Translations under genes and position numbers: made by a program
The notes under the pieces: generated by a model
The model's database searches: none
The model's input: the letters and a program-made list of their open reading frames with translations, nothing else
What the model was told of the DNA's origin: nothing
Part shown: positions 1-64,000 of the stretch, piece by piece
How positions within the stretch are numbered: the stretch's first letter is position 1
Layout: every line of letters starts with the position of its first letter
Source: Flavobacterium sediminilitoris
GTDB taxonomy: Bacteria; Bacteroidota; Bacteroidia; Flavobacteriales; Flavobacteriaceae
Direction of reading: 5' to 3'
DNA: 64,000 nt
Assembly: GCF_023008245.1 (NCBI RefSeq)
Contig: NZ_CP090145.1
Location: 2,852,001 to 2,916,000 of the forward strand

Positions 1-1
1 T

Positions 2-154
2 AAAACTAGTTTAGATATCACATGGTTAAAAGACAAATCATTAGCGGATTTAGATAACTTACCTGACCCTGATGAATTGGCTTTGGATATAGTAGAGAAT
101 ATTGAGGCTGGTTTGGAGAGTTTTAGAGCGATAATTACGAGTTTGAAAAATTAA
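2..154 (+). CDS. hsdM: Type I restriction-modification DNA methyltransferase subunit (HsdM), C-terminal end only
   Basis: The reading frame is open from the left edge to the TAA at 152-154, giving about 50 residues. It reads LDITWLKDKSLADLDNLPDP, then DELALDIVENIEAGLESF, which matches the usual end of type I M subunits (WLKD..L.D..NLPdPd.LA.EI.e.leaaLe.F). The family transfers a methyl group from SAM to adenine in the recognition site of a type I complex. The catalytic domain lies outside the window. No specificity (HsdS) or restriction (HsdR) gene follows; the next gene is a nuclease-like protein. The assignment rests on this tail alone. Confidence 0.65.
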   Translation, partial: KTSLDITWLKDKSLADLDNLPDPDELALDIVENIEAGLESFRAIITSLKN

Positions 155-305
155 ACGGACTACTTTTAGAAAAAATGTAAAAAAGTAAAATACAGTTTAA
201 TATTCCTATATGCCTAAGTACTTCAATTGAAAAATGAATCACTATCTATTTTGTAATAATTTGAAATAATTGCAACCAAAAACTTTTATCAATAAGAGTA
301 AAACC

Positions 306-1532
306 ATGGATTTAAAAAATATAACAAACTTGTTGCATCAAGTAAATACAATCTCTAAGTATAATAAAGAACTTGCTCGACTTAATGGAGAAAATTTTAA
401 TATTTTTTCCATTCTTGGGATGGAATCAGATGAAAATAAAACACATTCAAGATTTATTGCCGAACTTTTAAATCCAAAAGGTTCACATGATTTAGGTGCT
501 ATTTTTCTTGAATTATTTTTAAAACAAATCGATTTAAATACGGTATCTTTAGATAGCAACAATACCAATGTTTTTATAGAAAAATCGATTGGTAAAACAA
601 ATTATTTAGATAAATCAGGAGGACGCATAGATATCGCCTTAATAGATGATAAGAATCACAGCATATATATTGAAAATAAAATATATGCAAATGATCAAAA
701 TGCCCAAATTGAAAGGTATTACAATCATAATACAGATAAAAGTACTGTCCTATATTTAACACTACTAGGTAACGAACCTACACAAAAAAGCAAGGGCAAT
801 TTAGTATCAGGTACAGATTTTCATTGCATCTCTTATAAATATACGATTGTTGAATGGCTAGAAAAATGTGTAAAAGAAGCATCAACACAACCAGTGCTGA
901 GAGAAACCATTAAACAATACATCATTTTAATTAATAAACTAACAGGACAATTAACAAACCAAAAAATGGAAGAAGACGTAATAAAACTTATTCAAGCTAA
1001 TTTTGAAAGTGCAAGTCTGATAAATTCAAATTTTGACAATGCTAAATTTAGTATTGCAGAAAAAGTAAGAAATAGATTATTTCAAAGATTTGAAGTAACT
1101 TTTTCAGAAAAATATCGAATGATAAAGTCAGGAAAAATTAGTGATACGTATGCTAAGATTATGTTTTATCCTATATCATATCAAGATTTAGGAATATCTA
1201 TTAGTATTGAATCTTTTAGTGGAAATGGACACCATCAAGGTAAGCTATTTATCGGTTTTTTAGATATAGGAGATAACAATAGATCCCTTTTTAGTGAATT
1301 TAATGTTCCTATATGGGGATGGTGGCGTAATTTAATAGAGTTTAATAATTTTGAAGGCCTTCCAGTTAGTTTTAAAGATATAAATCTCTTACAACTATTG
1401 ATTAATGAAGAAAAAGCAATAGATAATTTAGTAGAAACACTATTTAGCCAAACAAAAAATTATATAGATGAAAATGAATTTATATTGTTAGAAATATATA
1501 AAAAACTGCATCTTATAACTCAAAATAAATAA
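306..1532 (+). CDS. PD-(D/E)XK nuclease superfamily protein (PF14281-like)
   Basis: A 408-residue protein if the ATG at 306 is used; a TTG at 270 would add 12 residues and is less likely. Residues about 40-60 (ESDENKTHSRFIAELLNP) and 105-140 (GGRIDIALIDD, then IYIENKI and a downstream Gln-containing stretch QNAQIERYY) form the pattern of this family: Asp109, Glu123 and Lys125 would be the metal-binding/catalytic triad. Homologues are often near restriction-modification or other defence genes, and here the gene follows a type I methyltransferase tail after 150 bp. Its substrate cannot be read from the sequence. The C-terminal half (about 230-408) is unassigned and ends in a hydrophobic/charged helix. 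Confidence 0.75.
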   Translation: MDLKNITNLLHQVNTISKYNKELARLNGENFNIFSILGMESDENKTHSRFIAELLNPKGSHDLGAIFLELFLKQIDLNTVSLDSNNTNVFIEKSIGKTNYLDKSGGRIDIALIDDKNHSIYIENKIYANDQNAQIERYYNHNTDKSTVLYLTLLGNEPTQKSKGNLVSGTDFHCISYKYTIVEWLEKCVKEASTQPVLRETIKQYIILINKLTGQLTNQKMEEDVIKLIQANFESASLINSNFDNAKFSIAEKVRNRLFQRFEVTFSEKYRMIKSGKISDTYAKIMFYPISYQDLGISISIESFSGNGHHQGKLFIGFLDIGDNNRSLFSEFNVPIWGWWRNLIEFNNFEGLPVSFKDINLLQLLINEEKAIDNLVETLFSQTKNYIDENEFILLEIYKKLHLITQNK

Positions 1533-1637
1533 ACTAGTAAAAAATAGATGTATAAAAGACATACAACTGAGAATTCAATGAAATGTATATCGAACTCAAG
1601 TTAATTCATAGCTCATAGTTTTTCATTACTCACAATC

Positions 1638-2160
1638 TTGTCATTCCGACGCTAGGAGGAATCCTATTAGTAACAATCAATCACACCACCTTGTCATGCT
1701 GTAAGCATCCCATAAGTAGCTCCACAAAACAATTCAAAGATTCATTTCTAACTTCTAACTTTTCATTTCCCCACCATCTTTCATTCCGACGCTAGGAGGA
1801 ACCCCATTAATAACAATCAATCACACATCTTGTCATGCTGTAAGCATCCATAAGTAGCTCCCCAAACCAATTCAACACTTCATTTCTAACTTTTCATTTC
1901 CCCATCATCTTGTCATTCCGACGCTAGGAGGAATCTCATTAGCAACAATCAATCACACCATCTTGTCATGCTGTAAGCATCCCATAAGTAGCTCCACAAA
2001 GCAATTCAACACTTCATTTCTAACTTCTAACTTTTCATTACTCACAATCTTGTCATTCCGACACTAGGAGGAATCCCATTAATAACGATTAATCACACAT
2101 CTTGTCATGCTGTAAGCATCCCATAAGTAGCTCCACAAAACAATTCAAAGATTCTTTGAA
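1638..2160. repeat. Four tandem copies of a 131-141 bp non-coding repeat
   Basis: Copies start at 1638, 1779, 1910 and 2050 (periods 141, 131, 140). Each begins with the core TTGTCATTCCGACGCTAGG followed by AGGAATC, then AACAATCAATCACAC, then CTTGTCATGCTGTAAGCATC, then ATAAGTAGCTCC, then TTCATTTCTAACTT. Copies differ by point changes and small indels (CTTCTAA present or lost; ATC or ACC). No open frame spans a copy. The core looks like an interspersed intergenic repeat that has been amplified in tandem. The gap 1533-2283 holds nothing else besides the terminator at its right end. Confidence 0.85.
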
Positions 2161-2224
2161 ACTGTAAATTTATTTCAAGAGACCACAAACCCACAATCCA
2201 CAACCTATAACCGAGAACAAAAAA

Positions 2225-2262
2225 CAAAAAAACTCCCTGCTGAACAACAACAAGGAGTCTAA
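2225..2262 (-). terminator. Probable terminator of the 249-residue orphan gene
   Basis: On the minus strand the sequence reads ACTCCTTG, a GTTGTTGTTCAG loop region, then GGGAGT followed by a run of seven T. It lies about 20-60 bp past the stop codon of the gene that ends at 2284. The stem is short and imperfect, so the call depends mainly on the T run and position. Confidence 0.5.
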
Positions 2263-2283
2263 AAAATAACAGAGATCAAACAA

Positions 2284-3033
2284 TTACAATACATCTAAAA
2301 TATGCAAAACATTATAAGATTCATTTTTTAAAGAATACTGCACCCCATTAACCTCTTGGAAAAAAGTAATACCAATCAAAAAAAGTTGTACACCCGTACC
2401 CGTAGGAACAGCAGTAGGAGTTAACACCGGTGAAACAGCCGTATAATTAATAGGAACATTCACCACCGCGCTATAAGCCAACTCAGAAACCTCCGTTTCA
2501 AAATCAATAGCCAAAGCAGCACTTTGAAAACTCACATGCGTAGCCCCTGGAGGAAAAAGCAATTGCTCAGCCGGAATAAAATCATTAATACTAACACCTC
2601 CCGTCGAAGTATCCAATACATAAGGAGCAAAAAACACAGTATTAAACGGAGCATTCGCATTAAAATCAAACCCCTTCAAAACCATCCTTCCCTCAAGAGA
2701 AGACAAACCAAGCCCCACTCTTCGCATACCCCTAGAAGAAGTTAAATCCAAATTCTTAATACGAGACATAACCGTTAGCAAACGACTAGAAAGCTTACTA
2801 TCCTTAGCCTTGAAAACCATACTTCCCAAAGCCAAACGAAGCACCTTGCCACTCTTGCCACTATGCCCAAACTCCGTATTATTCTCGCGAGTACGAACAA
2901 AATTCGAGTCATTTTCAATACGCTCCTTAGAGATACCCCCTTTTCTGCGTACAAAAATCTTCCCATTTCTTTTGTAGAAAGTAAGATCCTCAACCGTACC
3001 TTCAATCTTGATAATTCCATTAATTTTTGCCAT
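2284..3033 (-). CDS. Conserved Bacteroidota orphan protein of unknown function (249 aa)
   Basis: It begins MAKINGIIKIEGTVEDLTFY, then KRNGKIFVRRKGGISKERI and VRTRENNTEFG. I recall this N-terminal block (about residues 1-60) from hypothetical proteins that occur in several copies per genome in Flavobacteria, but no function is known to me. Residues 60-115 are basic and rich in Leu/Arg (GSMVFKAKDSKLSSRLLTVM). The C-terminal half is beta-rich with Val/Thr/Pro (TAVSPVLTPTAVPTGTG). There is no signal peptide or membrane segment. The gene is divergent from a small HTH-like gene (3349-3537), with 11-bp iterons between them, and is followed by the tandem repeat array. Its base composition is visibly richer in G/C than that of its neighbours, which hints at separate ancestry. 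Confidence 0.7.
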   Translation of the reverse strand: MAKINGIIKIEGTVEDLTFYKRNGKIFVRRKGGISKERIENDSNFVRTRENNTEFGHSGKSGKVLRLALGSMVFKAKDSKLSSRLLTVMSRIKNLDLTSSRGMRRVGLGLSSLEGRMVLKGFDFNANAPFNTVFFAPYVLDTSTGGVSINDFIPAEQLLFPPGATHVSFQSAALAIDFETEVSELAYSAVVNVPINYTAVSPVLTPTAVPTGTGVQLFLIGITFFQEVNGVQYSLKNESYNVLHILDVL

Positions 3034-3348
3034 AGCATATAAAATTTAAGTGAAACAAAATGTGATCTCAAAATCACTTGTAAAACCAAAATCAAGCACA
3101 ATGCCAAAGACCAAAAAAACAACCCAGCACTTCTGTAATAGACTGATATTGCCGTTTTTGCCGAAAACAACAACAAGAAAGCTAAAAAAATGTTAATAGA
3201 TAATTCCTACAAATAATTGGAATAATTATTGTCCTCAAAAAAACTATAAAGCCCTATCAAAGCCTTATCAAAGTCCTATCAAAGCCTAGGATAAGTGCAA
3301 TAACACACCAGTAAGCAATAATGAAGTATAATCATAAAAATAAACAAC
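3034..3348. promoter_or_regulatory. Divergent intergenic region with three and a half 11-bp iterons (3250-3290)
   Basis: Direct repeats AGCCCTATCAA (3250-3260), AGCCTTATCAA (3261-3271), AGTCCTATCAA (3272-3282) and a partial AGCCT (3283-3287) follow one another with no spacer. An 11-bp period keeps each copy on nearly the same face of the helix. This is typical of an array bound by a small repressor or initiator. The divergent 62-residue HTH-like protein begins 60 bp to the right and is the obvious candidate binder (inference). Nothing else is seen in this 315-bp gap. Confidence 0.55.
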
Positions 3349-3537
3349 ATGAACAGAATTTGTATCTACCCAAAAGACATCCAGAGAATAACAGGAAAAA
3401 GCGAAAGACAATGCCGAAACATTATTGCTAACATAAAAAAACAACTAAATAAACAAAAACACCAAGTAATCACACTAGAAGAATTTTGTGAATACATGGG
3501 ACTGCAAATAGATCAAGTACTACAATTCATTAAATAA
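3349..3537 (+). CDS. Small HTH-like DNA-binding protein (62 aa), partner of the orphan gene
   Basis: The 62-residue sequence MNRICIYPKDIQRITGKSER, then QCRNIIANIKKQLNKQKHQ and VITLEEFCEYMGLQIDQV has the pattern of a short winged or excisionase-like HTH: a helix starting at about residue 8 (KDIQRITGKS), a recognition-like helix (ERQCRNIIANIKKQL) and a C-terminal helix starting at EEFCEYMG. Similar small proteins sit beside copies of the 249-residue orphan in related genomes, as far as I recall. Likely role: binding the iterons at 3250-3290. No stop or truncation problems are visible. Confidence 0.65.
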   Translation: MNRICIYPKDIQRITGKSERQCRNIIANIKKQLNKQKHQVITLEEFCEYMGLQIDQVLQFIK

Positions 3538-3815
3538 GCAAGCAAATTACCAAAATTCAAATGTAAAGGCAGTAATTCAAATAAGCGGTAATAGTAATAA
3601 AAATAAATAAAAAACAATTTCAAAAGAAGAAACACAAAATATTCTAATACTAAACTTCTTACAAGACCTTATTTTTGAGATATTTAACTCTTTTAAAATT
3701 TTGATAGTTATGGAAAATAAAATTCACAAAATTGTATTAAAAAAAATGTAATAAATTAAATACATTTGAGTTATTGATAAATAAACTTTTAAATTCAATA
3801 TTTTTAGATAAATAA

Positions 3816-4850
3816 ATGATTAAATCACCAACTCATAAAATATGTTTTATTGTTTTAAATATTTTAATAGTTTCTTTTGTTTCCTGTAATACTTTAAAAG
3901 TAAGTAAACACACAAATAAATACATAGAATATACTCATAACATAAATAAAGCAGAATCATACGTTTTGAATGGAGAAAACAGCAAGGCCTTAACGTATTA
4001 TTCAAAAGCCCTAAATATAAAAGTAAAACCAATTGCTAAAAATTGTTTTACCGCAATGCAAGTTGCAGCCGTTGAAAATGATAAGAGACAATTTAAAAAA
4101 TTCCTTATTAATGGAATGGAAAGAGGATTATTACCTGAATATTTTTATAAAGATACCTTATTAAATGAATATATGAATAAACATGTTGGTAAGGATTTTA
4201 TTGAAAAAAAATTTCAGATTGCTAACCAAAAATATAAAAGCCAAATTAACCAATATATGGTTGACACAATTAATAAGCTTTCAGATTTAGATAATAAATG
4301 GAAGATACATTATTTAGACTCCTTGTCAAACATAGATACAGTTAATAAAGCACTTTATGAAAAAAAATATGATTCCATCGTTAAAGAAATTGTCGAAAAT
4401 AAATTAATTCCAATAATTCAAGAACACGGATTCCCAGAAGAAAGAATGATTGATGTATATCGTATAGGAAGAAAAAACTCATATAGTTATACATTTGGAA
4501 ATAACAAAGCGAAACTCATTTTAATTCATTATTACACTTTTCCAAGAGAAAATAATGATATTAACAATTTATTAAAAGAAGAAGTCTATAAAGGAAATTT
4601 ACCATCAGATTTATATGCTGAAATTATTGACTTTTATGCTTTAAAAAGCGATTCTAAAAGTTATTATAACGAATGGCATCAAACAAAAGATTCAACTTTA
4701 TTTGAAGAAATAGATCGTAAAAGATTAGAAATTGGTTTATTACCATTCAACGAAAAAGCAAAGAAATACGATAGAGGGAAAAAGACATGTAAAGAAATCA
4801 GAGAAAATAAAGCATATAAACAAATTAAACTTTTTTATTGGTGTGGATAA
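3816..4850 (+). CDS. Predicted lipoprotein, unknown function (344 aa)
   Basis: The N-terminus has a hydrophobic signal (about residues 8-24) ending in the lipobox VSFVSCN, with Cys24 as the lipidated residue. Residues 40-75 (IEYTHNINKAESYVLNGENS, then KALTYYSKALNI) resemble one tetratricopeptide-like helical pair. The rest is lysine-rich and helical. A conserved-looking centre (VENKLIPIIQEHGFPEERM, then HYYTFPREN) resembles Flavobacterial hypothetical proteins with a tandem helical fold, but I cannot name a family. The gene stands alone; the gap before it (3538-3815, 278 bp) shows no other feature. Confidence 0.6.
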   Translation: MIKSPTHKICFIVLNILIVSFVSCNTLKVSKHTNKYIEYTHNINKAESYVLNGENSKALTYYSKALNIKVKPIAKNCFTAMQVAAVENDKRQFKKFLINGMERGLLPEYFYKDTLLNEYMNKHVGKDFIEKKFQIANQKYKSQINQYMVDTINKLSDLDNKWKIHYLDSLSNIDTVNKALYEKKYDSIVKEIVENKLIPIIQEHGFPEERMIDVYRIGRKNSYSYTFGNNKAKLILIHYYTFPRENNDINNLLKEEVYKGNLPSDLYAEIIDFYALKSDSKSYYNEWHQTKDSTLFEEIDRKRLEIGLLPFNEKAKKYDRGKKTCKEIRENKAYKQIKLFYWCG

Positions 4851-4906
4851 ATAATTGATACTTTACAGTTTTTATACGTAGGTTTTTAGATTATCTGTGT
4901 AAAAAA

Positions 4907-5026
4907 TCAATTTTCTTTTTGATATAAGCTATCTAAAACAGCAAGGTCTGCTTTAATTTCAGATATATTTTGACTAAAAGTAGCAATAGAAAAAAGTATG
5001 ATGATGATTTGAAGTAGTTTTTTAAT
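4907..5026 (-). pseudogene. Relic of a secreted protein (signal peptide without start codon)
   Basis: In this frame the minus strand reads (I)KKLLQIIIILFSIATFSQN, then ISEIKADLAVLDSLYQKEN and a TGA at 4907-4909. It is a good signal peptide and short mature stretch, but the codon where Met is expected is ATT (5024-5026) and no ATG, GTG or TTG precedes it in frame. It follows directly on the stop of the 106-residue gene at 5034. Either a small peptide uses an ATT start or, more likely, this is the remains of a gene. Confidence 0.4.
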
Positions 5027-5033
5027 GTTATTT

Positions 5034-5354
5034 CTAAAATTCCCACCATTTTCGACTGCTAAGATTTATTGTAACATTGCCTATTTCATCAATCTCCCAA
5101 ATAGAAGTAGCTTCAATTGTTATTGTATTTCTTTCTAAAAAATCAGAGATATCTTTATCAAAATTTAATATATTTTTTCCTAATCGTGGTATTGGTATTA
5201 TGTTTGAATCATTATTTTCAATTTTCATTATGCGTTCTTTTAATAACTTTAAAATCTCATTAGAATAACTTGATTTTATATTTTTTGGAATATTAAAATT
5301 TTCATCAAAATGAAAATAATCAGTTATAAGTATTGAAAAAAATTGTTTGTTCAT
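5034..5354 (-). CDS. Hypothetical protein (106 aa), coupled to a small upstream ORF
   Basis: It begins MNKQFFSILITDYFHFDENF and ends NLSSRKWWEF. There is no signal peptide, no membrane segment and no motif that I recognise. Its ATG overlaps the TAA of the 35-residue ORF upstream (TAATG), so the two are probably translated together. The length and small paired layout would suit a toxin/immunity or antitoxin pair, but nothing in the sequence proves it. Confidence 0.45.
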   Translation of the reverse strand: MNKQFFSILITDYFHFDENFNIPKNIKSSYSNEILKLLKERIMKIENNDSNIIPIPRLGKNILNFDKDISDFLERNTITIEATSIWEIDEIGNVTINLSSRKWWEF

Positions 5355-5461
5355 TATGTCATAATAAAAAATTCTTCATTAGACTGACTAAAAGCAATTT
5401 GTAACCAATTTTGAACCTGTTCTTGATAGGTTATTTCTAATTCAGATTCATTCTCAAGCAT
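5354..5461 (-). CDS. Small ORF (35 aa) translationally coupled to the 106-aa gene
   Basis: The minus strand from the ATG at 5461 reads MLENESELEITYQEQVQNWL, then QIAFSQSNEEFFIMT and a TAA whose last base is the A of the next gene's ATG. It is acidic and helical. The one-base stop/start overlap and sensible codon use support translation. It could also be the amino end of a longer protein split from the next gene, since both are short. Confidence 0.4.
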   Translation of the reverse strand: MLENESELEITYQEQVQNWLQIAFSQSNEEFFIMT

Positions 5462-5505
5462 AAAAAAATAATTTTAAAAAGTAAATATAAAACATTTCCA
5501 AAAAC

Positions 5506-5542
5506 AAAACAGCCTCAATTATAGAAACTGAGGCTGTTTTTT
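5506..5542 (-). terminator. purL terminator
   Basis: A 12-bp perfect stem AAAACAGCCTCA / TGAGGCTGTTTT with an 11-nt loop, 20 bp past the purL stop; on the minus strand it ends in a T run. It could also serve the opposite strand. Confidence 0.8.
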
Positions 5543-5559
5543 ATATCATTTAAAAAATA

Positions 5560-8500
5560 TTATTTCTTCTCAATCCATTCTCTTGCATTAACAAAAGCTT
5601 CAATCCATGGAGAAACCACATCGTTTCTATCTTTTGGATAATGCGCCCAGTTCCAAGGGAAAGTAGAACGCTCAATATGTGGCATCATCACTAAATGTCT
5701 TCCAGTAACATCACACATCATAGCCGTGTTAAAATCAGAACCATTTGGATTAGAAGGGTAACTTTCGTAACCATATTTAGCTACAATATTATATTGGTCT
5801 TCGCTATAAGGCAGATTAAACTTTCCTTCACCATGTGAAATCCAAACCCCTAAGGTACTTCCCGCTAAGGTTTTCAACATCACTGAATTATTCTCTTGTA
5901 TCGTTACCGAAGTAAAACCACTTTCGTGTTTGTGAGAATCGTTATGCAACATTTTACCATGCACTTCATGCTCTGGATTAATCAACTCTAATTCCATCAT
6001 CAATTGACAACCATTACAAATACCAACCGATAAAGTATCTTCTCTTTTGAAGAAGTTTTTCAAAGCGGTATTAGCTTTTTCATTGTATAGAAAGGCTCCA
6101 GCCCAACCTTTAGCACTTCCTAATACATCCGAATTAGAGAATCCTCCAACAGCACCAATGAACTGAATATCTTCCAAAGTTTCACGACCCGAAATCAAAT
6201 CGGTCATGTGAACATCTTTAACATCAAAACCAGCTAAATACATCGCATTAGCCATTTCACGCTCAGAATTACTTCCTTTTTCACGAATAATAGCCGCTTT
6301 TGGTCTTGTTCCACTTTGAGTAACAGGAGCCAATCCAGTAAAGTGAGTTGGGAATGTATAGTTCAACGGTTGATTGGCAAAGTTTTCAAAACGTTCTAAC
6401 GATTTTCCATTTTTGGTTTGTTTTTGGTCGAGTAGGAAAGAGGTTTCAAACCACATTTCTCTATATTGGTTAATATCGAAAGATAAAAGTCCAAGGTCTA
6501 AAGTAGTACTGTTAGAAACTTTTCCTAATTTAAATACTTCAACACCTGCTAAAGCTTTTTCAAAGGCAGCATCGTCTTTTGCTTGTAAAACAATTCCAAT
6601 GTTTTCTGCAAAAAGGATTTTAACTAAGTCTTTTTCGGCAAACGAACTAAAATCTAATGCAGCACCAACATTTACATCAGCAAAACACATTTCTAGTAAA
6701 GTAGTAATTAAACCACCACTTCCTATGTCATGTCCAGCAACAATTAAATCAGCTTTTATCGCTTCTTGAATAGCATTGAAGGCCTTTTTAAAGAAAGCAC
6801 TATCTTTTATGGTTGGAGTTTCACTACCAATCTTATTTTGTATTTGCGCAAACGAACTTCCACCTAATTTAAAATCATCTTGCGATAAATTGATATAGTA
6901 AACAGAACCTTTATCGTTTTGGAAAACAGGTTCCACAACTTTAGTAATGTCATTACAGTTTCCAGCAGCAGAAATAATTACAGTTCCAGGAGCAATAACC
7001 TCATCATTAGGGTATTTTTGCTTCATAGAAAGCGAATCTTTCCCAGTTGGAATATTGATTCCTAATTCGATAGCAAATTCCGAACACGCTTCAACAGCTT
7101 CATACAAACGAGCATCTTCACCTTCGTTTTTACAAGGCCACATCCAATTGGCAGACAAAGAAACACTTTTTAAATTGTCTTTTAAAGGAGCAAAAACAAT
7201 GTTAGACAAAGCCTCAGCAATAGCATTTCTACTTCCTGCTTTTGGATCAATTAAAGCAGAAATAGGAGAGTGTCCAATAGAAGTAGCAATACCTTCCTTT
7301 CCATTATAATCTAAAGCCATGACACCTACATTGTTTAAAGGCAATTGTAAAGGTCCAGCACATTGTTGTTTGGCAACTTTTCCACCTACACATCGGTCTA
7401 CTTTATTCGTTAACCAATCTTTACAAGCAACTGCTTCTAATTTTAGAACCTCTTCTAAATAAGTAGGTATATTTTCTTGCGAATAAACTATTTCTGAATA
7501 ATTTCTATCTATCGTTTTATCCGTCATAATAGTTTTAGGAGAACTTCCAAAGAAATCTTCTAAAGCATAGTCCATAGGTTTTGCACCAGTAGTTTTGCTT
7601 TCAAACGTAAAACGATGATCACCCGTTACATCACCCACCTGATACATAGGAGCACGTTCCCTGTCTGAAATGCGTTGTAAAGTGTCAATATCTTGTTTAC
7701 CAATAACCAATCCCATTCTTTCTTGCGATTCGTTACCAATAATTTCCTTAGCCGATAAAGTAGGGTCTCCTACAGGTAATTTGTCCAAGTCGATTAATCC
7801 ACCTGTTTCTTCTACTAGTTCCGATAAACAATTCAGATGCCCACCAGCACCATGATCGTGAATAGAAACAATAGGGTTGTTATCGCTTTCTACCAAACCA
7901 CGAATAGCATTAGCAGCACGTTTTTGCATTTCAGGATTCGAACGTTGGATAGCATTTAATTCAATTCCCGAACTAAATTCTCCTGTATCTGCTGAAGAAA
8001 CAGCAGCTCCACCCATTCCAATTCTATAATTCTCACCACCAAGAATGACAATTTTATCACCTTCTTGAGGTTTCTTTTTTATCGCTTGATCTAATTTTCC
8101 GTAACCAATTCCACCAGCTTGCATGATTACTTTATCGTAACCCAATTTACGAGCCTGCTCTTCATGTTCGAAAGTAAGAATAGAACCCGTAATCAAAGGT
8201 TGTCCAAATTTATTTCCAAAATCAGATGCCCCGTTAGAAGCTTTGATTAAAATATCCATTGGAGTTTGATACAACCATTTTCTTTCAGCCATACCATTTT
8301 CATAACTTCTGTTGTTAGTCAAACGCGAATAAGAAGTCATGTAAACCGCAGTTCCAGCTAAAGGTAAAGAACCTTGTCCACCAGCTAAACGATCACGAAT
8401 CTCTCCTCCAGAACCCGTTGCAGCACCATTGAATGGCTCAACAGTAGTTGGGAAATTATGAGTTTCCGCTTTTAAAGAAAGTACCGATTCAAACTCTTTT

Positions 8501-9219
8501 TTCTCGTAAAAATCAGGTTTATCTGCCGATTTAGGTGCAAATTGCTCCACTTTTGGTCCTTTTATAAAAGCAACATTATCTTTATAAGCCGAAACAATAT
8601 CATTTGGATTTTCAGACGATGTCTTTTTAATTAATTTGAATAAAGACGTTTCTTTTTCTTTTCCATCAATTACAAAAGTTCCGTTGAAAATTTTATGACG
8701 ACAGTGTTCTGAATTCGCTTGTGAAAAAGCAAATACTTCAGAATCAGTTAACTTTCGTCCTATTTTCGCAGCTAAATTATTTAAATACTCAATTTCCTCA
8801 TCATTTAGAGCTAACCCTTCTGTTTGATTGTATTTTGCAATATCATCAATTTCAAGAATAGCTTCAGGAGAAATATTAATAGTAAAAATTTCTTGATTTA
8901 ATTCGGAATATTTCTGAAAAAGCATCGGATCAAAATCTAAATAAGCTTCTGTTACTTTTTCAAATTCTTCAATTCTAATAATGCCTTCAATCCCCATATT
9001 CTGAGTAATCTCAACAGCATTAGTACTCCAAGGTGTTATCATGGCAGCTCTTGGACCAACAAAAAAAGCATCAATTGATGCCTGAGTCTTGTTTTGATCA
9101 TCTACAAGTAAAGAAGCGTTAAAAAGCCAATTTAATTTCGATACAGTTTCTACTGATAGTTCATTTTGAGATTGAACAGCAAATAGAGTAGCAGTTTCGT
9201 TTCCGAAAAAATGAATCAT
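5560..9219 (-). CDS. purL: Phosphoribosylformylglycinamidine synthase, single-chain (1219 aa)
   Basis: This enzyme makes FGAM from FGAR, glutamine and ATP, the fourth step of purine synthesis, in the cytoplasm. It is the long single-chain form (PurS-like N-terminal part, AIRS-like ATP-binding halves, C-terminal glutamine amidotransferase). Visible landmarks are FAFSQANSEHCRHKIFNGTF near residue 170, LKAETHNFPTTVEPFNGAAT near 250, GGENYRIGMGGAAVSSAD, SIHDHGAGGHLNCLSELVEE near 470, and the glutaminase SVGICNGCQLMMELELINPE with the nucleophile Cys, closed by MMPHIERSTFPWNWAHY. I chose ATG 9219 (MIHFFGN, the usual start) over the in-frame ATG at 9252, which lies in the leader. A consensus promoter lies 71 bp upstream. 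Confidence 0.97.
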   Translation of the reverse strand: MIHFFGNETATLFAVQSQNELSVETVSKLNWLFNASLLVDDQNKTQASIDAFFVGPRAAMITPWSTNAVEITQNMGIEGIIRIEEFEKVTEAYLDFDPMLFQKYSELNQEIFTINISPEAILEIDDIAKYNQTEGLALNDEEIEYLNNLAAKIGRKLTDSEVFAFSQANSEHCRHKIFNGTFVIDGKEKETSLFKLIKKTSSENPNDIVSAYKDNVAFIKGPKVEQFAPKSADKPDFYEKKEFESVLSLKAETHNFPTTVEPFNGAATGSGGEIRDRLAGGQGSLPLAGTAVYMTSYSRLTNNRSYENGMAERKWLYQTPMDILIKASNGASDFGNKFGQPLITGSILTFEHEEQARKLGYDKVIMQAGGIGYGKLDQAIKKKPQEGDKIVILGGENYRIGMGGAAVSSADTGEFSSGIELNAIQRSNPEMQKRAANAIRGLVESDNNPIVSIHDHGAGGHLNCLSELVEETGGLIDLDKLPVGDPTLSAKEIIGNESQERMGLVIGKQDIDTLQRISDRERAPMYQVGDVTGDHRFTFESKTTGAKPMDYALEDFFGSSPKTIMTDKTIDRNYSEIVYSQENIPTYLEEVLKLEAVACKDWLTNKVDRCVGGKVAKQQCAGPLQLPLNNVGVMALDYNGKEGIATSIGHSPISALIDPKAGSRNAIAEALSNIVFAPLKDNLKSVSLSANWMWPCKNEGEDARLYEAVEACSEFAIELGINIPTGKDSLSMKQKYPNDEVIAPGTVIISAAGNCNDITKVVEPVFQNDKGSVYYINLSQDDFKLGGSSFAQIQNKIGSETPTIKDSAFFKKAFNAIQEAIKADLIVAGHDIGSGGLITTLLEMCFADVNVGAALDFSSFAEKDLVKILFAENIGIVLQAKDDAAFEKALAGVEVFKLGKVSNSTTLDLGLLSFDINQYREMWFETSFLLDQKQTKNGKSLERFENFANQPLNYTFPTHFTGLAPVTQSGTRPKAAIIREKGSNSEREMANAMYLAGFDVKDVHMTDLISGRETLEDIQFIGAVGGFSNSDVLGSAKGWAGAFLYNEKANTALKNFFKREDTLSVGICNGCQLMMELELINPEHEVHGKMLHNDSHKHESGFTSVTIQENNSVMLKTLAGSTLGVWISHGEGKFNLPYSEDQYNIVAKYGYESYPSNPNGSDFNTAMMCDVTGRHLVMMPHIERSTFPWNWAHYPKDRNDVVSPWIEAFVNAREWIEKK

Positions 9220-9289
9220 TGTGTTGTGTTGTTTTATTCCGTTGTGTCCCATACAATTTGGTCCACTTCAGGCGTTGTTGTTTATGATG

Positions 9290-9319
9290 CAAATTTATTT
9301 TAAAAATATTGAAGTTCAA
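9290..9319 (-). promoter_or_regulatory. purL promoter, Bacteroidota consensus
   Basis: On the minus strand TTG (9319-9317), exactly 19 bases, then TAAATTTG (9297-9290): a full match to the Flavobacterium TTG-N19-TANNTTTG promoter. It implies a 5' leader of about 65 nt before the ATG at 9219. Confidence 0.75.
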
Positions 9320-10180
9320 AAGATATTTGTAGCAACTTGATAATAAAAAATAGAGATGACTCAAAAGGCTTGAATAATCCCAGATTATGCCTTAGACTTT
9401 GTTATGAGAGAAAGGGATGCAAAATAGTTGCGAAGTACAGAAGTTTTGACCCACAAATGTAATATTAACTACATTGAGGACGTAAAACCGAATACTGAAG
9501 CAAATATAAAGTAGCCCTTTTTCGTAATAGAACTCTAATGTGTAATTTGAGATAATGAGATATTGTCACTTAATTTCTGTTCTAAATTAAGACTCCTTGT
9601 TTTTCTTTCTTTTTAAAAGAAAAAGAAAGAAAAAATAGTTGCATCCATTATTTTTTTGAACAATCTCCAGTATTTCTTTATAATTTCTGTTTAGCTAGAA
9701 AGGTTATTTTAGCGTTAGTTCGAGTATTTTTTGTGCAATAAAATGGAACAAAAAATGTATCGAGAACATATTAATGATGCTTCTCAATATAATTTCCCTT
9801 CATCCCTCTACGGAAAACCACTCGCCCCGAGGCAAAACCGAATGGAACAAAGCGAAGTGACCGAGAACCAGATTAAACTTACATCAAACTCACGTTATTT
9901 ATGTGTCTGTTAAACCTCAAAAACCCGATGTTAAGCTATTCAAATTCTTACAGTTAAATTACATCTAAAAAACAAACTTTCTTTAAATCACTTTAAAAGA
10001 GATTGAGTCTTTATGTTTTTTCAGATTATTTTAAAAAAGGGGAGTTGTGCAACAGTTACTGCCGTTACCTGCTTCAGAACTATCTTTATTATTAGTAGTT
10101 TTTAAGATGTTTTGATAAAAGTCCTTAAGTTCTTACGGACTCATTATTTTCGCAAATTCAATCATTCTTGTTATGTTAAA
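9320..10180. other. Long spacer without a convincing gene (about 860 bp)
   Basis: No coding frame with family resemblance is found. The single ORF at 9731-9913 has atypical composition and no ribosome-binding context. A perfect 15-bp A/T-only inverted repeat (TTTTTCTTTCTTTTT at 9600-9614, complement at 9620-9634) is the only strong structure. At 10062-10072 CCGTTACCTGC is the exact reverse complement of GCAGGTAACGG at 10183-10193, the outer arm of the first palindromic site of the cassette array, so a decayed extra site may lie at about 10035-10193. Confidence 0.5.
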
Positions 10181-10323
10181 TGGCAGGTAACGGTGCGTAT
10201 AAACGCAGTAGCGGATTATTGTTATGCCTCTGCTTTTCAGGTAACAATATGCTTTAATAAAATGGAATAGCGGGTTAAGATTGTACTTAACCCGCTATTG
10301 CATTTATACATTGTTGTGCACAG
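10181..10323 (-). repeat. attC-like palindromic site E1 after the PhzF-family gene
   Basis: About 142 bp with complementary outer arms: plus-strand left arm GCAGGTAACGGTGCGTATAA and ACGCA, right arm TGCATTTATACATTGTTGTG and CACAG. Reverse-complementing the right arm gives ..ACAACAATGTATAAATGCA, which aligns with ..TAACGGTGCGTATAAACGCA. It begins 7 bp past the stop codon of the phzF-like gene. A perfect 14-bp hairpin (10266-10299) sits inside it. Confidence 0.6.
10266..10299 (-). terminator. Strong hairpin inside site E1, probable terminator
   Basis: Perfect 14-bp stem AATAGCGGGTTAAG / CTTAACCCGCTATT with a 6-nt loop, about 30 bp past the stop of the phzF-like gene. The T run after it is weak (CCATTTTATT on the minus strand), so it may act as a processing or cruciform element of the site instead. 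Confidence 0.55.
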
Positions 10324-10329
10324 ACTTTA

Positions 10330-11214
10330 TCATTCCATTTCAATTATTTTTTGGTCTTTAAGTATCCCTTTTCCACCAGCCATAAGACTATTGATTTTGT
10401 TGTCTTCTATGTCCAAGTCTACTATGATAAGACTGTTAGATGGTTTTTCCATATACTTACCTTGTTGGATTTTGAATGTGTTTTTATTGATTTTAAAAAT
10501 ATCAAATAAATAACAAGCCAAAGGTCCGGCTGCCATCCCTGTACCCGATTCTTCCAAAATACCATAACGAGGACCAAACATTCTGGATGTTGCGTCCAAG
10601 TTTTCGCTTTCCGTTTCATCCGTAAAAACATAATAACCTATCAAGTCAAATTCTGCACTTATCTCACTGATGAGTTCGTAGTTTGGTTTTATGCTAGCCA
10701 GTACTTTACTAGATTTTACCGGAATTATTATAAATGAATTTCCTGTATTAACCAATTTCATAGGAGCGTTTTCGATAAGTTGGCTTTTCTTAAGCCCTAA
10801 TGATTCCAAAATCTGTATTTCTTTGTTCTCTACATCTAAATATCTGGGTGCTGATTGTTCCATAAATGCCAATTCTCCAATGAGCTTAATTCGTCGGTTG
10901 CCGTCAATGGTTTCTTTAGAAGATTCCTCATTGGCTAACCTGCCTAACTGTTTTAGATAAGAGAACGTTGCAACGGTTGCGTGCCCGCAATGTGCAATCT
11001 GTTTTGTCGGGGTGAAAAAGTCCAGTTTAAAATCTGCAAATTGAGAACGGGAAACAAATGCAGTTTCAGAAAGGCCTACTTTTTTCGCAATTTTAAGTTT
11101 GTCTTTTATTGACAGGTTGTCTGCATCAAGAACGACTCCCGCAGGATTACCACCTGAGTTATTTTCTGCAAATGCATTAAGAATCTGTACTGTTATTAAT
11201 TTTTTTTTGTCCAT
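10330..11214 (-). CDS. PhzF-family isomerase/epimerase-like protein (294 aa)
   Basis: The family includes the PhzF trans-2,3-dihydro-3-hydroxyanthranilate isomerase, but most members act on unknown substrates, so a phenazine role should not be assumed. N-terminal signature: VQILNAFAENNSGGNPAGVV, then GLSETAFVSRS with the catalytic Glu of the SETAFV motif, then IAHCGHATVATFSYL. A second-half signature GILEESGTGMAAGPLACYL mirrors the first, as expected for the two-lobed diaminopimelate-epimerase-like fold. The length is normal. It follows a SigZ-like sigma gene 63 bp upstream on the same strand and ends at site E1, so the two genes form one cassette-like block. Confidence 0.85.
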   Translation of the reverse strand: MDKKKLITVQILNAFAENNSGGNPAGVVLDADNLSIKDKLKIAKKVGLSETAFVSRSQFADFKLDFFTPTKQIAHCGHATVATFSYLKQLGRLANEESSKETIDGNRRIKLIGELAFMEQSAPRYLDVENKEIQILESLGLKKSQLIENAPMKLVNTGNSFIIIPVKSSKVLASIKPNYELISEISAEFDLIGYYVFTDETESENLDATSRMFGPRYGILEESGTGMAAGPLACYLFDIFKINKNTFKIQQGKYMEKPSNSLIIVDLDIEDNKINSLMAGGKGILKDQKIIEME

Positions 11215-11277
11215 TGTAAATAATTTTGGATTGTTTAGAAGATGGACGCAAAAGTTTCAAAAAAGACGAAGTTTAAT

Positions 11278-11808
11278 TTAACTTTTTTGGAAACCGAGTA
11301 TATTACCTGAAATATCCGATTCTACATTCGGACAATCAAGAATATCTTCTTTCAGAATATTTCTTGCCTTTTGAACCCTTGATTTTGCACCTGAATAAGA
11401 AAGCTGTACTTGTTGTGCATATTGTTTTTGTGAAAACTTTTTCAAGTAAGTAAGAACGATTGCTTCTTTATATTCTTTTGTAAGATTTTCTATTTTTCTA
11501 TTTATACAGTCAGTAAGTTTTGCATATTCAAAATCTTGATCGTTGTCTTCATTTAAATTCAAGTTTTTCATAAGCACTGAATCATTTTTCTTTTTCCGAT
11601 AATAGTCTATAATCGTGTTTCTGGTAATTTGATATACCCAAGATGTAAGCTTCGATGTTTGCTCAAGTCGATGTAAATTTTCCTGTACTTTAAGAAAGAC
11701 ATCTTGCAAAATGTCTTTTACCGTATTTTCATCTTTAACTTTGGAAAGAATGAAGATATATAACTCTTCGTTTAAATCAATCCATATGGTTTCAATTTTA
11801 TCCTGCAT
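11278..11808 (-). CDS. sigZ: RNA polymerase sigma factor, SigZ type (176 aa)
   Basis: An ECF-class sigma-70 factor. Region 2 spans about residues 10-75 (LQDVFLKVQENLHRLEQTSK, then LTSWVYQITRNTIIDYYRKK), region 4 about 105-160 (LTKEYKEAIVLTYLKKFSQK, then QYAQQVQLSYSGAKSRVQKA). The extra tail with DCPNVESDISGNILGFQKS resembles the C-x-x-x-x-D-x-x-GNI tail that marks the SigZ subgroup. No anti-sigma gene is adjacent; the downstream partner is the PhzF-like gene. Its start lies 12 bp from site E2, so it heads a cassette-like block and may need a promoter inside that site. Confidence 0.85.
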   Translation of the reverse strand: MQDKIETIWIDLNEELYIFILSKVKDENTVKDILQDVFLKVQENLHRLEQTSKLTSWVYQITRNTIIDYYRKKKNDSVLMKNLNLNEDNDQDFEYAKLTDCINRKIENLTKEYKEAIVLTYLKKFSQKQYAQQVQLSYSGAKSRVQKARNILKEDILDCPNVESDISGNILGFQKS

Positions 11809-11819
11809 TTTTTTAGTTT

Positions 11820-11958
11820 GCCACTAATGTTTTGTAGCTAGCCTTTGTGGCGGTGATTCAAGACTAACTTTAGCAAATATAAAATTATTTTGGCTAACTG
11901 CGGTTTTTCAGAAGTAAAAACCAAGCCCAAGTCATTGAGGCTAAATGCTGTTAGCGGT
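11820..11958 (-). repeat. attC-like palindromic site E2 after the frameshifted unknown gene
   Basis: About 139 bp. Left arm (plus) GCCACTAATGTTTTGTAGCT and AGCC; right arm GAGGCTAAATGCTGTTAGCG and GTT. The reverse complement of the right arm, AACCGCTAACAGCATTTAGCC, aligns with CCACTAATGTTTTGTAGCTAGCC with extra unpaired bases on one side. It ends 18 bp from the stop codon of the gene to its right and 12 bp from the start of sigZ on its left. Confidence 0.6.
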
Positions 11959-11976
11959 TCGGTTTACGCACCCAGT

Positions 11977-12469
11977 TTACGTCTTGGTCAACCAACCGAA
12001 AAAAGATTTCTTTTTTCTCAAGCTAAATTTTGTTCCATCGTCTTTATAACCTGAAGGGAAAACAGGACTCTTAATTCCGAAAGGTCCAGTCCCACCTTTT
12101 TGATAATAAAACTCATTAACGTCGTCAGAATAGCGTCCCGAACATAGTAGTTGAAATACTGTATGATCTTTTTTAATTGACTCCACGGATATGTCAATCC
12201 AAACAGGAACTTTGTTTTTACGACATAATAAATCAACAACTTCTGTGGCTGTAACAAGTTCTACTGTTTTGTCGTTGTCGTTTGGATAAATATCGAACTG
12301 CTTTAAGTTTGTTTGGGTCGTCGTGAGAAAAATTAAGCCTAACATTATATTTAAAGTCATTTGGTAAATTGTCTAGAACATAAATTTTTGCAAAGTCAAA
12401 TGCTAACTTAGAGGAGTCTGTGAATAATTTATGAAATTCTGTCTTTGTCATTGAAAATATCATTGTCAT
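11977..12469 (-). pseudogene. Unknown cassette gene broken by a one-base frameshift
   Basis: Two overlapping frames on the minus strand make one protein. The first (from ATG 12469) reads MTMIFSMTKTEFHKLFTDSS through FSHDDPNKLK; the second continues QFDIYPNDNDKTVELVTATE, then VVDLLCRKNKVPVWIDISVE, to KKKSFFGWLTKT. The switch lies at the AAA of CTTAAAGCAGTTC near 12300: removing one A restores a continuous frame (NKLKQFDIYP). The joined product is about 163 residues. The C-terminal part (YYQKGGTGPFGIKSPVFPSG) resembles uncharacterised proteins in mobile cassettes. Mutation, programmed slippage or a sequencing error could all explain it. Confidence 0.6.
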
Positions 12470-12580
12470 TCATCCGAAATTTATTTTCAGACAACTTTTT
12501 CCACGTACATTATCGTAGTTGACCTATCTCTTTTGTTGTAAAGTTTTATTTAAAATTCTTGAGTATTGATTTTTCAGCTT

Positions 12581-12713
12581 GCAGGTAACGGTTTTGTATA
12601 TGAAAAGTAGAGGATTTATCCACTAAGTTTTCGGATTATAACAGACCTTTAATGTATTTATTTTATTTCGATTAAGCGATTAAACTGCTATTTCTTATAA
12701 GCGCTGTTAGCAG
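12581..12713 (-). repeat. attC-like palindromic site E3 after the 194-aa lipoprotein gene
   Basis: About 133 bp. Left arm (plus) GCAGGTAACGGTTTTGTATA and TGAAAAGTAG; right arm CTGCTATTTCTTATAAGCGC and TGTTAGCAG. The reverse complement of the right arm begins CTGCTAACAGCGCTTATAAG and aligns with the left arm. It starts 7 bp past the stop codon of the gene ending at 12721. Confidence 0.6.
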
Positions 12714-12720
12714 AAGATTT

Positions 12721-13305
12721 TTAAATAATATTTAGAGCTTTCTTCTGTTGCTCAGTTAAGTTCCATTTCTCTTGTATATCCAAATTTAATAAAATGCAAT
12801 TTATTTTTAAATTTGAATTTGAATTTGACTTTTTTAACTGATTATACCATTCAAATGATTGTTCATTAAATTTATCAACAAATTTTGCCCAATTAATTAT
12901 AACATAAATATTATTTTTTTCTGTTAAATCTTGATGTAATGGAGAAATATATTTAAGCCAATCATTGATAGTTACGTTTTTATTAAATTTTAAAGAATTG
13001 ATTTTTTCAATTTCATTAATAACCTGCGAACATTCATTATCATTAAATCTGTTTTTAACCAAATAACCATTAGAATTAAAGAATAAAATCTCAGGGACTT
13101 GAAGTTTATCATTATTGTTAAGGTAAACAAAACTATTAAAATCTTTAATAGTATATAAATCATTTTCTTCTAATTTTACTTCATTGTCAATAAGGTAGTT
13201 GTTTAAGGTTTCTTTGTTTTCAATTGTGAAAGAAATTGATATATTTTTTTGTGCAGAGCAAGAGATAAAAATGATAAAGAAAAAAAGTTGTATTAATTTA
13301 CTCAT
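12721..13305 (-). CDS. Predicted lipoprotein, unknown function (194 aa)
   Basis: Signal MSKLIQLFFFIIFISCSAQK with Cys16 as the lipobox cysteine. The mature part is acidic and asparagine-rich, with LQVPEILFFNSNGYLVKNRF in the middle, which could be one strand-helix unit of a thioredoxin-like fold without the CXXC motif; I do not recognise a family. It lies downstream of the 169-residue lipoprotein gene with a terminator-like hairpin between them, and both fall in the block bounded by sites E3 and E4, so they probably moved together. Confidence 0.55.
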   Translation of the reverse strand: MSKLIQLFFFIIFISCSAQKNISISFTIENKETLNNYLIDNEVKLEENDLYTIKDFNSFVYLNNNDKLQVPEILFFNSNGYLVKNRFNDNECSQVINEIEKINSLKFNKNVTINDWLKYISPLHQDLTEKNNIYVIINWAKFVDKFNEQSFEWYNQLKKSNSNSNLKINCILLNLDIQEKWNLTEQQKKALNII

Positions 13306-13317
13306 AGTTAATAATTT

Positions 13318-13351
13318 AAAATCCCTGCTTTGTTTACAAAACAGGGATTTA
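13318..13351 (-). terminator. Hairpin between the two lipoprotein genes
   Basis: Stem AAATCCCTG (13319-13327) / CAGGGATTT (13342-13350). It follows the upstream gene's stop (13360) and precedes the next gene's ATG (13305), so it should end or attenuate transcription between them. Confidence 0.6.
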
Positions 13352-13359
13352 TTATTTAA

Positions 13360-13869
13360 TTAATTAGATATTTTTACTTCAAACATTGAGTTTGATTCAT
13401 TTTTAATGAAAGTATATTGACCTGCTTTGATAGTAAAATTATCTGACAAACCCAAGTTGTCAGTTTCTTCTTTATCAATTGTGTAATTTTCTTCTAAAAT
13501 TAGATATTTACCTCCATATTCTTTAATAATATCTCTCATGTTTTCTTCATCAACTTGAAGGATAAAATTATTAGAATCAATATTCTTTATGTTAGCAGCA
13601 AACATTCTATTACCATATACTGTTGCTTCAAGAGATTCTACTTTAATTTTAACTTTTTTCAGCTTACATATCCCAAGTCTAAAGCAATTCATTGATTTTC
13701 TACCAATTGTCCATACAGTTGTCACACTGCCACCTCCATCTTCTTTTAAAAATGATGTGTCATTTTTAAAAGCTTCACGTTCTAAATTCTCAGTATCTTC
13801 GTTTGAAGAGCAACTTGTAGTTAAAATTAAGCTTGTAATGATTCCAAGTGTTAAAAAAACTTTTTTCAT
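13360..13869 (-). CDS. Predicted lipoprotein, unknown function (169 aa)
   Basis: Signal MKKVFLTLGIITSLILTTSC, lipidated at Cys20 and followed by SSNEDTEN. The mature part has a GGGSV stretch near residue 46 and two cysteines in MNCFRLGICKLKKVKIKVES. The C-terminal part is beta-rich (FTIKAGQYTFIKNESNSMFE). No family is recognised. It is the first gene of the E4-E3 cassette-like block; its ATG is about 85 bp from site E4. Confidence 0.55.
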   Translation of the reverse strand: MKKVFLTLGIITSLILTTSCSSNEDTENLEREAFKNDTSFLKEDGGGSVTTVWTIGRKSMNCFRLGICKLKKVKIKVESLEATVYGNRMFAANIKNIDSNNFILQVDEENMRDIIKEYGGKYLILEENYTIDKEETDNLGLSDNFTIKAGQYTFIKNESNSMFEVKISN

Positions 13870-13954
13870 AAAATATAAGTTAATTGTTAATAATAGTGAG
13901 AAAACGTTATGTCAGAAATTTTATTATCTAAATGCAGAATGTTTGTTTAATTTT

Positions 13955-14087
13955 CTGCTAACATTTTGCAGCTTGGCACAGTAACAGCTGCATGAACAAT
14001 TATTTTCTGTTAAAGATAAAATTTATTGCGAAATGTAAACGTTTATTTACTACAAAATTCGCAATCTTGCCAAGCGCTTGTTAGCAG
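13955..14087 (-). repeat. attC-like palindromic site E4 after the DUF6193-like gene (best preserved)
   Basis: 133 bp. Left arm (plus) CTGCTAACATTTTGCAGCTT then GGCA; right arm TGCCAAGCGCTTGTTAGCAG. The reverse complement of the right arm, CTGCTAACAAGCGCTTGGCA, matches the left arm except for an unpaired insertion in the left arm, the asymmetry expected of extrahelical bases in integron attC sites. The conserved AAC and GTT triplets are present. It ends 9 bp from the stop codon at 14096. Confidence 0.7.
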
Positions 14088-14095
14088 TAGGTTTT

Positions 14096-14908
14096 TTAAT
14101 CATCTGCGGTTCCTTTTCTTGCTGGCTCAATATTGTCTGGCAAATTTGCTTTTACAATTTTTAGTGCTTCTTCTGCATTTCCTTCGCCAAGGTATTCATT
14201 TCTATTTTTTGTCACTACAAACTGAATTTCAAATCTATTAATATCCAGCTCATTAATCCTTTTTGCTCCTTTAATAGGGAAGTAGTTCTCAAATTGTTTT
14301 GGTGTCACATTTGGTAAATCAAGTGTGTCGTATGGATAACCTGTACATCTGCTAAAACATAAGGTGTACAGACTTGTAAAAGGAAATAACTTATTTAAAA
14401 TGTTGTCATTAATTGCAAGTTTAAGAAAAGCATTAAGTTCAGTTCTCGGTTTTGATTGGTCGTTCAGAATTAAGTTCCAAGCATATTCTACTTCTTTATT
14501 TTCGTCAAATGCAAATGCTTTGTCGTTTGGCAGTACAAATAAGAATTTGTCAGCGAGTTCTTTTGTAGAAATGTCGTTGCATAGCCAAAAATCTATAACT
14601 TGAGCGAGTTCTGAAATGTCTTTAGTCTGACCATTTGCAAGACAAACACCCTCTTTCCAAAAGTCAGATAAATATATTTTTTCTTCTGCACTAATGTAAA
14701 CTTGTGAAAACCTGTGACCGTTTTCAATTCTTGCATATGTCAATGGAATTTTATCCAATTCATTGTCTTGAGAAACTTTTAAAGTTGAATTAAGCTTTTT
14801 TAATTCAATATCTATTGCATTACGGAGTCCACCAACATTTTCCAACTCGGGATACATTTTCTGAATAGTTGTCTTTGATTTAAAAATATTTAAAAATTTC
14901 TTCCACAT
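14096..14908 (-). CDS. DUF6193-like protein (270 aa)
   Basis: The central part (about residues 25-155) reads YPELENVGGLRNAIDIELKK, VYISAEEKIYLSDFWKEGVC, LANGQTKDISELAQVIDFWL, then ELADKFLFVLPNDKAFAFDE and VEYAWNLIL. This resembles the DUF6193 family, whose members occur near natural-product and polymorphic-toxin loci and in mobile cassettes; no reaction is known. The C-terminal third (TLCFSRCTGYPYDTLDLPNV through NEYLGEGNAEEALKIVKANL) looks like a second small domain. There is no signal peptide. It forms a single-gene block between sites E4 and E5. Confidence 0.5.
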   Translation of the reverse strand: MWKKFLNIFKSKTTIQKMYPELENVGGLRNAIDIELKKLNSTLKVSQDNELDKIPLTYARIENGHRFSQVYISAEEKIYLSDFWKEGVCLANGQTKDISELAQVIDFWLCNDISTKELADKFLFVLPNDKAFAFDENKEVEYAWNLILNDQSKPRTELNAFLKLAINDNILNKLFPFTSLYTLCFSRCTGYPYDTLDLPNVTPKQFENYFPIKGAKRINELDINRFEIQFVVTKNRNEYLGEGNAEEALKIVKANLPDNIEPARKGTADD

Positions 14909-14940
14909 TTTAGTTATCTGTTAGTGTCGCACTAAACTTA

Positions 14941-15076
14941 CTGCTAACGGTCTCGGTTATGTGCAGTGGCGTGGTTTAGCGTTAAACTTAGCTAGTATAC
15001 ACCAAATTGAAAATCCGTGAGGATTTTCAGAAGTAGGCGAGAACAAGCAATTACTTATGGCCATTGTTGTGCGACG
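14941..15076 (-). repeat. attC-like palindromic site E5 after the intradiol dioxygenase gene
   Basis: About 136 bp. Left arm (plus) CTGCTAACGGTCTCGGTTAT and GTGCAGT; right arm ACTTATGGCCATTGTTGTGC and GAC. The reverse complement of the right arm, GTCGCACAACAATGGCCATAAGT, aligns with TAACGGTCTCGGTTATGTGCAG. An inner GAAAATCC/GGATTTTC hairpin is present. It ends 7 bp past the stop codon at 15083. Confidence 0.6.
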
Positions 15077-15082
15077 TTTTTT

Positions 15083-15721
15083 TTATTCATAATCTGGAAT
15101 GTTTAGCCCCAATATTAAATTTCTATTGGCTGTCCAAATTCCAAATTCCATTTTTAGTTTTACGATTCCAGAACCACCTCTATTTTTATTCAATTGTTTT
15201 TTTTTTGCTGTTAGTTTAGGGTCACTTTCAAAAAAATAACTATCAATATAATAGGAAATAGTATTAGGTTCTTTCACATAAATATGAATATGTTCAGGTT
15301 CTTGAACTTTCGGATATGGCGCTGGTCTGAAGGTATAAAAAGTAAATTTTCCGTCTTTGCCTGTTTTTAACCACCCTCGATATTGTCCGTGAGTTTTTTC
15401 CCAACCAATAGGTTTTTCACTTGGTTGATAAACTCCATTTAGGTCAGTGTGATAAATGTATAGTATTACATTTTCTGCTGGTGTTTTTCCGTCTTTTTGA
15501 AATACAGTTCCTGTTATTTTTATTTTTGGCTCATTATTTTCAAAGCCTGGCAAAGTATCAGTTGATTTTGGTTTAATATTCAGCTCTTTAAAATCTAAAA
15601 CTGCTTCACAATCTTGACAAGGTCCTCCAACATTTCTTTCAATATTAGAGTTTGATTGCCCTTTACAGGAACAAACAAAAAAAGTCAATAATAACATTCC
15701 TAAGTATATTTTCATTCTCAA
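15083..15721 (-). CDS. Intradiol ring-cleavage dioxygenase-like lipoprotein (212 aa)
   Basis: It resembles protocatechuate 3,4-dioxygenase beta chains but is short and exported. Signal with lipobox near residue 19 (TFFVCSCKGQ). The carboxypeptidase-regulatory-like beta core (KITGTVFQKDGKTPAENVIL) leads into YIYHTDLNGVYQPSEK, GQYRGWLKTGKDGKFTFYTF, RPAPYPKVQEPEHIHIYVKE. The Tyr residues in GVYQP and QYRGW and the two His of EHIHIYV fit the Fe(III) ligands (two Tyr, two His). The cell-surface location and small size make the true substrate uncertain. It is the first block of the cassette-like array on this strand. Confidence 0.75.
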   Translation of the reverse strand: MRMKIYLGMLLLTFFVCSCKGQSNSNIERNVGGPCQDCEAVLDFKELNIKPKSTDTLPGFENNEPKIKITGTVFQKDGKTPAENVILYIYHTDLNGVYQPSEKPIGWEKTHGQYRGWLKTGKDGKFTFYTFRPAPYPKVQEPEHIHIYVKEPNTISYYIDSYFFESDPKLTAKKKQLNKNRGGSGIVKLKMEFGIWTANRNLILGLNIPDYE

Positions 15722-16212
15722 TGTTTTTCAAATGTTGCACAATCTGTTTATAGGTACTACATATATAGCATTTTTCATATTACAATTATCAACTAGATTT
15801 TCTATTTATCTTAAACTTTACAGAAGTCTTCTTAGAAGAATATTCTTTTGGTTTACTTCTAAATTCACATAGTGAATAAATTGTAATTGAAGGGCCTAGC
15901 TATTCTTTTCTACAAACTTAAACCATTCCTCACAAACACACAATACGTATAAATACGTACAAAAGACAATTCCATCTCTTTTTCAAAGATAATGCAGTGC
16001 TTTTTTAATTTTTTACGGAAAACAGTAAACAAGAAAAAAAATCAGGAGTGCTATGTTATGTACTCTCCATTTGTATCACTTCCCTCAAAGAGCGTTTTGT
16101 AGTTTCGTTGGCTATCCCTTTTAGCTTAAACCCAGAGTTTCTAATCCCTATTTGGGATTATTACACTTGTAGGTAATACATAATTAGGATTTGGCTCACT
16201 TTTATAATAAAA
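15722..16212. other. Spacer at the right end of the cassette-like array, no gene seen
   Basis: About 490 bp of AT-rich DNA. No coding frame, RNA gene or palindromic site like E1-E5 was recognised. A small repeat AATCCCTATTTGGGATT near 16150 is a weak hairpin. The region should hold the promoter of the dioxygenase gene and marks the edge of the array. Confidence 0.4.
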
Positions 16213-16259
16213 AGAGGTTGTCTTATAAAAACCTTTTAGGTTCTATAAAACAACCTCTA
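16213..16259 (-). terminator. Terminator of the secreted nuclease gene
   Basis: Stem AGAGGTTGT / ACAACCTCT with further pairing inside (TTATA/TATAA and AAACC/GGTT), about 50 bp past the stop at 16309. Confidence 0.65.
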
Positions 16260-16308
16260 TTAGAGTTGTTGTGTTACCAACAATATATCTTAAAACAGTT
16301 TATTACGA

Positions 16309-17859
16309 TTATTGAATAACAAGTACTTTAGTCGTGATGTTGTTTTCTTTATTTATTTTAACAAGATAAGTTCCTTTTGGAAACGTTGGAAAACGTTCTA
16401 CACTTACAATCTCTTTTTCAAGTATTTTTTGCCCCACTATTGAATAAATTTCTATGGTAAAATTGTTTTCGCCCTCTATTGTAAATGAACCGTTTGTAGG
16501 ATTTGGAAATATTTTGAAGTCATATTCTTTTGTTGTTATGGATAACGCTGTCTTATTTCCTAAGCCATTACAAGTGTCAATACTGTAAGTATCCCAATCA
16601 CTATTGCTAAATGATGTTTTAGGAGCTGTTGCTGTGCTTTTTCTTCTTAGGGTAATATCAGAAGCAAAGTTTGATGAACCTCCATTATAAGTGCCTATTA
16701 TATCAATTAATACTCCATTTTTAAATAATCCTATAGGATCATTACCATTATAAGCCATTTCAGTAGCACTAGTTGTTAGATTTGCATTTGAATAGCAACT
16801 TGAAGAAATGGCACTATTAACAATTACATATTTACCATTATTTGCGATAGTTCCACTCAAAGTTAATCCAGTACTCCAAGAACCAGAACCATTGGTTTGT
16901 TTTTTAATAGAATAGGAGGCTAAATTAATACTATTACCTGTTTCGTTCTTAATTTCAATCGCCTTATTGTTTGATGAACCTTCAATATATTCAGATAAAT
17001 ACAAGTCACTTTTTGTAGTGGTATTTCCTCCATCTGGATTGCTACCTCCAGAAGTTCCTCCCCAAATAGCATTTACGTAGCTTGGATTATCAATAAAGGG
17101 GTTTCTATTGTTTTGACGAGCATAAATGGCATTGTTTCGTTCAATTTCTCTTGCACTAACAGGATCTTGTGCATGCCATGCTAAAAGCATATTTAGGAAA
17201 GGAGTAGTAAAAACCTGTGTACTAGTATTATTAAACATATCGTAATTGTAATTTGCAACTGTATTTTGATAGCGTGTTGCAAAATAAAAATACATACGAG
17301 CTATATCTCCTTTAAAAGCATCTACAGGTTCAAAAACAGTCCCAGAATATCCAGAAACAGCACTTGTTCCTAATTTACTTCCATTTCTAGTTGTTATAGA
17401 TGCTGATGCAACATCTCCGTGAGGATAATTAGAGCGAATACCATTTACTTTTCCATCTGTAGGTGTTATAAAATGAGCATCTGCAACCATTGGAGAAGCA
17501 GAATTAAATACAGATTGAGGAATCATGTGTTCCCTATTATAACAATTCCCTTCTACAGAGTAAGTACCACATTGATTTGAACCATAAGTAAAATTATAAG
17601 GATCTCTTCCATTTTGAATTTCAGAGTATAAATCGAAAATAGTATTATCATTTTCGTTTTGATGATCCCTGTCAGATGTGCTATATGTAGTCCATAAACC
17701 ACTATATCCTCTATTGGTATGATTTTTAATTATATTGTAGAGTTGAGTTTTTAGTGTATAACCGCTACCAGTAGCAGCAGAATAATAACCATTTGGAGCT
17801 TGTGCGTAAGTAATACAGCTTGAGAGTATTACAAAAAATAATACGTTAATTTTTTTCAT
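16309..17859 (-). CDS. Secreted endonuclease I-family nuclease with lamin-tail domain and T9SS sorting tail (516 aa)
   Basis: Signal peptide MKKINVLFFVILSSCITYAQ. The endonuclease I domain (about residues 25-270) shows CYNREHMIPQSVFNSASPMV, then ADAHFITPTDGKVNGIRSNY and FEPVDAFKGDIARMYFYFAT: the RE-H motif carries the catalytic His, and Asn/Asp bind the metal. A lamin-tail domain follows (about 285-420; SDLYLSEYIEGSSNNKAIEI). The end is a type A T9SS sorting domain (FPNPTNGSFTIEGE, KGTYLVKI). It degrades extracellular DNA, probably for nutrient release (inference). It is transcribed alone, with a terminator behind it. Confidence 0.9.
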   Translation of the reverse strand: MKKINVLFFVILSSCITYAQAPNGYYSAATGSGYTLKTQLYNIIKNHTNRGYSGLWTTYSTSDRDHQNENDNTIFDLYSEIQNGRDPYNFTYGSNQCGTYSVEGNCYNREHMIPQSVFNSASPMVADAHFITPTDGKVNGIRSNYPHGDVASASITTRNGSKLGTSAVSGYSGTVFEPVDAFKGDIARMYFYFATRYQNTVANYNYDMFNNTSTQVFTTPFLNMLLAWHAQDPVSAREIERNNAIYARQNNRNPFIDNPSYVNAIWGGTSGGSNPDGGNTTTKSDLYLSEYIEGSSNNKAIEIKNETGNSINLASYSIKKQTNGSGSWSTGLTLSGTIANNGKYVIVNSAISSSCYSNANLTTSATEMAYNGNDPIGLFKNGVLIDIIGTYNGGSSNFASDITLRRKSTATAPKTSFSNSDWDTYSIDTCNGLGNKTALSITTKEYDFKIFPNPTNGSFTIEGENNFTIEIYSIVGQKILEKEIVSVERFPTFPKGTYLVKINKENNITTKVLVIQ

Positions 17860-17963
17860 AATAGTGTGTTTTGGTTTTTAGTAAAATTAAACACAAAAAT
17901 TAAATTTAAAATTAACGTATTATTAATTTATTAACATTTTTGTTAAGAATTTTTAAATAAAAG

Positions 17964-18614
17964 TTATTTTCTTCTTTTTAATAAGATTTCCATCGTTTTA
18001 TATTCAACATTATCATAACCAGTATCATATATTTCTAATCTATGTGTGTCATTGTCAATATAAGTAATTACTTCTCTCATCACTTTCATTTTTTTTGTTA
18101 CAGGGTCAATGCTTTGTCCTTCCATTTTTAAAACATTAGACTCCTTATCTAATTTTCCCCTCATAGTAGTAATACCAGAACTCATATTGTCTATCCAAGT
18201 AGAAATGTATTCTTGTGATGCATTATCAAAAGACATCGTTCCTCTTCCTTCAAATGGCATACCCATAAAATCTCCTTTATGAATCATTTCCTGATGCAAT
18301 CCATTAAGAATCATTCTATATTCGGCTGTTGCTTTCGTGGTTTCTGGTTGTGCGTCTGCACTCATCCACATAGTTAATTCTTCATCCCAAATCCCATTAT
18401 CCTTAGCTAAGTTTGTATGCATATCTGAAGGAGTCATATAATCCATCCATGCTTTATTTATTGTAGCAGAATCAGGAATTGAAACAGGTTCTTCAATTGC
18501 AATTTCTGTAGTATCAATGACTTCTTTAGTTACTTCAGGTTCAGGAGTTTCAACTTTTTTACAAGAAACAATACTTATTGAAACCAATAAGAGAGGTAGT
18601 GCTAATTTTTTCAT
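17964..18614 (-). CDS. DUF1579-family lipoprotein (216 aa)
   Basis: Signal MKKLALPLLLVSISIVSCKK with Cys18 lipidated, then an acidic, Pro/Thr/Glu-rich linker (about 20-50). The remaining part has the DUF1579 pattern: an early GIWDEELTMWMSADAQPETT, then EYRMILNGLHQEMIHKGDFM, FEGRGTMSFDNASQEYISTW, then MRGKLDKESNVLKMEG. This is a lipocalin-like beta fold of unknown ligand. It sits between two exported-protein genes on the same strand with short spacers. Confidence 0.8.
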   Translation of the reverse strand: MKKLALPLLLVSISIVSCKKVETPEPEVTKEVIDTTEIAIEEPVSIPDSATINKAWMDYMTPSDMHTNLAKDNGIWDEELTMWMSADAQPETTKATAEYRMILNGLHQEMIHKGDFMGMPFEGRGTMSFDNASQEYISTWIDNMSSGITTMRGKLDKESNVLKMEGQSIDPVTKKMKVMREVITYIDNDTHRLEIYDTGYDNVEYKTMEILLKRRK

Positions 18615-18648
18615 AATTAAAAGTTTTTAGAATTTGTTTAATCTTTGT

Positions 18649-20205
18649 TTAATCAAAGATAGTAAAATTATAAGCACCAATATCAGTAGGGTTTATTCTT
18701 GGATATCCTAGAATATCATTTGTTCCAGATGAGAAATTAAAATCTGCACTTCCTTTTGCAGCCGAATTTTCACCTATATATAATTGATTATCATTTGGGT
18801 TTTTAAAATCCGGTTTATTCGTGTTTGAATTTGTAGCAATTAGACAATTTGTGTATTTACTTCCTGTAAATTGATATTCTGGATGCGATGAAAACTGATT
18901 ACTAAAATCATTAAATTTTATTAAACAATTATTAAACTGATAATTAAAATTAGAGTCACTTCCTTCTTTTTTTAATGAGATAGAATAGTTGGTAGAACTG
19001 TAAATAAGACAATTGTTGAAATTAGCCTGTGTTAAAGCATAAATAGGATTACCATCATAATCATCAATTACGATAGCAGTTTGATTTGGAGTAGGCCAAT
19101 AGTTAGCAAAAGTACAATGAGTAAAATCATAGTTTCCTCCAAATGTACAAGCTAAACTAGACTGTCCAGAATTATTGATGACTATGTTTGAACCTGTAAT
19201 ATTACCTGTTCTGGCTAAAATTCCGACGTTACTAGAATTGTATATTTGAACATTGTTCATGGTTAGTGTTGGAATGTTTGTTTCATCATTTCCTGTTACT
19301 AAAAAGCCTACAGTTGCATTTTTTAAGGTTAAATTAGTAATAGTATTATTAACACTTCCTTTAGTTAACCATATCGTTCCCCATTGCCCAGGTATTTCTG
19401 AAAAATTAGGTTCTAAACGATCTCCTTCAAAAATAACTTCATTTTCTAAATCATCAGTATTTGAAAGGGTTCCATTAACTTGTAAAGATGCGTTATTTGC
19501 AACTATTAACCCTGATTCGGCATGAAAATGTACTCTTGCTCCAGCATCTACAATAAGCGTTTTATTTGAAGGAACAACTGCATAACCATATATTACATAA
19601 GGTTTCAAATTGGTCATGTGCAATTCATTTCCGTTAATCGGATCCGTCTCGTCGAGTACAGTTCCTCTAATTTCAATAGGATTTCCATCGTTATCTATTC
19701 CTAAATTTATTGTTTCATAAGTAAAACTCTCATCAGGATTTTGTGTTCTTTGAGGATATATGAAATAAGCATCTTGAATTAATGTTACTAATTCTACTTC
19801 TTGAGTTTGGCTACCTTCACCAAATAAAATAGTATCAGTATATAAAAAATCAGTTGGATCTGTGTCTATGACATCAGCAGTAACTTCAATAAAAATATAC
19901 ATACTATCTTTGGCTAACATTTCAACACCTTCAAATACTTTTCCAGGAACACCATCTACCATTAATCGATATTTTGAATTATTTCCATTGCCTAATTGTA
20001 TTTTTGGAATCGAAATATTCTTATTACTTTTATTATAAACCTTTAAAGTGTATGTACTTGAACCAATATTTGTGAAAACAGTATCTAAATACACAGTATC
20101 TTTTGAAAAAGCTAAATTTCCAGTACTCGATTCAAAGTCAAAATCATTTCTACAAGAATAGAAAACAGTAAATAATAAGATGAATATATAAAAGTAATTT
20201 TTCAT
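18649..20205 (-). CDS. Lipoprotein with parallel beta-helix repeats (518 aa)
   Basis: Signal ending in the lipobox VFYSCRN. Residues about 30-215 carry two beta-sandwich-like blocks (SKDTVYLDTVFTNIGSSTYT). From about 215 to 480 the sequence is a run of short coils (HFHAESGLIVANNASLQVNG, TNLTLKNATVGFLVTGNDET, NVQIYNSSNVGILARTG, NFNNCLIYSSTNYSISLKKE) typical of right-handed beta-helix folds. The end matches a usual close (RINPTDIGAYNF). No catalytic residues for a polysaccharide lyase can be picked out, so surface binding is as likely as catalysis. It is likely co-transcribed with the DUF1579 gene (34-bp gap). Confidence 0.8.
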   Translation of the reverse strand: MKNYFYIFILLFTVFYSCRNDFDFESSTGNLAFSKDTVYLDTVFTNIGSSTYTLKVYNKSNKNISIPKIQLGNGNNSKYRLMVDGVPGKVFEGVEMLAKDSMYIFIEVTADVIDTDPTDFLYTDTILFGEGSQTQEVELVTLIQDAYFIYPQRTQNPDESFTYETINLGIDNDGNPIEIRGTVLDETDPINGNELHMTNLKPYVIYGYAVVPSNKTLIVDAGARVHFHAESGLIVANNASLQVNGTLSNTDDLENEVIFEGDRLEPNFSEIPGQWGTIWLTKGSVNNTITNLTLKNATVGFLVTGNDETNIPTLTMNNVQIYNSSNVGILARTGNITGSNIVINNSGQSSLACTFGGNYDFTHCTFANYWPTPNQTAIVIDDYDGNPIYALTQANFNNCLIYSSTNYSISLKKEGSDSNFNYQFNNCLIKFNDFSNQFSSHPEYQFTGSKYTNCLIATNSNTNKPDFKNPNDNQLYIGENSAAKGSADFNFSSGTNDILGYPRINPTDIGAYNFTIFD

Positions 20206-20335
20206 TAGATTTCTTAGATTAGCAATTTTGATTTGTAAATGTAATTATTTTTTTAAAAGTATAACGTAGTATATATTGATTTGTTATATGTGATTTTAGT
20301 TAGTAAGAATTTGTATTTTTGTGAAAAAGAAGATA

Positions 20336-20755
20336 ATGTTTAATAGAGAAAAAATATTGGAAGTTTGTGAAAAAATGTCTCAAAATACATTAATGCAAAC
20401 TTTAGAAATTGAATATATAGATGCTGGAGAAGATTTTTTAACAGCAAAAATGCCAGTAAATCCAAGAGTACATCAACCTATGGGATTACTTCATGGAGGA
20501 GCAAGTGTAGCTCTTGCAGAAAGTGTAGGTAGTGCTGCTTCAGTGATGTTTATTGATTCAGCAACACAAGAAGTTAGAGGTATTGAAATAAGCGCAAATC
20601 ATTTAAAAAGTAAAAAAGAAGGAACTGTTTTTGCAACAGCTAAAATTATCCATAAAGGAAGAAGTATTCATTTGTGGGAAATTAAAATTACGGATGAAGA
20701 AGGTAGTTTAATTTCACTTTGTAAATTAACCAATATGGTTTTGTCAAGAAAATAA
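20336..20755 (+). CDS. menI: Hotdog-fold thioesterase, probable DHNA-CoA thioesterase (139 aa)
   Basis: The PaaI-like hotdog domain spans almost the whole chain: MPVNPRVHQPMGLLHGGASV, ALAESVGSAASVMF, with the H-G-G and the catalytic Glu/Asp of the helix. The ATG at 20336 (MFNREKIL) is preferred over the GTG at 20321. Its neighbour five bases downstream is isochorismate synthase, so a role in menaquinone synthesis (hydrolysis of 1,4-dihydroxy-2-naphthoyl-CoA) is likely. The operon continues into bshB1. Confidence 0.85.
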   Translation: MFNREKILEVCEKMSQNTLMQTLEIEYIDAGEDFLTAKMPVNPRVHQPMGLLHGGASVALAESVGSAASVMFIDSATQEVRGIEISANHLKSKKEGTVFATAKIIHKGRSIHLWEIKITDEEGSLISLCKLTNMVLSRK

Positions 20756-20760
20756 TTATA

Positions 20761-21792
20761 ATGCAGAGGATTTTATACGAAGCGAAAACGCAAATTAAAA
20801 AAGAATTACCTTTTGTTTTATATGCAAATCCTAATTCTAATAAATTAAATGCTTATTTTCAAAAAAATGATGAATTAGAAGTTTTTAAAGGACAATCTGG
20901 ATTTGTTTTTGCTCCATTTTCTAATACTGAATCATACATTATTAGTCTTAGCAATAGTAATTTTCTTTCGGAATCTATTGAAGAAATTGAAATTGAAAAT
21001 ATCTTACTTGATATAAGTATTGATCAAAAAGCTAAAAAAAACTTTGAAGATTTAGTTAATAAAGGAATTGTAGAAATTAATAATAATCTTTTTGAAAAAG
21101 TAGTTTTATCAAGAAAAGTAGTAGTTCCTGTAAAAATGGATTTTGAAGCTACTTTTTTAAGATTATTACAGAGCTATAACACTGCTTTTAGGTATCTTTT
21201 TTATCATCCAAAAATTGGAATGTGGATGGGAGCAACACCAGAACAATTACTTAAAGTAGAAGGGGACAAGATAAGTACAGTTGCATTAGCAGGAACACAG
21301 TTGTACAAAGATTCATTAATATGGGAAGAAAAAGAATTGCAAGAACAACAATTTGTGAGCGATTTTATTATTCATGAAATTACACCTTTTGTAAAGAATA
21401 TTACAATTTCCGAACCTTTTACGGCAAAAGCAGGAACACTAGCACATATTAAAACAACGATAAGTGCTTATTTAAAAGAAAAAGAATCTGCGAATAAATT
21501 ATTATTTCAAATACACCCAACACCAGCAGTATGCGGATTACCTAAAAAAGAAGCAATGGCTTTTGTGTTGCAAAATGAAGGATATGATAGAAAATTTTAC
21601 TCTGGTTTTTTAGGAGAGTGGAATATTAAGGATGAATCCAATTTGTTTGTTAATTTAAGATGTATGGAAGTTGAAGAAGAGAAAATTAACCTATATGTAG
21701 GATGTGGAATTACAAAAGATAGTAATCCAGAAAAAGAATTTTTTGAAACAGAAAATAAATTAGTTACAATGCTAAAAATAATAAAAGTATAA
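20761..21792 (+). CDS. menF: Isochorismate synthase / chorismate-binding enzyme (343 aa)
   Basis: The chorismate-utilising domain fills residues about 95-340: FEKVVLSRKVVVPVK, MGATPEQLLKVEGDKISTVA, LAGTQLYKDS, QFVSDFIIHEITPFV, LFQIHPTPAVCGLPKKEAMA, FYSGFLGEWNIKDESNLFVN, LYVGCGITKDSNPEKEF. The HPTPAVCG and GCGI blocks bind Mg and chorismate. It converts chorismate to isochorismate for menaquinone, given the neighbouring thioesterase; a siderophore role is not supported because no other siderophore gene is near. The length fits. Confidence 0.88.
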   Translation: MQRILYEAKTQIKKELPFVLYANPNSNKLNAYFQKNDELEVFKGQSGFVFAPFSNTESYIISLSNSNFLSESIEEIEIENILLDISIDQKAKKNFEDLVNKGIVEINNNLFEKVVLSRKVVVPVKMDFEATFLRLLQSYNTAFRYLFYHPKIGMWMGATPEQLLKVEGDKISTVALAGTQLYKDSLIWEEKELQEQQFVSDFIIHEITPFVKNITISEPFTAKAGTLAHIKTTISAYLKEKESANKLLFQIHPTPAVCGLPKKEAMAFVLQNEGYDRKFYSGFLGEWNIKDESNLFVNLRCMEVEEEKINLYVGCGITKDSNPEKEFFETENKLVTMLKIIKV

Positions 21793-21793
21793 C

Positions 21794-22513
21794 ATGAAAA
21801 TAGATATTTTAGCTTTTGGAGCCCATCCAGACGACGTTGAATTAGGTTGTTCAGGTACTATTGCAAAAGAAGTTTCTTTAGGTAAAAAAGTAGGAATTAT
21901 AGATTTAACTAGAGGAGAACTTGGCACTAGAGGTTCGGCCGAAATTAGAGACGAAGAAGCAGCAGCAGCAGCAAAAATACTAGGCGTTACAATAAGAGAA
22001 AATTTGAAATTTAGAGATGGCTTTTTTGTTAATGATGAAAAACATCAATTAGAAGTTATAAAAAAAATACGAAAATATAAACCAGAAATTGTATTGTGTA
22101 ATGCAATTGAAGATCGTCATATAGACCATGGTAAAGGAAGTAAATTAGTAAGTGATGCTTGTTTTCTTTCTGGCTTACCGAAAATTGAAACTATAGATGA
22201 AGAAGGTAATAAACAGGAATCTTGGAGACCAAAGCGAGTATATCATTATATACAATGGCAAAATATTGAACCAGACTTTGTTTTTGATATCTCAGGATTT
22301 ATGGATAAGAAGATGGATTCGGTTTTAGCCTATAGTTCACAATTCTATGATCCAAAATCTAATGAACCAATTACTCCAATTACATCTAAAAACTTCTTAG
22401 ATAGTATAAAATATCGCGCACAAGACCTTGGAAGATTAGTAGGAGTAGATTGCGCTGAAGGATTTACTGTAGAAAGGTATTTGGCAATCAATAGTTTAGA
22501 AAATTTAATATAA
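21794..22513 (+). CDS. bshB1: Bacillithiol biosynthesis deacetylase BshB1 (239 aa)
   Basis: A LmbE-like zinc deacetylase that removes the acetyl group from GlcNAc-malate to give GlcN-malate on the way to bacillithiol. Signature residues: the zinc motif AHPDDVELG near the start, LTRGELGTRGSAEIRDEEAA, and CNAIEDRHIDHGKGSKLV with the second zinc His. The C-terminal DLGRLVGVDCAEGFTVERYL matches BshB1 closely. It begins one base after the stop of menF, so the genes share an mRNA. The product shows the organism uses bacillithiol. Confidence 0.93.
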   Translation: MKIDILAFGAHPDDVELGCSGTIAKEVSLGKKVGIIDLTRGELGTRGSAEIRDEEAAAAAKILGVTIRENLKFRDGFFVNDEKHQLEVIKKIRKYKPEIVLCNAIEDRHIDHGKGSKLVSDACFLSGLPKIETIDEEGNKQESWRPKRVYHYIQWQNIEPDFVFDISGFMDKKMDSVLAYSSQFYDPKSNEPITPITSKNFLDSIKYRAQDLGRLVGVDCAEGFTVERYLAINSLENLI

Positions 22514-22529
22514 TTTTTTTATTTTTTAT

Positions 22530-22559
22530 TTGCAGAATCAAAGTTTTGCTGTATATTTG
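22530..22559 (+). promoter_or_regulatory. tRNA-His promoter, Bacteroidota consensus
   Basis: TTG (22530-22532), 19 bases, TATATTTG (22552-22559). A full match to TTG-N19-TANNTTTG, 16 bp before the tRNA. Confidence 0.75.
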
Positions 22560-22575
22560 CACTCGTTAAACAAAT

Positions 22576-22651
22576 GGTGATTGTAGCTCAGTTGGTTAGA
22601 GCATCGGTTTGTGGTACCGAGGGTCGTGGGTTCGAGCCCCATCATTCACCC
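22576..22651 (+). tRNA. tRNA-His (anticodon GTG)
   Basis: Cloverleaf with D arm TAGCTCAGTTGGTTAGAGCA, anticodon arm TCGGT TTGTGGT ACCGA (anticodon GTG) and T arm GTGGG TTCGAGC CCCAT. The acceptor is 8 bp, GGTGATTG / CATTCACC, with the extra 5' G pairing with C as is typical for histidine tRNA; one T-T mismatch is present. The 3' CCA is not encoded. Confidence 0.93.
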
Positions 22652-22657
22652 TAAAAT

Positions 22658-22690
22658 AAAAAAGTGTTGAAGTAATTCAACACTTTTTTT
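22658..22690. terminator. Two-way terminator between tRNA-His and the TauE/SafE gene
   Basis: Stem with GTGTTGAA / TTCAACAC, loop GTAA, flanked by A run and T run, so it works in both directions. Confidence 0.85.
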
Positions 22691-23423
22691 AGTTTATAGC
22701 AATTTGAATTACCATTATAATTCCAATGAATAAGATTAAAACCAAAGAAGTTTGTTTGAATCGTTCTTGTGGTATAAACTGTAAAATGTATTTTCCAATA
22801 TAAGTACCAATTAATCCAATTATTAGTAAAAAGGGAACATAGATTAAATCGTGTTGGTGTATAAATCCGTTTTTGAAATAAACAATAGTACGTGTAAAAT
22901 CAATAGCAAAATCGATAGCTGCAGAAGTAGCAATAAAAACGGTTTTTTCTAAATTAAAAGCTGCCATTGTAATACCTCTAATAGCTCCACCAGTTCCTAA
23001 TAAGCCTGCTGTAAAACCAGATAAAACTCCACCTGTAATAGATTGCTTTGGTCCAGGTTTAATAACCAATTCTTTTTTTATTAGAAATAACAAACTAAAA
23101 CCTATTAAGAAAATAGCTAAAATGATTTTTAAAACATAAGAATCCAAATAGTTAGATAATATACCTCCAAGAATAACAAAAAGAACAGAAGGAACACCTA
23201 TATATAACAATAATTTTTTATCCAATCCTTTTCGGAAAAGTGCAATTTTACTTAAATTACTAGATAAATGAAAAATAGCAGTTAAGCCTAATACCGTTTG
23301 AAAATCGAAGAAAAAACTGGAAATAGGAACAAAGAATACAGAAGAACCAAAACCACCAATTGTTCCGATAACTTCTGCTATTAGTGCAAAAAATAAAAAG
23401 AGATAATTGATTCTTTCAAACAT
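22689..23423 (-). CDS. Sulfite exporter TauE/SafE family permease (244 aa)
   Basis: About eight hydrophobic segments span the chain (LFLFFALIAEVIGTIGGFGS at the start, AIFLIGFSLLFLI, LLIIGLIGTYIGKYILQF). The family motif GGFGSSVFFVP near residue 24 and its inverted repeat GFTAGLLGTGGAIRGITMAA near 135 are present. These proteins export sulfonates, sulfite or other organic anions; the substrate here cannot be told. A lone gene between two terminators. Confidence 0.85.
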   Translation of the reverse strand: MFERINYLFLFFALIAEVIGTIGGFGSSVFFVPISSFFFDFQTVLGLTAIFHLSSNLSKIALFRKGLDKKLLLYIGVPSVLFVILGGILSNYLDSYVLKIILAIFLIGFSLLFLIKKELVIKPGPKQSITGGVLSGFTAGLLGTGGAIRGITMAAFNLEKTVFIATSAAIDFAIDFTRTIVYFKNGFIHQHDLIYVPFLLIIGLIGTYIGKYILQFIPQERFKQTSLVLILFIGIIMVIQIAIN

Positions 23424-23452
23424 AGATTCTTTTTTTTCAAATATAAATAAAA

Positions 23453-23477
23453 AAAACTCCTGAACATCAGGAGTTTT
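23453..23477 (-). terminator. Terminator of the pyrE-SRPBCC operon
   Basis: Perfect 11-bp stem AAAACTCCTGA / TCAGGAGTTTT with loop ACA, followed by a T run on the minus strand, 25 bp past the stop at 23502. Confidence 0.85.
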
Positions 23478-23501
23478 ATAAATGTATTTTCTAATGCAAA
23501 A

Positions 23502-23894
23502 TTATAATTTATGCATATTTTGAGATAAAGTCTCAATGAATTTACTAATAGGTCCTTTAATCATCATTGCCATCATAGGGTTAAACTGACCTTCAAAAAG
23601 AAGCTGTACTTCACTTTTATTCTCTTCTAAAGAAATAATATTACCAGTTAAAGTAAAAGGTAACTTATCACTTGCAGCACCTAAAACTACTTTTGAATTT
23701 GGAGTTTGTTCTTTCATTTTTAATTTTATCTCTGGCATACCTTTTAGACCAAAAATGAAAGCATCTTCACCTAATACTTCAAATTTTGAAATAGTATCAG
23801 GCATTAACTTTTCAAAATTTTTAACATCAGTTAAAGCAGTGAATAAATATTCAGAAGATTTATCAACGGTTACTTTTGGGCTTTCTAAATTCAT
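23502..23894 (-). CDS. SRPBCC (START-like) family protein (130 aa)
   Basis: Short polyketide-cyclase/START-like fold: SPKVTVDKSSEYLFTALTDV, KNFEKLMPDTISKFEVLGED, VQLLFEGQFNPMMAMMIKGP, ISKFIETLSQNMHKL with the long C-terminal helix. The hydrophobic cavity implies ligand binding; the ligand is unknown. It follows pyrE 21 bp downstream, an arrangement I recall in other Flavobacteria, though no functional link is known. Confidence 0.75.
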   Translation of the reverse strand: MNLESPKVTVDKSSEYLFTALTDVKNFEKLMPDTISKFEVLGEDAFIFGLKGMPEIKLKMKEQTPNSKVVLGAASDKLPFTLTGNIISLEENKSEVQLLFEGQFNPMMAMMIKGPISKFIETLSQNMHKL

Positions 23895-23915
23895 TTTATA
23901 GTTATATTTTATATA

Positions 23916-24563
23916 TTATATTTCAACTTTCCAAGTAGAAGGGCTTTTTCTCCATTCTTGTAAATTTATTATTTCATCTTGATCGATATATTTTTTAGTA
24001 ACAGCTTGTTTTAATAAATTTTCATAATCACTTAATGTGAATAAGTCAATGTTTTCTTCTTTAAAACGATTAATAGAAATATCAAACCCATATGTAAAAA
24101 TAGCAGCCATTCCTTTTATAATAGCCCCTTCATTTTTAAGAGCTTCAACGGCCAATAAACTACTACCACCAGTACTAATCAAGTCTTCTACCACTACAAC
24201 ACTTTGTCCTTTTTGTAAAAAACCTTCAATTTGATTTTGACGACCGTGTTTTTTAGGTTCAGGTCTTACATATACAAATGGCAATCCCATATACTCAGCA
24301 ACAAGTATGCCAATACCTATTGCTCCTGTGGCAACACCAGCAATGACATCAGGTTTTCCAAATTTTTTCTCAATATTCTTTGCAAATTCTTCTCTTATGA
24401 AATTCCTAACAGGTGGAAATGAGAGAACTATCCTATTATCACAATATATTGGAGACTTCCATCCAGAAGCCCATGTAAAAGGATTTTTAGAATTTAATTT
24501 AATTGCGTTTATTTGTAAAAGCAATTCAGCTGTTTTTTCGGCGGTGTTGTTATTAAAAATCAT
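23916..24563 (-). CDS. pyrE: Orotate phosphoribosyltransferase (215 aa)
   Basis: It joins orotate to PRPP to give OMP in pyrimidine synthesis. Seen: KLNSKNPFTWASGWKSPIYC, DNRIVLSFPPVRNFIREEFA, then VIAGVATGAIGIGILVAEYM, YVRPEPKKHGRQNQIEGFLQ and the PRPP loop VVVVEDLISTGGSSLLAVEA. The length fits. It is divergent from the Nudix gene; a possible -7 box TACATTTG on the minus strand (24575-24568) overlaps the Nudix start codon, leaving an almost leaderless pyrE mRNA. Confidence 0.95.
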   Translation of the reverse strand: MIFNNNTAEKTAELLLQINAIKLNSKNPFTWASGWKSPIYCDNRIVLSFPPVRNFIREEFAKNIEKKFGKPDVIAGVATGAIGIGILVAEYMGLPFVYVRPEPKKHGRQNQIEGFLQKGQSVVVVEDLISTGGSSLLAVEALKNEGAIIKGMAAIFTYGFDISINRFKEENIDLFTLSDYENLLKQAVTKKYIDQDEIINLQEWRKSPSTWKVEI

Positions 24564-24570
24564 ATTGCAA

Positions 24571-25167
24571 ATGTATAAAGTTTTTGTGAACGATAAACCA
24601 CTTTTTTTGACAAATAAAGTTCAAAAAGAGGTCAACTTTCAAATTTTTCTTTTAGAAAGTATTGATATTAAAAAGTTAATTGTAAAAATGTTTCAAAATA
24701 AAATTGAAAAAGCTTTTCTATATCATCCAGATGAAAAATTGATAATGAAGACATTAAAAGCTAAAATTCCAGTTGTAAAAGCAGGAGGAGGTTTAGTTTA
24801 TAATGAAAAAGGTGAAGTATTGTTTATTTTTAGAAATGGAAAATGGGATCTTCCTAAAGGAGGAACTGAAAAAAATGAAACAATTGAAGAAACTGCAATG
24901 AGAGAAGTGGAAGAGGAAACAGGTGTTTCAGGGTTGTCAGTTGTAAAAAAACTCGAAAAAACATACCATGTTTTCAAACGAAACGGACATTATAAATTAA
25001 AACAAACCTATTGGTTTGAAATGAAATCTACCTTTAAAGGTCTACCTAAAGGACAAGAAGACGAGGGAATTGAAAAAGTTGAATGGGTAGAACCAGAAAG
25101 GATTCCTGAATTATTAGAGAATTCTTATGAAAATATCAAGTTATTATTTGAAAAAGAAAACGTATAA
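24571..25167 (+). CDS. Nudix hydrolase (198 aa)
   Basis: The frame is open from 24307, but that part lies opposite pyrE; ATG 24571 (MYKVFVNDKPL) is the sensible start. Residues about 75-195 form the Nudix domain: AGGGLVYNEKGEVLFIFRNG, KWDLPKGGTEKNE, and the full box G-x5-E-x7-REVEEETGV (GGTEKNETIEETAM then REVEEETGV). The N-terminal 70 residues are an extra domain seen in Flavobacterial relatives. It hydrolyses a nucleoside diphosphate linked to some moiety; the substrate is not predictable. Confidence 0.88.
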   Translation: MYKVFVNDKPLFLTNKVQKEVNFQIFLLESIDIKKLIVKMFQNKIEKAFLYHPDEKLIMKTLKAKIPVVKAGGGLVYNEKGEVLFIFRNGKWDLPKGGTEKNETIEETAMREVEEETGVSGLSVVKKLEKTYHVFKRNGHYKLKQTYWFEMKSTFKGLPKGQEDEGIEKVEWVEPERIPELLENSYENIKLLFEKENV

Positions 25168-25272
25168 TATTTAGTTAGTAAAAAACTAAGGATTCTTAAG
25201 ATATGATTAAGTTTCACTATTACAAGTTAGATTATTAAATCAAATAGATAAAAAATATTTATATTTGCCTAC

Positions 25273-25605
25273 ATGAAATGGTTAAACATCATATTATCTA
25301 TCTACCTTATTATTTTGTCATGTATGCCTTGTACTGATGATGTAGTTAGTGCTGATGTTTCAAATTCTTCTCATTCTGAGTTAGCTTTAAATCATGAAAA
25401 CCACTCACATGATGATAAAGAAGACACTTGTCCACCATTTTGTATTTGCAACTGTTGTGGAATACAAGTTATGACTTATTCAACTATTGTAACATTTGAT
25501 TTTCCTTTTACATTTAAAATAATACAGCCTAAACATACTTTCTATAAATCAACACTATCTTCTAGTTTTTTTGGAAGTATTTGGCAACCACCTCAATTAG
25601 TATAA
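25273..25605 (+). CDS. DUF6660-like small exported Cys/His-rich protein heading the metal operon (110 aa)
   Basis: Signal MKWLNIILSIYLIILSCMPC, with Cys17 or Cys20 as a possible lipobox cysteine, then a His/Asp-rich middle (NHENHSHDDKEDTCPPFCIC) and a C-x2-C-x3-C-x-C-C cluster (CPPFCICNCCG). The end is hydrophobic/aromatic (SSFFGSIWQPPQLV). This suits a periplasmic metal-binding or sensing protein. It resembles DUF6660 proteins found ahead of metal efflux genes. The TATATTTG at 25260-25267 is a -7-like box close to its ATG, although no TTG stands at the expected distance. Confidence 0.7.
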   Translation: MKWLNIILSIYLIILSCMPCTDDVVSADVSNSSHSELALNHENHSHDDKEDTCPPFCICNCCGIQVMTYSTIVTFDFPFTFKIIQPKHTFYKSTLSSSFFGSIWQPPQLV

Positions 25606-25693
25606 TGAAATCCGAATAAGTTCGGATACTATCATTTGGCCTTTAAAGAAAATGTAAAGGCAATTAACTTATTATTTTCATTCATTATACTAA
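25597..25693 (+). promoter_or_regulatory. Nested stem structure between the DUF6660-like and czcA genes, possible cis-regulatory RNA
   Basis: A perfect 13-bp outer stem (TTAGTATAATGAA at 25597-25609 with TTCATTATACTAA at 25681-25693) encloses two hairpins: ATCCGAA/TTCGGAT (25610-25627, loop TAAG) and GCCTTTA/TAAAGGC (25639-25661). The outer 3' arm ends 3 bases before the czcA ATG, so folding would cover its translation start region. No U run follows, so this is not a simple terminator. I know no matching family. Confidence 0.5.
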
Positions 25694-25696
25694 AAA

Positions 25697-28600
25697 ATGT
25701 TAGATAAAATCATTCATTTTAGTATCAATAATAAATTTATTATTGGACTATTTACATTTATTTTAGTCATTGTAGGAGTATATTCAACCTATACTTTACC
25801 AATTGACGCCTTACCAGATATTACAAATAATCAGGTACAAATAATTACGACTTCACCTACATTAGCTACACAGGAAGTAGAACAATTCATAACCTATCCA
25901 ATTGAACAATCGGTAAAATCTATTCCAAAGGTTATTGAATTGCGTTCAATAAGTCGTTTTGGATTAAGTGTAGTTACCGTTGTTTTTGAAGAAAGTGCAG
26001 ATATATATTGGGCAAGAGCTCAAATTTCAGAACGGATTAAGGAAGCTGAAAATGTTATTCCAGGAAATTTAGGAACTCCTGAAATGGCTCCAGTATCTAC
26101 AGGCTTAGGCGAAATTTATCAATATGTTGTTTTTGCAGAAAAAGAGTATGAAGATAAAATAGATATTACACAATTGAGAACTATTCAAGATTGGATTATA
26201 AAACCACAACTTATAGGAACAAAAGGTGTTGCTGAAGTAAATACTTTAGGCGGAAATTTAAAACAGTATGAAATTGCCGTTCAACCAGATAAGTTGAAAA
26301 GTATGAATACTACAATTACTGAAATTTTTGATGCTTTAGAAAGTAATAATGAAAATACTGGTGGAGCATATATTGATAAAAAACCATATGCCTATTTCAT
26401 TCGTGGAATAGGAATGGTAAACAGTATAGAAGATATTGAAAAAATAGTAGTTAAAATTCAAAATGGAATTCCAGTTTTAATTCGTGATGTTGCTAAAGTT
26501 CAAATAGGAAGTAGTATTCGTTATGGAGCAGTTACAAAAGATGGAAAAGGAGAAGATGTTTCTGGTATGGTAATGATGCTAAAGGGAGAGAATAGTGGGG
26601 AAGTGGTAAAATTGGTAAAAGATAAAATAGAGAAAATCAGAAAAACATTGCCTGAAGGTGTTGTTGTTGAACCATTTTTAGATAGAACTGTTTTAGTTGA
26701 TAATGCCATTGGTACTGTTCAAAAAAATTTAATTGAAGGAGCTTTAATTGTTATTTTCATTTTAGTCTTATTATTAGGTAATTGGAGAGCAGGATTAGTA
26801 GTAGCTTCAGTAATTCCACTTGCATTATTATTTGCCATTTCAATGATGAAGCTTTTTGGAGTAAGTGGTAATTTAATGAGTCTTGGCGCAATCGATTTTG
26901 GACTTATTGTAGATGGAGCTGTTATTATTGTAGAAGCTATAATTCATCGATTACAGATAGGTAAAAAAGGAAAACTCTCCAAGCAAGAAATGAATGATGA
27001 AGTATATCAAGCTTCTTCAAAAATTAGAAGTAGTGCTGCATTTGGAGAAATTATTATTCTAATTGTTTACCTACCTATTCTAGCATTAGTAGGAATAGAA
27101 GGTAAAATGTTTGGACCAATGGCTCAAACAGTCTCTTTTGCGATTTTAGGTGCTTTTATTTTGTCTTTAACTTATGTTCCTATGATGTCTGCTTTAGTGC
27201 TTAAAAAGCAAACAGGACATAAGAAAAATTTTAGCGATAAAATTATTGAAAAAATTCACAATATTTATGAACCTATTTTAGAAAAAGCATTAAAAATTAA
27301 GGTTGTAATTATATCTGTAGCTGTAGGGTTGTTTGCAATTTCGTTATTTATTTTTAATACTTTAGGAGGTGAGTTTATTCCAACATTAGATGAAGGAAAT
27401 ATTGCAACACATGTAATTATTGCTTCTGGTAGTTCACTGTCACAAGAAATTGAAACAACTACAAAAGCAGAACAGATTTTAAAAGCCAGATTTCCTGAAA
27501 TAAAAATGATTGTTTCTAAAATTGGTTCAGCAGAAATCCCTACAGATCCAATGCCTATTGAAGCAGCCGATATGATGATTATCTTAAAAGATAAAGATGA
27601 ATGGACTTCAGCAGAAACAAAAGAAGAGTTAATGGAAAAAATGGAACATGCTTTAGATGAAATTCCAGGTGTATTTACCGAATTTTCTCAACCTATTCAA
27701 ATGCGTTTTAATGAATTAATGACTGGAGTAAGAAGTGATGTTGCTGTTAAAATATTTGGAGAAGATATTGACATGCTTGTTAGTAAAGGAGATGAAGTTG
27801 TGCAACTTATTAAAGATATTAAAGGAGTAACAGGAGTAAAAGCCGAACGTGTTGCAGGTTTGCCCCAAATTACAATTCGATATAATAAAGATAAAATGGC
27901 AGCTTATGGCTTAAATGTTAATGATTTAAACAGAGTTGTAAGAATGGGATTTGCAGGAGAAAAAGCAGGAGTTGTCTATGAAGGAGAAAAACGTTTTGAT
28001 TTAGTAGTTCGATTAGAAAGTAATAATAGAAGTGATATTTCAAATTTACAATCACTTTTTGTTACATTACCATCAGGAAACCAAATCCCTTTAAATCAGG
28101 TTGCAGAAGTAAACTATGAAGATGGACCTATGCAGATTTCTCGTGAAGATGGAAAACGTAGAATTGTTGTAGGCTTCAACGTTCGTGGTGCAGATGTTAA
28201 AACAGTAGTTGAAAAAATTCAAGCTAAATTAGATACGAGTTTAAAATTACCAGATGGTTATTATACAACATACGGAGGACAGTTTGAAAATTTAGTTCAA
28301 GCAAATAAAAGACTTTCTATTGCAGTACCAATTGCATTAGGATTAATATTGGTCTTGCTATACTTTACTTTTAAATCAATGAAGCAATCTTTATTAATTT
28401 TCACAGCTATTCCGTTATCAGCTATTGGTGGTGTATTTGCACTTTGGTTAAGAGGAATGCCTTTTAGTATTTCAGCAGGAGTAGGATTTATTGCCCTTTT
28501 TGGTGTTGCAGTTTTAAATGGAATAGTATTAATAGGATATTTTAATCAGTTAAAACAGGAAGGAATGGATAATATTTATGATAGAATTAAAGAAGGAACA

Positions 28601-30046
28601 AAAGTAAGGTTACGTCCAGTAATTTTGACTGCTGCGGTTGCATCATTAGGATTTTTACCAATGGCAATAAGTAGTAGTGCTGGAGCAGAAGTTCAAAAAC
28701 CATTAGCAACAGTTGTTATTGGAGGACTTTTGACAGCTACATTATTAACCTTAATTGTGCTTCCTATTCTGTATTATTATTTAGAAAATGGAATAAAAAA
28801 ATCAATTGGTATAAATACTAAAATTATTCCTATTGTTATACTTAGCTTGTGGTCAATGAATAGCAATGCACAATCTACACAAGAATTGGATATAAACAAA
28901 GCAATTGAATTAGGACTAAAAAATAATCAAAATGTTCAAGCTTCTGTTTTAGAATCTAAAATGGCAGAACAGTTAACAAAATCAGCATTTGAGTTACCTA
29001 AAACAGATATTTCAGGAACTTTTGGGCAAATTAATACATATTCTAATGATAAAAACTTCAGTATTAGTCAAAGTATTAATCCTTTTCAAATAGGAGCGAA
29101 GAAGAAACTGCTAAAAGAAAATAGTAATGCAAGTCAAAACAAATTAGGAATTGCAAAGCAAGAAATGATATTTAGTATTAGACAATCTTGGAATGAGATG
29201 CTATTTTTTCAAAAACAAAAAACATTACTTGAAGAACAAAATATTGTAATGCAAAAATTTGTAAAAGCGGCATCACTCAAATATTCAACAGGAGAAACAA
29301 ATGCACTAGAAAAAAATATAGCAATAGCAAAACAGCAAGAATTAGAACAAAAGATAAAACAAAATAATACCCAAATTTCCATTGAAAAATCAAAACTAAA
29401 AATGTTAATGAATTTGGAAACAGATTTTGTAGCTGTTGATACTTCTTTTTTAGTATTACCAATAATTATATTAAAAGATAGCACTTATTTTGAAAGTAAC
29501 CCTTCATTGCAATTAGCAAACAATCAAATTAAAATAGCAGAAGCAAATCATAAGCTTGAAAAATCAGCTTTGTATCCTGAATTTAGCGCGGGCTATTTTA
29601 TGCAATCTATGGTTGGTAATCAAGAAGTTAATGGACAAACCGTTAATTATGGAAACAACTTAGACTTTAAAGGGTTTTCAGTAGGAATTGCACTACCCAT
29701 TTTTGTAGGAAGTACTGTTGCAAAATCAAAAGCAACCAAAACAAGTATTGAAGTTGAACAGAAAAACTTTGAATACCTTCAAGAGCAAATAAAAAGTCAA
29801 TATGACCAGCAAATGGAACAATTAAATACTTATAAATCATTAACAGATTATTATAGTACCATTGCCATTCCAAATGCAAACGATATTATTAAAAATGCTT
29901 CAAAAGGATATCAAAATGGAGCAATATCTTATGTTGAATATGTTAATAGTTTAGAAACAGCTTTACAAATTCAATTAAATAATACAGAAGCTGTTCGTAA
30001 TTATAATCAAACTGTGATTAACTTACAATATTTAATCAATCAATAA
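25697..30046 (+). CDS. czcA: CzcA-type heavy-metal RND pump fused to a TolC-like outer-membrane domain (1449 aa)
   Basis: Residues 1 to about 1040 are a full heavy-metal RND pump: VYSTYTLPIDALPDITNNQV at the N-terminus, EQFITYPIEQSVKSIPKV, and the TM4 motif LGAIDFGLIVDGAVIIVEAI whose two Asp residues mark divalent-cation (Zn/Co/Cd-like) pumps. The Cu/Ag pump CusA has a different motif. After the last membrane segments a signal-like stretch (PIVILSLWSMNSNAQSTQEL) leads into a TolC-like domain (about 1065-1449; INKAIELGLKNNQNVQASVL, YPEFSAGYFMQSMVGNQE, ISYVEYVNSLETALQIQLNN). The fused form is common in Flavobacteria. It exports metal from the cell with its adaptor (next gene, 8 bp downstream). 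Confidence 0.92.
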   Translation: MLDKIIHFSINNKFIIGLFTFILVIVGVYSTYTLPIDALPDITNNQVQIITTSPTLATQEVEQFITYPIEQSVKSIPKVIELRSISRFGLSVVTVVFEESADIYWARAQISERIKEAENVIPGNLGTPEMAPVSTGLGEIYQYVVFAEKEYEDKIDITQLRTIQDWIIKPQLIGTKGVAEVNTLGGNLKQYEIAVQPDKLKSMNTTITEIFDALESNNENTGGAYIDKKPYAYFIRGIGMVNSIEDIEKIVVKIQNGIPVLIRDVAKVQIGSSIRYGAVTKDGKGEDVSGMVMMLKGENSGEVVKLVKDKIEKIRKTLPEGVVVEPFLDRTVLVDNAIGTVQKNLIEGALIVIFILVLLLGNWRAGLVVASVIPLALLFAISMMKLFGVSGNLMSLGAIDFGLIVDGAVIIVEAIIHRLQIGKKGKLSKQEMNDEVYQASSKIRSSAAFGEIIILIVYLPILALVGIEGKMFGPMAQTVSFAILGAFILSLTYVPMMSALVLKKQTGHKKNFSDKIIEKIHNIYEPILEKALKIKVVIISVAVGLFAISLFIFNTLGGEFIPTLDEGNIATHVIIASGSSLSQEIETTTKAEQILKARFPEIKMIVSKIGSAEIPTDPMPIEAADMMIILKDKDEWTSAETKEELMEKMEHALDEIPGVFTEFSQPIQMRFNELMTGVRSDVAVKIFGEDIDMLVSKGDEVVQLIKDIKGVTGVKAERVAGLPQITIRYNKDKMAAYGLNVNDLNRVVRMGFAGEKAGVVYEGEKRFDLVVRLESNNRSDISNLQSLFVTLPSGNQIPLNQVAEVNYEDGPMQISREDGKRRIVVGFNVRGADVKTVVEKIQAKLDTSLKLPDGYYTTYGGQFENLVQANKRLSIAVPIALGLILVLLYFTFKSMKQSLLIFTAIPLSAIGGVFALWLRGMPFSISAGVGFIALFGVAVLNGIVLIGYFNQLKQEGMDNIYDRIKEGTKVRLRPVILTAAVASLGFLPMAISSSAGAEVQKPLATVVIGGLLTATLLTLIVLPILYYYLENGIKKSIGINTKIIPIVILSLWSMNSNAQSTQELDINKAIELGLKNNQNVQASVLESKMAEQLTKSAFELPKTDISGTFGQINTYSNDKNFSISQSINPFQIGAKKKLLKENSNASQNKLGIAKQEMIFSIRQSWNEMLFFQKQKTLLEEQNIVMQKFVKAASLKYSTGETNALEKNIAIAKQQELEQKIKQNNTQISIEKSKLKMLMNLETDFVAVDTSFLVLPIIILKDSTYFESNPSLQLANNQIKIAEANHKLEKSALYPEFSAGYFMQSMVGNQEVNGQTVNYGNNLDFKGFSVGIALPIFVGSTVAKSKATKTSIEVEQKNFEYLQEQIKSQYDQQMEQLNTYKSLTDYYSTIAIPNANDIIKNASKGYQNGAISYVEYVNSLETALQIQLNNTEAVRNYNQTVINLQYLINQ

Positions 30047-30054
30047 CATTAGAA

Positions 30055-31284
30055 ATGAAAAAATCAAAAATCATATATATAATACTTGCTATTGCTACAC
30101 TTGCTATAATTCTTTATTTTGCTTTTCGTCATACTGAAAATGACGGACATAATCATGATGGGCATAGCCATGATGAAACAGAAACTTTAGCAGAAGAGTC
30201 AGTATCAAATATTAAAGAAGTAGAACTAAATGAAGCTCAATTTAAAGCTGCAAATATTGAATTAGGAACTTTTTCTTTAAAAAATTTAAGTGAAGTAATT
30301 AATGCTAATGGATATACAAAATTGCCTCCACAAAATCAAGCAGATGTCTCAGTTCATACCACAGGAATCGTAAAATCAATTTTAATAGAAGAAGGGCAAT
30401 ATGTAAAAAAAGGGCAAACAATAATAACTATTGAAAGTCCAGAATTTACAAAGTTGCAAGAAGCGTATCTTACTTCAAAGAGCAATTTAGAATTTTTAAA
30501 ATTAGAATTTGAAAGACAAAAAACATTGAATGATGAAGAAGTGAATTCTAAAAAAGTATTTCAAAAAACAAAAGCAGATTATGAAATAGAAAAAGCTCGT
30601 TTTAGCTCTTTGCAAAAACAACTCAATGTATTTAATATTAACGCAAGCGGACAAACTACTTCAGTTGTAAGCGTTGTTGCACCTATTTCAGGTTATGTAA
30701 CCGAAATATATATTAAAATAGGTAGTAATGTGGAAATAGGAAAACCATTATTATCTATTGTAGATAATTCAAAATTACATGTTGACTTATTAGTCTATGA
30801 AAAAGATTTATATAAAGTAAAAGAAGGACAACAAGTACGATTTATATTAACAAATCAAGATAATGCTGAGGTTAAAGGAAAAATTTTTAGTGTAGGAAAA
30901 GCATTTGAAAATGATACCAAATCAATAGCGGTTCATGCCGATATTATTAATAAAGAACAAAGACTTATTTCAGGAATGTATGTAAATGCTTTAATAGATA
31001 TTGGAACCAATGCAGTAAGTGCTTTACCAATTGATGCTATAGTAAAAGCCGATGGTAAAGAATTTATTTTTATTTTAGAGGAAAATATAGATGAATCAAC
31101 CAAAAAAGAAAAAACGTTTCATTTTCAACGAATAGAAGTGAAAACAGGAACAAACCAATTAGGTTATGTACAAGCATCATTATTGCAAAAAGTAGATAAA
31201 AATGCAAAAATAGCTCTTAAAGGAGCTTATTATATTCAAAGTCACTTAATCAAAAATGAAGGTGGTGGAGGACATTCACATTAA
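30055..31284 (+). CDS. czcB: RND periplasmic adaptor subunit, CzcB-like, His-rich (409 aa)
   Basis: A membrane-fusion protein: an N-terminal membrane anchor (IIYIILAIATLAIILYFAF), then a His-rich metal-binding run (HNHDGHSHDETE), the barrel-sandwich and hairpin parts (VHTTGIVKSILIEEGQYVKK, a coiled coil at about 130-195) and a beta-barrel (VDLLVYEKDLYKVKEGQQVR). A second His cluster closes it (GGGGHSH). No lipobox is seen. It links the CzcA part of the pump to the outer-membrane part. The ATG is 8 bp past czcA; the next gene starts 40 bp on. Confidence 0.9.
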   Translation: MKKSKIIYIILAIATLAIILYFAFRHTENDGHNHDGHSHDETETLAEESVSNIKEVELNEAQFKAANIELGTFSLKNLSEVINANGYTKLPPQNQADVSVHTTGIVKSILIEEGQYVKKGQTIITIESPEFTKLQEAYLTSKSNLEFLKLEFERQKTLNDEEVNSKKVFQKTKADYEIEKARFSSLQKQLNVFNINASGQTTSVVSVVAPISGYVTEIYIKIGSNVEIGKPLLSIVDNSKLHVDLLVYEKDLYKVKEGQQVRFILTNQDNAEVKGKIFSVGKAFENDTKSIAVHADIINKEQRLISGMYVNALIDIGTNAVSALPIDAIVKADGKEFIFILEENIDESTKKEKTFHFQRIEVKTGTNQLGYVQASLLQKVDKNAKIALKGAYYIQSHLIKNEGGGGHSH

Positions 31285-31324
31285 GAACACTAAATATATT
31301 TATAAATTTTTAAAGACAAGAAAA

Positions 31325-31612
31325 ATGAGAAAATCAATTGCAATTATGGTATTTGCTGTTGCAACATTATCAATGACATCATGTAAAAATGAAGAAAAGA
31401 AAGTAGAAACAACAGAAGATCACACAGGTCATGATCACACAGAAGGAGAGATGCACCTTGCCCATTATGTATGTCCTATGGATTGTGAAAAAGGGAAAGT
31501 TTATGAAGAAAAAGGAGCTTGCCCTGTTTGCAAAATGGATTTGGTTGAAGTAGAAAAAAATACTGAAGGACATAATCATTCTGAAGAAGGTCACGAAGGA
31601 CATAATCATTAA
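31325..31612 (+). CDS. Heavy-metal-binding domain lipoprotein (95 aa)
   Basis: Signal MRKSIAIMVFAVATLSMTSC with Cys20 lipidated. The domain HYVCPMDCEKGKVYEEKGAC then PVCKMDL is the heavy-metal-binding YxCPM...CPxCxM.L motif (PF19335). His-rich arms lie on both sides (EDHTGHDHTEGEMH, EGHNHSEEGHEGHNH). The upstream frame from 31256 overlaps czcB and is not needed; ATG 31325 gives the signal peptide directly. It probably hands metal to the pump (inference from the operon). Confidence 0.85.
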   Translation: MRKSIAIMVFAVATLSMTSCKNEEKKVETTEDHTGHDHTEGEMHLAHYVCPMDCEKGKVYEEKGACPVCKMDLVEVEKNTEGHNHSEEGHEGHNH

Positions 31613-31619
31613 TAATAAT

Positions 31620-31656
31620 GCACTTGGAATTACTTTTTAATTCCAAGTGCTATTTT
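31620..31656 (+). terminator. Hairpin between the metal-binding lipoprotein and the P-type ATPase
   Basis: Perfect 13-bp stem GCACTTGGAATTA / TAATTCCAAGTGC with a 5-nt loop, followed by a short U-rich run (TATTTT). It lies 8 bp past the stop and may reduce read-through into the ATPase gene. Confidence 0.65.
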
Positions 31657-31670
31657 AAACCTAAATTATT

Positions 31671-33644
31671 ATGATTTCAAACAATATTAATTCCACTGAT
31701 TGTTGTTCAAATGAAACAAAAGTAAATCATAATCATAAAGAAGAAAGCGATCATAATCATGATCATTCAAATGGTAATGAGAGCACTTTTAAAATGTTTT
31801 TGCCAGCAATAGTTTCATTTGTATTACTTATAATAGGAATATGTTTTGATAATTATTTTCCTCAGTCATGGTTTTCTGGCTGGACAAGAATACTATGGTA
31901 TAGTATTGCTTATTTACCCGTTGGATTTCCTGTACTAAAAGAAGCTTTAATTAGTATAAAAAAAGGAGATGTGTTTTCAGAATTTTTTCTAATGTCGATT
32001 GCAACACTTGGAGCTTTTGCAATAGAAGAATATCCTGAAGGGGTTGCAGTTATGCTTTTTTATACTGTTGGAGAAGTATTTCAAAGTTTAGCTATTACTA
32101 GAGCTAAAACAAATATAAAAAGCTTATTAGATCAACGTCCAGATGAGGTTACTATTTTAGATGAAAACAATAAAACTACAACGGTAAAATCAGAAACTGT
32201 AAAAATCGGACAAATCATCCAATTAAAACCAGGAGAAAAAGTAGGATTAGATGGCGTTTTAATATCAGAATTAGCTTCCTTTAATACTGCTGCTTTAACA
32301 GGAGAGAGTAAACCTGATACTAAAAAGAAAGAAGATATTGTATTAGCAGGAATGATAAATCTAAATACTGTTTCTCAAATAAAAGTGACAACAGCTTATT
32401 CAGATAGTAAATTATCTAAAATTTTAGAAATGGTTCAAGATGCTTCTTCTAGAAAAGCACCAACGGAATTATTCATAAGAAAGTTTGCTAAAATTTATAC
32501 TCCAATTGTGGTTGTTTTAGCCATTTTAATATGCTTGTTGCCTATTTTATTTGTTCAAGACTATATCTTTAGTCAATGGTTATATAGAGCTTTAGTCTTT
32601 TTAGTAATTTCTTGCCCTTGTGCTTTGGTAATTAGTATTCCATTAGGTTATTTTGGAGGAATTGGAGCAGCAAGTAAAAACGGTATTCTAGTGAAAGGAA
32701 GCAACTTCTTAGACATTTTGGCTACAATTCAAAATGTGGTTATGGATAAAACAGGAACCATGACAGAAGGCGTTTTTAAAGTTCAAGAAGTTGTTTTAAA
32801 ATCAGAATCTAATAAAAATGAAATTTTACAAATAGTAAATACATTAGAAAATCATAGTACACATCCTGTTGCCACAGCTATTCATGAATTTGTTGGAGAA
32901 ATAGATACGACTATACAACTTGAAAATGTAGAAGAAATCGCAGGTCATGGTTTAAAAGCAACTATTAATAACAAAGAAATATTAGTTGGTAATTTTAAAT
33001 TAATGGATAAATTTTCTATTTCTTATGATATTGATCCAGCGAGTATTGTATATACCACTATTGCTATTGCTTATGGTAATGAATTTATAGGATATATAAC
33101 TATTGCCGATAGTATAAAAGAAGATGCTTCATCTACAATTAATAAGCTTGAGACATTAGGAATAAAATCAACTATGTTAAGTGGCGATAAAAGTTCAGTT
33201 GTACAATTTGTAGCCAAAACATTAAACATTAAAAATGCCTTTGGAGATTTATTACCAGAAGATAAAGTAAATAAAGTTAAAGAAATTATTGCAAAGAACG
33301 AAACAGTAGCTTTTGTAGGGGATGGAGTAAATGATGCACCAGTAGTAGCTTTAAGTAATGTAGGAATTGCAATGGGAGGATTAGGAAGTGATGCTACAAT
33401 TGAAACAGCAGATATAGTCATTCAAGATGATAAACCAAGTAAAATACCAATGGCTATTGCTATAGGAAAACAAACTAAAAAAATTGTTTGGCAAAATATT
33501 ATTTTAGCATTTGGAGTTAAAGCAATTGTTCTAGTTTTAGGAGCTGGTGGTTTAGCAACTATGTGGGAAGCTGTTTTTGCGGATGTAGGTGTTGCTTTAT
33601 TAGCTATTTTAAATGCAGTTAGAATTCAAAGAATGAAATTTTAA
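31671..33644 (+). CDS. Heavy-metal-translocating P-type ATPase, zinc/cadmium type (657 aa)
   Basis: A His/Asp-rich N-terminus (HNHKEESDHNHDHSNG) replaces a classical HMA domain. Then follow membrane segments, the actuator motif TGESKPD, the ion-channel motif SCPCALVISIPLG, the phosphorylation site DKTGTMTEG, the HP motif NHSTHPVATA and the GDGVNDAPV hinge. The final membrane helix has FADVGVALLAILNAVRI with the Asp that marks Zn/Cd/Pb (P1B-2) pumps; copper pumps lack it. It moves divalent metal from the cytosol across the inner membrane, feeding the RND system encoded upstream. Confidence 0.92.
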   Translation: MISNNINSTDCCSNETKVNHNHKEESDHNHDHSNGNESTFKMFLPAIVSFVLLIIGICFDNYFPQSWFSGWTRILWYSIAYLPVGFPVLKEALISIKKGDVFSEFFLMSIATLGAFAIEEYPEGVAVMLFYTVGEVFQSLAITRAKTNIKSLLDQRPDEVTILDENNKTTTVKSETVKIGQIIQLKPGEKVGLDGVLISELASFNTAALTGESKPDTKKKEDIVLAGMINLNTVSQIKVTTAYSDSKLSKILEMVQDASSRKAPTELFIRKFAKIYTPIVVVLAILICLLPILFVQDYIFSQWLYRALVFLVISCPCALVISIPLGYFGGIGAASKNGILVKGSNFLDILATIQNVVMDKTGTMTEGVFKVQEVVLKSESNKNEILQIVNTLENHSTHPVATAIHEFVGEIDTTIQLENVEEIAGHGLKATINNKEILVGNFKLMDKFSISYDIDPASIVYTTIAIAYGNEFIGYITIADSIKEDASSTINKLETLGIKSTMLSGDKSSVVQFVAKTLNIKNAFGDLLPEDKVNKVKEIIAKNETVAFVGDGVNDAPVVALSNVGIAMGGLGSDATIETADIVIQDDKPSKIPMAIAIGKQTKKIVWQNIILAFGVKAIVLVLGAGGLATMWEAVFADVGVALLAILNAVRIQRMKF

Positions 33645-33650
33645 ATTATA

Positions 33651-33680
33651 TAAGCCTCAGGTATAAAAATCTGAGGCTTA
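33651..33680. terminator. Convergent terminator between the P-type ATPase and the M14 peptidase
   Basis: 10-bp perfect stem TAAGCCTCAG / CTGAGGCTTA in the 50-bp gap between two convergent genes. Confidence 0.75.
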
Positions 33681-33695
33681 TAATAATATTTTTAA

Positions 33696-35402
33696 CTATT
33701 TTATTCTATAAACAGGATATTGCAAGTGGGCTTTTTCATAATATGGAGAATGTTTATAAACCCAATCTAATTGAGCTGTTCCGTTTTCAGCAAAAGCCTT
33801 GTCAGTTTGTTTTTTAGCGTCGAATTCGGCTTTTATAGTAGGGTTTTTATCTAAAAAAGCTTTCGCTAAATCTTCAAAAACATAGGCTGAAAAATATTCT
33901 TTTTGCTGTAAAATAGGGTCAAAGAAATTCCAGTTGAAATAACTATCAATCGCTTCAGGTTCTAATGTTTCAAGTAAATATTTAACTCCTTTTTGTTGCG
34001 TTTTAATTAAAAAATCACCTTTTCTAAAGGCTATTTTTTCTATAGATTTAGAAACTTTAGTATTATAATGACCGTAGTGACCTTCATAAGAGTATCTTGA
34101 AGTTTCATAAGCCGTTATTTTATAGCTTTCTACTTCTATTATAGTATCATTTGAAAGGGCTTTCATTTCTATAGCATTCAATTTTAATAAATCTAAAATG
34201 GGCCATTGTGATTTTGAAACCACATAATATTCAGGAATTACGACTTCTTTCGTAGCTTTATAATCATTATAAAAAGGTATTTTTTTAGTAAAAGGCTGTT
34301 TTTTATCATAATATAAACGATTTTTACCTGATATTTCACTAGGTTTATAATCACCTTTGTATCCTTTAAATTCAATCTTAGAAACTTTGCTAGAATCAAT
34401 TTCCCATTGTAATGGATATTTCATTCCAACTTTATAGTTCTTCAGGTTTTCCGATTTTAGTTTTTTTATTTTTTGATAATTAGCATCTACATAATTAACT
34501 GTACTAACCATATACTCATACGTAACATGAACTCTATCTTTATACGGTTTTAACATGTGTGTTTCTGGAACAGAACCAAGCGAATTAAACAAAGTTGTAT
34601 AGCCTGTTGCATAGCGTGGAGAGTCCATAAACTGAGCAAAACCATCATCTGGTTTATCACCATGAACATTAACATAAGGAACACTTTCTATTTTTTTCTT
34701 TTTCAAATCTTTCATGATACTTGGATGCATTTCATTTTTATAAAATTCTCCCAATTTCCCGCCTAAACGTTCATGCTGAGTAGCAATACAAGTAAATGTG
34801 TATTGATAGTCAGCACCATTAGAAACATGATTGTCAATAAACATATCTGGATTAACTAAATGAAAAATCTCTTGAAAACTTCTCGAATTTTTAGAATCTG
34901 ATTTTATAAAATCTCTATTTAAATCATAGTTACGAGCATTTCCTCTAAATCCATATTCTTCAGGTCCATTTTGATTGGCTCTCGAATGTGAATTACGGTT
35001 CAAACTTCCTCCAATATTATAAACAGGAATAGTTACAATAATAGTGTTTTTAGGTACTTTTATTTTAGCAGTTGCTAAATCTCTGAAATACATCATTGTA
35101 GCATCAATACCATCTGGTTCACCAGGATGAATACCATTATTAATTAAAATAACAGCTTTATTTTGATAATAATCAAAACTAGTATTTTGTGAGAAAGTAA
35201 CAATATGTAAAGGTTCTCCACTGTCTGTTAAACCCATTTCTTCTATCTGAATAGTATTAAATAGGCTAGCTAAAGTCTTATAATAAGCAATACAATCTTC
35301 ATAAGTAGTAGATTGATTTCCATTTCCATTTTCGAAAGGAGTTTGTAAATTTTGTGCTATAATTAAAGATGAGGTTAAGAGAAAGAATAGTAGTTTTTTC
35401 AT
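33696..35402 (-). CDS. M14-family zinc carboxypeptidase, exported (568 aa)
   Basis: Signal peptide MKKLLFFLLTSSLIIAQ. M14 domain about 25-330: INNGIHPGEPDGIDATMMYF holds the zinc ligands His and Glu, NYDLNRDF the substrate-binding Asn-Arg pair, FIDNHVSNGADYQYTFTCIA the third zinc His, and SVPETHMLKPYKDRVHVTYE the catalytic Glu. The C-terminal 230 residues are a beta-rich accessory region. A T9SS tail is not seen, so it is probably periplasmic. It is divergent from the RiPP locus; a role in trimming the peptide is possible but unsupported. Confidence 0.85.
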   Translation of the reverse strand: MKKLLFFLLTSSLIIAQNLQTPFENGNGNQSTTYEDCIAYYKTLASLFNTIQIEEMGLTDSGEPLHIVTFSQNTSFDYYQNKAVILINNGIHPGEPDGIDATMMYFRDLATAKIKVPKNTIIVTIPVYNIGGSLNRNSHSRANQNGPEEYGFRGNARNYDLNRDFIKSDSKNSRSFQEIFHLVNPDMFIDNHVSNGADYQYTFTCIATQHERLGGKLGEFYKNEMHPSIMKDLKKKKIESVPYVNVHGDKPDDGFAQFMDSPRYATGYTTLFNSLGSVPETHMLKPYKDRVHVTYEYMVSTVNYVDANYQKIKKLKSENLKNYKVGMKYPLQWEIDSSKVSKIEFKGYKGDYKPSEISGKNRLYYDKKQPFTKKIPFYNDYKATKEVVIPEYYVVSKSQWPILDLLKLNAIEMKALSNDTIIEVESYKITAYETSRYSYEGHYGHYNTKVSKSIEKIAFRKGDFLIKTQQKGVKYLLETLEPEAIDSYFNWNFFDPILQQKEYFSAYVFEDLAKAFLDKNPTIKAEFDAKKQTDKAFAENGTAQLDWVYKHSPYYEKAHLQYPVYRIK

Positions 35403-35588
35403 GTAGTTTTATTTTTTAATATTTTTCTAGCTTTTTAGTAAAAAATAAAGTTACACTAAAAAACGATATTTTAATTTTTGCATTAAACTATTTTAGTCAA
35501 ACTAAAAAAAGTTTATATTTCTTATATTATATAAGTAAGAAATGTATTTTTATTGTTTAGATTTGTTTATTAATTTAATTTTAATTTT
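35403..35588 (+). promoter_or_regulatory. Upstream region of the RiPP locus with a -7-like box
   Basis: TAGATTTG at 35558-35565 matches the -7 consensus TANNTTTG 23 bp before the precursor ATG. No TTG stands 19 bp before it (TAA instead), so it may be weak or need an activator. The rest is AT-rich, with no other structure. Confidence 0.35.
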
Positions 35589-35795
35589 ATGTTTAAAGAC
35601 AAGTTTAGAAAAGAATCATTCAAAAATGAAGATTTTGAAGTAATCACAGTGCAACAAGCCCGTTCAATAGTTGGTGGAGCATGTTCAGTTTTAGAATCAT
35701 GTACTACATATAATGGTTCGTGTCCACACCTTACTTCATGTGGGACTTATAGTAGTAAAGAGATCACTGATCCAGGGACCCCTATTGAACCTTAA
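35589..35795 (+). CDS. RiPP precursor peptide with GG leader and four-cysteine core (68 aa)
   Basis: MFKDKFRKESFKNEDFEVIT then VQQARSIVGG is a charged helical leader ending in the double-glycine cut motif (Gly29-Gly30). The core of 38 residues has Cys32, Cys38, Cys45 and Cys51, spaced C-x5-C-x6-C-x5-C, with Ser/Thr/Tyr-rich segments between, and a Pro-rich end (DPGTPIEP). The next gene, 81 bp downstream, is a radical SAM/SPASM enzyme; together this is the layout of rSAM-modified RiPPs (thioether-bridged ranthipeptide or sactipeptide types). The GG leader recalls Bacteroidales-type rSAM precursors (TIGR04149-like). No transporter-peptidase is adjacent. Confidence 0.8.
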   Translation: MFKDKFRKESFKNEDFEVITVQQARSIVGGACSVLESCTTYNGSCPHLTSCGTYSSKEITDPGTPIEP

Positions 35796-35876
35796 TTTAT
35801 TTTAGAGGAGACGTTTTAGAACTACTCCTCTAAATTTATTTACTGAATTTGTATTGTAAAACTTTAAATTAGATTA

Positions 35877-37217
35877 ATGAAATTTTCAAAATACCATATT
35901 GCTACTGACGAATTAAGTGAAGTAGATATGAAGAATAAACGTATTATATTCTCTACTCGTTCATCTACTTCAATTTTAGTAGAAGAAGAATTATATCAAA
36001 AGGCTATTACAAATGATTTTTCGGGGATGAATAAAAAAATTTTTAACACATTAGTTGAAAAAGAATTTATAATACCTGTAGATGAAAATGAATTCAATTA
36101 TGTAATTAGTACAAATAAGGAAGCAAGGGATAAGGTTAATTTTCTATCGATGACTATCCAACCAACAGCTAATTGTCAATTAGGTTGTCATTATTGCGGG
36201 CAAACACATTCTAAAGATACTGCGAATGAGAATGTCATTAATAAATATGTTGAAAGAATAGAAAATGTGTTTTCAAAAAATGAAGTTTACAATGGTCTTT
36301 CAATTACATGGTATGGAGGAGAACCATTAATGGGATATTCTTCAATAATAAAAGCATCAAAAAAAATGATTGAAGTATGTAAAGTAAGAAACTTTACATA
36401 TATTTCAAATATGATAACCAATGGTCTTAGTCTAAAACCTAAGTTATTTGAACAATTAGTTAGAGAATGTAATATAACAGATTATCAGATCACATTAGAT
36501 GGTACTTCTGAAAGTCATGATACAAGAAGAATAACAAAAAAAGGTGAGCCTACTTTTGATCTTATAATGAAAAATATTGTTGATGTTACTAGTACAGAGA
36601 CTTATTCAAATTATAAGTGTAATATTTCTATAAGGGTAAACATTGATAAAACTAATTATCAATATGTTGATCCTTTAATAGAATTGATTAAAGAACTTGG
36701 ATTACAAGATAAAATATCAATTTATTTTGCACCTATAACTGATTTTGGAGGTAATGATGCTGGTAAAGAATCTCTTTCTCTTGATTTCTTTGCACAGAAA
36801 GAAATAGAATGGTTATTTAAATGTTATGAATATAAGATTCGTATTAATAATATTTTACCTCAAAGATCGTATAGTGTTTGTATGGTTCAAAATAAAAATG
36901 ATGAAGTTTGGGATGCTTATGGAAATATATATGCTTGCTGGGAGTTTCCATACTCTGAATATGCTAAAGGAGATAGTTTAATAGGAAATTTATTTGATAC
37001 TGAAGAAACTTATAATAAAAATGCAACATTACGTAATTGGGATGATGTTTTAGATTCTGGAAAAACTTGGTGTAAAACATGTAATCATTTACCTGTATGT
37101 GGAGGCGGATGCCCTAAACTTTGGCATGAAGGAACCCCTGCTTGCCCTACATTTAAGTCTAATTATAAAGATAGATTACTATTAGATTATTTCATAAAAA
37201 AAAATGAAAAAAAATGA
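35877..37217 (+). CDS. Radical SAM/SPASM peptide maturase (446 aa)
   Basis: The N-terminal 95 residues look like a recognition domain. The SAM cluster is CQLGCHYC (Cys100, 104, 107; C-x3-C-x2-C). The radical-SAM barrel follows with ITWYGGEPLMGYSSIIKASK (the GGEP motif). The SPASM domain is complete: C-x13-G-x4-C (CMVQN..GNIYAC), then C-x2-C-x5-C-x3-C (WCKTCNHLPVCGGGC) and a final Cys (PACPT), giving seven ligands for two auxiliary Fe-S clusters. Such enzymes join a cysteine thiol to a carbon of another residue. The likely substrate is the precursor encoded 81 bp upstream. The two genes form an operon that ends before 37.3 kb. Confidence 0.9.
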   Translation: MKFSKYHIATDELSEVDMKNKRIIFSTRSSTSILVEEELYQKAITNDFSGMNKKIFNTLVEKEFIIPVDENEFNYVISTNKEARDKVNFLSMTIQPTANCQLGCHYCGQTHSKDTANENVINKYVERIENVFSKNEVYNGLSITWYGGEPLMGYSSIIKASKKMIEVCKVRNFTYISNMITNGLSLKPKLFEQLVRECNITDYQITLDGTSESHDTRRITKKGEPTFDLIMKNIVDVTSTETYSNYKCNISIRVNIDKTNYQYVDPLIELIKELGLQDKISIYFAPITDFGGNDAGKESLSLDFFAQKEIEWLFKCYEYKIRINNILPQRSYSVCMVQNKNDEVWDAYGNIYACWEFPYSEYAKGDSLIGNLFDTEETYNKNATLRNWDDVLDSGKTWCKTCNHLPVCGGGCPKLWHEGTPACPTFKSNYKDRLLLDYFIKKNEKK

Positions 37218-37664
37218 AACTTAATTATATTAAATGATTGATGTTTTAAAATTAAAACTAAATTATTGAGGAGGCTATAGGGATACTATCAAGTACTGAT
37301 TTTTGTATAAAATTAGTACTTGATTAATTAAAGATGAAAAATAGTGTTACATTTTTTTATCCATGGTATAAAGCTTGCTAAAGCTTTCAAGAATAAGATC
37401 ATTTTATACAAGGTCAAAGATTCTTTTATCATTAAATGTTTGTGTTAAATTTGAATTAAATATTATTTTTGATTGAGTATATTCAAAAACGGTTACATTT
37501 TTATTTAGCCATGAAACAATAATAGAATCATTTTGGGCATAAAAAATATTGATAAAGAAACTTTTTCACTGTGATTATTTTCTCAAATGTAAGGAAAAAA
37601 TACATTCTTCAATTAATTGAATATCAAAATTCGGAAATCGTAAATCAAAGCCTATCTTTGCCAG
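37218..37664. other. Spacer after the RiPP locus: stem structure and a gene relic
   Basis: A perfect 10-bp inverted repeat ATCAAGTACT (37288-37297) / AGTACTTGAT (37315-37324) follows the maturase gene and may end its transcript, although no T run follows. The rest holds the relic described at 37404-37565 and the start region of the helicase gene, where TATCTTTG (37653-37660) resembles a -7 box almost touching the ATG. Confidence 0.45.
37404..37565 (-). pseudogene. Relic of a small secreted protein gene
   Basis: The minus-strand frame reads KSFFINIFYAQNDSIIVSWL, then NKNVTVFEYTQSKIIFNSNL and TQTFNDKRIFDLV before a TAA. It has a signal-peptide-like start ending in AQ, as typical for this genome, but no start codon: a TGA stands where Met would be. 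After the stop the same frame continues NDLILESFSKLYTMDKKM. A coding-like patch without start and with an internal stop is best read as a decayed gene. Confidence 0.4.
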
Positions 37665-39062
37665 ATGAATAGAAATCCACTTTCCAATAATGTTCTTTTG
37701 AATTTAGACCTTCAAAGACTAAACGAAATGCAAGAAGTAGCTCAAAATGCTATTTTAAATGATGCGAATGTTTTATTACTTTCTCCAACTGGTTCAGGCA
37801 AAACATTAGCTTTTTTATTGCCTATTTTCCAAATGTTGGAAGAAGAAATAAAAGGTGTACAAACTGTAATTTTAGTTCCTTCTCGTGAATTAGGTTTGCA
37901 AATTGAACAAGTTTGGAAAAAAATGGGAACTCATTATAAAGTAAATATGTGTTATGGTGGTCATTCAATTGATACCGAGATTAATAATTTAAGTAATCCA
38001 CCTGCATTATTAATTGGAACACCAGGAAGAATTGCTGATCACTTGGATAGAGGAAGTTTTCAGACTGAAAATGTAAAGACATTAGTTTTAGACGAATTTG
38101 ATAAATCTTTACAACTAGGTTTTCATGAAGAAATGTCTTATATCATTGGAAAACTAACCAAATTAAATAAACGTGTTTTGGTTTCGGCTACTTCCGGAGT
38201 TGAGATACCAAAATATACAAAAGTGGTTAACCCAACTATTCTTGATTTTATTGAAGAGGATAAACAAAATGTAAATTTAGACACTCGTATTGTTTTTTCG
38301 AAATCAAAAGATAAATTGGAATCGCTTTTTCAATTGATTTGCTCGTTAAATTCAGAATCGGCTATTATTTTTTGTAATCATCGAGAAGCGGTAGAACGTA
38401 TTTACGATATGTTGCTTTCAAAAGGAGTACTTTCCACTTTTTATCATGGTGGTTTAGATCAAGACGAACGTGAACGTGCTTTAATACAATTTAGAAACGG
38501 AAGTGTTTCGTTTTTAATTACAACCGATTTAGGTGCACGTGGTTTGGATATACCAGAAATGAAACATGTAATTCATTATCATTTGCCTTCCAAAGAAGAT
38601 GAGTTTACGCATAGAAACGGTCGTACAGCTCGTATGCTTGCAACAGGAACGGCTTATGTAATTATTCATGAAACGGAGAAAAAAACAGACTATTTTGATT
38701 ATGGGAAACGAAGATTAGATGTTTCTAATGCGAAATCGTTACCTAAAGCTCCTATTTTTCAAACCCTTTATATTAGTGGAGGGAAAAAGAATAAGTTGAA
38801 TAAGTTTGATATTGTTGGTTTTCTTTCTCAAAAAGGAGAACTAGAAAAAGACGATATTGGTTTAATTGAAGTGAAAGATTTTATTTCGTTTGTAGCTGTT
38901 CGTTATACGAAAGTAAAAGAGTTACTTACCAAAATTAAGGACGAGAAAATGAAAGGGAAAAAGTATAAAATTGAAGTTGCAAGACAAGTGATGAAAAAAG
39001 AAGAGGAAGATGTGGAAACACATCCGAAATTTACTTCTAGAAAAGAGAATAATAGGAGATAA
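37665..39062 (+). CDS. DEAD-box RNA helicase with DbpA C-terminal domain (465 aa)
   Basis: RecA-like domain 1: Q motif region LNEMQEVAQNAIL, motif I LSPTGSGKT, motif Ia VPSRELG, motif Ib TPGR, motif II VLDEFDKSLQLGF (DEFD rather than DEAD), motif III SAT. Domain 2: SAIIFCNHR, TTDLGARGLDIPEM, HRNGRTAR. The C-terminal 80 residues (KFDIVGFLSQKGELEKDDIG) match the DbpA RNA-binding domain. It probably acts in ribosome assembly. A DEFD form of motif II is common in this Bacteroidota subgroup. A lone gene. Confidence 0.9.
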   Translation: MNRNPLSNNVLLNLDLQRLNEMQEVAQNAILNDANVLLLSPTGSGKTLAFLLPIFQMLEEEIKGVQTVILVPSRELGLQIEQVWKKMGTHYKVNMCYGGHSIDTEINNLSNPPALLIGTPGRIADHLDRGSFQTENVKTLVLDEFDKSLQLGFHEEMSYIIGKLTKLNKRVLVSATSGVEIPKYTKVVNPTILDFIEEDKQNVNLDTRIVFSKSKDKLESLFQLICSLNSESAIIFCNHREAVERIYDMLLSKGVLSTFYHGGLDQDERERALIQFRNGSVSFLITTDLGARGLDIPEMKHVIHYHLPSKEDEFTHRNGRTARMLATGTAYVIIHETEKKTDYFDYGKRRLDVSNAKSLPKAPIFQTLYISGGKKNKLNKFDIVGFLSQKGELEKDDIGLIEVKDFISFVAVRYTKVKELLTKIKDEKMKGKKYKIEVARQVMKKEEEDVETHPKFTSRKENNRR

Positions 39063-39166
39063 TTAATTTTTTTTCTTTTTGAACCATTAAGAGATTAAGT
39101 TTCATTAAGTCTTAATTTTCTTAATTCCTTACTGGTTAAAATTCAGTAAACTTAAAGTTTTTCTAG

Positions 39167-39196
39167 TCATTCAATTGCGCTTTAATTTGTTTTAAA
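39167..39196. repeat. 30-bp direct repeat, left copy: C-terminus relic of a lost hydrolase duplicate
   Basis: TCATTCAATTGCGCTTTAAT and TTGTTTTAAA differs from 39645-39674 by one base (CTTTA against CTATA). The right copy is the 3' end of the alpha/beta hydrolase gene (..LKQIIAQLND). The left copy, read on the minus strand, still encodes HLKQIKAQLND followed by TAG, so it is the last part of a tandem duplicate. The gene at 39196 now starts on its last base. Confidence 0.65.
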
Positions 39197-39624
39197 TGAG
39201 ACATTTTTCAGTTTTTATAAAATATTTTGCAATTATTTCAATTGTTATATCCTTATTAGTAAATTTTGGATTATGTTTAAATGAAAGTAACTTTCAGTGT
39301 TTAATTTCTTTTAGAAATGTATTTCTTTATTTATTATTGCTTTGCTTTGTAGTTCATAATAAATTTACTTTAGTACTGTTAGTTCTTTTAAATACTTTAT
39401 TTTGGCTTCAGTTTTTTCAATTAGAAAGTAATATTACTTATTTCAATAATCCAATATTATATTTTAATCAGAATTTGTATAGAATACTGAATTTAGCGAA
39501 TTGTAACGAGTCAGTTTTAAAAACTGTAATAATTATTCCTTTTGTTTTAAACCTATTTTTTTTATTCATCGAAATACCTTATCGAATACTTGTAATATTT
39601 AGTGAGAGAAATAAATCGTATTAA
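39196..39624 (+). CDS. Small membrane protein, unknown (142 aa)
   Basis: Three to four hydrophobic segments: YFAIISIVISLLVNFGLCL, NVFLYLLLLCFVVHNKFTLV with the adjoining LLVLLNTLFWLQFF, and TVIIIPFVLNLFFLFIEIPY. No motif is recognised. Codon use is AT-rich, like that of its neighbours. It is flanked by the 30-bp direct repeats, so it arrived or was kept when a hydrolase duplicate was lost. Confidence 0.5.
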   Translation: MRHFSVFIKYFAIISIVISLLVNFGLCLNESNFQCLISFRNVFLYLLLLCFVVHNKFTLVLLVLLNTLFWLQFFQLESNITYFNNPILYFNQNLYRILNLANCNESVLKTVIIIPFVLNLFFLFIEIPYRILVIFSERNKSY

Positions 39625-39640
39625 TGAAATTTTGAAGAGT

Positions 39641-40528
39641 TTAATCATTCAATTGCGCTATAATTTGTTTTAAAGCTGTTTTTGCCTCTTTCATAACCGG
39701 TAGATAAGGCCAAATGTGAGGCATATTTTTTCCTTCAATAACTTCAATAGTATTTTGGGCTTCAGTTAATTTCTGAACGACTATTTTTTGGTCAGGATAC
39801 GTAATGTCATTTTTAGCTAAAAATAAAATAGTGTTTGGAAATCCGTTAAAACTACCATTTATAGGAGATAACATTACATTGTTTAAGTCATTATTTGTAG
39901 CACACATTTTTTTAGCACTTAGGACACCCTTTTTAGACAACATAGGATCAATGGCTTCTATTTTGTCTATTTGCGGATGTGACATAGTTGCATCCATTAC
40001 AGGTGAAACGAGTATAATCTTATTGGGTAATTCGCTATTCTTCTCAATTAATCTTTGAATTAAAGCGGTAACCAAAGTTCCTCCTACAGAATCACCTATA
40101 AGTGTAATTTGTTTTGAGGAATACTTTTCTAGTGCAGTTTTGTATACTAAATCTATATTTTCTGATATTTCTTGAATCTTGTTTTCAGGGGCTTTTGGGT
40201 AATCACACATCCAAACGTTGTGATTGGTTTGTTTTACTATTTCTTTAATAGTGTCCCAATGATGTTTTGCAGGACCTGAAATAAAAGCACCTCCATGAAT
40301 AAATAGAAGCAGTTTAGTACTAGTTTCATTTTGTTGTATTTCGGTGATTTGGGTTTTTAAAATGGAAAAACGTGCTACATTACTTTTTCTAAAAAAAGCC
40401 TCTTTAGGATGGTGAATATCTTCTTTTCTTATTTGTTTATAATCAATTGGGTCTTGACTAAATTTTTTTTTAATACCTTTTAGTTTTATAACTAGCAAAG
40501 TAATATAATAGCTTAAGCTTTGTTTCAT
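39641..40528 (-). CDS. Alpha/beta hydrolase, esterase/lipase of the HSL-like group (295 aa)
   Basis: HSL-type motifs: oxyanion LLFIHGGAFISGPAKHHWDT, nucleophile elbow LIGDSVGGTLVTAL, then LVSPVMDATM, and a late Asp/His pair (LFLAKNDITYPDQ; NMPHIWPYLPVM). I chose ATG 40528 (MKQSLSYYITLLVIKLKGIK); an in-frame ATG at 40582 would add an 18-residue hydrophobic stretch and cannot be excluded. The likely reaction is hydrolysis of small esters; the substrate is unknown. Convergent with the small membrane protein gene. Confidence 0.85.
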   Translation of the reverse strand: MKQSLSYYITLLVIKLKGIKKKFSQDPIDYKQIRKEDIHHPKEAFFRKSNVARFSILKTQITEIQQNETSTKLLLFIHGGAFISGPAKHHWDTIKEIVKQTNHNVWMCDYPKAPENKIQEISENIDLVYKTALEKYSSKQITLIGDSVGGTLVTALIQRLIEKNSELPNKIILVSPVMDATMSHPQIDKIEAIDPMLSKKGVLSAKKMCATNNDLNNVMLSPINGSFNGFPNTILFLAKNDITYPDQKIVVQKLTEAQNTIEVIEGKNMPHIWPYLPVMKEAKTALKQIIAQLND

Positions 40529-40657
40529 GACTAGTATTTCAATTATAGGTAAATATATTAAAAAAACAACATATAAAGCCATACCGTTTATGTCTGAATT
40601 TAAAGTTATATTTTTTTAATACATTCGCATAAGAACGATAAATAGGTTCAATAAAAT

Positions 40658-41293
40658 ATGCAAAAAGAAAAGTGTTTATTATGTAATTCAACTGCAACGG
40701 TTTTTTGCGAAAAACCACATCATTTATTTCACAGATGTGATACTTGTCAAGGTATTTTTAGACCTAAGCATACTTTTTATGATGCTTTTACAGAAAAGAA
40801 TCATTACGAACAACATAATAATGATGTGAATGATATTGGTTACCAAAACTTTGTTGCTCCAATAGTGAATCAAATTCTTAGCGATTTTTCTCCAGAAGAC
40901 AAAGGACTAGACTTTGGCTCAGGAACAGGACCAGTCATTTCTAAAATGCTAAAAGAAAAAGAATATCAAGTTGAGAATTATGATATATTTTTTGAAAATG
41001 TACCAGAACGATTAATTCAAAAATATAATTATATTTCTTGCTGTGAAGTGATGGAACATTTTCATGAACCTTTAAAAGAATTTGCATTACTACATTCTAT
41101 GCTTTTACCTAATGGGAAATTGTATTGTAAAACAGAACTTTTTAAAAATCAAATACCTTTTGAAAATTGGTATTACAAAAATGATTTAACTCATGTTTTT
41201 ATTTATCAAGAAAAAACATTAGATTGGATACAGGAAAAGCTACAATTTAAAAGTGTAGAGGTAAAGGATAAGCTAATTATTTTTGAGAGATGA
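40658..41293 (+). CDS. SAM-dependent methyltransferase with N-terminal zinc-ribbon-like motif (211 aa)
   Basis: The N-terminus has two Cys pairs (CLLCNSTATVFCEKPHHLFH then RCDTCQGIF), a ribbon-like metal site. The class I methyltransferase fold follows: GLDFGSGTGPVISKMLKEKE as motif I, then CCEVMEHFHEPLKEFALLHS and LLPNGKLYCKTELF. The form (methyltransferase type 12-like with a ribbon) resembles enzymes acting on small molecules or sugars; the substrate is unknown. A lone gene, divergent from the hydrolase gene. Confidence 0.8.
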   Translation: MQKEKCLLCNSTATVFCEKPHHLFHRCDTCQGIFRPKHTFYDAFTEKNHYEQHNNDVNDIGYQNFVAPIVNQILSDFSPEDKGLDFGSGTGPVISKMLKEKEYQVENYDIFFENVPERLIQKYNYISCCEVMEHFHEPLKEFALLHSMLLPNGKLYCKTELFKNQIPFENWYYKNDLTHVFIYQEKTLDWIQEKLQFKSVEVKDKLIIFER

Positions 41294-41307
41294 TTTTACT
41301 ATTGATA

Positions 41308-41490
41308 TTAAAATGATGATTTATTTTTTATTATATCGAGTATAAAGTTCTTTCTGTTTTCAATGCTGTCTTTTAAAACTTCAATCATTTTATAATCATA
41401 TTTTAAATAAGTTTCTTTCATTTTATCAAATGTAAATAAAGCTTCTTCCCAAGTTTGTTTTCGTTCATTATCAGTTTCATATTTTGGATG
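41308..41490 (-). pseudogene. Truncated relic, C-terminal part of an unknown helical protein
   Basis: The frame HPKYETDNERKQTWEEALFT, then FDKMKETYLKYDYKMIEVLK and DSIENRKNFILDIIKNKSSF reads to a TAA at 41308-41310 and is closed upstream by a TAA at 41491-41493. Codon use and the amphipathic heptad pattern look genuine, but there is no start codon in the first 24 residues. It is most likely the tail of a gene whose front was lost. Confidence 0.4.
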
Positions 41491-41509
41491 TTACTTAAAG
41501 TATAGTAGG

Positions 41510-41860
41510 TTAGGATTTGTAAGTATTAAAATTCACTTCGACTTTTTCAAATTTTTTATCTTTTGATAGAATAGAGTTTATTTTGTGTAAACATTCTTGA
41601 TTATCTTTAGACATTAAGAAAGCTAAGTCCCAAATGTCTTTTGAATATAAAAATGTTCCCATATCTGAATCAATTTCAAATAAATATTCATCATTCATCC
41701 AAAGATCGCTAATTTCTGTAATTTTTGGATTTATTTCTATAATTGAATTAAATAAATCAGATATAAAATTTTCATTCTCAACGCCACTAATAAAAGCAAT
41801 TAATAAATTTTTAGAATTATATTCGGGACGAAAATGGTATTTATATTTTTTGCTTTCCAT
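41510..41860 (-). CDS. Hypothetical cytoplasmic protein (116 aa)
   Basis: MESKKYKYHFRPEYNSKNLL, then IAFISGVENENFISDLFNSI and EISDLWMNDEYLFEIDSDMG. No signal, no membrane segment, no motif that I know. Its small size, acidic composition and placement next to a truncated relic on the same strand are like immunity-protein cassettes, but that is only a guess. Confidence 0.5.
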   Translation of the reverse strand: MESKKYKYHFRPEYNSKNLLIAFISGVENENFISDLFNSIIEINPKITEISDLWMNDEYLFEIDSDMGTFLYSKDIWDLAFLMSKDNQECLHKINSILSKDKKFEKVEVNFNTYKS

Positions 41861-41903
41861 AGAATTAGAATAGATTCAATTTTTATTGAAATAGTTTAAC
41901 TTT

Positions 41904-42395
41904 TTATAGTGTTAGTTCTAGAATTTCACCAGGAAGCCCATCAAAATCTTTAAATTCTTTTGATGTAAATCCATTGTTTGTTAATATTTTTCTTGATGCT
42001 AAATTTTTAGGATCTATAATTGCAAAAATTCGTTGAATTGATTCTTGATTTCTCCCAATTTTTATTAATTGTTCTCCAATTTTATTTCCAATTCCTTTTC
42101 CCCAATATTTAGGAAGAATCATATAGCCAAGTTCAACTTCTGGACTATTCTTTTCTTTAATTTCAAGTTTTGCTAATCCGATAAATTCGTTAGTTTCAGC
42201 GTTGAATACTTTAAAACTTCCAAAATGTTCATTAATTTTATTTTTTTTAATTAACTTCTCAAAATCAATTTTTGCTTCATCTACTTCAATTGCTCGTTCA
42301 GTAATCATTTCCATTACTTTTTCATTGTTAACCAATTGAAAAAAATAAAGAAAATCTTTTTCATTGAATTTTTCTAATTTAATTTTATTATCCAA
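41904..42395 (-). CDS. GNAT-family N-acetyltransferase (163 aa)
   Basis: RimJ/RimL-like GNAT (acetyltransf_3): KLEKFNEKDFLYFFQLVNNE at the start, FIGLAKLEIKEKNSPEVELG, YMILPKYWGKGIGNKIGEQL (acetyl-CoA loop) and RIFAIIDPKNLASRKILTNN then GF. Related to protein- or amine-acetylating enzymes; the substrate is not predictable. Confidence 0.85.
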   Translation of the reverse strand: MDNKIKLEKFNEKDFLYFFQLVNNEKVMEMITERAIEVDEAKIDFEKLIKKNKINEHFGSFKVFNAETNEFIGLAKLEIKEKNSPEVELGYMILPKYWGKGIGNKIGEQLIKIGRNQESIQRIFAIIDPKNLASRKILTNNGFTSKEFKDFDGLPGEILELTL

Positions 42396-42608
42396 AGTTT
42401 TAATTTTTATTAACTATTAGTTTGTAATAATTAATTCACTGTTGTGTTATAATTTATACATAAAGTATTACAAATATAAAACTATCTTTTAGAAAAATAT
42501 CAGAACTGATTAAGCTTATTTTTAAATAGAGAAGGAGTTATTTTTTATGATTATAATAGTAATGTGTTTTGTTATATGAATGAATAAAAGTGTCTATAAA
42601 TGGTAATT

Positions 42609-43511
42609 TTATTTGTTTTTTGCTTCGAAATAATCCCAAGTTAGTTTTGCAATATCAGCAATTATTTTTTCGTTTGTTTCTGTACTTTCTTTTGAGTTTG
42701 TTACAAAAATGTTAATAAAAAAGTGTCCATTTTTTGTAAATACAATACCAATGTCATTTACTGCTGGAGTTAATCCTTCACTGTTTGTATCTGAAGTTCC
42801 CGTTTTGTGAGCAACAATTGTTCCTATTGGCAATTTTCCTTTCAATCTTTTATTTCCTGTCCAAGTTTCTGACATCACTTTCCAAATAAAATTATGGCTT
42901 TCTTTAGAAAGTAATTTTTTCTTGTTATAATAAAATAATTCTAATAACTCACTTGCGGCTTTAGGTGTTATCCAGTTTTGAAATTGCACATTCCATTCTT
43001 TGTGCATTTCTTCTTCTGTTGCTTTTATTGAAATATTTTTAAAATTTATTGAGTAGAAATAGTCTTCAACTTTTTTTGTTCCTCCCAAGAGTTTTAATAA
43101 TATATCGCAACCAATATTGTCACTGTCAGATACTGTGTATTTAATAACCTCAGATAACGATAATGTTGTTCCATTAGGATATTTTTCTCGAATAGGACTC
43201 CATGTATTTTGATGTAAATCTTCTTTTGTAATATTTATTTTTTGATTTAAAGATAATTTTCCTTTGTCAACTTCTGAAAGTACAGCTAGAGCAATAGGAA
43301 ATTTATATACACTTTGCATTGGCAGGTGTTTGTCTCCATTAATAGATAAAGTATCTTTTGCATTATTTCCAATTATTGAAATTCCAATAGTGGCATTTTT
43401 TGTTGCAACTATTTTTTGTATTTTTTGTCGTAATGGTTCTATTGTTTGAGCAAAAGTCTGACAAGAGAGATATAGAATTAGTAAAGTTGTAAAGCGAAAT
43501 GTCTTAATCAT
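42609..43511 (-). CDS. Class A beta-lactamase, Bacteroidota (A2-like) subgroup (300 aa)
   Basis: Signal peptide ending near CQTFAQ. Active-site residues: the nucleophile in SVYK (MQSVYKFPIALAVLSEVDKG), the SDN loop in YTVSDSDNIGCDILLKLLGG, the omega-loop region ATEEEMHKEWNVQFQNW that should hold the general base Glu, and KTG in IVAHKTGTSDTNSEGLT. The fold and the long insert near the omega loop resemble the CfxA/CepA/PER/CIA-type A2 enzymes of Bacteroidota. It would hydrolyse penicillins and possibly cephalosporins in the periplasm. No regulator lies beside it. Whether it is active or expressed cannot be told. Confidence 0.9.
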   Translation of the reverse strand: MIKTFRFTTLLILYLSCQTFAQTIEPLRQKIQKIVATKNATIGISIIGNNAKDTLSINGDKHLPMQSVYKFPIALAVLSEVDKGKLSLNQKINITKEDLHQNTWSPIREKYPNGTTLSLSEVIKYTVSDSDNIGCDILLKLLGGTKKVEDYFYSINFKNISIKATEEEMHKEWNVQFQNWITPKAASELLELFYYNKKKLLSKESHNFIWKVMSETWTGNKRLKGKLPIGTIVAHKTGTSDTNSEGLTPAVNDIGIVFTKNGHFFINIFVTNSKESTETNEKIIADIAKLTWDYFEAKNK

Positions 43512-43681
43512 TGTTGTTTTAAATATTTTTAAGTGATTGACAAAAAGTAATTAATATTCAATAATTTGTAATAGTTTATAATTGGTATAAGCTATTATTT
43601 TGTTTATCAATTTACAAAATTAAGAAAACGACTTAAAATAAATATCTAAATCGTTTCTGTTTTTATAAACCGTTAATAGCA

Positions 43682-44263
43682 TTATATTTCATCTTCATCA
43701 TTTTCTAGAAATCTAAATTGATTTGCTTGTTGAAGTTTAGCTAATTGTGTTAATTCTGCTAAATAGTTTTGTTCTTGAATTGAAAAAGTAGTTGCTAATT
43801 TTGCAGAACCAGCAGAGCCTATTGCATCAAAAATTTCATCAATAATATTTAATAATGCATCTAACCATTTAGGTAGTTTTATTCCTAATGCTTCTAAAAT
43901 CATTCGAAATATTTTTTTAATCTCTTTTACAATTCTTGAAAGTCCTAATTTTCCAAAAAGTGATCCTAAACTAGGGAAAATTCCTTTCGCATTTTGTACA
44001 AGAGAGATTCCAGAAGTAATATTTATAATTTGATTTACTTCTTTAATTTGTTGTCTTGAAGATTGCTCAACACTCTCTTTTACATACTTATTTAGTTCGG
44101 TTACTTGACTAATTAAAGTAGGAGAGAATGCTCTAATAACAGCTTTTTCATCTTCATCATTTGCATAATCAATTGCTTTTTTAGTATAACCAGATGTTAA
44201 ATCTAAAAAATCATTTAAGAACTGTTCAAGTACATTGTTGCTTTTTGTTTCTGACGTTGCCAT
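43682..44263 (-). CDS. Hypothetical helical protein (193 aa)
   Basis: ATG 44263 (MATSETKSNNVLEQFLNDFL) is preferred over the in-frame ATG at 44350. The chain is almost all helical, with acidic patches and a stretch KGIFPSLGSLFGKLGLSRIV, then KEIKKIFRMILEALGIKLPK and WLDALLNIIDEIFDAIGSAG that resembles an amphipathic membrane-active hairpin. A glycine hinge (GSAGSA) follows. No family is recognised. Confidence 0.55.
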   Translation of the reverse strand: MATSETKSNNVLEQFLNDFLDLTSGYTKKAIDYANDEDEKAVIRAFSPTLISQVTELNKYVKESVEQSSRQQIKEVNQIINITSGISLVQNAKGIFPSLGSLFGKLGLSRIVKEIKKIFRMILEALGIKLPKWLDALLNIIDEIFDAIGSAGSAKLATTFSIQEQNYLAELTQLAKLQQANQFRFLENDEDEI

Positions 44264-44382
44264 AATATTTCTTTTAAAGTTTAGACAAAATTCAGAATAT
44301 TTATTTGGTTGATTCAGAGTTGTATAACCCTTTCTGTAAGGTTGATTCACTTAACTTTAAATAGATTGTATTTATTAAGTGA

Positions 44383-44856
44383 TTAATTTGGGGTTTCATC
44401 TCTTAAATGTAGTATAGTATTTTTTTTCCTTTTGATAAGTTTGTCAATTCGTCTTTTGTTCTCTTGTTGCAATAATGAAGGATATAAATTCATTAAAATA
44501 TTTACAAACATTATTGTTAATCCAAATAAATAGTTGTGAGAAATACTTTTATATATGGCAATAACAGTTACAAATATAAATCCAATTAGATGACTTATTT
44601 CAGCAATTGTCATCTCTTTTCGTATTTCAACCAATTCGGTTTTATTAGTCAACTTAATTTTTTGATTGAAGAATTTGAAAAAGGTATTTTTTACAATCCA
44701 TTTAAAGTATTCAATCCCAATATTTTTATTCTCAATAAAATTTAGGTTTGATATTTTTTTGTAGTATTCAGTTTTCATTATAATACCATTAAAAATCATT
44801 CCAATTATCCAAGAGATAAATGATACTGATACTCCGAATGTCAAATATTTAATCAT
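44383..44856 (-). CDS. Hypothetical membrane protein (157 aa)
   Basis: Membrane segments at about 1-25 (YLTFGVSVSFISWIIGMIFN), 88-108 (ISHLIGFIFVTVIAIYKSIS) and 110-125 (YLFGLTIMFVNILMNLYPSL). The middle is basic. It begins about 25 bp from the PorT-like relic and lies 33 bp from the preceding in-frame ORF. No motif is known. Confidence 0.5.
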   Translation of the reverse strand: MIKYLTFGVSVSFISWIIGMIFNGIIMKTEYYKKISNLNFIENKNIGIEYFKWIVKNTFFKFFNQKIKLTNKTELVEIRKEMTIAEISHLIGFIFVTVIAIYKSISHNYLFGLTIMFVNILMNLYPSLLQQENKRRIDKLIKRKKNTILHLRDETPN

Positions 44857-44881
44857 AAGTTGTTTTCAAATTGTAAAAATA

Positions 44882-45226
44882 TTAGACTGTTTGCAGTTGT
44901 TGCGTAAATTTAGAATAAAATTTTAAAAGATAAAGTCCGTTCTCTAGTTTATATCCTATTCCAAGCATTAACACCAAAGTCAACCTTTTTTAAAACTATA
45001 TCCTTGTCTAGAATATAAAATTTCAGTTTGAAAACAAAATTTGTCTGTAATAGAAATTTCACTCATGATTCCAAAATTTAAAGCTGAACAAGTTCTAATC
45101 TATTAGTATTCTCCACTAATATTTGTAAAATTAAGACCTCATTTAATATTAAATTTGATATTTTGAGCATTGATAGTTGTTAATCCAAATACTGCAATTA
45201 CAGCTACTAAAAGTAATTTTTTCATA
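44882..45226 (-). pseudogene. Decayed outer-membrane beta-barrel (PorT-like) gene
   Basis: From ATG 45226 the frame begins MKKLLLVAVIAVFGLTTINA then QNIKFNIK and a TGA. The stop is followed in frame by GLNFTNISGEY (two stops), then MSEISITDKFCFQTEILYSR and QGYSFKKG. A one-base shift later, GIGYKLENGLYLLKFYSKFT continues to a TAA at 44882. Patches of the usual PorT-family pattern (signal peptide, KAGLNFaNisG, FsFqpELlYs.QGy, G.GYKLenGL) show what it was. Several stops and a frameshift make it inactive. Confidence 0.7.
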
Positions 45227-45380
45227 ATTTTTTAAGTTTGTTTAATTTGATACAAAGCAAACTTGTTTTTGGAGTTTAATTTTTTAGAATACTTTTAACT
45301 TTTTAACAAGGTTTAAGAAATGAGTTATATAATATTAAGCTTTCAAATATTTGATTTGGAATTGTTTAATATTCTTTATA

Positions 45381-46916
45381 CTATTTTCCAGGAACTACCT
45401 TATAAGTAGGATCTTCCATAATATTTACATCGATAATGGCTTCTGCATTTTTAAGTAATTCTACGCAGTCATTACTTAAGTGTTTTAGATGTACTTTTTT
45501 ACCAACAGCAGCATAGCGTTCTGTAATTTTGTTAACTGCATCAATGGCACTCATATCTGTAATTCTACTTTCTGCAAAATCGATAATTACTTCACTTGGA
45601 TCGTTTTGTACATCAAATTTTTCTGAAAAAGCGGTTGTCGAACCAAAAAATAAAGGTCCGTATAATTCATAGTGTTTGACTCCATTTTCATCGATATATT
45701 TTCTAGCACGAATGCGTTTCGCACTTTCCCAAGCAAATACTAAAGCTGAAATTATTACTCCAATTAAAACGGCTAAAGCTAAATTGTGTAAAAAAACAGT
45801 AATTAATGTTACTACAAGCATTACGAAGATATCATGTTTTGGCATTTTGGTAAAGGCTTTAAAACTAGCCCATTCAAAAGTTCCAATGGCAACCATAATC
45901 ATAACGCCTGTTAAAGCAGCCATAGGTAATAATTCAATTACAGGTGCACCTACTAGGATAATTACTAAAATGGTTAAAGCCGCTACTATTCCTGATAATC
46001 TAGCTCTTGATCCTGATGATAAGTTGACTAAAGTTTGGGCAATCATAGGACAACCACCCATTCCAAAGAAAAAACCATTGGCAATATTAGCGGTTCCTTG
46101 CGCTAAACATTCACGGTTGCTATTTCCTTTTGTTCCAGTGATTTCATCGACTAAATTTAAGGTTAATAAGCCTTCTGTTAAACCAACTGCCGCCATGATT
46201 AATCCATAAGGTAATATAATCTTTAATGTTTCTAATGTAAATGGAATTTCAGGAATATGAAAAGGAGGTAAGCTTCCACTTACAGAGGCAATATCTATAA
46301 CTTGTTTTGTATCAATATTAAAAACTAGTACTACTGCAAAAACCACTATAATAGCGACTAAAGAAGCTGGAATAGCTTTTGTAAATTTTGGTAAAATTAA
46401 AATTATGGCAATTGTTAGAGCTACTAATCCTGCCATAATAAAGAGAGGAGAACCTGTTAACCATTCTTTATTTCCATTGATAACTGTTTTGAATTGTTCC
46501 AATTGAGACATAAAAATGATAACGGCTAATCCATTAACAAATCCAAACATTACGGGTTGTGGTACTAATCGGATAAACTTACCAAGTTTTAGTAAACCAA
46601 CTATAATTTGGATGATTCCAGCCATGGCTACCGCAGCAAAAACATATTCTAAACCATTGGATTTCATTAAAGCAATTAAAACAATAACTGTAGCACCAGC
46701 ACCACCAGAAATTAATCCAGGACGTCCACCTAAAACAGCAGTGATTAATCCCATGATAAAAGCACCATATAATCCTACAAGAGGAGGGAAGCCTGCTAGG
46801 ATAGCAAAAGATAATGATTCGGGAATCATAGTCATAGCCACTGTTAATCCGGCTAAAATTTCGGTTCTGTAATCTACTTTTTGTTTAAAATCGAATAGAT
46901 TGAGTACTTTTTGCAT
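45381..46916 (-). CDS. SulP-family inorganic anion transporter with STAS domain (511 aa)
   Basis: ATG 46916 (MQKVLNLFDFKQKVDYRTEI) gives the usual start; an in-frame ATG at 46964 adds 16 residues. The membrane domain fills about 20-420: ILAGLTVAMTMIPESLSFAI and FPPLVGLYGAFIMGLITAVL (SulP signature), FNIDTKQVIDIASVSGSLPP, LAQGTANIANGFFFGMGGCP. The C-terminal STAS domain (about 425-511; VIIDFAESRITDMSAIDAVN) follows. It could carry sulfate, bicarbonate or another anion; no carbonic anhydrase or sulfur gene is beside it to decide. Confidence 0.9.
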   Translation of the reverse strand: MQKVLNLFDFKQKVDYRTEILAGLTVAMTMIPESLSFAILAGFPPLVGLYGAFIMGLITAVLGGRPGLISGGAGATVIVLIALMKSNGLEYVFAAVAMAGIIQIIVGLLKLGKFIRLVPQPVMFGFVNGLAVIIFMSQLEQFKTVINGNKEWLTGSPLFIMAGLVALTIAIILILPKFTKAIPASLVAIIVVFAVVLVFNIDTKQVIDIASVSGSLPPFHIPEIPFTLETLKIILPYGLIMAAVGLTEGLLTLNLVDEITGTKGNSNRECLAQGTANIANGFFFGMGGCPMIAQTLVNLSSGSRARLSGIVAALTILVIILVGAPVIELLPMAALTGVMIMVAIGTFEWASFKAFTKMPKHDIFVMLVVTLITVFLHNLALAVLIGVIISALVFAWESAKRIRARKYIDENGVKHYELYGPLFFGSTTAFSEKFDVQNDPSEVIIDFAESRITDMSAIDAVNKITERYAAVGKKVHLKHLSNDCVELLKNAEAIIDVNIMEDPTYKVVPGK

Positions 46917-47275
46917 TAGAATTTGAGCTTTGAAAAAATTAAGCGGCAAAGGTAAGGTTTTCAAATTTAAGGAGCAGCATAGTGTTTTAATGTGTTTTTA
47001 GTTCTTTATATTTTAAGAGGTTAATTTTTAGTTGATAAGTATATTCCATTTAAAAAAATAAGGAAACAACTAATAGATTGATGTTTAAAATGGGATAAAA
47101 ACAATTCTCTTTATTGATTTCATAGTTTAATTTTTTCTAAAATTCCAATAAATTAAACAAAATAAGGTATGATTGTTATAAAATTTTATTTTTTGAATAA
47201 ATTACAGAAAACCTGCCACTTAACTATTGGTTTTGTTTGGTACATTGCGTTATAATAAACAAACAAATAGATAAT
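46917..47275. other. Spacer before the protein-glutaminase-like gene, no gene seen
   Basis: About 360 bp of AT-rich DNA between divergent genes. No open frame, RNA gene or strong inverted repeat was found, and no full promoter match; it should hold promoters for both neighbours. Confidence 0.4.
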
Positions 47276-48211
47276 ATGAAAAAAAATCTTTTAAAGCTAA
47301 CCTTACTATTAGGTTTGGCAATTGTACTAGGATCCTGTAACAATGAACAGGAAAAGAATCCTCAAGAAGTAAATCCACAAACTTCTGATGATTATATAAT
47401 AGGTCTAATCAAAAAGTGTGACGATTGTGAAGTTTCAACTTCCAAAACTTTTTTTTATTGTGGAATAAAAGCGGGTGCTTCTTATGTAGAAAATGATAGC
47501 CCATATCTTAATGATATTAAAGAAAGTATTTCAAACGGAACTCCAATTAAAATTTATTTTGATGAAAATGAGCCAGAAAGAATAATTTCTGTAGTTAAAA
47601 TTTCAAATAGTGAAGAAAAGAATTGGAATTTAAATGTGAAATATGATGAAACACCATTTAAAACTATTGAGGATTTAAATAGGAAGGTTTCAACTCAAAA
47701 AGCTTCTAGTTTTGATTTCACAACAACTGAAGCAGTCAACTTTTTTAATGCTATGAAAAATAAAAGTTGTGCTATAAACAATCAAAATTTGTGTATTCCA
47801 TTTCAATATGCAAATGATGGTTGTTATGCAAGAGCCCACATGATGAGACAACACATGAATTATGCTAGTAAAGATTGTTATAAGATTTTTGCTTATGGAA
47901 ATTTAAAAGTAAATACTTCGTCTACTGGAGTATGTGGTATTGCATGGAGGTATCATGTAGCTCCTTTAATTTCTGTTAATGGTGTTTGGAATGTAATTGA
48001 CCCTTCTTTATTTAATCAACCTGTAACCATTACAACTTGGTTGAATAAAATGAAATATAACGGAGGTACTGTTGCTACAACAAGTTATCAAAATTCTAGC
48101 GTGTATTATTATGATTATGTTTCAAATTATACACAATATGATAATAACTATACAGATACTTATAGTACTTTGGCTAATTATAGATATAGACAAACTAGCT
48201 GTTCTTTTTAA
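47276..48211 (+). CDS. Protein-glutaminase-like deamidase, lipoprotein pro-enzyme (311 aa)
   Basis: Signal with lipobox LGSCNN (about residues 1-20), a pro-region (about 40-150) and a C-terminal catalytic domain like the protein glutaminase of Chryseobacterium proteolyticum (PF18626-like). The motif order fits: FFNAMKNKSCAINNQNLCIP, FQYANDGCYARAHMMRQHM with the nucleophile Cys, DCYKIFAYGNLKV, GVCGIAWRYHVAPLISVNGV with the catalytic His, and VWNVIDPSLFNQPV with the Asp. Such enzymes convert protein-bound Gln to Glu. The lipobox would keep it on the cell surface, unlike the freely secreted homologue. ATG 47276 starts the signal; earlier in-frame codons are leader. Confidence 0.8.
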   Translation: MKKNLLKLTLLLGLAIVLGSCNNEQEKNPQEVNPQTSDDYIIGLIKKCDDCEVSTSKTFFYCGIKAGASYVENDSPYLNDIKESISNGTPIKIYFDENEPERIISVVKISNSEEKNWNLNVKYDETPFKTIEDLNRKVSTQKASSFDFTTTEAVNFFNAMKNKSCAINNQNLCIPFQYANDGCYARAHMMRQHMNYASKDCYKIFAYGNLKVNTSSTGVCGIAWRYHVAPLISVNGVWNVIDPSLFNQPVTITTWLNKMKYNGGTVATTSYQNSSVYYYDYVSNYTQYDNNYTDTYSTLANYRYRQTSCSF

Positions 48212-48356
48212 TACTAGTTGTTTTATTTGTGTAAAATCTAATTAGTAGTATATCAAATACATAATTGAGCTGTAATAATATTAATGGCTTTGTTAAAATT
48301 TTAATTTTTGACAAAGCTATTCTGATATTTAAATGTGAAATTTACGCACTAAGTTT

Positions 48357-49127
48357 CTATAATATTTTTTTTGCCTCTTTTGGATCGTTTAGATTTATCC
48401 AAAAAATATGCATAGCTTCATTTTTATCTCCTGTTCCGTTTTTATTAGTGTCTTGTTTGGCATAAATGTACATGATATCATTTTTATAATCATAAGTAGA
48501 TTTAATGACGCCATAATCAGAAGGAATTAATTGAGTTTTTTTAGTATTTAATTTATCAAAGTGATATAATTTTCGTAAGTCTTTTTTATTGATTAATGTA
48601 TCGTTATTTGTGTCTTCATCATAAACTGAAACCATGAAATAATCACGATGAATGGGTTTGTTTTTTAAAGAATCTTTTCTAACACCAGGATAATAGACTG
48701 TTTTTATTAAGACAGGTTTTTTGAATAGAAAGCTGCTTTTTTCATTAGCTAAATTATAATGAGCAATGTTTATTAAATTATATCCATTTATAACATCCAT
48801 TCCAGGCATAAAATATTTATAGTTTTCATCATCATCTCTATAGTTATAGTAACTACTATCTTCGTAGTAATTTATATTTTTGTCTGCTTCGGGTTTAATT
48901 TTATATATAGAAATTAAACGAATACTGTCTAATCCAGTAAGAATTACTTTATTTGATGTAGTTGTTAGATTTCTACTTGTTGCAATTGTATTTATAGTAT
49001 CGGTATTATCTAATGCCTTTTGCTCATCTAAAGTTAGATAATCTGCATTTTTTATTTTATTCGATTTATCACAGCTTATAATACTTAATAAAAATAATAA
49101 TGCTAAAACAACTTTTCTAATATACAT
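48357..49127 (-). CDS. EF-hand-like lipoprotein, unknown (256 aa)
   Basis: Signal with lipobox LLSIISCDK. The chain has DENYKYFMPGMDVINGYNL, and two calcium-loop-like motifs, DEDTNNDTLINKKDL near 170 and QDTNKNGTGDKNEAM near 228 (D-x-N-x-D/G pattern). These suggest calcium binding. It overlaps nothing; coaD ends 2 bp from its start, so it is the last gene of a four-gene operon (ddl, unknown, coaD, this gene). The role is not known. Confidence 0.6.
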   Translation of the reverse strand: MYIRKVVLALLFLLSIISCDKSNKIKNADYLTLDEQKALDNTDTINTIATSRNLTTTSNKVILTGLDSIRLISIYKIKPEADKNINYYEDSSYYNYRDDDENYKYFMPGMDVINGYNLINIAHYNLANEKSSFLFKKPVLIKTVYYPGVRKDSLKNKPIHRDYFMVSVYDEDTNNDTLINKKDLRKLYHFDKLNTKKTQLIPSDYGVIKSTYDYKNDIMYIYAKQDTNKNGTGDKNEAMHIFWINLNDPKEAKKIL

Positions 49128-49129
49128 AT

Positions 49130-49588
49130 TTACTTTTTAACAATTACCGATTGAGGAACTAGTTTGGTTATATCTCCACCGTTTCTCAGAACATCTCTCA
49201 CAATACTAGATGAAATATAAGAAGTGCGAGCAGCCGTTAAAAGGAAAACGGTTTCAATTTTCGATAAACTTCTATTAGTATGTGCAATTGCTTTTTCAAA
49301 TTCAAAATCGGCTGGATTTCGAAGTCCTCTTAAAATAAATTCGGCATTTTCTTTTTTGCACAAATCTATAGTAAGTCCTTGATAAGTAATTACTCTTACT
49401 TTGGGTTCGTCTTTAAAGGCTTCTTCTATAAAGTGTTTGCGTTCTTCAAGTGAAAACATGTATTTTTTTTCAGCATTTACACCTATTGCAACAATTATTT
49501 CGTCAAATAGTGAAACACCACGTTTAATAATATCAAAATGTCCGTTAGTTATAGGGTCAAAAGATCCAGGGAAAATAGCTTTTCTCAT
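49130..49588 (-). CDS. coaD: Pantetheine-phosphate adenylyltransferase (152 aa)
   Basis: It makes dephospho-CoA from 4'-phosphopantetheine and ATP, the fourth step of CoA synthesis. Motifs: FPGSFDPITNGHFDIIKRGV with the T/H-x-G-H nucleotidyl-transfer site, then VAIGVNAEKKYMFSLEERKH, FILRGLRNPADFEFEKAIAH and the end TSYISSSIVRDVLRNGGDIT. Full length and regular. Confidence 0.95.
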   Translation of the reverse strand: MRKAIFPGSFDPITNGHFDIIKRGVSLFDEIIVAIGVNAEKKYMFSLEERKHFIEEAFKDEPKVRVITYQGLTIDLCKKENAEFILRGLRNPADFEFEKAIAHTNRSLSKIETVFLLTAARTSYISSSIVRDVLRNGGDITKLVPQSVIVKK

Positions 49589-49595
49589 GATAAAA

Positions 49596-50060
49596 TTATT
49601 TTAAAGAGTCGGTTATGTTTTGAATATCTATATATGAATATTCACCTAAAATGTATTTGTATTGTCCATTTTTATTAATGATTAAAACACCGTAACAATT
49701 TCCTTTTTTGTCAAAGAAGTTTTTTAAGAAATAAAAACCTATATCATCATAATGTGTTTTGTTATCAAGTATTTTTTTCGCGGCTAATTTATCAGCATAT
49801 ACAAAAATGTTTCGATGGTTTTCTGGATTTACTTTAGTGTATACTTTATTTGTTAACCAAGTATAACTCTTTTCTAATTCACCATAATTTTCATAAGAAC
49901 AATAATCTTTAGGAAAACGATAGTTGATAATAATATATTCTTCTTCTGTCCAGTTGTAAGCGTCTTTTATAGCTGTTATTTGGTTTTGTGGAATTGTTTT
50001 TTCCTGTGCAAAGGTAAACTGTACAGTAATAAAAAAGAAAAGGATTAGATTTTTCAGCAT
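49596..50060 (-). CDS. Exported protein of unknown function (154 aa)
   Basis: Signal peptide MLKNLILFFFITVQFTFAQE, no lipobox. The mature chain contains INYRFPKDYCSYENYGELEK, GFYFLKNFFDKKGNCYGVLI and INKNGQYKYILGEYSY. Two cysteines are present. It is beta/alpha in pattern and might be a thioredoxin-like fold without the active CXXC, as often seen near redox genes; no proof. It stands 5 bp after ddl and 7 bp before coaD in one operon. Confidence 0.5.
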   Translation of the reverse strand: MLKNLILFFFITVQFTFAQEKTIPQNQITAIKDAYNWTEEEYIIINYRFPKDYCSYENYGELEKSYTWLTNKVYTKVNPENHRNIFVYADKLAAKKILDNKTHYDDIGFYFLKNFFDKKGNCYGVLIINKNGQYKYILGEYSYIDIQNITDSLK

Positions 50061-50065
50061 TTTAA

Positions 50066-51037
50066 TTAATTTTTTAAGGCTTCTTCAATAGCATTTTCAA
50101 AAAGTTGGGCTAATGAAATTCCAGCTTCATTAGCTTGTTGAGGTAAAATACTTTCATTAGTTAGTCCAGGAACAGTATTCATTTCTAGCATGTGAGGTTC
50201 ATTGTTAACAATGATAAATTCACTACGAGAAAAGCCTTTCATTTTTAGAACTTCATACGCTTTTTTTGCAACAGTTTCTATTTTATGTTTCAATTCGTCA
50301 GAAATTCTTGCAGGAGTAATTTCTTGTGATTGCCCTAAATATTTGGCTTCATAATCAAAGAAATCGTTGTCAGATACAATTTCGGTTATAGGTAATACTT
50401 TGGTCTCTCCTTTGTACTTGATAACACCTACAGAAACTTCAGTACCATCTAAAAAACTTTCTATAATAATTTCATTATCTTCTTTGTAGGCTATTTCAAT
50501 TGCAGGTAAAAATTCTTCAATTGTTTTTACTTTTGAAATTCCAAAACTTGATCCTGATTTATTTGGTTTAATAAAGCAAGGTAATCCAATGGTTTTTAAA
50601 ATTTCATCAACATTTATTTCATCACCTAAATTTAAATAATGCGAAGTAGCTGTTTTTATTCCGTATGGTTTTAAAACAGATAATAAATCACGTTTGTTAA
50701 AGGTTAGAGCTGCTTGATAATAATCGCAAGATGTATGAGGCATTTTTAATAACTCAAAATAGGCTTGCATTAATCCATCTTCACCTGGTGTACCATGAAT
50801 CGCATTAAAAACCACATCAAAAAATATTTTTTCACCATTAATTGTAGTAGTAAAGTCGTTTTTATCAATAGGATATTCAATATTTTCTTTTACACAAACC
50901 CATTTTTCTTTTAAGATATGTATTGGGAATGCATTATATTTTTCTTTGTTCAAATTATTATATACAACACCACCGCTTGTTAATGAGATTTTATATTCGC
51001 TTGAATAGCCACCCATTATAATTGCAACGTTTTTCAT
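50066..51037 (-). CDS. ddl: D-alanine--D-alanine ligase (323 aa)
   Basis: It joins two D-Ala for peptidoglycan. ATG 51037 (MKNVAIIMGGYSSEYKISL) fits the family start; the ATG at 51064 would add 9 residues. Motifs: VVFNAIHGTPGEDGLMQAYF, SCDYYQAALTFNKRDLLSVL, CFIKPNKSGSSFGISKVKTI (ATP-grasp), DGTEVSVGVIKYKGETKVLP, FSRSEFIIVNNEPHMLEMNT with VPGLTNESILPQ. It is divergent from the PASTA gene, likely sharing a regulatory region, and leads the ddl-unknown-coaD-lipoprotein operon. Confidence 0.95.
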   Translation of the reverse strand: MKNVAIIMGGYSSEYKISLTSGGVVYNNLNKEKYNAFPIHILKEKWVCVKENIEYPIDKNDFTTTINGEKIFFDVVFNAIHGTPGEDGLMQAYFELLKMPHTSCDYYQAALTFNKRDLLSVLKPYGIKTATSHYLNLGDEINVDEILKTIGLPCFIKPNKSGSSFGISKVKTIEEFLPAIEIAYKEDNEIIIESFLDGTEVSVGVIKYKGETKVLPITEIVSDNDFFDYEAKYLGQSQEITPARISDELKHKIETVAKKAYEVLKMKGFSRSEFIIVNNEPHMLEMNTVPGLTNESILPQQANEAGISLAQLFENAIEEALKN

Positions 51038-51133
51038 TCTTATAATTTTTAATCGTATGACCACAAAATTACATTATTTATTCAAACTAAAAATCTTTTC
51101 GATTTCTTATATTTGCTGAAATAACTATAAATT

Positions 51134-51739
51134 ATGAGTGTTATACATTTTTTAAAGAGCAAATCGTTTTTTATACAATTAGCTATAGCTTTTACTATAG
51201 TAATTGTATTAGGTTTTTTATTAATACAATTTTTAGATTTTAAAACGAATCATGGTGAAGAGATTACAGTTCCAGATTTGTCTAAGATGCAAATTACAAT
51301 TGCAGATGAAAAATTAAAAGAATTAGGGCTAGAATTATTGCTTTTAGATACAGTAGATTATAGAAAAGATATGCCTCCTTATTCCGTAGTGGAACAAGAT
51401 CCTAGAGCGGCAACAACAGTTAAAAATGGAAGAAAAATATATGTTAAAATAAATTCTGGAGGTTTTACAGAAGTTATATTGCCTCCATTTAAAGATAAAA
51501 CATATCGTCAAATTAGTGCTAATTTGAAGTCATTAGGATTAAAAGAAGGAAGAGTTACGTATCGAAATTATATTGCAAAAGATGTTGTTTTGAGTATTTC
51601 TTCTGGAGGAAAAAATCTTAATGCAGGAGATAAGATAAAGAAGAATTCTACGGTTAATTTTGTTTTAGGAGATGGAAAAGATGTTTTTGATGGAACAAAT
51701 TTAGGAGAAATGCCATCTATAGAAAACGATTCAATATAA
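51134..51739 (+). CDS. PASTA-domain membrane-anchored protein (201 aa)
   Basis: One N-terminal membrane segment (LAIAFTIVIVLGFLLIQFLD) followed by two to three PASTA repeats (EEITVPDLSKMQITIADEKL with EQDPRAATTVKNGRKIYVKI; then VILPPFKDKTYRQISANLKS). PASTA domains bind peptidoglycan or lipid II. It is paired with rluD (9 bp apart) and divergent from ddl, which fits a link to cell-wall growth. In Flavobacteria this trio is conserved as far as I recall. Confidence 0.85.
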   Translation: MSVIHFLKSKSFFIQLAIAFTIVIVLGFLLIQFLDFKTNHGEEITVPDLSKMQITIADEKLKELGLELLLLDTVDYRKDMPPYSVVEQDPRAATTVKNGRKIYVKINSGGFTEVILPPFKDKTYRQISANLKSLGLKEGRVTYRNYIAKDVVLSISSGGKNLNAGDKIKKNSTVNFVLGDGKDVFDGTNLGEMPSIENDSI

Positions 51740-51748
51740 TAAAAGATT

Positions 51749-52783
51749 ATGAGTGATAAAAATGTAGAGGAAATTGATGACGATTTGCATGAGCATTATC
51801 GTTTTGAGGTGTCAAAAGGACAACAAGCTTTGCGTATTGATAAATTTTTAATGAATTTAATTGAAAATTCAACACGAAGTAAAATTCAGAAAGCAGCCGA
51901 TTCGGGAAATATTTTTGTAAATGATAATGTTGTAAAATCAAATTATAAGGTAAAGCCAGATGATGTAGTGACTGTAATGTTAGAACATCCACCTTATGAA
52001 CATTTATTAGTAGGTGAAAATATACCTTTAGATATTATTTATGAAGACGACCAACTCATTGTAGTAAATAAACCAGCAGGAATGGTAGTTCATCCAGGTC
52101 ATGGTAATTATTCTGGAACTTTAGTAAATGCATTAGCTTATCATTTTGATAATTTACCAATGAATAGTTCTGAGCGTCCTGGTTTAGTTCATAGAATTGA
52201 CAAAGATACTTCAGGGTTGTTAGTAGTTGCTAAAACTGAGCTTGCAATGGATTATTTATCGAAACAGTTTGCTGCTAAAACATCAGAAAGAGAATATGTA
52301 GGAATTGTTTGGGGAGATATTAAGGAAGAAGAAGGGACTATAGAAGGAAATATTGATAGACATCCAACAAATAGAATGCAAATGACGGTTTATCCTGATG
52401 GAGAACAAGGAAAACCAGCAGTTACGCATTATAAAGTTTTAGAACGTTTAGGGTATGTTACGGTTGTTTCTTGTAAGTTAGAAACAGGTAGAACACATCA
52501 AATAAGAGTGCATATGAAATATATTGGCCATACTTTGTTTAATGATGAGCGTTATGGCGGTAATTTAATTTTAAAAGGAACAACTTTTACAAAATATAAG
52601 CAGTTTGTGGATAATTGTTTTAAAGTGTTACCTAGGCAGGCATTACATGCTAAGACATTAGGGTTTGAGCATCCTGTAACTAAAGAGTTTATGCGTTTTG
52701 ATACCGAAGTTCCTACTGATATGCAAGAATGTATAGAAAAATGGAGAGTGTATTCTAAAGCACAAACTTTTACTGAGGAATAA
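51749..52783 (+). CDS. rluD: RluA-family rRNA pseudouridine synthase (344 aa)
   Basis: An S4 domain (about 25-80; QALRIDKFLMNLIENSTRSK) precedes the catalytic domain. Motifs: VVNKPAGMVVHPGHGNYSGT, GLVHRIDKDTSGLLVVAKTE with the catalytic Asp in H-R-L/I-D, and ETGRTHQIRVHMKYIGHTLF. The length and S4 domain match RluD (23S rRNA pseudouridines 1911/1915/1917), although other RluA family members cannot be excluded. It follows the PASTA gene by 9 bp. Confidence 0.9.
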   Translation: MSDKNVEEIDDDLHEHYRFEVSKGQQALRIDKFLMNLIENSTRSKIQKAADSGNIFVNDNVVKSNYKVKPDDVVTVMLEHPPYEHLLVGENIPLDIIYEDDQLIVVNKPAGMVVHPGHGNYSGTLVNALAYHFDNLPMNSSERPGLVHRIDKDTSGLLVVAKTELAMDYLSKQFAAKTSEREYVGIVWGDIKEEEGTIEGNIDRHPTNRMQMTVYPDGEQGKPAVTHYKVLERLGYVTVVSCKLETGRTHQIRVHMKYIGHTLFNDERYGGNLILKGTTFTKYKQFVDNCFKVLPRQALHAKTLGFEHPVTKEFMRFDTEVPTDMQECIEKWRVYSKAQTFTEE

Positions 52784-52793
52784 TATAAAAGAC

Positions 52794-52836
52794 AAAAAAC
52801 ATCGATTATAAAACGTTTTATAATCGATGTTTTTTT
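52794..52836. terminator. Strong convergent terminator between rluD and the S41 peptidase
   Basis: About 20 bp of stem (AAAAAACATCGATTATAAAA / TTTTATAATCGATGTTTTTT) with a minimal loop and T runs, 10 bp past the rluD stop and 20 bp from the peptidase stop on the other strand. Confidence 0.85.
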
Positions 52837-52856
52837 GTGTCATATTTGAAACACAA

Positions 52857-54338
52857 TTATTTTTTGTTTATGATTTTTAATGTTTCCATTATTTCAGGGT
52901 CTTCTTCTTTTATAAAATAATTGTATCGCGTTTTTTCAGATAGTGTAACATTAGGAGTGATTTTTTTTTCAGGAACTTTTTTGTAAACTTCGTCTGAAAG
53001 CGATAAAACAAGTATAGGAATTGTCATTGTTAAATTTGAAGTAGGTAATTTATATTCAAGAGAGTAACCTGCTGTTATTTCATGATGAGAACCGCCTATT
53101 TGTTCTCCAATAATTTCACCTCTTTGATTTAATTTAAATTGAGAAGAAAAGTAAGCTGAAGCAGATATTGTATTTCCACCTATTAACAAATAAACGTTTC
53201 CTTTAAAAGCATTTTCTTTAGGGTTTATAGTTTTATTATCAATATACTTTATGATGTATTGATCTCCAATTTTTTCTGCTCCTTGTTTTATATATTCAAT
53301 AAAGCCAGGTAATGTATTGTTTTCATCTATTACTACTTCACTAGCTGCTATAATATGCTCAGTATGTGGGAAATTAAAATGATTAATTTTACCTATTACG
53401 TTATCAATAAATGGAGATTTAGCAATATAAGAATATAATAAAGCAGGTATTTCTATGTTTCCGCCAGAATTGAATCTTAAATCTATAATTAAATTTTCCG
53501 TTTTTTTATGTTTTATATCATTAAAGGTTGAATCTAAAAGTTTATTAAATTCAAGATAAGAGTTTTCTGTTTCACTTTCTATCCAGTTAAACGAATTGAA
53601 TTGTAGATAATATGTATTTGAATCTGTAAAATAATTAGTGTTGATTTGATTTCTTAGTTCTTTTCTATGTAAAGGATAAATTCTCTCATTATTCATAACA
53701 TTTAAGTAATCTTCAATTTTAATTCCATCAATTGTTGTTTTTAAAATTTGTGAATCATTCAATGATTTTCTATAAGTAATTTTAAATTGATTTGGGTTTC
53801 CAATTCGTAATAAATAGACTAAAGAAAATTGGCTTTCAAACATTTTGTAATCGTATGTTTCGTGTTCACCTTCTCTCATTAATTTTTTATATAAATCTGA
53901 AATGTTAACATCATTAATGCTTTCTATAATACTACCATATGGTATGCTTGTTTTTTTAGAATTGACAATTAGTTTCTTATTTATTACTTTTATAGGAATA
54001 GGAAAAACAGTATTGTTCTTTAAAAATGGCATCATTACATCTTCAGGAATATTGAATGCTGCATGTTCATCAAATTTTGAATTGATTTTAGAATCAAAAA
54101 TGAAATTAAAAAAATCTATAATGGTTAATGAGTCTTTTTTTAATTCTGATGCTTTAACTTCAAAGAAGTTGTTTAAATTTATTTTATCTTCTTTAGTTAA
54201 TTTAGTAGATAGTTGTAATGTTATATCTCTAATTATTTCTAAATCTTTTTTTAGATCTTTTGTAGCTTTCTTTTCTTGTGAAAAACTAAAGTTGAAGTAG
54301 TTTACTGAAATTAATAGATATAGGATTGTTTTTTTCAT
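52857..54338 (-). CDS. S41-family periplasmic peptidase (493 aa)
   Basis: Signal peptide MKKTILYLLISVNYFNFSFS from ATG 54338; an in-frame ATG at 54368 would add 10 residues. It has a PDZ-less arrangement: the S41 core at about 250-460 with YYLQFNSFNWIESETENSYL, NLIIDLRFNSGGNIEIPALL and VYLLIGGNTISASAYFSSQF, where the Ser of ISAS is the nucleophile and a Lys or Glu further on completes the site. GGSHHEITAGYSLEYKLPTS is typical of the C-terminal processing protease-like fold. The substrate is not known; it stands alone. Confidence 0.8.
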   Translation of the reverse strand: MKKTILYLLISVNYFNFSFSQEKKATKDLKKDLEIIRDITLQLSTKLTKEDKINLNNFFEVKASELKKDSLTIIDFFNFIFDSKINSKFDEHAAFNIPEDVMMPFLKNNTVFPIPIKVINKKLIVNSKKTSIPYGSIIESINDVNISDLYKKLMREGEHETYDYKMFESQFSLVYLLRIGNPNQFKITYRKSLNDSQILKTTIDGIKIEDYLNVMNNERIYPLHRKELRNQINTNYFTDSNTYYLQFNSFNWIESETENSYLEFNKLLDSTFNDIKHKKTENLIIDLRFNSGGNIEIPALLYSYIAKSPFIDNVIGKINHFNFPHTEHIIAASEVVIDENNTLPGFIEYIKQGAEKIGDQYIIKYIDNKTINPKENAFKGNVYLLIGGNTISASAYFSSQFKLNQRGEIIGEQIGGSHHEITAGYSLEYKLPTSNLTMTIPILVLSLSDEVYKKVPEKKITPNVTLSEKTRYNYFIKEEDPEIMETLKIINKK

Positions 54339-54448
54339 GATAAAAAATTTAAGGTTATTCTTTATCAAGAATTAGGCCATTGTTTAAAATCATATTGATT
54401 TTTTCAAATGAGAATTGATATTAATCTCTTTTTTTAGAATTACTTAGG

Positions 54449-54667
54449 CTAGAATGTACCTTTTAGAAATTTATGAAATTTTTTTGAGTAGTAAAGTAAA
54501 CTATCTTTCATAATTAGATAAATAAAATTTAAATAGCTTTTCAATTTATTTTGATATAATAATTCGATTGCTTTATTCTTATCTATTTTGAAAGAATATG
54601 AGAAAGTAATTAGTAGGATTTTATTAACAGGTATTCTTTGTAAAGTGATTTGATTTATAGTTCTATT
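54449..54667 (-). pseudogene. Open frame without a start codon downstream of the envelope operon (72 codons)
   Basis: Read on the minus strand: NRTINQITLQRIPVNKILLI, TFSYSFKIDKNKAIELLYQN, KLKSYLNFIYLIMKDSLLYY, SKKFHKFLKGTF and a TAG at 54449-54451. Codon use looks real, but there is no ATG, GTG or TTG in the first 50 codons. It lies at the 3' end of the operon, overlapping the sulfatase-like gene's stop, and looks like the C-terminal end of a lost glycosyltransferase-like gene (inference). The rest of the gap up to 54662 shows nothing else. Confidence 0.4.
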
Positions 54668-56108
54668 CTAAAGCTTTATATACTTTACTATCATCATTTT
54701 TATCATATTCAGCATAACTATCGTCTTTTTGATAGTTATTAATTAAATTTTTATTTTCGCTTAAATATGAGAATAGTGTACGAAATAGATTTACAGAGGT
54801 CTTAAGTTTTTTGTCATATAGAGTATGAGATTTTTCGAAACTATTCCATTTAATAGCTAATTTTGCTCCAAAAATAGAATTTAACAATATTTTATTTTCT
54901 GTTTTTTTAATAGATTCTAATGTGTAATTAAATCCTACAAATCCACCATGATCGGCAGCTATTATTATAATTGCTTCGGAATCATTATTATTTATAAATG
55001 TAATAGTTTCTTTCAACCATTGATTTGCGGATTTAATTTTTTCTTTATATTTTTCTCTTTCTTTTTCTTTCCCTAAACTTCCGTTTTTATGAACAGCTAT
55101 ATGACTCGGTGTAAAGCTTTCTATGAAGTAGAAGTTTGAAGTTTCTTTATTTTTTAAAATTTGATTCTTTAATTCAGGAAAAATTTCTTTATAAATTCCC
55201 CATCCATCTCTTATATACGGAACTTCATTATAATTAAAATTGCAATAGTCAAATTCTATTTTTGGTCTATTTGATAAAAGATAAGGCCTTTCTGTTATAA
55301 ATAAGGTTTTATAATTATTCTGTTTAAATATGTTTAAAGTAGGATTATTTCCTAATATATAATCTCTTGCATTCTTAAATCCTGTTTTCTCTTTTGAGTA
55401 ATGATGTTTCATCATGAAAGAAGAAGAATTAGATTTTAGAGTAGTACTATAATTGCTTCTAAATTTTTCATAGTGTGTGAAATTATTTACAGATAACCAA
55501 GAATCAAATTCTGAATTGTCTATATCATAGATTTGATTTCTTAAATTGTATTGATTTGTATATCCATCCATTTGTATATAATAAATGTTAGGTCTCTTTT
55601 TAAATTGACATTTTTCAATTTCATCTGGTTGGATAGTCCAGTTATTATTGTTATTAAAAAGTTCAGAAAAGATTATTCCTATCTTAAATAAAGGGATTAA
55701 TGACATGATTGAGACAATAACAAGCATGATTTTATAATTATTTATTTTATACGAAATAAGAACTATTAATCCAAATAAAATTAGAAATATCTTATAAAAG
55801 GTATGATGAAAGTTGATGTTCTGTCCAATATAAAATGTAAAGGATGAAGATAATATAATGAATAAAATTTGTCTTCTTTTATTTCTAAACCTTGTTTTAA
55901 TTATTATTTTATCAATAAAGAAGCAAAGTATTGATGGAATTAAAATATAGTATCCAATGAAAAACAAAAGTTGAGAAATGGAATTTGCATTTTCAAAATT
56001 ATTTGAATAATAAAACAAGAAAGCATAAAGACCAATAATTATCCCTCCAAAAAGAGGATATTCTTTCTTATTTTGTATAAAATCACTAAATTTAGATTTC
56101 AAACTCAT
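54663..56108 (-). CDS. LTA-synthase/sulfatase-like membrane phosphotransferase (481 aa)
   Basis: Five N-terminal membrane segments (about 20-155) precede an alkaline-phosphatase-superfamily domain. Landmarks: NIYYIQMDGYTNQYNLRNQI with the first metal Asp, RSNYSTTLKSNSSSFMMKHH with the nucleophile Thr/Ser, and EAIIIIAADHGGFVGFNYTL with the Asp-His metal pair near the end. This is the form of phosphoglycerol/phosphoethanolamine transferases and membrane sulfatases. It is the third gene of an operon with a NoeA-like methyltransferase (16-bp overlap), so it may add a group to a surface glycan or lipid (inference). Confidence 0.75.
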   Translation of the reverse strand: MSLKSKFSDFIQNKKEYPLFGGIIIGLYAFLFYYSNNFENANSISQLLFFIGYYILIPSILCFFIDKIIIKTRFRNKRRQILFIILSSSFTFYIGQNINFHHTFYKIFLILFGLIVLISYKINNYKIMLVIVSIMSLIPLFKIGIIFSELFNNNNNWTIQPDEIEKCQFKKRPNIYYIQMDGYTNQYNLRNQIYDIDNSEFDSWLSVNNFTHYEKFRSNYSTTLKSNSSSFMMKHHYSKEKTGFKNARDYILGNNPTLNIFKQNNYKTLFITERPYLLSNRPKIEFDYCNFNYNEVPYIRDGWGIYKEIFPELKNQILKNKETSNFYFIESFTPSHIAVHKNGSLGKEKEREKYKEKIKSANQWLKETITFINNNDSEAIIIIAADHGGFVGFNYTLESIKKTENKILLNSIFGAKLAIKWNSFEKSHTLYDKKLKTSVNLFRTLFSYLSENKNLINNYQKDDSYAEYDKNDDSKVYKALE

Positions 56109-57489
56109 TGAAAGTAAATGTTTTACGTTTTAAAAAATATAAAATTCTATTTGATTCAGTAATCGATTCTTTTCTTATAATGTCAAAATAAATTGTATAT
56201 TCTTTTTCAAAATTAGTTTCATTATAAAAATGAAAATGTTCTTTAAAACCTCTTTTACTTTCTAAAAGAAACTTTACCCATGAATCTTCTCTTGTAGGAA
56301 ATTCAAGAAGTAATTCTGGCGCTAATTCTGCAAAAAAAGAAGCTGACATTTGAAATGGAATATTCCCAGAAAGACTAATATGATGTATTACTGCTAATGC
56401 CAAGCATCCGTCTAATTTTGTTGTTTTTATTCGTTTAATAAATGAAAAACGTTCTTGATTATTAAATCCATAGTTAGAAGAAGGGTTTAAAATATCAATA
56501 ACAAGTGGAATATTTTTTTTCTCTTTATTTTTAAGTATTTTTTTATAGTTTTGTTCAACAGCATTTGGGTCAATATCTGGGACAATTGCAAAATCCAAAT
56601 CATTTAAGAGTTCTCTAGAAAAAGTGCCATCATTCCCTCCAATATCAATAATTTTTTTACCATTTATTGATTGTAACCACTCATATGTTAAATCCTTTTT
56701 CTTTTGATAAGAAGTTTGATTATAATTAGTTTGATTATAATAATTATCCCACTCTGTATGATTCTTTTGTTTTAAGTTTTGTATAAAAATGTACAATGAA
56801 TCTATTAATTTTAATTGAGATTTTTTTGAAGTGACGCTCTTAACTTCTTTATTTGTTTTAGCATATTTTGTATCATATTTTGCTAATAAATGAATATTTG
56901 TTAAAATTGTAGGACTACAATAACTTTTTATGGGCAATAATTTTGAAAGTTTTTTTAATGAGATTCCATCAATTTCGCTAGACAATGTTTTTAGAAAATC
57001 TAATCCATAGTAATGACTTAAAACTAAAGGACCTAAAAAATGAGTGATGAATTGTTTATATGCAAGCCAAGGTTTATTTTCTTGATAGAAATCAAATGAT
57101 AAGCTATCAATGAAAATTGGTTTTCCATTGTGAAAAGTAATATTAAACGCTGATGCATCTTTTAATGTAAAATTATTTTCTAGGCAAAGTTTTTGTATTT
57201 TTAAAGTTAATAATGCAGCATGCTTATATTGTAGAAAACTCCATTCATATGGGTAACTAATAAAAGGAATTTTTTCTGCATTTATAATTATTTCTTTGTT
57301 AGATTTAGAAATTTCTGAATGAGGGATTAAGTATTTTTTTTTAAATAATTCAGTATAAAACCCTTTATCAGTAAGCTTATTATATTGCTCAAAATAAATA
57401 GGATGTATGACTCTTTTAATTAAATCTTCATCAAGAAAAACATATCCAGAAGGATCTCTAAAAGAAGAAGTTATTCTTTTTGAATTCAT
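56092..57489 (-). CDS. NoeA-like SAM-dependent methyltransferase (465 aa)
   Basis: The N-terminal 250 residues (LKDASAFNITFHNGKPIFID, SLSFDFYQENKPWLAYKQFI, THFLGPLVLSHYYGLDF) have the pattern of NoeA-like proteins; the C-terminal part is a methyltransferase fold (GKKIIDIGGNDGTFSRELLN with the SAM glycines; then ALAVIHHISLSGNIPFQMSA). NoeA-type enzymes modify surface glycans or lipo-oligosaccharides. It overlaps the small membrane-protein gene by 4 bp and the LTA-synthase-like gene by 17 bp, so the three genes are one transcript. Confidence 0.75.
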   Translation of the reverse strand: MNSKRITSSFRDPSGYVFLDEDLIKRVIHPIYFEQYNKLTDKGFYTELFKKKYLIPHSEISKSNKEIIINAEKIPFISYPYEWSFLQYKHAALLTLKIQKLCLENNFTLKDASAFNITFHNGKPIFIDSLSFDFYQENKPWLAYKQFITHFLGPLVLSHYYGLDFLKTLSSEIDGISLKKLSKLLPIKSYCSPTILTNIHLLAKYDTKYAKTNKEVKSVTSKKSQLKLIDSLYIFIQNLKQKNHTEWDNYYNQTNYNQTSYQKKKDLTYEWLQSINGKKIIDIGGNDGTFSRELLNDLDFAIVPDIDPNAVEQNYKKILKNKEKKNIPLVIDILNPSSNYGFNNQERFSFIKRIKTTKLDGCLALAVIHHISLSGNIPFQMSASFFAELAPELLLEFPTREDSWVKFLLESKRGFKEHFHFYNETNFEKEYTIYFDIIRKESITESNRILYFLKRKTFTFNEFEI

Positions 57490-57674
57490 TTGTTATCTTC
57501 TGTTTCATCCATAAAATCATCATTTCCATGATTTTTAACTCCAAAAAATGATTTTATTTTTGTTATTAAAGTTTTATAAAAAAGAGTAATACCAGCTATT
57601 GCACCAACAATAAATTGAACAATTAAAGCACCAGTTCCTGGGTCAAAGTATAAAGAAAACATTTTTTTTTTCAA
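57486..57674 (-). CDS. Small membrane protein with FDPGTGALIVQ motif (62 aa)
   Basis: MKKKMFSLYFDPGTGALIVQ, then FIVGAIAGITLFYKTLITKI and KSFFGVKNHGND. A single membrane helix follows a conserved-looking FDPGTG motif. Small proteins with this motif are common beside surface-polysaccharide and envelope-modification genes. It leads the operon; its stop overlaps the methyltransferase ATG by 4 bp. Confidence 0.7.
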   Translation of the reverse strand: MKKKMFSLYFDPGTGALIVQFIVGAIAGITLFYKTLITKIKSFFGVKNHGNDDFMDETEDNK

Positions 57675-57746
57675 ATTTAGTTAATTTATTTGATTTTATA
57701 TACTATAAACGTATTATGATGATTTCGTTTACTCTTTTTAAAATCT

Positions 57747-58202
57747 TCATTCTAAATAGTCTAACAAAAATCCATATTCTTCTTTTGATAAATTAAAATT
57801 ATGATTGTATTCATAATCAGAATATTGGGTTAAATATTTTAAATCTGAATTGTTTATTTTGATTAAAGAATCTTCCTTTGTAATAAAATGAAACCAAAAT
57901 TCTTCGGAACATTTCTCATATTTTAATTGTAAATTTCTAAGTGCAGGTCCAGTCATGTTTCTATCTAAACTGTGACAAGCTGCACAATTGCTGTTAAATA
58001 ACTCTTTTCCTTTGATTGCATTTTCTGAGTAATTTTGTGACATAGTACCACAAATCATAGTGGATTCTGTATTTCCACAAACAAAATAATGTGAAGTGTT
58101 ATTTTTATAAATTAGATATGAAATACCAATTGTTATAGCTAGAAAAGAACTAGATAAGAATATAATTTTATTTATGAATTTTGTAATGTGTGCTATTTTC
58201 AA
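57747..58202 (-). CDS. Membrane-anchored cytochrome c (151 aa)
   Basis: An uncleaved or signal-anchor segment at about 12-30 (IIFLSSSFLAITIGISYLIY) precedes a single haem-binding motif NCAACHSLDRNMTGPALRNL (C-A-A-C-H, residues about 77-81; distal Met in the TGP..LR form). The C-terminal half is AT-coded and helical. A monohaem electron carrier facing the periplasm; partners are not in the window. Confidence 0.8.
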   Translation of the reverse strand: MKIAHITKFINKIIFLSSSFLAITIGISYLIYKNNTSHYFVCGNTESTMICGTMSQNYSENAIKGKELFNSNCAACHSLDRNMTGPALRNLQLKYEKCSEEFWFHFITKEDSLIKINNSDLKYLTQYSDYEYNHNFNLSKEEYGFLLDYLE

Positions 58203-58320
58203 TATTGTTATGTATTAATAATAGAAAATAATTTTAGACTTCTTTATATTTTAATTTTCAAGTAGGACAAACTAATTCTGAGTTCTCTTCTTGTAATTGC
58301 AATCCTGATACGTTTTCTTT

Positions 58321-58349
58321 AAAAAGGAGTAATCATTTCTAATTACTCC
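58321..58349 (-). terminator. Terminator after the relic downstream of the RclC-like gene
   Basis: 8-bp stem GGAGTAAT / ATTACTCC, followed on the minus strand by a T run (TTTTT). Confidence 0.6.
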
Positions 58350-58375
58350 AAATTTACATTTTTTAATTTTATTTT

Positions 58376-58640
58376 TCAGTATGTTTTTAGATATTCTCTA
58401 ATTCCATAACAAGCAAGTACATCTTCTTCTGTAGCTGCTACAACTTATGTATTGTCTATTTCAGTAAGCTTCTCAATATAAGTTTTAGATGCGAAAATGG
58501 TTTTGTTACGGTTTATAATTTTTACATTTTTGGTAAATCCAGATTAAAACATTCTTTCTTCAAGAATTGAATTGTTTTTATTCTTTTATAATCTTATCTA
58601 CTTTTGATTCATTTATATCAATTTTTCTAGTTGTTTTTGA
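58376..58640 (-). pseudogene. Relic of an unknown gene downstream of the RclC-like gene
   Basis: Coding-like patches in two frames: KIDINESKVDKIIKE (stop), then QFLKKECFNLDLPK, and in the next frame KNVKIINRNKTIFASKTYIE, KLTEIDNT (stop) VVAATEEDVLACYG, IREYLKTY, TGA at 58376-58378. One frameshift and at least two in-frame stops. The pattern is of a once-continuous protein of about 100 residues. I cannot name its family. Confidence 0.5.
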
Positions 58641-58663
58641 GTGAAGGATTATACAATTATTTT

Positions 58664-59110
58664 TTAGGCTTTATTCTTTAATTTTTTATGATTTTTTCCC
58701 CACACTAAAAGTGAAATAGCTAAGAAAGGAATATCTTTTACTAAGAAAAATTCGGTTACAGGAAATCCATCTACCATTTTCCAAATACCAGGAGTAGTAG
58801 CTAAAAAGCTTAAAGTAGTTATAAAAATAATAGTAGAAGCTATACCTGCTATCTTACCAATTTTTACATTCCAAAATGAGACAATTAATCCAATGGCAAT
58901 TATAATTTCTGAAATTCCTATTAAGTTTGATACTCCTTGCACTGATAAAATGGAATATAACCAATTCATTCCAAAATGATTTGCGACTAATGGTTCAATT
59001 GCTTTAGCTTCAAAAAGGGTAAATTTAAATAGTCCAATCCATAATAAAGTTATTGCTACACCAATTACACCAATTGTATATCCTAGTTTTTCTATATTTA
59101 TATTTTTCAT
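58664..59110 (-). CDS. DUF417 / RclC-like membrane protein (148 aa)
   Basis: Four membrane segments: YTIGVIGVAITLLWIGLFKF, WLYSILSVQGVSNLIGISEI, IAGIASTIIFITTLSFLATT, DIPFLAISLLVWG. The conserved GLFKFTLFEAKAIEPLVANH, LSFLATTPGIWKMVDGFPVT and EFFLVKDIPFLAISL match DUF417. The E. coli member (RclC, formerly YkgB) is part of the reactive-chlorine response. It is next to an AhpD-like gene, an AraC-type regulator and an OsmC fusion, which fits an oxidant-defence job. Confidence 0.8.
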   Translation of the reverse strand: MKNINIEKLGYTIGVIGVAITLLWIGLFKFTLFEAKAIEPLVANHFGMNWLYSILSVQGVSNLIGISEIIIAIGLIVSFWNVKIGKIAGIASTIIFITTLSFLATTPGIWKMVDGFPVTEFFLVKDIPFLAISLLVWGKNHKKLKNKA

Positions 59111-59184
59111 AAGTATTTGATTTGTATTTTTTAAATGATTTTTTATAGTTGGACAACAAAGTCGCCCAACTATTAGATTTTCTA

Positions 59185-59733
59185 TTATTTTACTTCTGGA
59201 GCTAAAGGGAAGTCAATTGCAAAACCAGTAAGATTGTGAATGTAATTACTAATGATTTTATCTCCTACAATGATCACCACATCAATTAAGTTTGATTCTG
59301 TGTAACCTGCTTCAAAGAAAGTATTTTTAATTTCATTTGAAACATTTCCTTTGTTCTCAACAACGGCTTTTGTAAAAGTAACTAAGGCATTTAATTTTGA
59401 ATCAAAAGGAATATTCCCTTGTCTAATTTCAATTATTTGGTCATCAGTAAAACCGTTTAATTTTCCTAAAGCAGTGTGAGCTGATTGACAATATCTACAT
59501 CCATTAATTTGGCTAGTTATTAAATTAATAATTTCTCTTTCTTTTGCTTTTAATGTAGATTTTCTATTTTGAAGAGCAAGATAATCGGCAAGTGCTGTAT
59601 CATTTTTTGCAAAATAGGCATATAAATTTGGAACAAATCCTAGTCCTTTTTCTAAATTATTAAAAATAACTTGATTGTTTTTTGAAACTTCATTCTTTGT
59701 TGGAATCGAAAATTGTAAATCTGTAGTGTTCAT
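59185..59733 (-). CDS. AhpD-like carboxymuconolactone decarboxylase-family peroxidase partner (182 aa)
   Basis: The redox motif CRYC in INGCRYCQSAHTALGKLNGF (C-x2-C-x3-H of AhpD-type proteins) lies at about residue 78. The chain is all-helical. AhpD-like proteins reduce peroxides or recharge peroxiredoxins. It is flanked by the RclC-like gene and the AraC-type regulator on the same strand, and probably belongs to their regulon. Confidence 0.85.
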   Translation of the reverse strand: MNTTDLQFSIPTKNEVSKNNQVIFNNLEKGLGFVPNLYAYFAKNDTALADYLALQNRKSTLKAKEREIINLITSQINGCRYCQSAHTALGKLNGFTDDQIIEIRQGNIPFDSKLNALVTFTKAVVENKGNVSNEIKNTFFEAGYTESNLIDVVIIVGDKIISNYIHNLTGFAIDFPLAPEVK

Positions 59734-59813
59734 ATTATTCTTTTTTTATGTTATTAATTATGTACACTGCAAAGATGCGATAGAAAACAAGGCTAGGAGT
59801 AGACGTAAAATCC

Positions 59814-60656
59814 TTAGGTGTTAACAATTTTTCCCATAACGGATTTTTCTCTAAATTCTGAAGGCGAAACACCTTCATTGTTTTTAAAAAAACGACTAAA
59901 TGTTTGAATGTCTTCAAAACCGATTTCATAAGTAATCTCTTTAATACTTAGATCAGTATATATTAAAGTACGTCTTGCTTCAAGCATAATTCGTTCTTGA
60001 ATTAATTGATGTGGTGTTTTATCGCTCACTTTTGAGAAATAATTGGAAAGTGTTTTAGAAGATTTATTCATTAATGTAGCATAATCTGCTAACCTGTGAT
60101 ACGATTTAAAATGTTTCTCTACTAAATAATTAAATTCCCTTATCATATCAAGTTGTTTAAAATTGGGGATTTGTTTTTGCTCCTTATATATTCGAGTACA
60201 CAAAATGAGGAAACGTTTTAACATTACTTCAAGCATTTCTAATTGCAGGTTATCTTTGGAATCGAGTTCCATTTCAAACATTCTCAATAGAATTGTAAAT
60301 TTTTCGAGTTCTTCAGGTGGAATCATAAATGCAGGAACTTGTGAAGCACCAAAGAATAAAATTCCTTTGCAACCTACTTCACTATCATGATTAGCAATGC
60401 AGAAAAAAGCTCTGTTAAATCGAATAAGTTGAACTTCATTAATTTTGTTTATTTCAAGTTTATGAAATTCTGTCAGAAAGATAATAGTGCTTTTATTCGC
60501 TTTAAATTCAATATTGTCAATAGTTATATTATTATTATCAGAAGTAAACCACAATATCATTAAAGATTCGGGAATTTGTTCTTTTAGTATAATACAATTA
60601 TCTTGAACAATGGTTTCAATATGTAGGTATTCATTGTTTTTTCCAGTATAAATCAT
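59814..60656 (-). CDS. AraC-family transcriptional regulator (280 aa)
   Basis: The C-terminal HTH pair spans about 180-275: VEKHFKSYHRLADYATLMNK, SSKTLSNYFSKVSDKTPHQL, IQERIMLEARRTLIYTDLSI, KEITYEIGFEDIQTFSRFFK. The N-terminal 150 residues are a cupin-like sensor. Divergent transcription is absent: the hydrolase-OsmC gene lies upstream (13 bp) and the AhpD-like gene downstream, so it probably controls the group. The inverted repeat at 61927-61946 upstream of the first gene is a candidate operator. Confidence 0.88.
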   Translation of the reverse strand: MIYTGKNNEYLHIETIVQDNCIILKEQIPESLMILWFTSDNNNITIDNIEFKANKSTIIFLTEFHKLEINKINEVQLIRFNRAFFCIANHDSEVGCKGILFFGASQVPAFMIPPEELEKFTILLRMFEMELDSKDNLQLEMLEVMLKRFLILCTRIYKEQKQIPNFKQLDMIREFNYLVEKHFKSYHRLADYATLMNKSSKTLSNYFSKVSDKTPHQLIQERIMLEARRTLIYTDLSIKEITYEIGFEDIQTFSRFFKNNEGVSPSEFREKSVMGKIVNT

Positions 60657-60669
60657 AAAAAGAGACTAT

Positions 60670-61881
60670 TTATATAAGTTCTGTTTCAATTACTACTGAT
60701 GAAACTAATGTTTTGTGAACAGGACATCGTGATGCTATTTCTTTTAATTTTAGTCTTTGAGATTCGTCTAAATTTCCTTCAAAAGTTAATTTTTTAGTTA
60801 TATAATCAATATATTGAGGTTGCTCATTATCCATATCTACTAGGTGTTTTTTAGAATGTGTTAAGTAGACATATACCTCTTTTAAATCCCATTTTTTTCT
60901 TTGTGCATATAATTTTAAAGTCATGGCAGTACAAGCTGCTAGACTAGCATTTAAAAATTCATAAGGACTAGGTCCAAAATTATCACCACCAAAACTTTCA
61001 GGTTCGTCTGCTACTAAATTATGAGAATTAGTTTGAATTTGTGTAGTAAAATTATATTCATTTAAATTAAGATATCCTACTACTTGTTCTCCTTCTGTAG
61101 AAAGCATTATATTTTCTTTTTCGGGAAGATAATGTAATACCCAATTGCTTATTAAATTGCCTGTATAACGACTATCTTTTTCATTTGTAAGTAAATGATC
61201 TGCTTTATTTAAGCTTATAAAGCTTTTAGGATGCATGGCATTATGATATATTTCATGAGCATTGTTTATACTCACAATGGTATCAATAGGACTGTGAAGA
61301 ATTAGAATGGGTTTTCTTAACGAATGAATAACTTCGTTTAACTTAATAGTACTGAATCCTTCGATAAAATCATTATCAATATAAAATGGTCTGCCACCAA
61401 TGTTAACTTTAACTTTTTCATTTGGTTTTAGATCTTCTATCTGAGTAATAAAATGTTTTTTTGTGTGTTCAATATTTGAAGGTGTTCCAATGGTTGCTAC
61501 CGCTTTTATATCTGTTAATTTTGAAGCAGCAACAATAGCCGCAGCACCACCTAAGGAATGACCAATAAGTAATGAAGGAGCTTCAAAATGCTCTTTAAAA
61601 TAGTTGTGAACAGTAATAATATCTTCAATATTAGCAGAAAAATGGCTTTCGGCAAATTCTCCTTCGCTTTTTCCTAAACCTGTAAAATCAAATCGAATTA
61701 CACCAAAGCCATTTGCCGTTAATGATTTACTAATATTCCGAACTGCATTAAAATTGCTATGACATGTAAAACAGTGTGCGAACAATGCAAAATAATTGGG
61801 TTTTTGATTAGCTGGTAAATCTAAAGTGGCTTCTAAAAAAAATCCTTTAGTATTTTGAATTCTAATAATGTTACTTTTCAT
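60670..61881 (-). CDS. Alpha/beta hydrolase fused to an OsmC-family domain (403 aa)
   Basis: Residues 1-255 are an alpha/beta hydrolase: [60 protein letters not shown] with the nucleophile Ser, [20 protein letters not shown] with the Asp. Residues about 265-400 are OsmC-like: [20 protein letters not shown] carries the first catalytic Cys, and [20 protein letters not shown] the second Cys. OsmC enzymes reduce organic hydroperoxides by two cysteines. The fusion is a known combination; the hydrolase may free a lipid or ester hydroperoxide for the OsmC half (inference). Confidence 0.9.
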
Positions 61882-61926
61882 AATATCCTGTTTGTCATAA
61901 AAATACTAAAAATATTCAATAAATCA

Positions 61927-61946
61927 ATGCATTAGAACTAATGTAT
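61927..61946. promoter_or_regulatory. Possible operator upstream of the hydrolase-OsmC gene
   Basis: Inverted repeat ATGCATTAG AA CTAATGTAT (9-bp arms, one mismatch), about 46 bp upstream of the start of the hydrolase-OsmC gene and so in its promoter zone. The AraC-type regulator in the same group is the obvious candidate binder. Confidence 0.35.
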
Positions 61947-62255
61947 GGTTGTCTAAAAAAGAGAATAAATGCATAATACATTTTACTTTTAAATTAAGGT
62001 ATATTTTATAATTCTATTTTTTTAATTTTTAATATTGTCTTATTAAGACTCAAATGGATGAAAAAATATCATTAAATATAAGTTATATCTAATTTTTTTT
62101 AGAAAATAAATTATAAAAAAGCTTTTTTGGTGTTTTATAATCAGGATGAATGAAATTTTTTAATTTATTAATAATGTTTTGTTAATAATTCTATTATAGA
62201 TTTTAATTTTAAAATTCATAAGTTAGCAGTATATAAACAATTAAATATACAAATA
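61947..62255. other. AT-rich spacer between divergent genes
   Basis: About 300 bp with no open frame or RNA gene recognised. It should contain the promoter of the lipoprotein gene at 62256. Confidence 0.4.
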
Positions 62256-62669
62256 ATGAAATTTATTGGAAAAGTATTGATGCTTACTGCATTAAGTCTA
62301 TTCTTTTCGTGTGAAACAGAAGACAGTGTTCAGGAAATGGCTACAGAAGCTAAAGTAGAAAATCAAAAAGTTGCAAGTAGAGTAGCAAGTTTTGATGTGT
62401 ACATTAAATTGGTAGATTGGAGAACAGGTCAGGATGTGCCTGCTAGTACATTACCGGGATATGGTGCTACTAATTTAGCTACAGGAGAAACTTTTTTTGA
62501 TTCTCAATATGAGCCAGGTCTTTTCGAAAGTCTTCCAGCAGGAACGTATAGATTTGATGCTCGTGATGGATATTTTGATGGAGCTTCATCTGCGGTTGTA
62601 GAAGTTAGTGCTGCTAACGAAACACCAGAAGGATGGGTTGTAGCAACATTAAGATATTGGTCAGAATAA
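62256..62669 (+). CDS. Small predicted lipoprotein (137 aa)
   Basis: Signal MKFIGKVLMLTALSLFFSCE with Cys19 as the lipobox cysteine. A low-complexity Glu/Ala stretch (about 20-45) leads to a beta domain that starts VASRVASFDVYIKLVDWRTG and has SLPAGTYRFDARDGYFDGAS. The pattern resembles a prealbumin/carboxypeptidase-regulatory-like beta sandwich. Function unknown; a strong terminator follows. Confidence 0.7.
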   Translation: MKFIGKVLMLTALSLFFSCETEDSVQEMATEAKVENQKVASRVASFDVYIKLVDWRTGQDVPASTLPGYGATNLATGETFFDSQYEPGLFESLPAGTYRFDARDGYFDGASSAVVEVSAANETPEGWVVATLRYWSE

Positions 62670-62689
62670 ATTACAATGCTATAATATTA

Positions 62690-62722
62690 AAAAACCTCGT
62701 TTTATATAAAATGAGGTTTTTT
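62690..62722 (+). terminator. Terminator of the small lipoprotein gene
   Basis: Stem AAAACCTC / GAGGTTTT with an inner TTTTATATAAAA, followed by seven T, 20 bp past the stop. Confidence 0.85.
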
Positions 62723-62739
62723 TATGAATTTCTGTAGTT

Positions 62740-62960
62740 AATCTTTTTTAAAATTGATGATTATGGAAGTAGTACAGTCTTAGCGTTTGTAGTAGCTACT
62801 TGATAACGATCAGTTTATATTCTTCTATTTTTTGCAATAAAGCAGGACAAATTGGCTTATCCATAACCTTTTCTTTGATTAAATTTCTCTAACTGTATTA
62901 ACTTTTAGAATTTCTTTTCTGGATAGTTTTTCTAACAAATAGGGTTTGTTATGTATTTAT
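62740..62960 (-). pseudogene. Decayed coding sequence downstream of the acetyltransferase gene
   Basis: Minus-strand patches NPYLLEKLSRKEILKVNTVR EI then, in a shifted frame, KVMDKPICPALLQKIEEYKL IVIK and a stop. Neither frame has a full start-to-stop gene. The patches join to one plausible protein fragment of about 50 residues; no family is recognised. The 62670-62965 gap holds nothing else besides the terminator. Confidence 0.35.
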
Positions 62961-62965
62961 CGTTT

Positions 62966-63493
62966 TTATAATGAAGTAATTATATGACTATTCATTTTTA
63001 ATTTCCAATTAAACAAGGTCTCTGTTTCTCCAACTTTAATAAAATTATTTCTTTCAAGAACTTTGAATGATGCAGTATTTGTTTTGTCTGTAGAAGCTAG
63101 TATTGATTTTACACTAGACTGTGTTTTAGTCCATTTAATCATACCACTTACGATTTCTGTCATAAATCCTTTGTTCTGAAATTCATCATAAGTACCGTAA
63201 CCAATTTCTATTTCGCCATTTGTATTTGGTTCTCCAATAATACATAAATCTCCTATTATTTTGTTATCTGCTTTTGAAATTGCGGTCCAAAGTGTTGAAT
63301 ATAAAAAGTTTTTAGTTGAGTCTGCTACATTTGGAAGGATTGTTTGTTCAAACGCTTCTTTTAGTTCAGGTGAAATTGCTCTTGTAGTTGTATTTAAGTT
63401 GAGTTCTTCCTCTAATGAATTATCACATTTAGTATATTTTACTAATTGATTATATGTTAATGGTTTTAAAATAAGTCTTTCTGTTTCTATCAT
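62966..63493 (-). CDS. GNAT-family N-acetyltransferase (175 aa)
   Basis: ATG 63493 gives MIETERLILKPLTYNQLVKY, the usual start of RimJ-like acetyltransferases; a TTG at 63517 is unlikely. Motifs: NKIIGDLCIIGEPNTNGEIE, IGYGTYDEFQNKGFMTEIVS (acetyl-CoA loop), ILASTDKTNTASFKVLERNN then FIKVGETETLFNWK. The substrate is unknown. It begins 24 bp past the HD hydrolase stop, so the two may be co-transcribed. Confidence 0.85.
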   Translation of the reverse strand: MIETERLILKPLTYNQLVKYTKCDNSLEEELNLNTTTRAISPELKEAFEQTILPNVADSTKNFLYSTLWTAISKADNKIIGDLCIIGEPNTNGEIEIGYGTYDEFQNKGFMTEIVSGMIKWTKTQSSVKSILASTDKTNTASFKVLERNNFIKVGETETLFNWKLKMNSHIITSL

Positions 63494-63517
63494 TTGTTTG
63501 GGTTTTTTATAAGTCAA

Positions 63518-64000
63518 TTATTTTTTTAAAATTCCTTTTTCTACACTTTCATTAATTAAATTCTCGGCATAGTTCCAGATGGCTGTTGAACCGTTTTTAA
63601 TTGCCTTCTTCTTATCGTAAACTTTTTGATAAGGGACATTAAATTCTACCCATGTTCCACCATTATTAGAGACGTTTTGTAGCAGTGGTTCAAATCGGTC
63701 CATTGATTTTGCAAATTTTGCTTCATTTGTGATTCCTTCTTCAAATTCTTCCCAAATAGCGATAAATTCTTTTGCTTGTTCTGTGGGTAAAAGTCCGAAA
63801 ATTCGCTTTGCGGCAATGAGTTCTTCTTCTGTATTTGTATGGTTTTTTGTAGTGTCATAAATAAATGTATCACCTGCATCAATTTCTACGATATCGTGGA
63901 TTAGAACCATTTTTACAACTTTAAGTACGTCAATTGGTTTATCAGAATGTTCTGCTAAAACAATTGTCATCATGGCTAAATGCCAACTATGTTCTGCGTC
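63518..64000 (-). CDS. HD-domain hydrolase, YfbR-like (cut by the right edge)
   Basis: The frame is open to the right edge, giving 160 residues; the N-terminus is missing. Visible: DAEHSWHLAMMTIVLAEHSD, the metal-binding VLIHDIVEIDAGDTFIYDTT (H-D motif), and NEAKFAKSMDRFEPLLQNVS, which fits the second Asp. The H..HD..D pattern fits 5'-deoxynucleotidases of the YfbR type. The internal Met at 63973 is not the start, since conserved residues (EHSWH) lie before it. Confidence 0.8.
   Translation of the reverse strand, partial: DAEHSWHLAMMTIVLAEHSDKPIDVLKVVKMVLIHDIVEIDAGDTFIYDTTKNHTNTEEELIAAKRIFGLLPTEQAKEFIAIWEEFEEGITNEAKFAKSMDRFEPLLQNVSNNGGTWVEFNVPYQKVYDKKKAIKNGSTAIWNYAENLINESVEKGILKK

Follow-up and report, generated by a model that had tools for sequence, protein, structure and literature searches.

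Very probably, the window (the whole 64,000-nt stretch of Flavobacterium sediminilitoris contig NZ_CP090145.1 analysed here, positions 2,852,001 to 2,916,000) holds a relic cassette array of a Bacteroidota integron-like system whose recombinase and sites are unlike those of the textbook integron. Five palindromes in the window, E1 to E5, are, on the evidence of their sequence, recombination sites, and comparison with other genomes indicates that integron-like gene capture with this different recombinase and these different sites is widespread in Bacteroidota.

The IntegronFinder 2.0 paper (PMC9024848) records a single complete integron in Bacteroidetes, in Salinibacter. No published description of the present system was recognised in open-access PMC full text. 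If the reading is correct, a major gene-capture route has gone largely uncounted, along with its cargo, in a phylum that ranks among the commonest of bacteria. The system would also represent a second solution for reading a folded recombination site, and structure recognition by integrases would become a directly testable question.

Sites and gene blocks in the window

The preliminary description of this DNA reported five imperfect palindromes of 133–142 bp, each lying within about 20 bp of the stop that ends the final gene of its block, with a single gene orientation and no integrase in view. These claims hold. All five palindromes are present, at 136–141 nt including the 7-nt outer boxes (Table 1); the AAC lies 12–24 nt beyond the last gene's stop codon in every block; all genes are on one strand; and none of the genome's 11 PF00589 matches (E <= 0.01) falls inside the window. 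The AAC...GTT triplets that had also been described are found in E1, E3, E4 and E5, but not in E2.

When a structure model (R1), built from 41 sites that all come from other genomes, was run on the window, it found E1, E3, E4 and E5, with the next match at an E of 0.29. The matches to E1 and E3 are not wholly independent, since the training-site pattern was derived from the right arm of E1/E3. E2 was missed (6.3 bits, E 0.27, in 401 bases searched with filters off). DNA searches located copies of E2 at two places in one genome of another species of the genus (89% and 87% identical), and copies in its own genome are 80% and 70% identical; copies of E5 (77–87%) occur in same-genus genomes and elsewhere in its own genome. 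In a scan of the window for AAC/GTT arms, palindromy was no greater than chance: E1 scored highest (12), but a score of 14 occurred in one of three shuffles of the window, and E2–E5 were absent from the 20 matches scoring at least 9. The sole catch of an inverted-repeat scan was an arm inside E1.

Table 1. Features predicted in the window; matches are to models R1 and R2, and runs are those of the head/tail comparison.
Feature	Position	Strand	Remarks
E1, recombination site	10189..10315	minus	AAC..GTT, 127 nt; after sigma factor/PhzF block; R1 84.9 bits, E 1.6e-17
E2, decayed site	11826..11952	minus	AAC..ATT, 127 nt; right triplet ATT, not GTT
E3, recombination site	12587..12708	minus	AAC..GTT, 122 nt; R1 110.2 bits, E 1.9e-23
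E4, site of the genus's own homogeneous type	13960..14082	minus	123 nt; R1 E 2.8e-4; R2 94.6 bits, E 1.4e-28
E5, recombination site	14946..15068	minus	123 nt; R1 64.3 bits, E 1.1e-12
Cassette 1: dioxygenase-like lipoprotein gene (15083-15721) and E5	14948..15742	minus	head near 15742 fits E5 tail 6/7 plus the usual position-8 mismatch, after ATT (4-base seed searched over 3 kb, extension judged by eye)
Cassette 2: DUF6193 gene (14096-14908) and E4	13962..14947	minus	head/tail run 7, 11/12 identical
Cassette 3: two lipoprotein-like genes (13360-13869, 12721-13305) and E3	12589..13961	minus	head/tail run 7, 10/12; no Pfam family in either gene
Block 4: unknown gene in two overlapping frames (12233-12469, 11977-12360) and E2	11828..12588	minus	head/tail mismatch, run 1
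Block 5: sigma-70-like factor (11278-11808), PhzF-like enzyme (10330-11214) and E1	10191..11827	minus	head/tail mismatch, run 0
Upstream cluster end, closing in ACCTATAAACAG/ATT	15738..15785	minus	resembles right ends of attI-like sites (weak, by-eye comparison)

The DUF6193 cassette had no match in 248 other genomes of the family (1e-15). The nuclease that flanks the cluster is present in multiple copies in some genomes, and is therefore useless as a synteny marker for an empty-site test.

A site family and its cassettes across Bacteroidota

Within one Bacteroidota family, 30 single-contig genomes were surveyed and 29 carry such sites, at 3 to 103 per genome; about 106 candidates were scored per genome, so the high counts are lower bounds. 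More broadly, the system spans Bacteroidota and is found on plasmids as well as in an immunity-gene array from the gut. No sites were found near an Acinetobacter tet(X3)-linked recombinase (best E 2.5). The arms of the sites covary: 95.3% of cells are paired in an alignment of 41 sites, with 59 double changes against 14.4 in shuffled alignments, and 92.0% in an alignment of 103 sites fitted to the model, with 381 against 113.7. The E4 type forms a homogeneous group, its 12 sites from same-genus genomes having a mean column identity of 90%.

Among 150 cassettes (median length 888 bp), most consist of a single gene and a single site in one orientation. The longest ORF follows the orientation of the array in 140, opposes it in 7, and is missing in 3 that have no ORF of 40 aa. 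Among the cargo are proteins bearing phage-defence and toxin-antitoxin domains. Evidence of mobility comes from one cassette that is 88% identical between genomes of two genera, while its flanks are about 51–53% identical, the level of unrelated DNA in the same alignment.

Cassette boundaries were compared in a head/tail test, in which the bases after the upstream GTT are set against the reverse complement of the bases preceding AAC in the cassette's own site. That blocks are bounded at GTT triplets, as the preliminary description had anticipated, is borne out at scale: runs of at least 6 occur in 113 of the 150 cassettes. The controls gave 2 of 188 when each comparison stayed inside a single site and 19 of 1202 when the tail came from elsewhere in the locus. 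In the window only three of the five blocks pass, one of them with ATT for GTT, and two fail. Nine further loci, eight from genomes beyond the family and one from the genus of the window, gave such runs in 17 of 23 cassettes compared with 0 of 42 same-site controls. The four site pairs tested in two plasmid arrays gave runs of about 2–5, never as long as 6. A GTT-N7 signature sought de novo, with no site model, exceeded the best of 20 shuffles only in loci L104 and L107 and in 3 of 17 others. The head/tail match is predicted by excision of cassettes as circles: a circular cassette would complete its site, and its own head is indeed complementary to its own tail.

This complementarity bears directly on the proposal that the sites are MITE- or REP-like dispersed palindromic repeats that insert behind stop codons. 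Genomes do contain many similar copies, the E4 type within the genus being an example, and the sites do sit just behind stops. Insertion of a repeat, however, does not make the far upstream end of a gene complementary to the repeat's own flank, as is seen in the 113 of 150 cassettes, and leaves unexplained the single orientation and the integrase at the head of arrays; we consider this reading very improbable. The least probable reading is that the sites are structured RNAs or terminators at the 3' ends of genes. While conserved pairing and a position after the stop codon (of the 140 cassettes with an array-oriented longest ORF, 96 have it at -10 to 40 from AAC) would be expected of such elements, an Rfam search at gathering scores matched none of the window sites and returned one tRNA only. 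On four array loci (E <= 0.5), Rfam hits were limited to a tRNA and, near L104 13826-13984, some microRNA-like matches below threshold. The match between the left flank of a site and bases about 1 kb upstream is likewise left unexplained by an RNA or terminator.

The array-head recombinase and probably stranded arrays

Arrays are headed by a tyrosine recombinase of about 375 aa. It resembles XerA, has no IntI insertion and carries an additional domain at its N-terminus. In 31 complete genomes, 31 recombinase genes score at least 385 bits, distributed over 23 of the genomes, and all 31 have same-strand sites downstream. For 25 of these genes, one of the 150 listed sites lies within 25 kb, and all 56 such sites are downstream on the same strand; the loci of the remaining six, on examination, also have downstream same-strand sites. 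Among 90 other recombinase matches outside the window's own genome, eight are near a site, and two of the eight have downstream same-strand sites, one being inside an array and the other a 171-bp fragment. An attI-like start was recognised where the head of the first detected cassette is matched no more than 200 bp from the integrase gene. With one mismatch in 7 accepted, this is found in 25 of 32 integrase loci, compared with 33 of 992 foreign tails; exact matches occur in 13 of 32, compared with 3 of 992. No such start was found in the other 7 loci.

It is unlikely, though it deserves more weight than the two readings above, that the arrays are ordinary chromosomal integrons or CALINs of the IntI type that have merely diverged. 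None of 199 family genomes passes the cut-off of the IntI model TIGR02249, against which six full-length integrases scanned score 192–216 bits (cut-off 265), and residues 181-244 of IntI4 face only 21 profile positions (280-300), which places the IntI insertion among what is absent. Of 203 sites gathered, 15 without a clear AAC or GTT were dropped; in the other 188, the attC outer-box consensus RYYYAAC/GTTRRRY fits 11 on the right, 12 on the left and one on both sides, which bears out the departure from it that the preliminary description had noted for the window. Integrase and cassettes are, moreover, codirectional in 31 of 32 loci.

The mechanism that we favour builds on features read directly from the sequences, namely a site family with covariation, head/tail complementarity, the order integrase-attI-array, and one cassette in different contexts. 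A complete copy would have the XerA-like recombinase at the array head, with an attI-like site ending in GTT adjoining its gene. Each cassette would comprise a head (TT and a variable 7-mer), usually one gene oriented like the array, and a palindromic site with a left outer box that complements the head of the same cassette. On excision the two ends would be joined, giving a circle in which the site is complete, and GTT, or sometimes ATT, would serve as the crossover core at reinsertion. Because the arms covary while the 7-mers vary between cassettes, the integrase probably recognises the folded shape of the site. Catalysis is attributed, by inference, to the array-head integrase. Of the two preliminary suggestions, an integrase-less cassette cluster and a Bacteroidota-specific system using single-strand recombination, each is partly borne out: the cluster has no integrase nearby, and its system is one of Bacteroidota, with an integrase heading its complete arrays; single-strand folding and recombination would be compatible with the covariation. 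More tentatively, an integron peculiar to Bacteroidota might have arisen, separately from IntI, out of a XerA-like recombinase, with an N-terminal domain for DNA-shape recognition, HARP- or XPB-like, in place of the IntI insertion, reading the folded site and its conserved A.C mismatches, with attI structured too, and with one system serving large chromosomal, plasmid and gut immunity-gene arrays throughout the phylum.

Seven complete genomes that carry sites, including the window's own, have no full-length integrase. The window's own genome contains 46 site matches at E <= 0.01 (model search). The full-length type of recombinase was found there only as damaged copies, and integrase remnants lie on the same strand upstream of two other arrays, at their heads. 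Given these matches and remnants, the cluster in the window has probably been left stranded as a relic, we infer through decay of its integrase. A large array in the same genome (2529294-2552161) has no adjoining integrase, the nearest PF00589 matches being at 2270798 and 2940172. Head/tail fit is seen in 13 of 25 cassettes of this genome, compared with 75 of 91 in integrase loci; we read the poor fit as decay, although missed sites could yield the same figure. An intact 267-aa recombinase in the genome, L083, might still be active.

Comparison with known systems

The arrays resemble integrons and CALINs in having an integrase at the head, an attI-like site, one-gene cassettes in a single orientation, and palindromic AAC..GTT sites with an outer box complementary to the cassette's own head. 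They differ in the XerA-like integrase with its extra domain and no IntI insertion, in their outer boxes, and in that several attI-like sites are themselves palindromes. The integrase gene of integrons is usually divergent from the cassettes, unlike the codirectional arrangement here. In comparison with XerA, XerC and XerD, the recombinase is distinguished by its extra N-terminal domain and by its gene heading cassette arrays; the complete genomes hold additional recombinases of about 300 aa, which are presumably their own XerC/XerD.

A further possible parallel is with rAID-1, the recombinase-associated arrays of immunity genes in Bacteroidales, for which Ross and colleagues (Nature, 2019) reportedly noted a XerD-like recombinase and a likeness to integrons. 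On a Parabacteroides plasmid, an array of immunity-type genes (Tdi1, SMI1/KNR4) is headed by a relative of the integrase described here and has intergenic hairpins with a head/tail match in 7 of 7 (sites chosen by eye). The Parabacteroides sites differ in being 42–46 nt long, with an ATT core and immunity-gene cargo, and these short hairpins were not detected by R1 (best E 0.32). Finally, the sites of Vibrio superintegrons (VCR) are homogeneous, as are the E4-type sites across the genus of the window, while sequence, phylum and integrase are all different.

Sites at the ends of gene blocks

The five palindromic sites of the window, E1-E5, each end one block of minus-strand genes: along that strand, E5 follows a dioxygenase-like gene, E4 follows DUF6193, E3 two lipoprotein-like genes, E2 an unknown gene lying in two frames, and E1 a sigma factor and a PhzF-like gene. 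All five sites start 12-24 nt after a stop codon and measure 122-127 nt from AAC to GTT, with ATT as the right triplet of E2. In inverted-repeat and arm scans of the window, the palindromes by themselves were not above chance; the case for these sites depends on their relatives.

A search pattern based on the E1 and E3 right arms matched 120/299 Flavobacteriaceae genomes (18/299 for the reversed pattern, used as a control) and, in named genomes, 20 stretches, mostly from the same family. The alignment used 41 of 47 extracted sites; six that were long or had poor boundaries were omitted, and one of the aligned sites was cut anew. Arms of the common type read AAC-N3-GTATAT-A-AAAA-A-TAGCGG / CCGCTA-C-TTTT-C-ATATAC-N6-GTT. 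In this alignment the two arms covary, with 95.3% of cells paired and 59 double changes vs 14.4 after shuffling; pairing falls to 27-41% when the partners are slid. Among 103 sites from integrase-bearing arrays, in an alignment fitted to the structure, 92.0% of cells are paired, with 381 double changes vs 113.7.

A search of the window with R1, a structure model built from the 41 sites, recovered E3, E1, E5 and E4 and did not recover E2, of which one same-genus genome has two near-copies at separate places (89% and 87% identical). E4 belongs to a type that is homogeneous within the genus: 12 sites of same-genus genomes, a set that leaves out two copies from the window's own genome and another copy whose right end is degenerate, have a mean column identity of 90% and variable flanks. 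Inspection by eye showed two genomes in which one and the same foreign sequence stands in place of a site's left arm; it may be the terminus of an insertion sequence with a preference for these sites.

Coordinates of arrays, recombinase genes and neighbouring features (R2, model of the E4-type site; L-numbers, retrieved loci)
Sequence	Coordinates	Strand	Feature
Window	21358-21448	plus	Weak partial R2 match (15.4 bits, E 7e-4)
Window	9713-9768		Different dispersed repeat, ~55 nt; copies in many same-genus genomes, mostly 86-94% identical, up to three per genome among matches listed
Own genome	2529294-2552161	minus	Array with 21 R1 matches
Own genome	2941529-2941933	same as next array	Integrase remnant with stops, upstream of next array
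Own genome	2916174-2934377		Array
Own genome	3001668-3002324		Integrase piece, upstream of sites 2998190 and 2994119
Own genome (L083 = L126 7303-8088)	2243303-2244088		Third, shorter recombinase, intact (267 aa), lacking the N-terminal domain and oriented away from a pair of short site matches
L073	6300-7517		Further dioxygenase-like gene (39.5% identity over 205 aa with that of the window), immediately ahead of a partial site match in another own-genome array
L035, L052	start; near 6537		Same foreign sequence in place of left arm, two genomes
L173 (same genus)	3798-13657		Integrase array containing large genes that look defence-like on visual inspection (methyltransferase, helicase, reverse transcriptase-like)
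L104	19631-19704		tRNA gene ~500 bp past last detected site of long array
L104	about 4830		tRNA 3'-end-like sequence (by eye, seen in L020) just ahead of first detected site
L215 (Parabacteroides plasmid)	5725-12810		Integrase relative, immunity-type genes, short hairpins picked by eye
L214 (Acinetobacter baylyi plasmid record)	2543-4564		Truncated integrase relative (53.8% identical over 230 aa) directly upstream of tet(X3), same strand, tet(X3) in first-cassette place; no site found beside them

Complementarity of cassette ends

If the blocks moved as circles opening at GTT, the head of a cassette (the bases after the upstream GTT) would be complementary to its own tail (the bases before the AAC of its own site), rather than to that of the abutting site. 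The 203 model matches were reduced to 188 sites by removing 15 in which AAC or GTT was unclear; the set includes two palindromic sites matched on the minus strand, and these matches make up no cassette. Each pair of same-strand neighbours spaced by less than 4 kb counted as one cassette, giving 150. A run of at least six consecutive complementary positions joins head and tail in 113/150, vs 2/188 sites read within themselves, 1.7% of shuffled pairs and 19/1202 pairings of a head with a different tail from its own locus. Agreement is 0.85-0.92 at positions 1-6, 0.71 at 7 and 0.01 at 8, then 0.75-0.89 at 9-11 and 0.22 at 12. Position 8 is a near-invariant mismatch, with A in the head of all 113 matched cassettes and C in the tail of 98. 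The 150 heads include 95 different 7-mers, which means that the box is no fixed binding sequence.

The match in these 113 cassettes agrees with the earlier idea of blocks gained or lost between GTT triplets. In the window, the cassettes E5-E4 and E4-E3 match at 7/7 positions with the mismatch at 8. The head of the dioxygenase cassette fits the E5 tail at 6/7 positions, but behind ATT, and in the last two window blocks head and tail do not match.

Integrases and attI-like starts

A tyrosine recombinase of ~375-400 aa adjoins site arrays in the family and is matched by TIGR02249, the IntI model. No genome of the 199 searched in the family passed the cut-off of this model; at 1e-10, 198/199 had matches, ordinary Xer proteins included. 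In 11 loci picked for a nearby site, the sites follow the integrase downstream, except in one divergent locus where they lie on the far side of its start (10/11 codirectional). A choice independent of closeness took all 31 genes of at least 385 bits from 31 single-contig genomes, 23 of which have such a gene; one gene contains a stop and two lack the N-terminal part. For 25/31, a site among the best 150 of a longer list lies within 25 kb, and all 56 such sites are downstream on the same strand; loci retrieved separately showed downstream same-strand sites for the other six. As a control, among other recombinase matches outside the window's own genome, 8/90 lie near one of these best 150 sites. 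Same-strand sites follow downstream in two cases: one match is located inside a long array, the other is a 171-bp fragment. Of 30 genomes, G023 alone has no site, and it lacks such an integrase as well, but seven genomes, including the window's own, have sites and no full-length integrase.

Array heads were located by searching for a head that fits the first detected site's tail. With at most one mismatch in seven, a first-cassette head is found 200 bp or less from the integrase gene in 25/32 loci vs 33/992 with tails of other loci; for exact matches the counts are 13/32 and 3/992. Counting the best match per locus only, 24/32 loci have an attI-like start. In the sole divergent locus (L105), the head is on the start side of the integrase gene. 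Several attI-like sites (e.g. L104, L108, L109, L119, L120, L121) consist of a palindrome of different sequence, then 5-6 nt, then GTT.

Spread, probable decay and relation to integrons

An integrase profile matched 92/296 genomes of Bacteroidota at E 1e-75 or better; in many of them the match starts only at about position 100. R1 (E<=0.05) found downstream same-strand sites in 15 of 18 integrase loci with enough sequence (17 outside the family, one of the window's genus; two further loci were too short). In nine of these, head and tail fit in 17/23 cassettes, three of the 23 from the same-genus locus, vs 0/42 same-site readings. A Chryseobacterium and a Rufibacter plasmid each carry an integrase and four downstream sites, with a run of six in 0/4 site pairs tested. 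In the Parabacteroides plasmid, the hairpins follow the head/tail rule in 7/7 cases with ATT as core, and there is an attI-like start with a run of six. One cassette is present end to end in two genomes of different genera (88% identity, flanks unrelated), and most of it also in Psychroserpens. Cassette cargo is varied: a scan of 81/84 cassette proteins, three long ones being omitted, hit 74 Pfam families at a threshold of 1e-4, among them SLATT, CAP12-TIR, AbiEii, KAP NTPase and reverse transcriptase domains.

The preliminary description had suggested looking for the same sites across the genome, and they are there: at E<=0.01, R1 has 46 matches, of which two are partial, and R2 adds a few genus-type matches. 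One cassette occurs in two of its arrays, 96% identical over the first 583 bp with the site diverged. Cassette ends match in 13/25 cases in this genome vs 75/91 in integrase loci. We regard the window cluster as a fragment of such an array, left stranded and slowly decaying.

The Bacteroidota cassette system probably works like an integron. Three tested features, the IntI model, the insertion and the outer-box consensus, place it outside the IntI family; the third bears out the earlier remark that the outer boxes differ from those usual in attC. By automatic naming, 11 of 120 listed closest relatives are already "site-specific tyrosine recombinase/integron integrase". Gut immunity-gene arrays known as rAID-1 appear to be one branch of the system. 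What we claim is the link, namely that a single cassette system, having sites, attI and integrase of its own, extends across the phylum.
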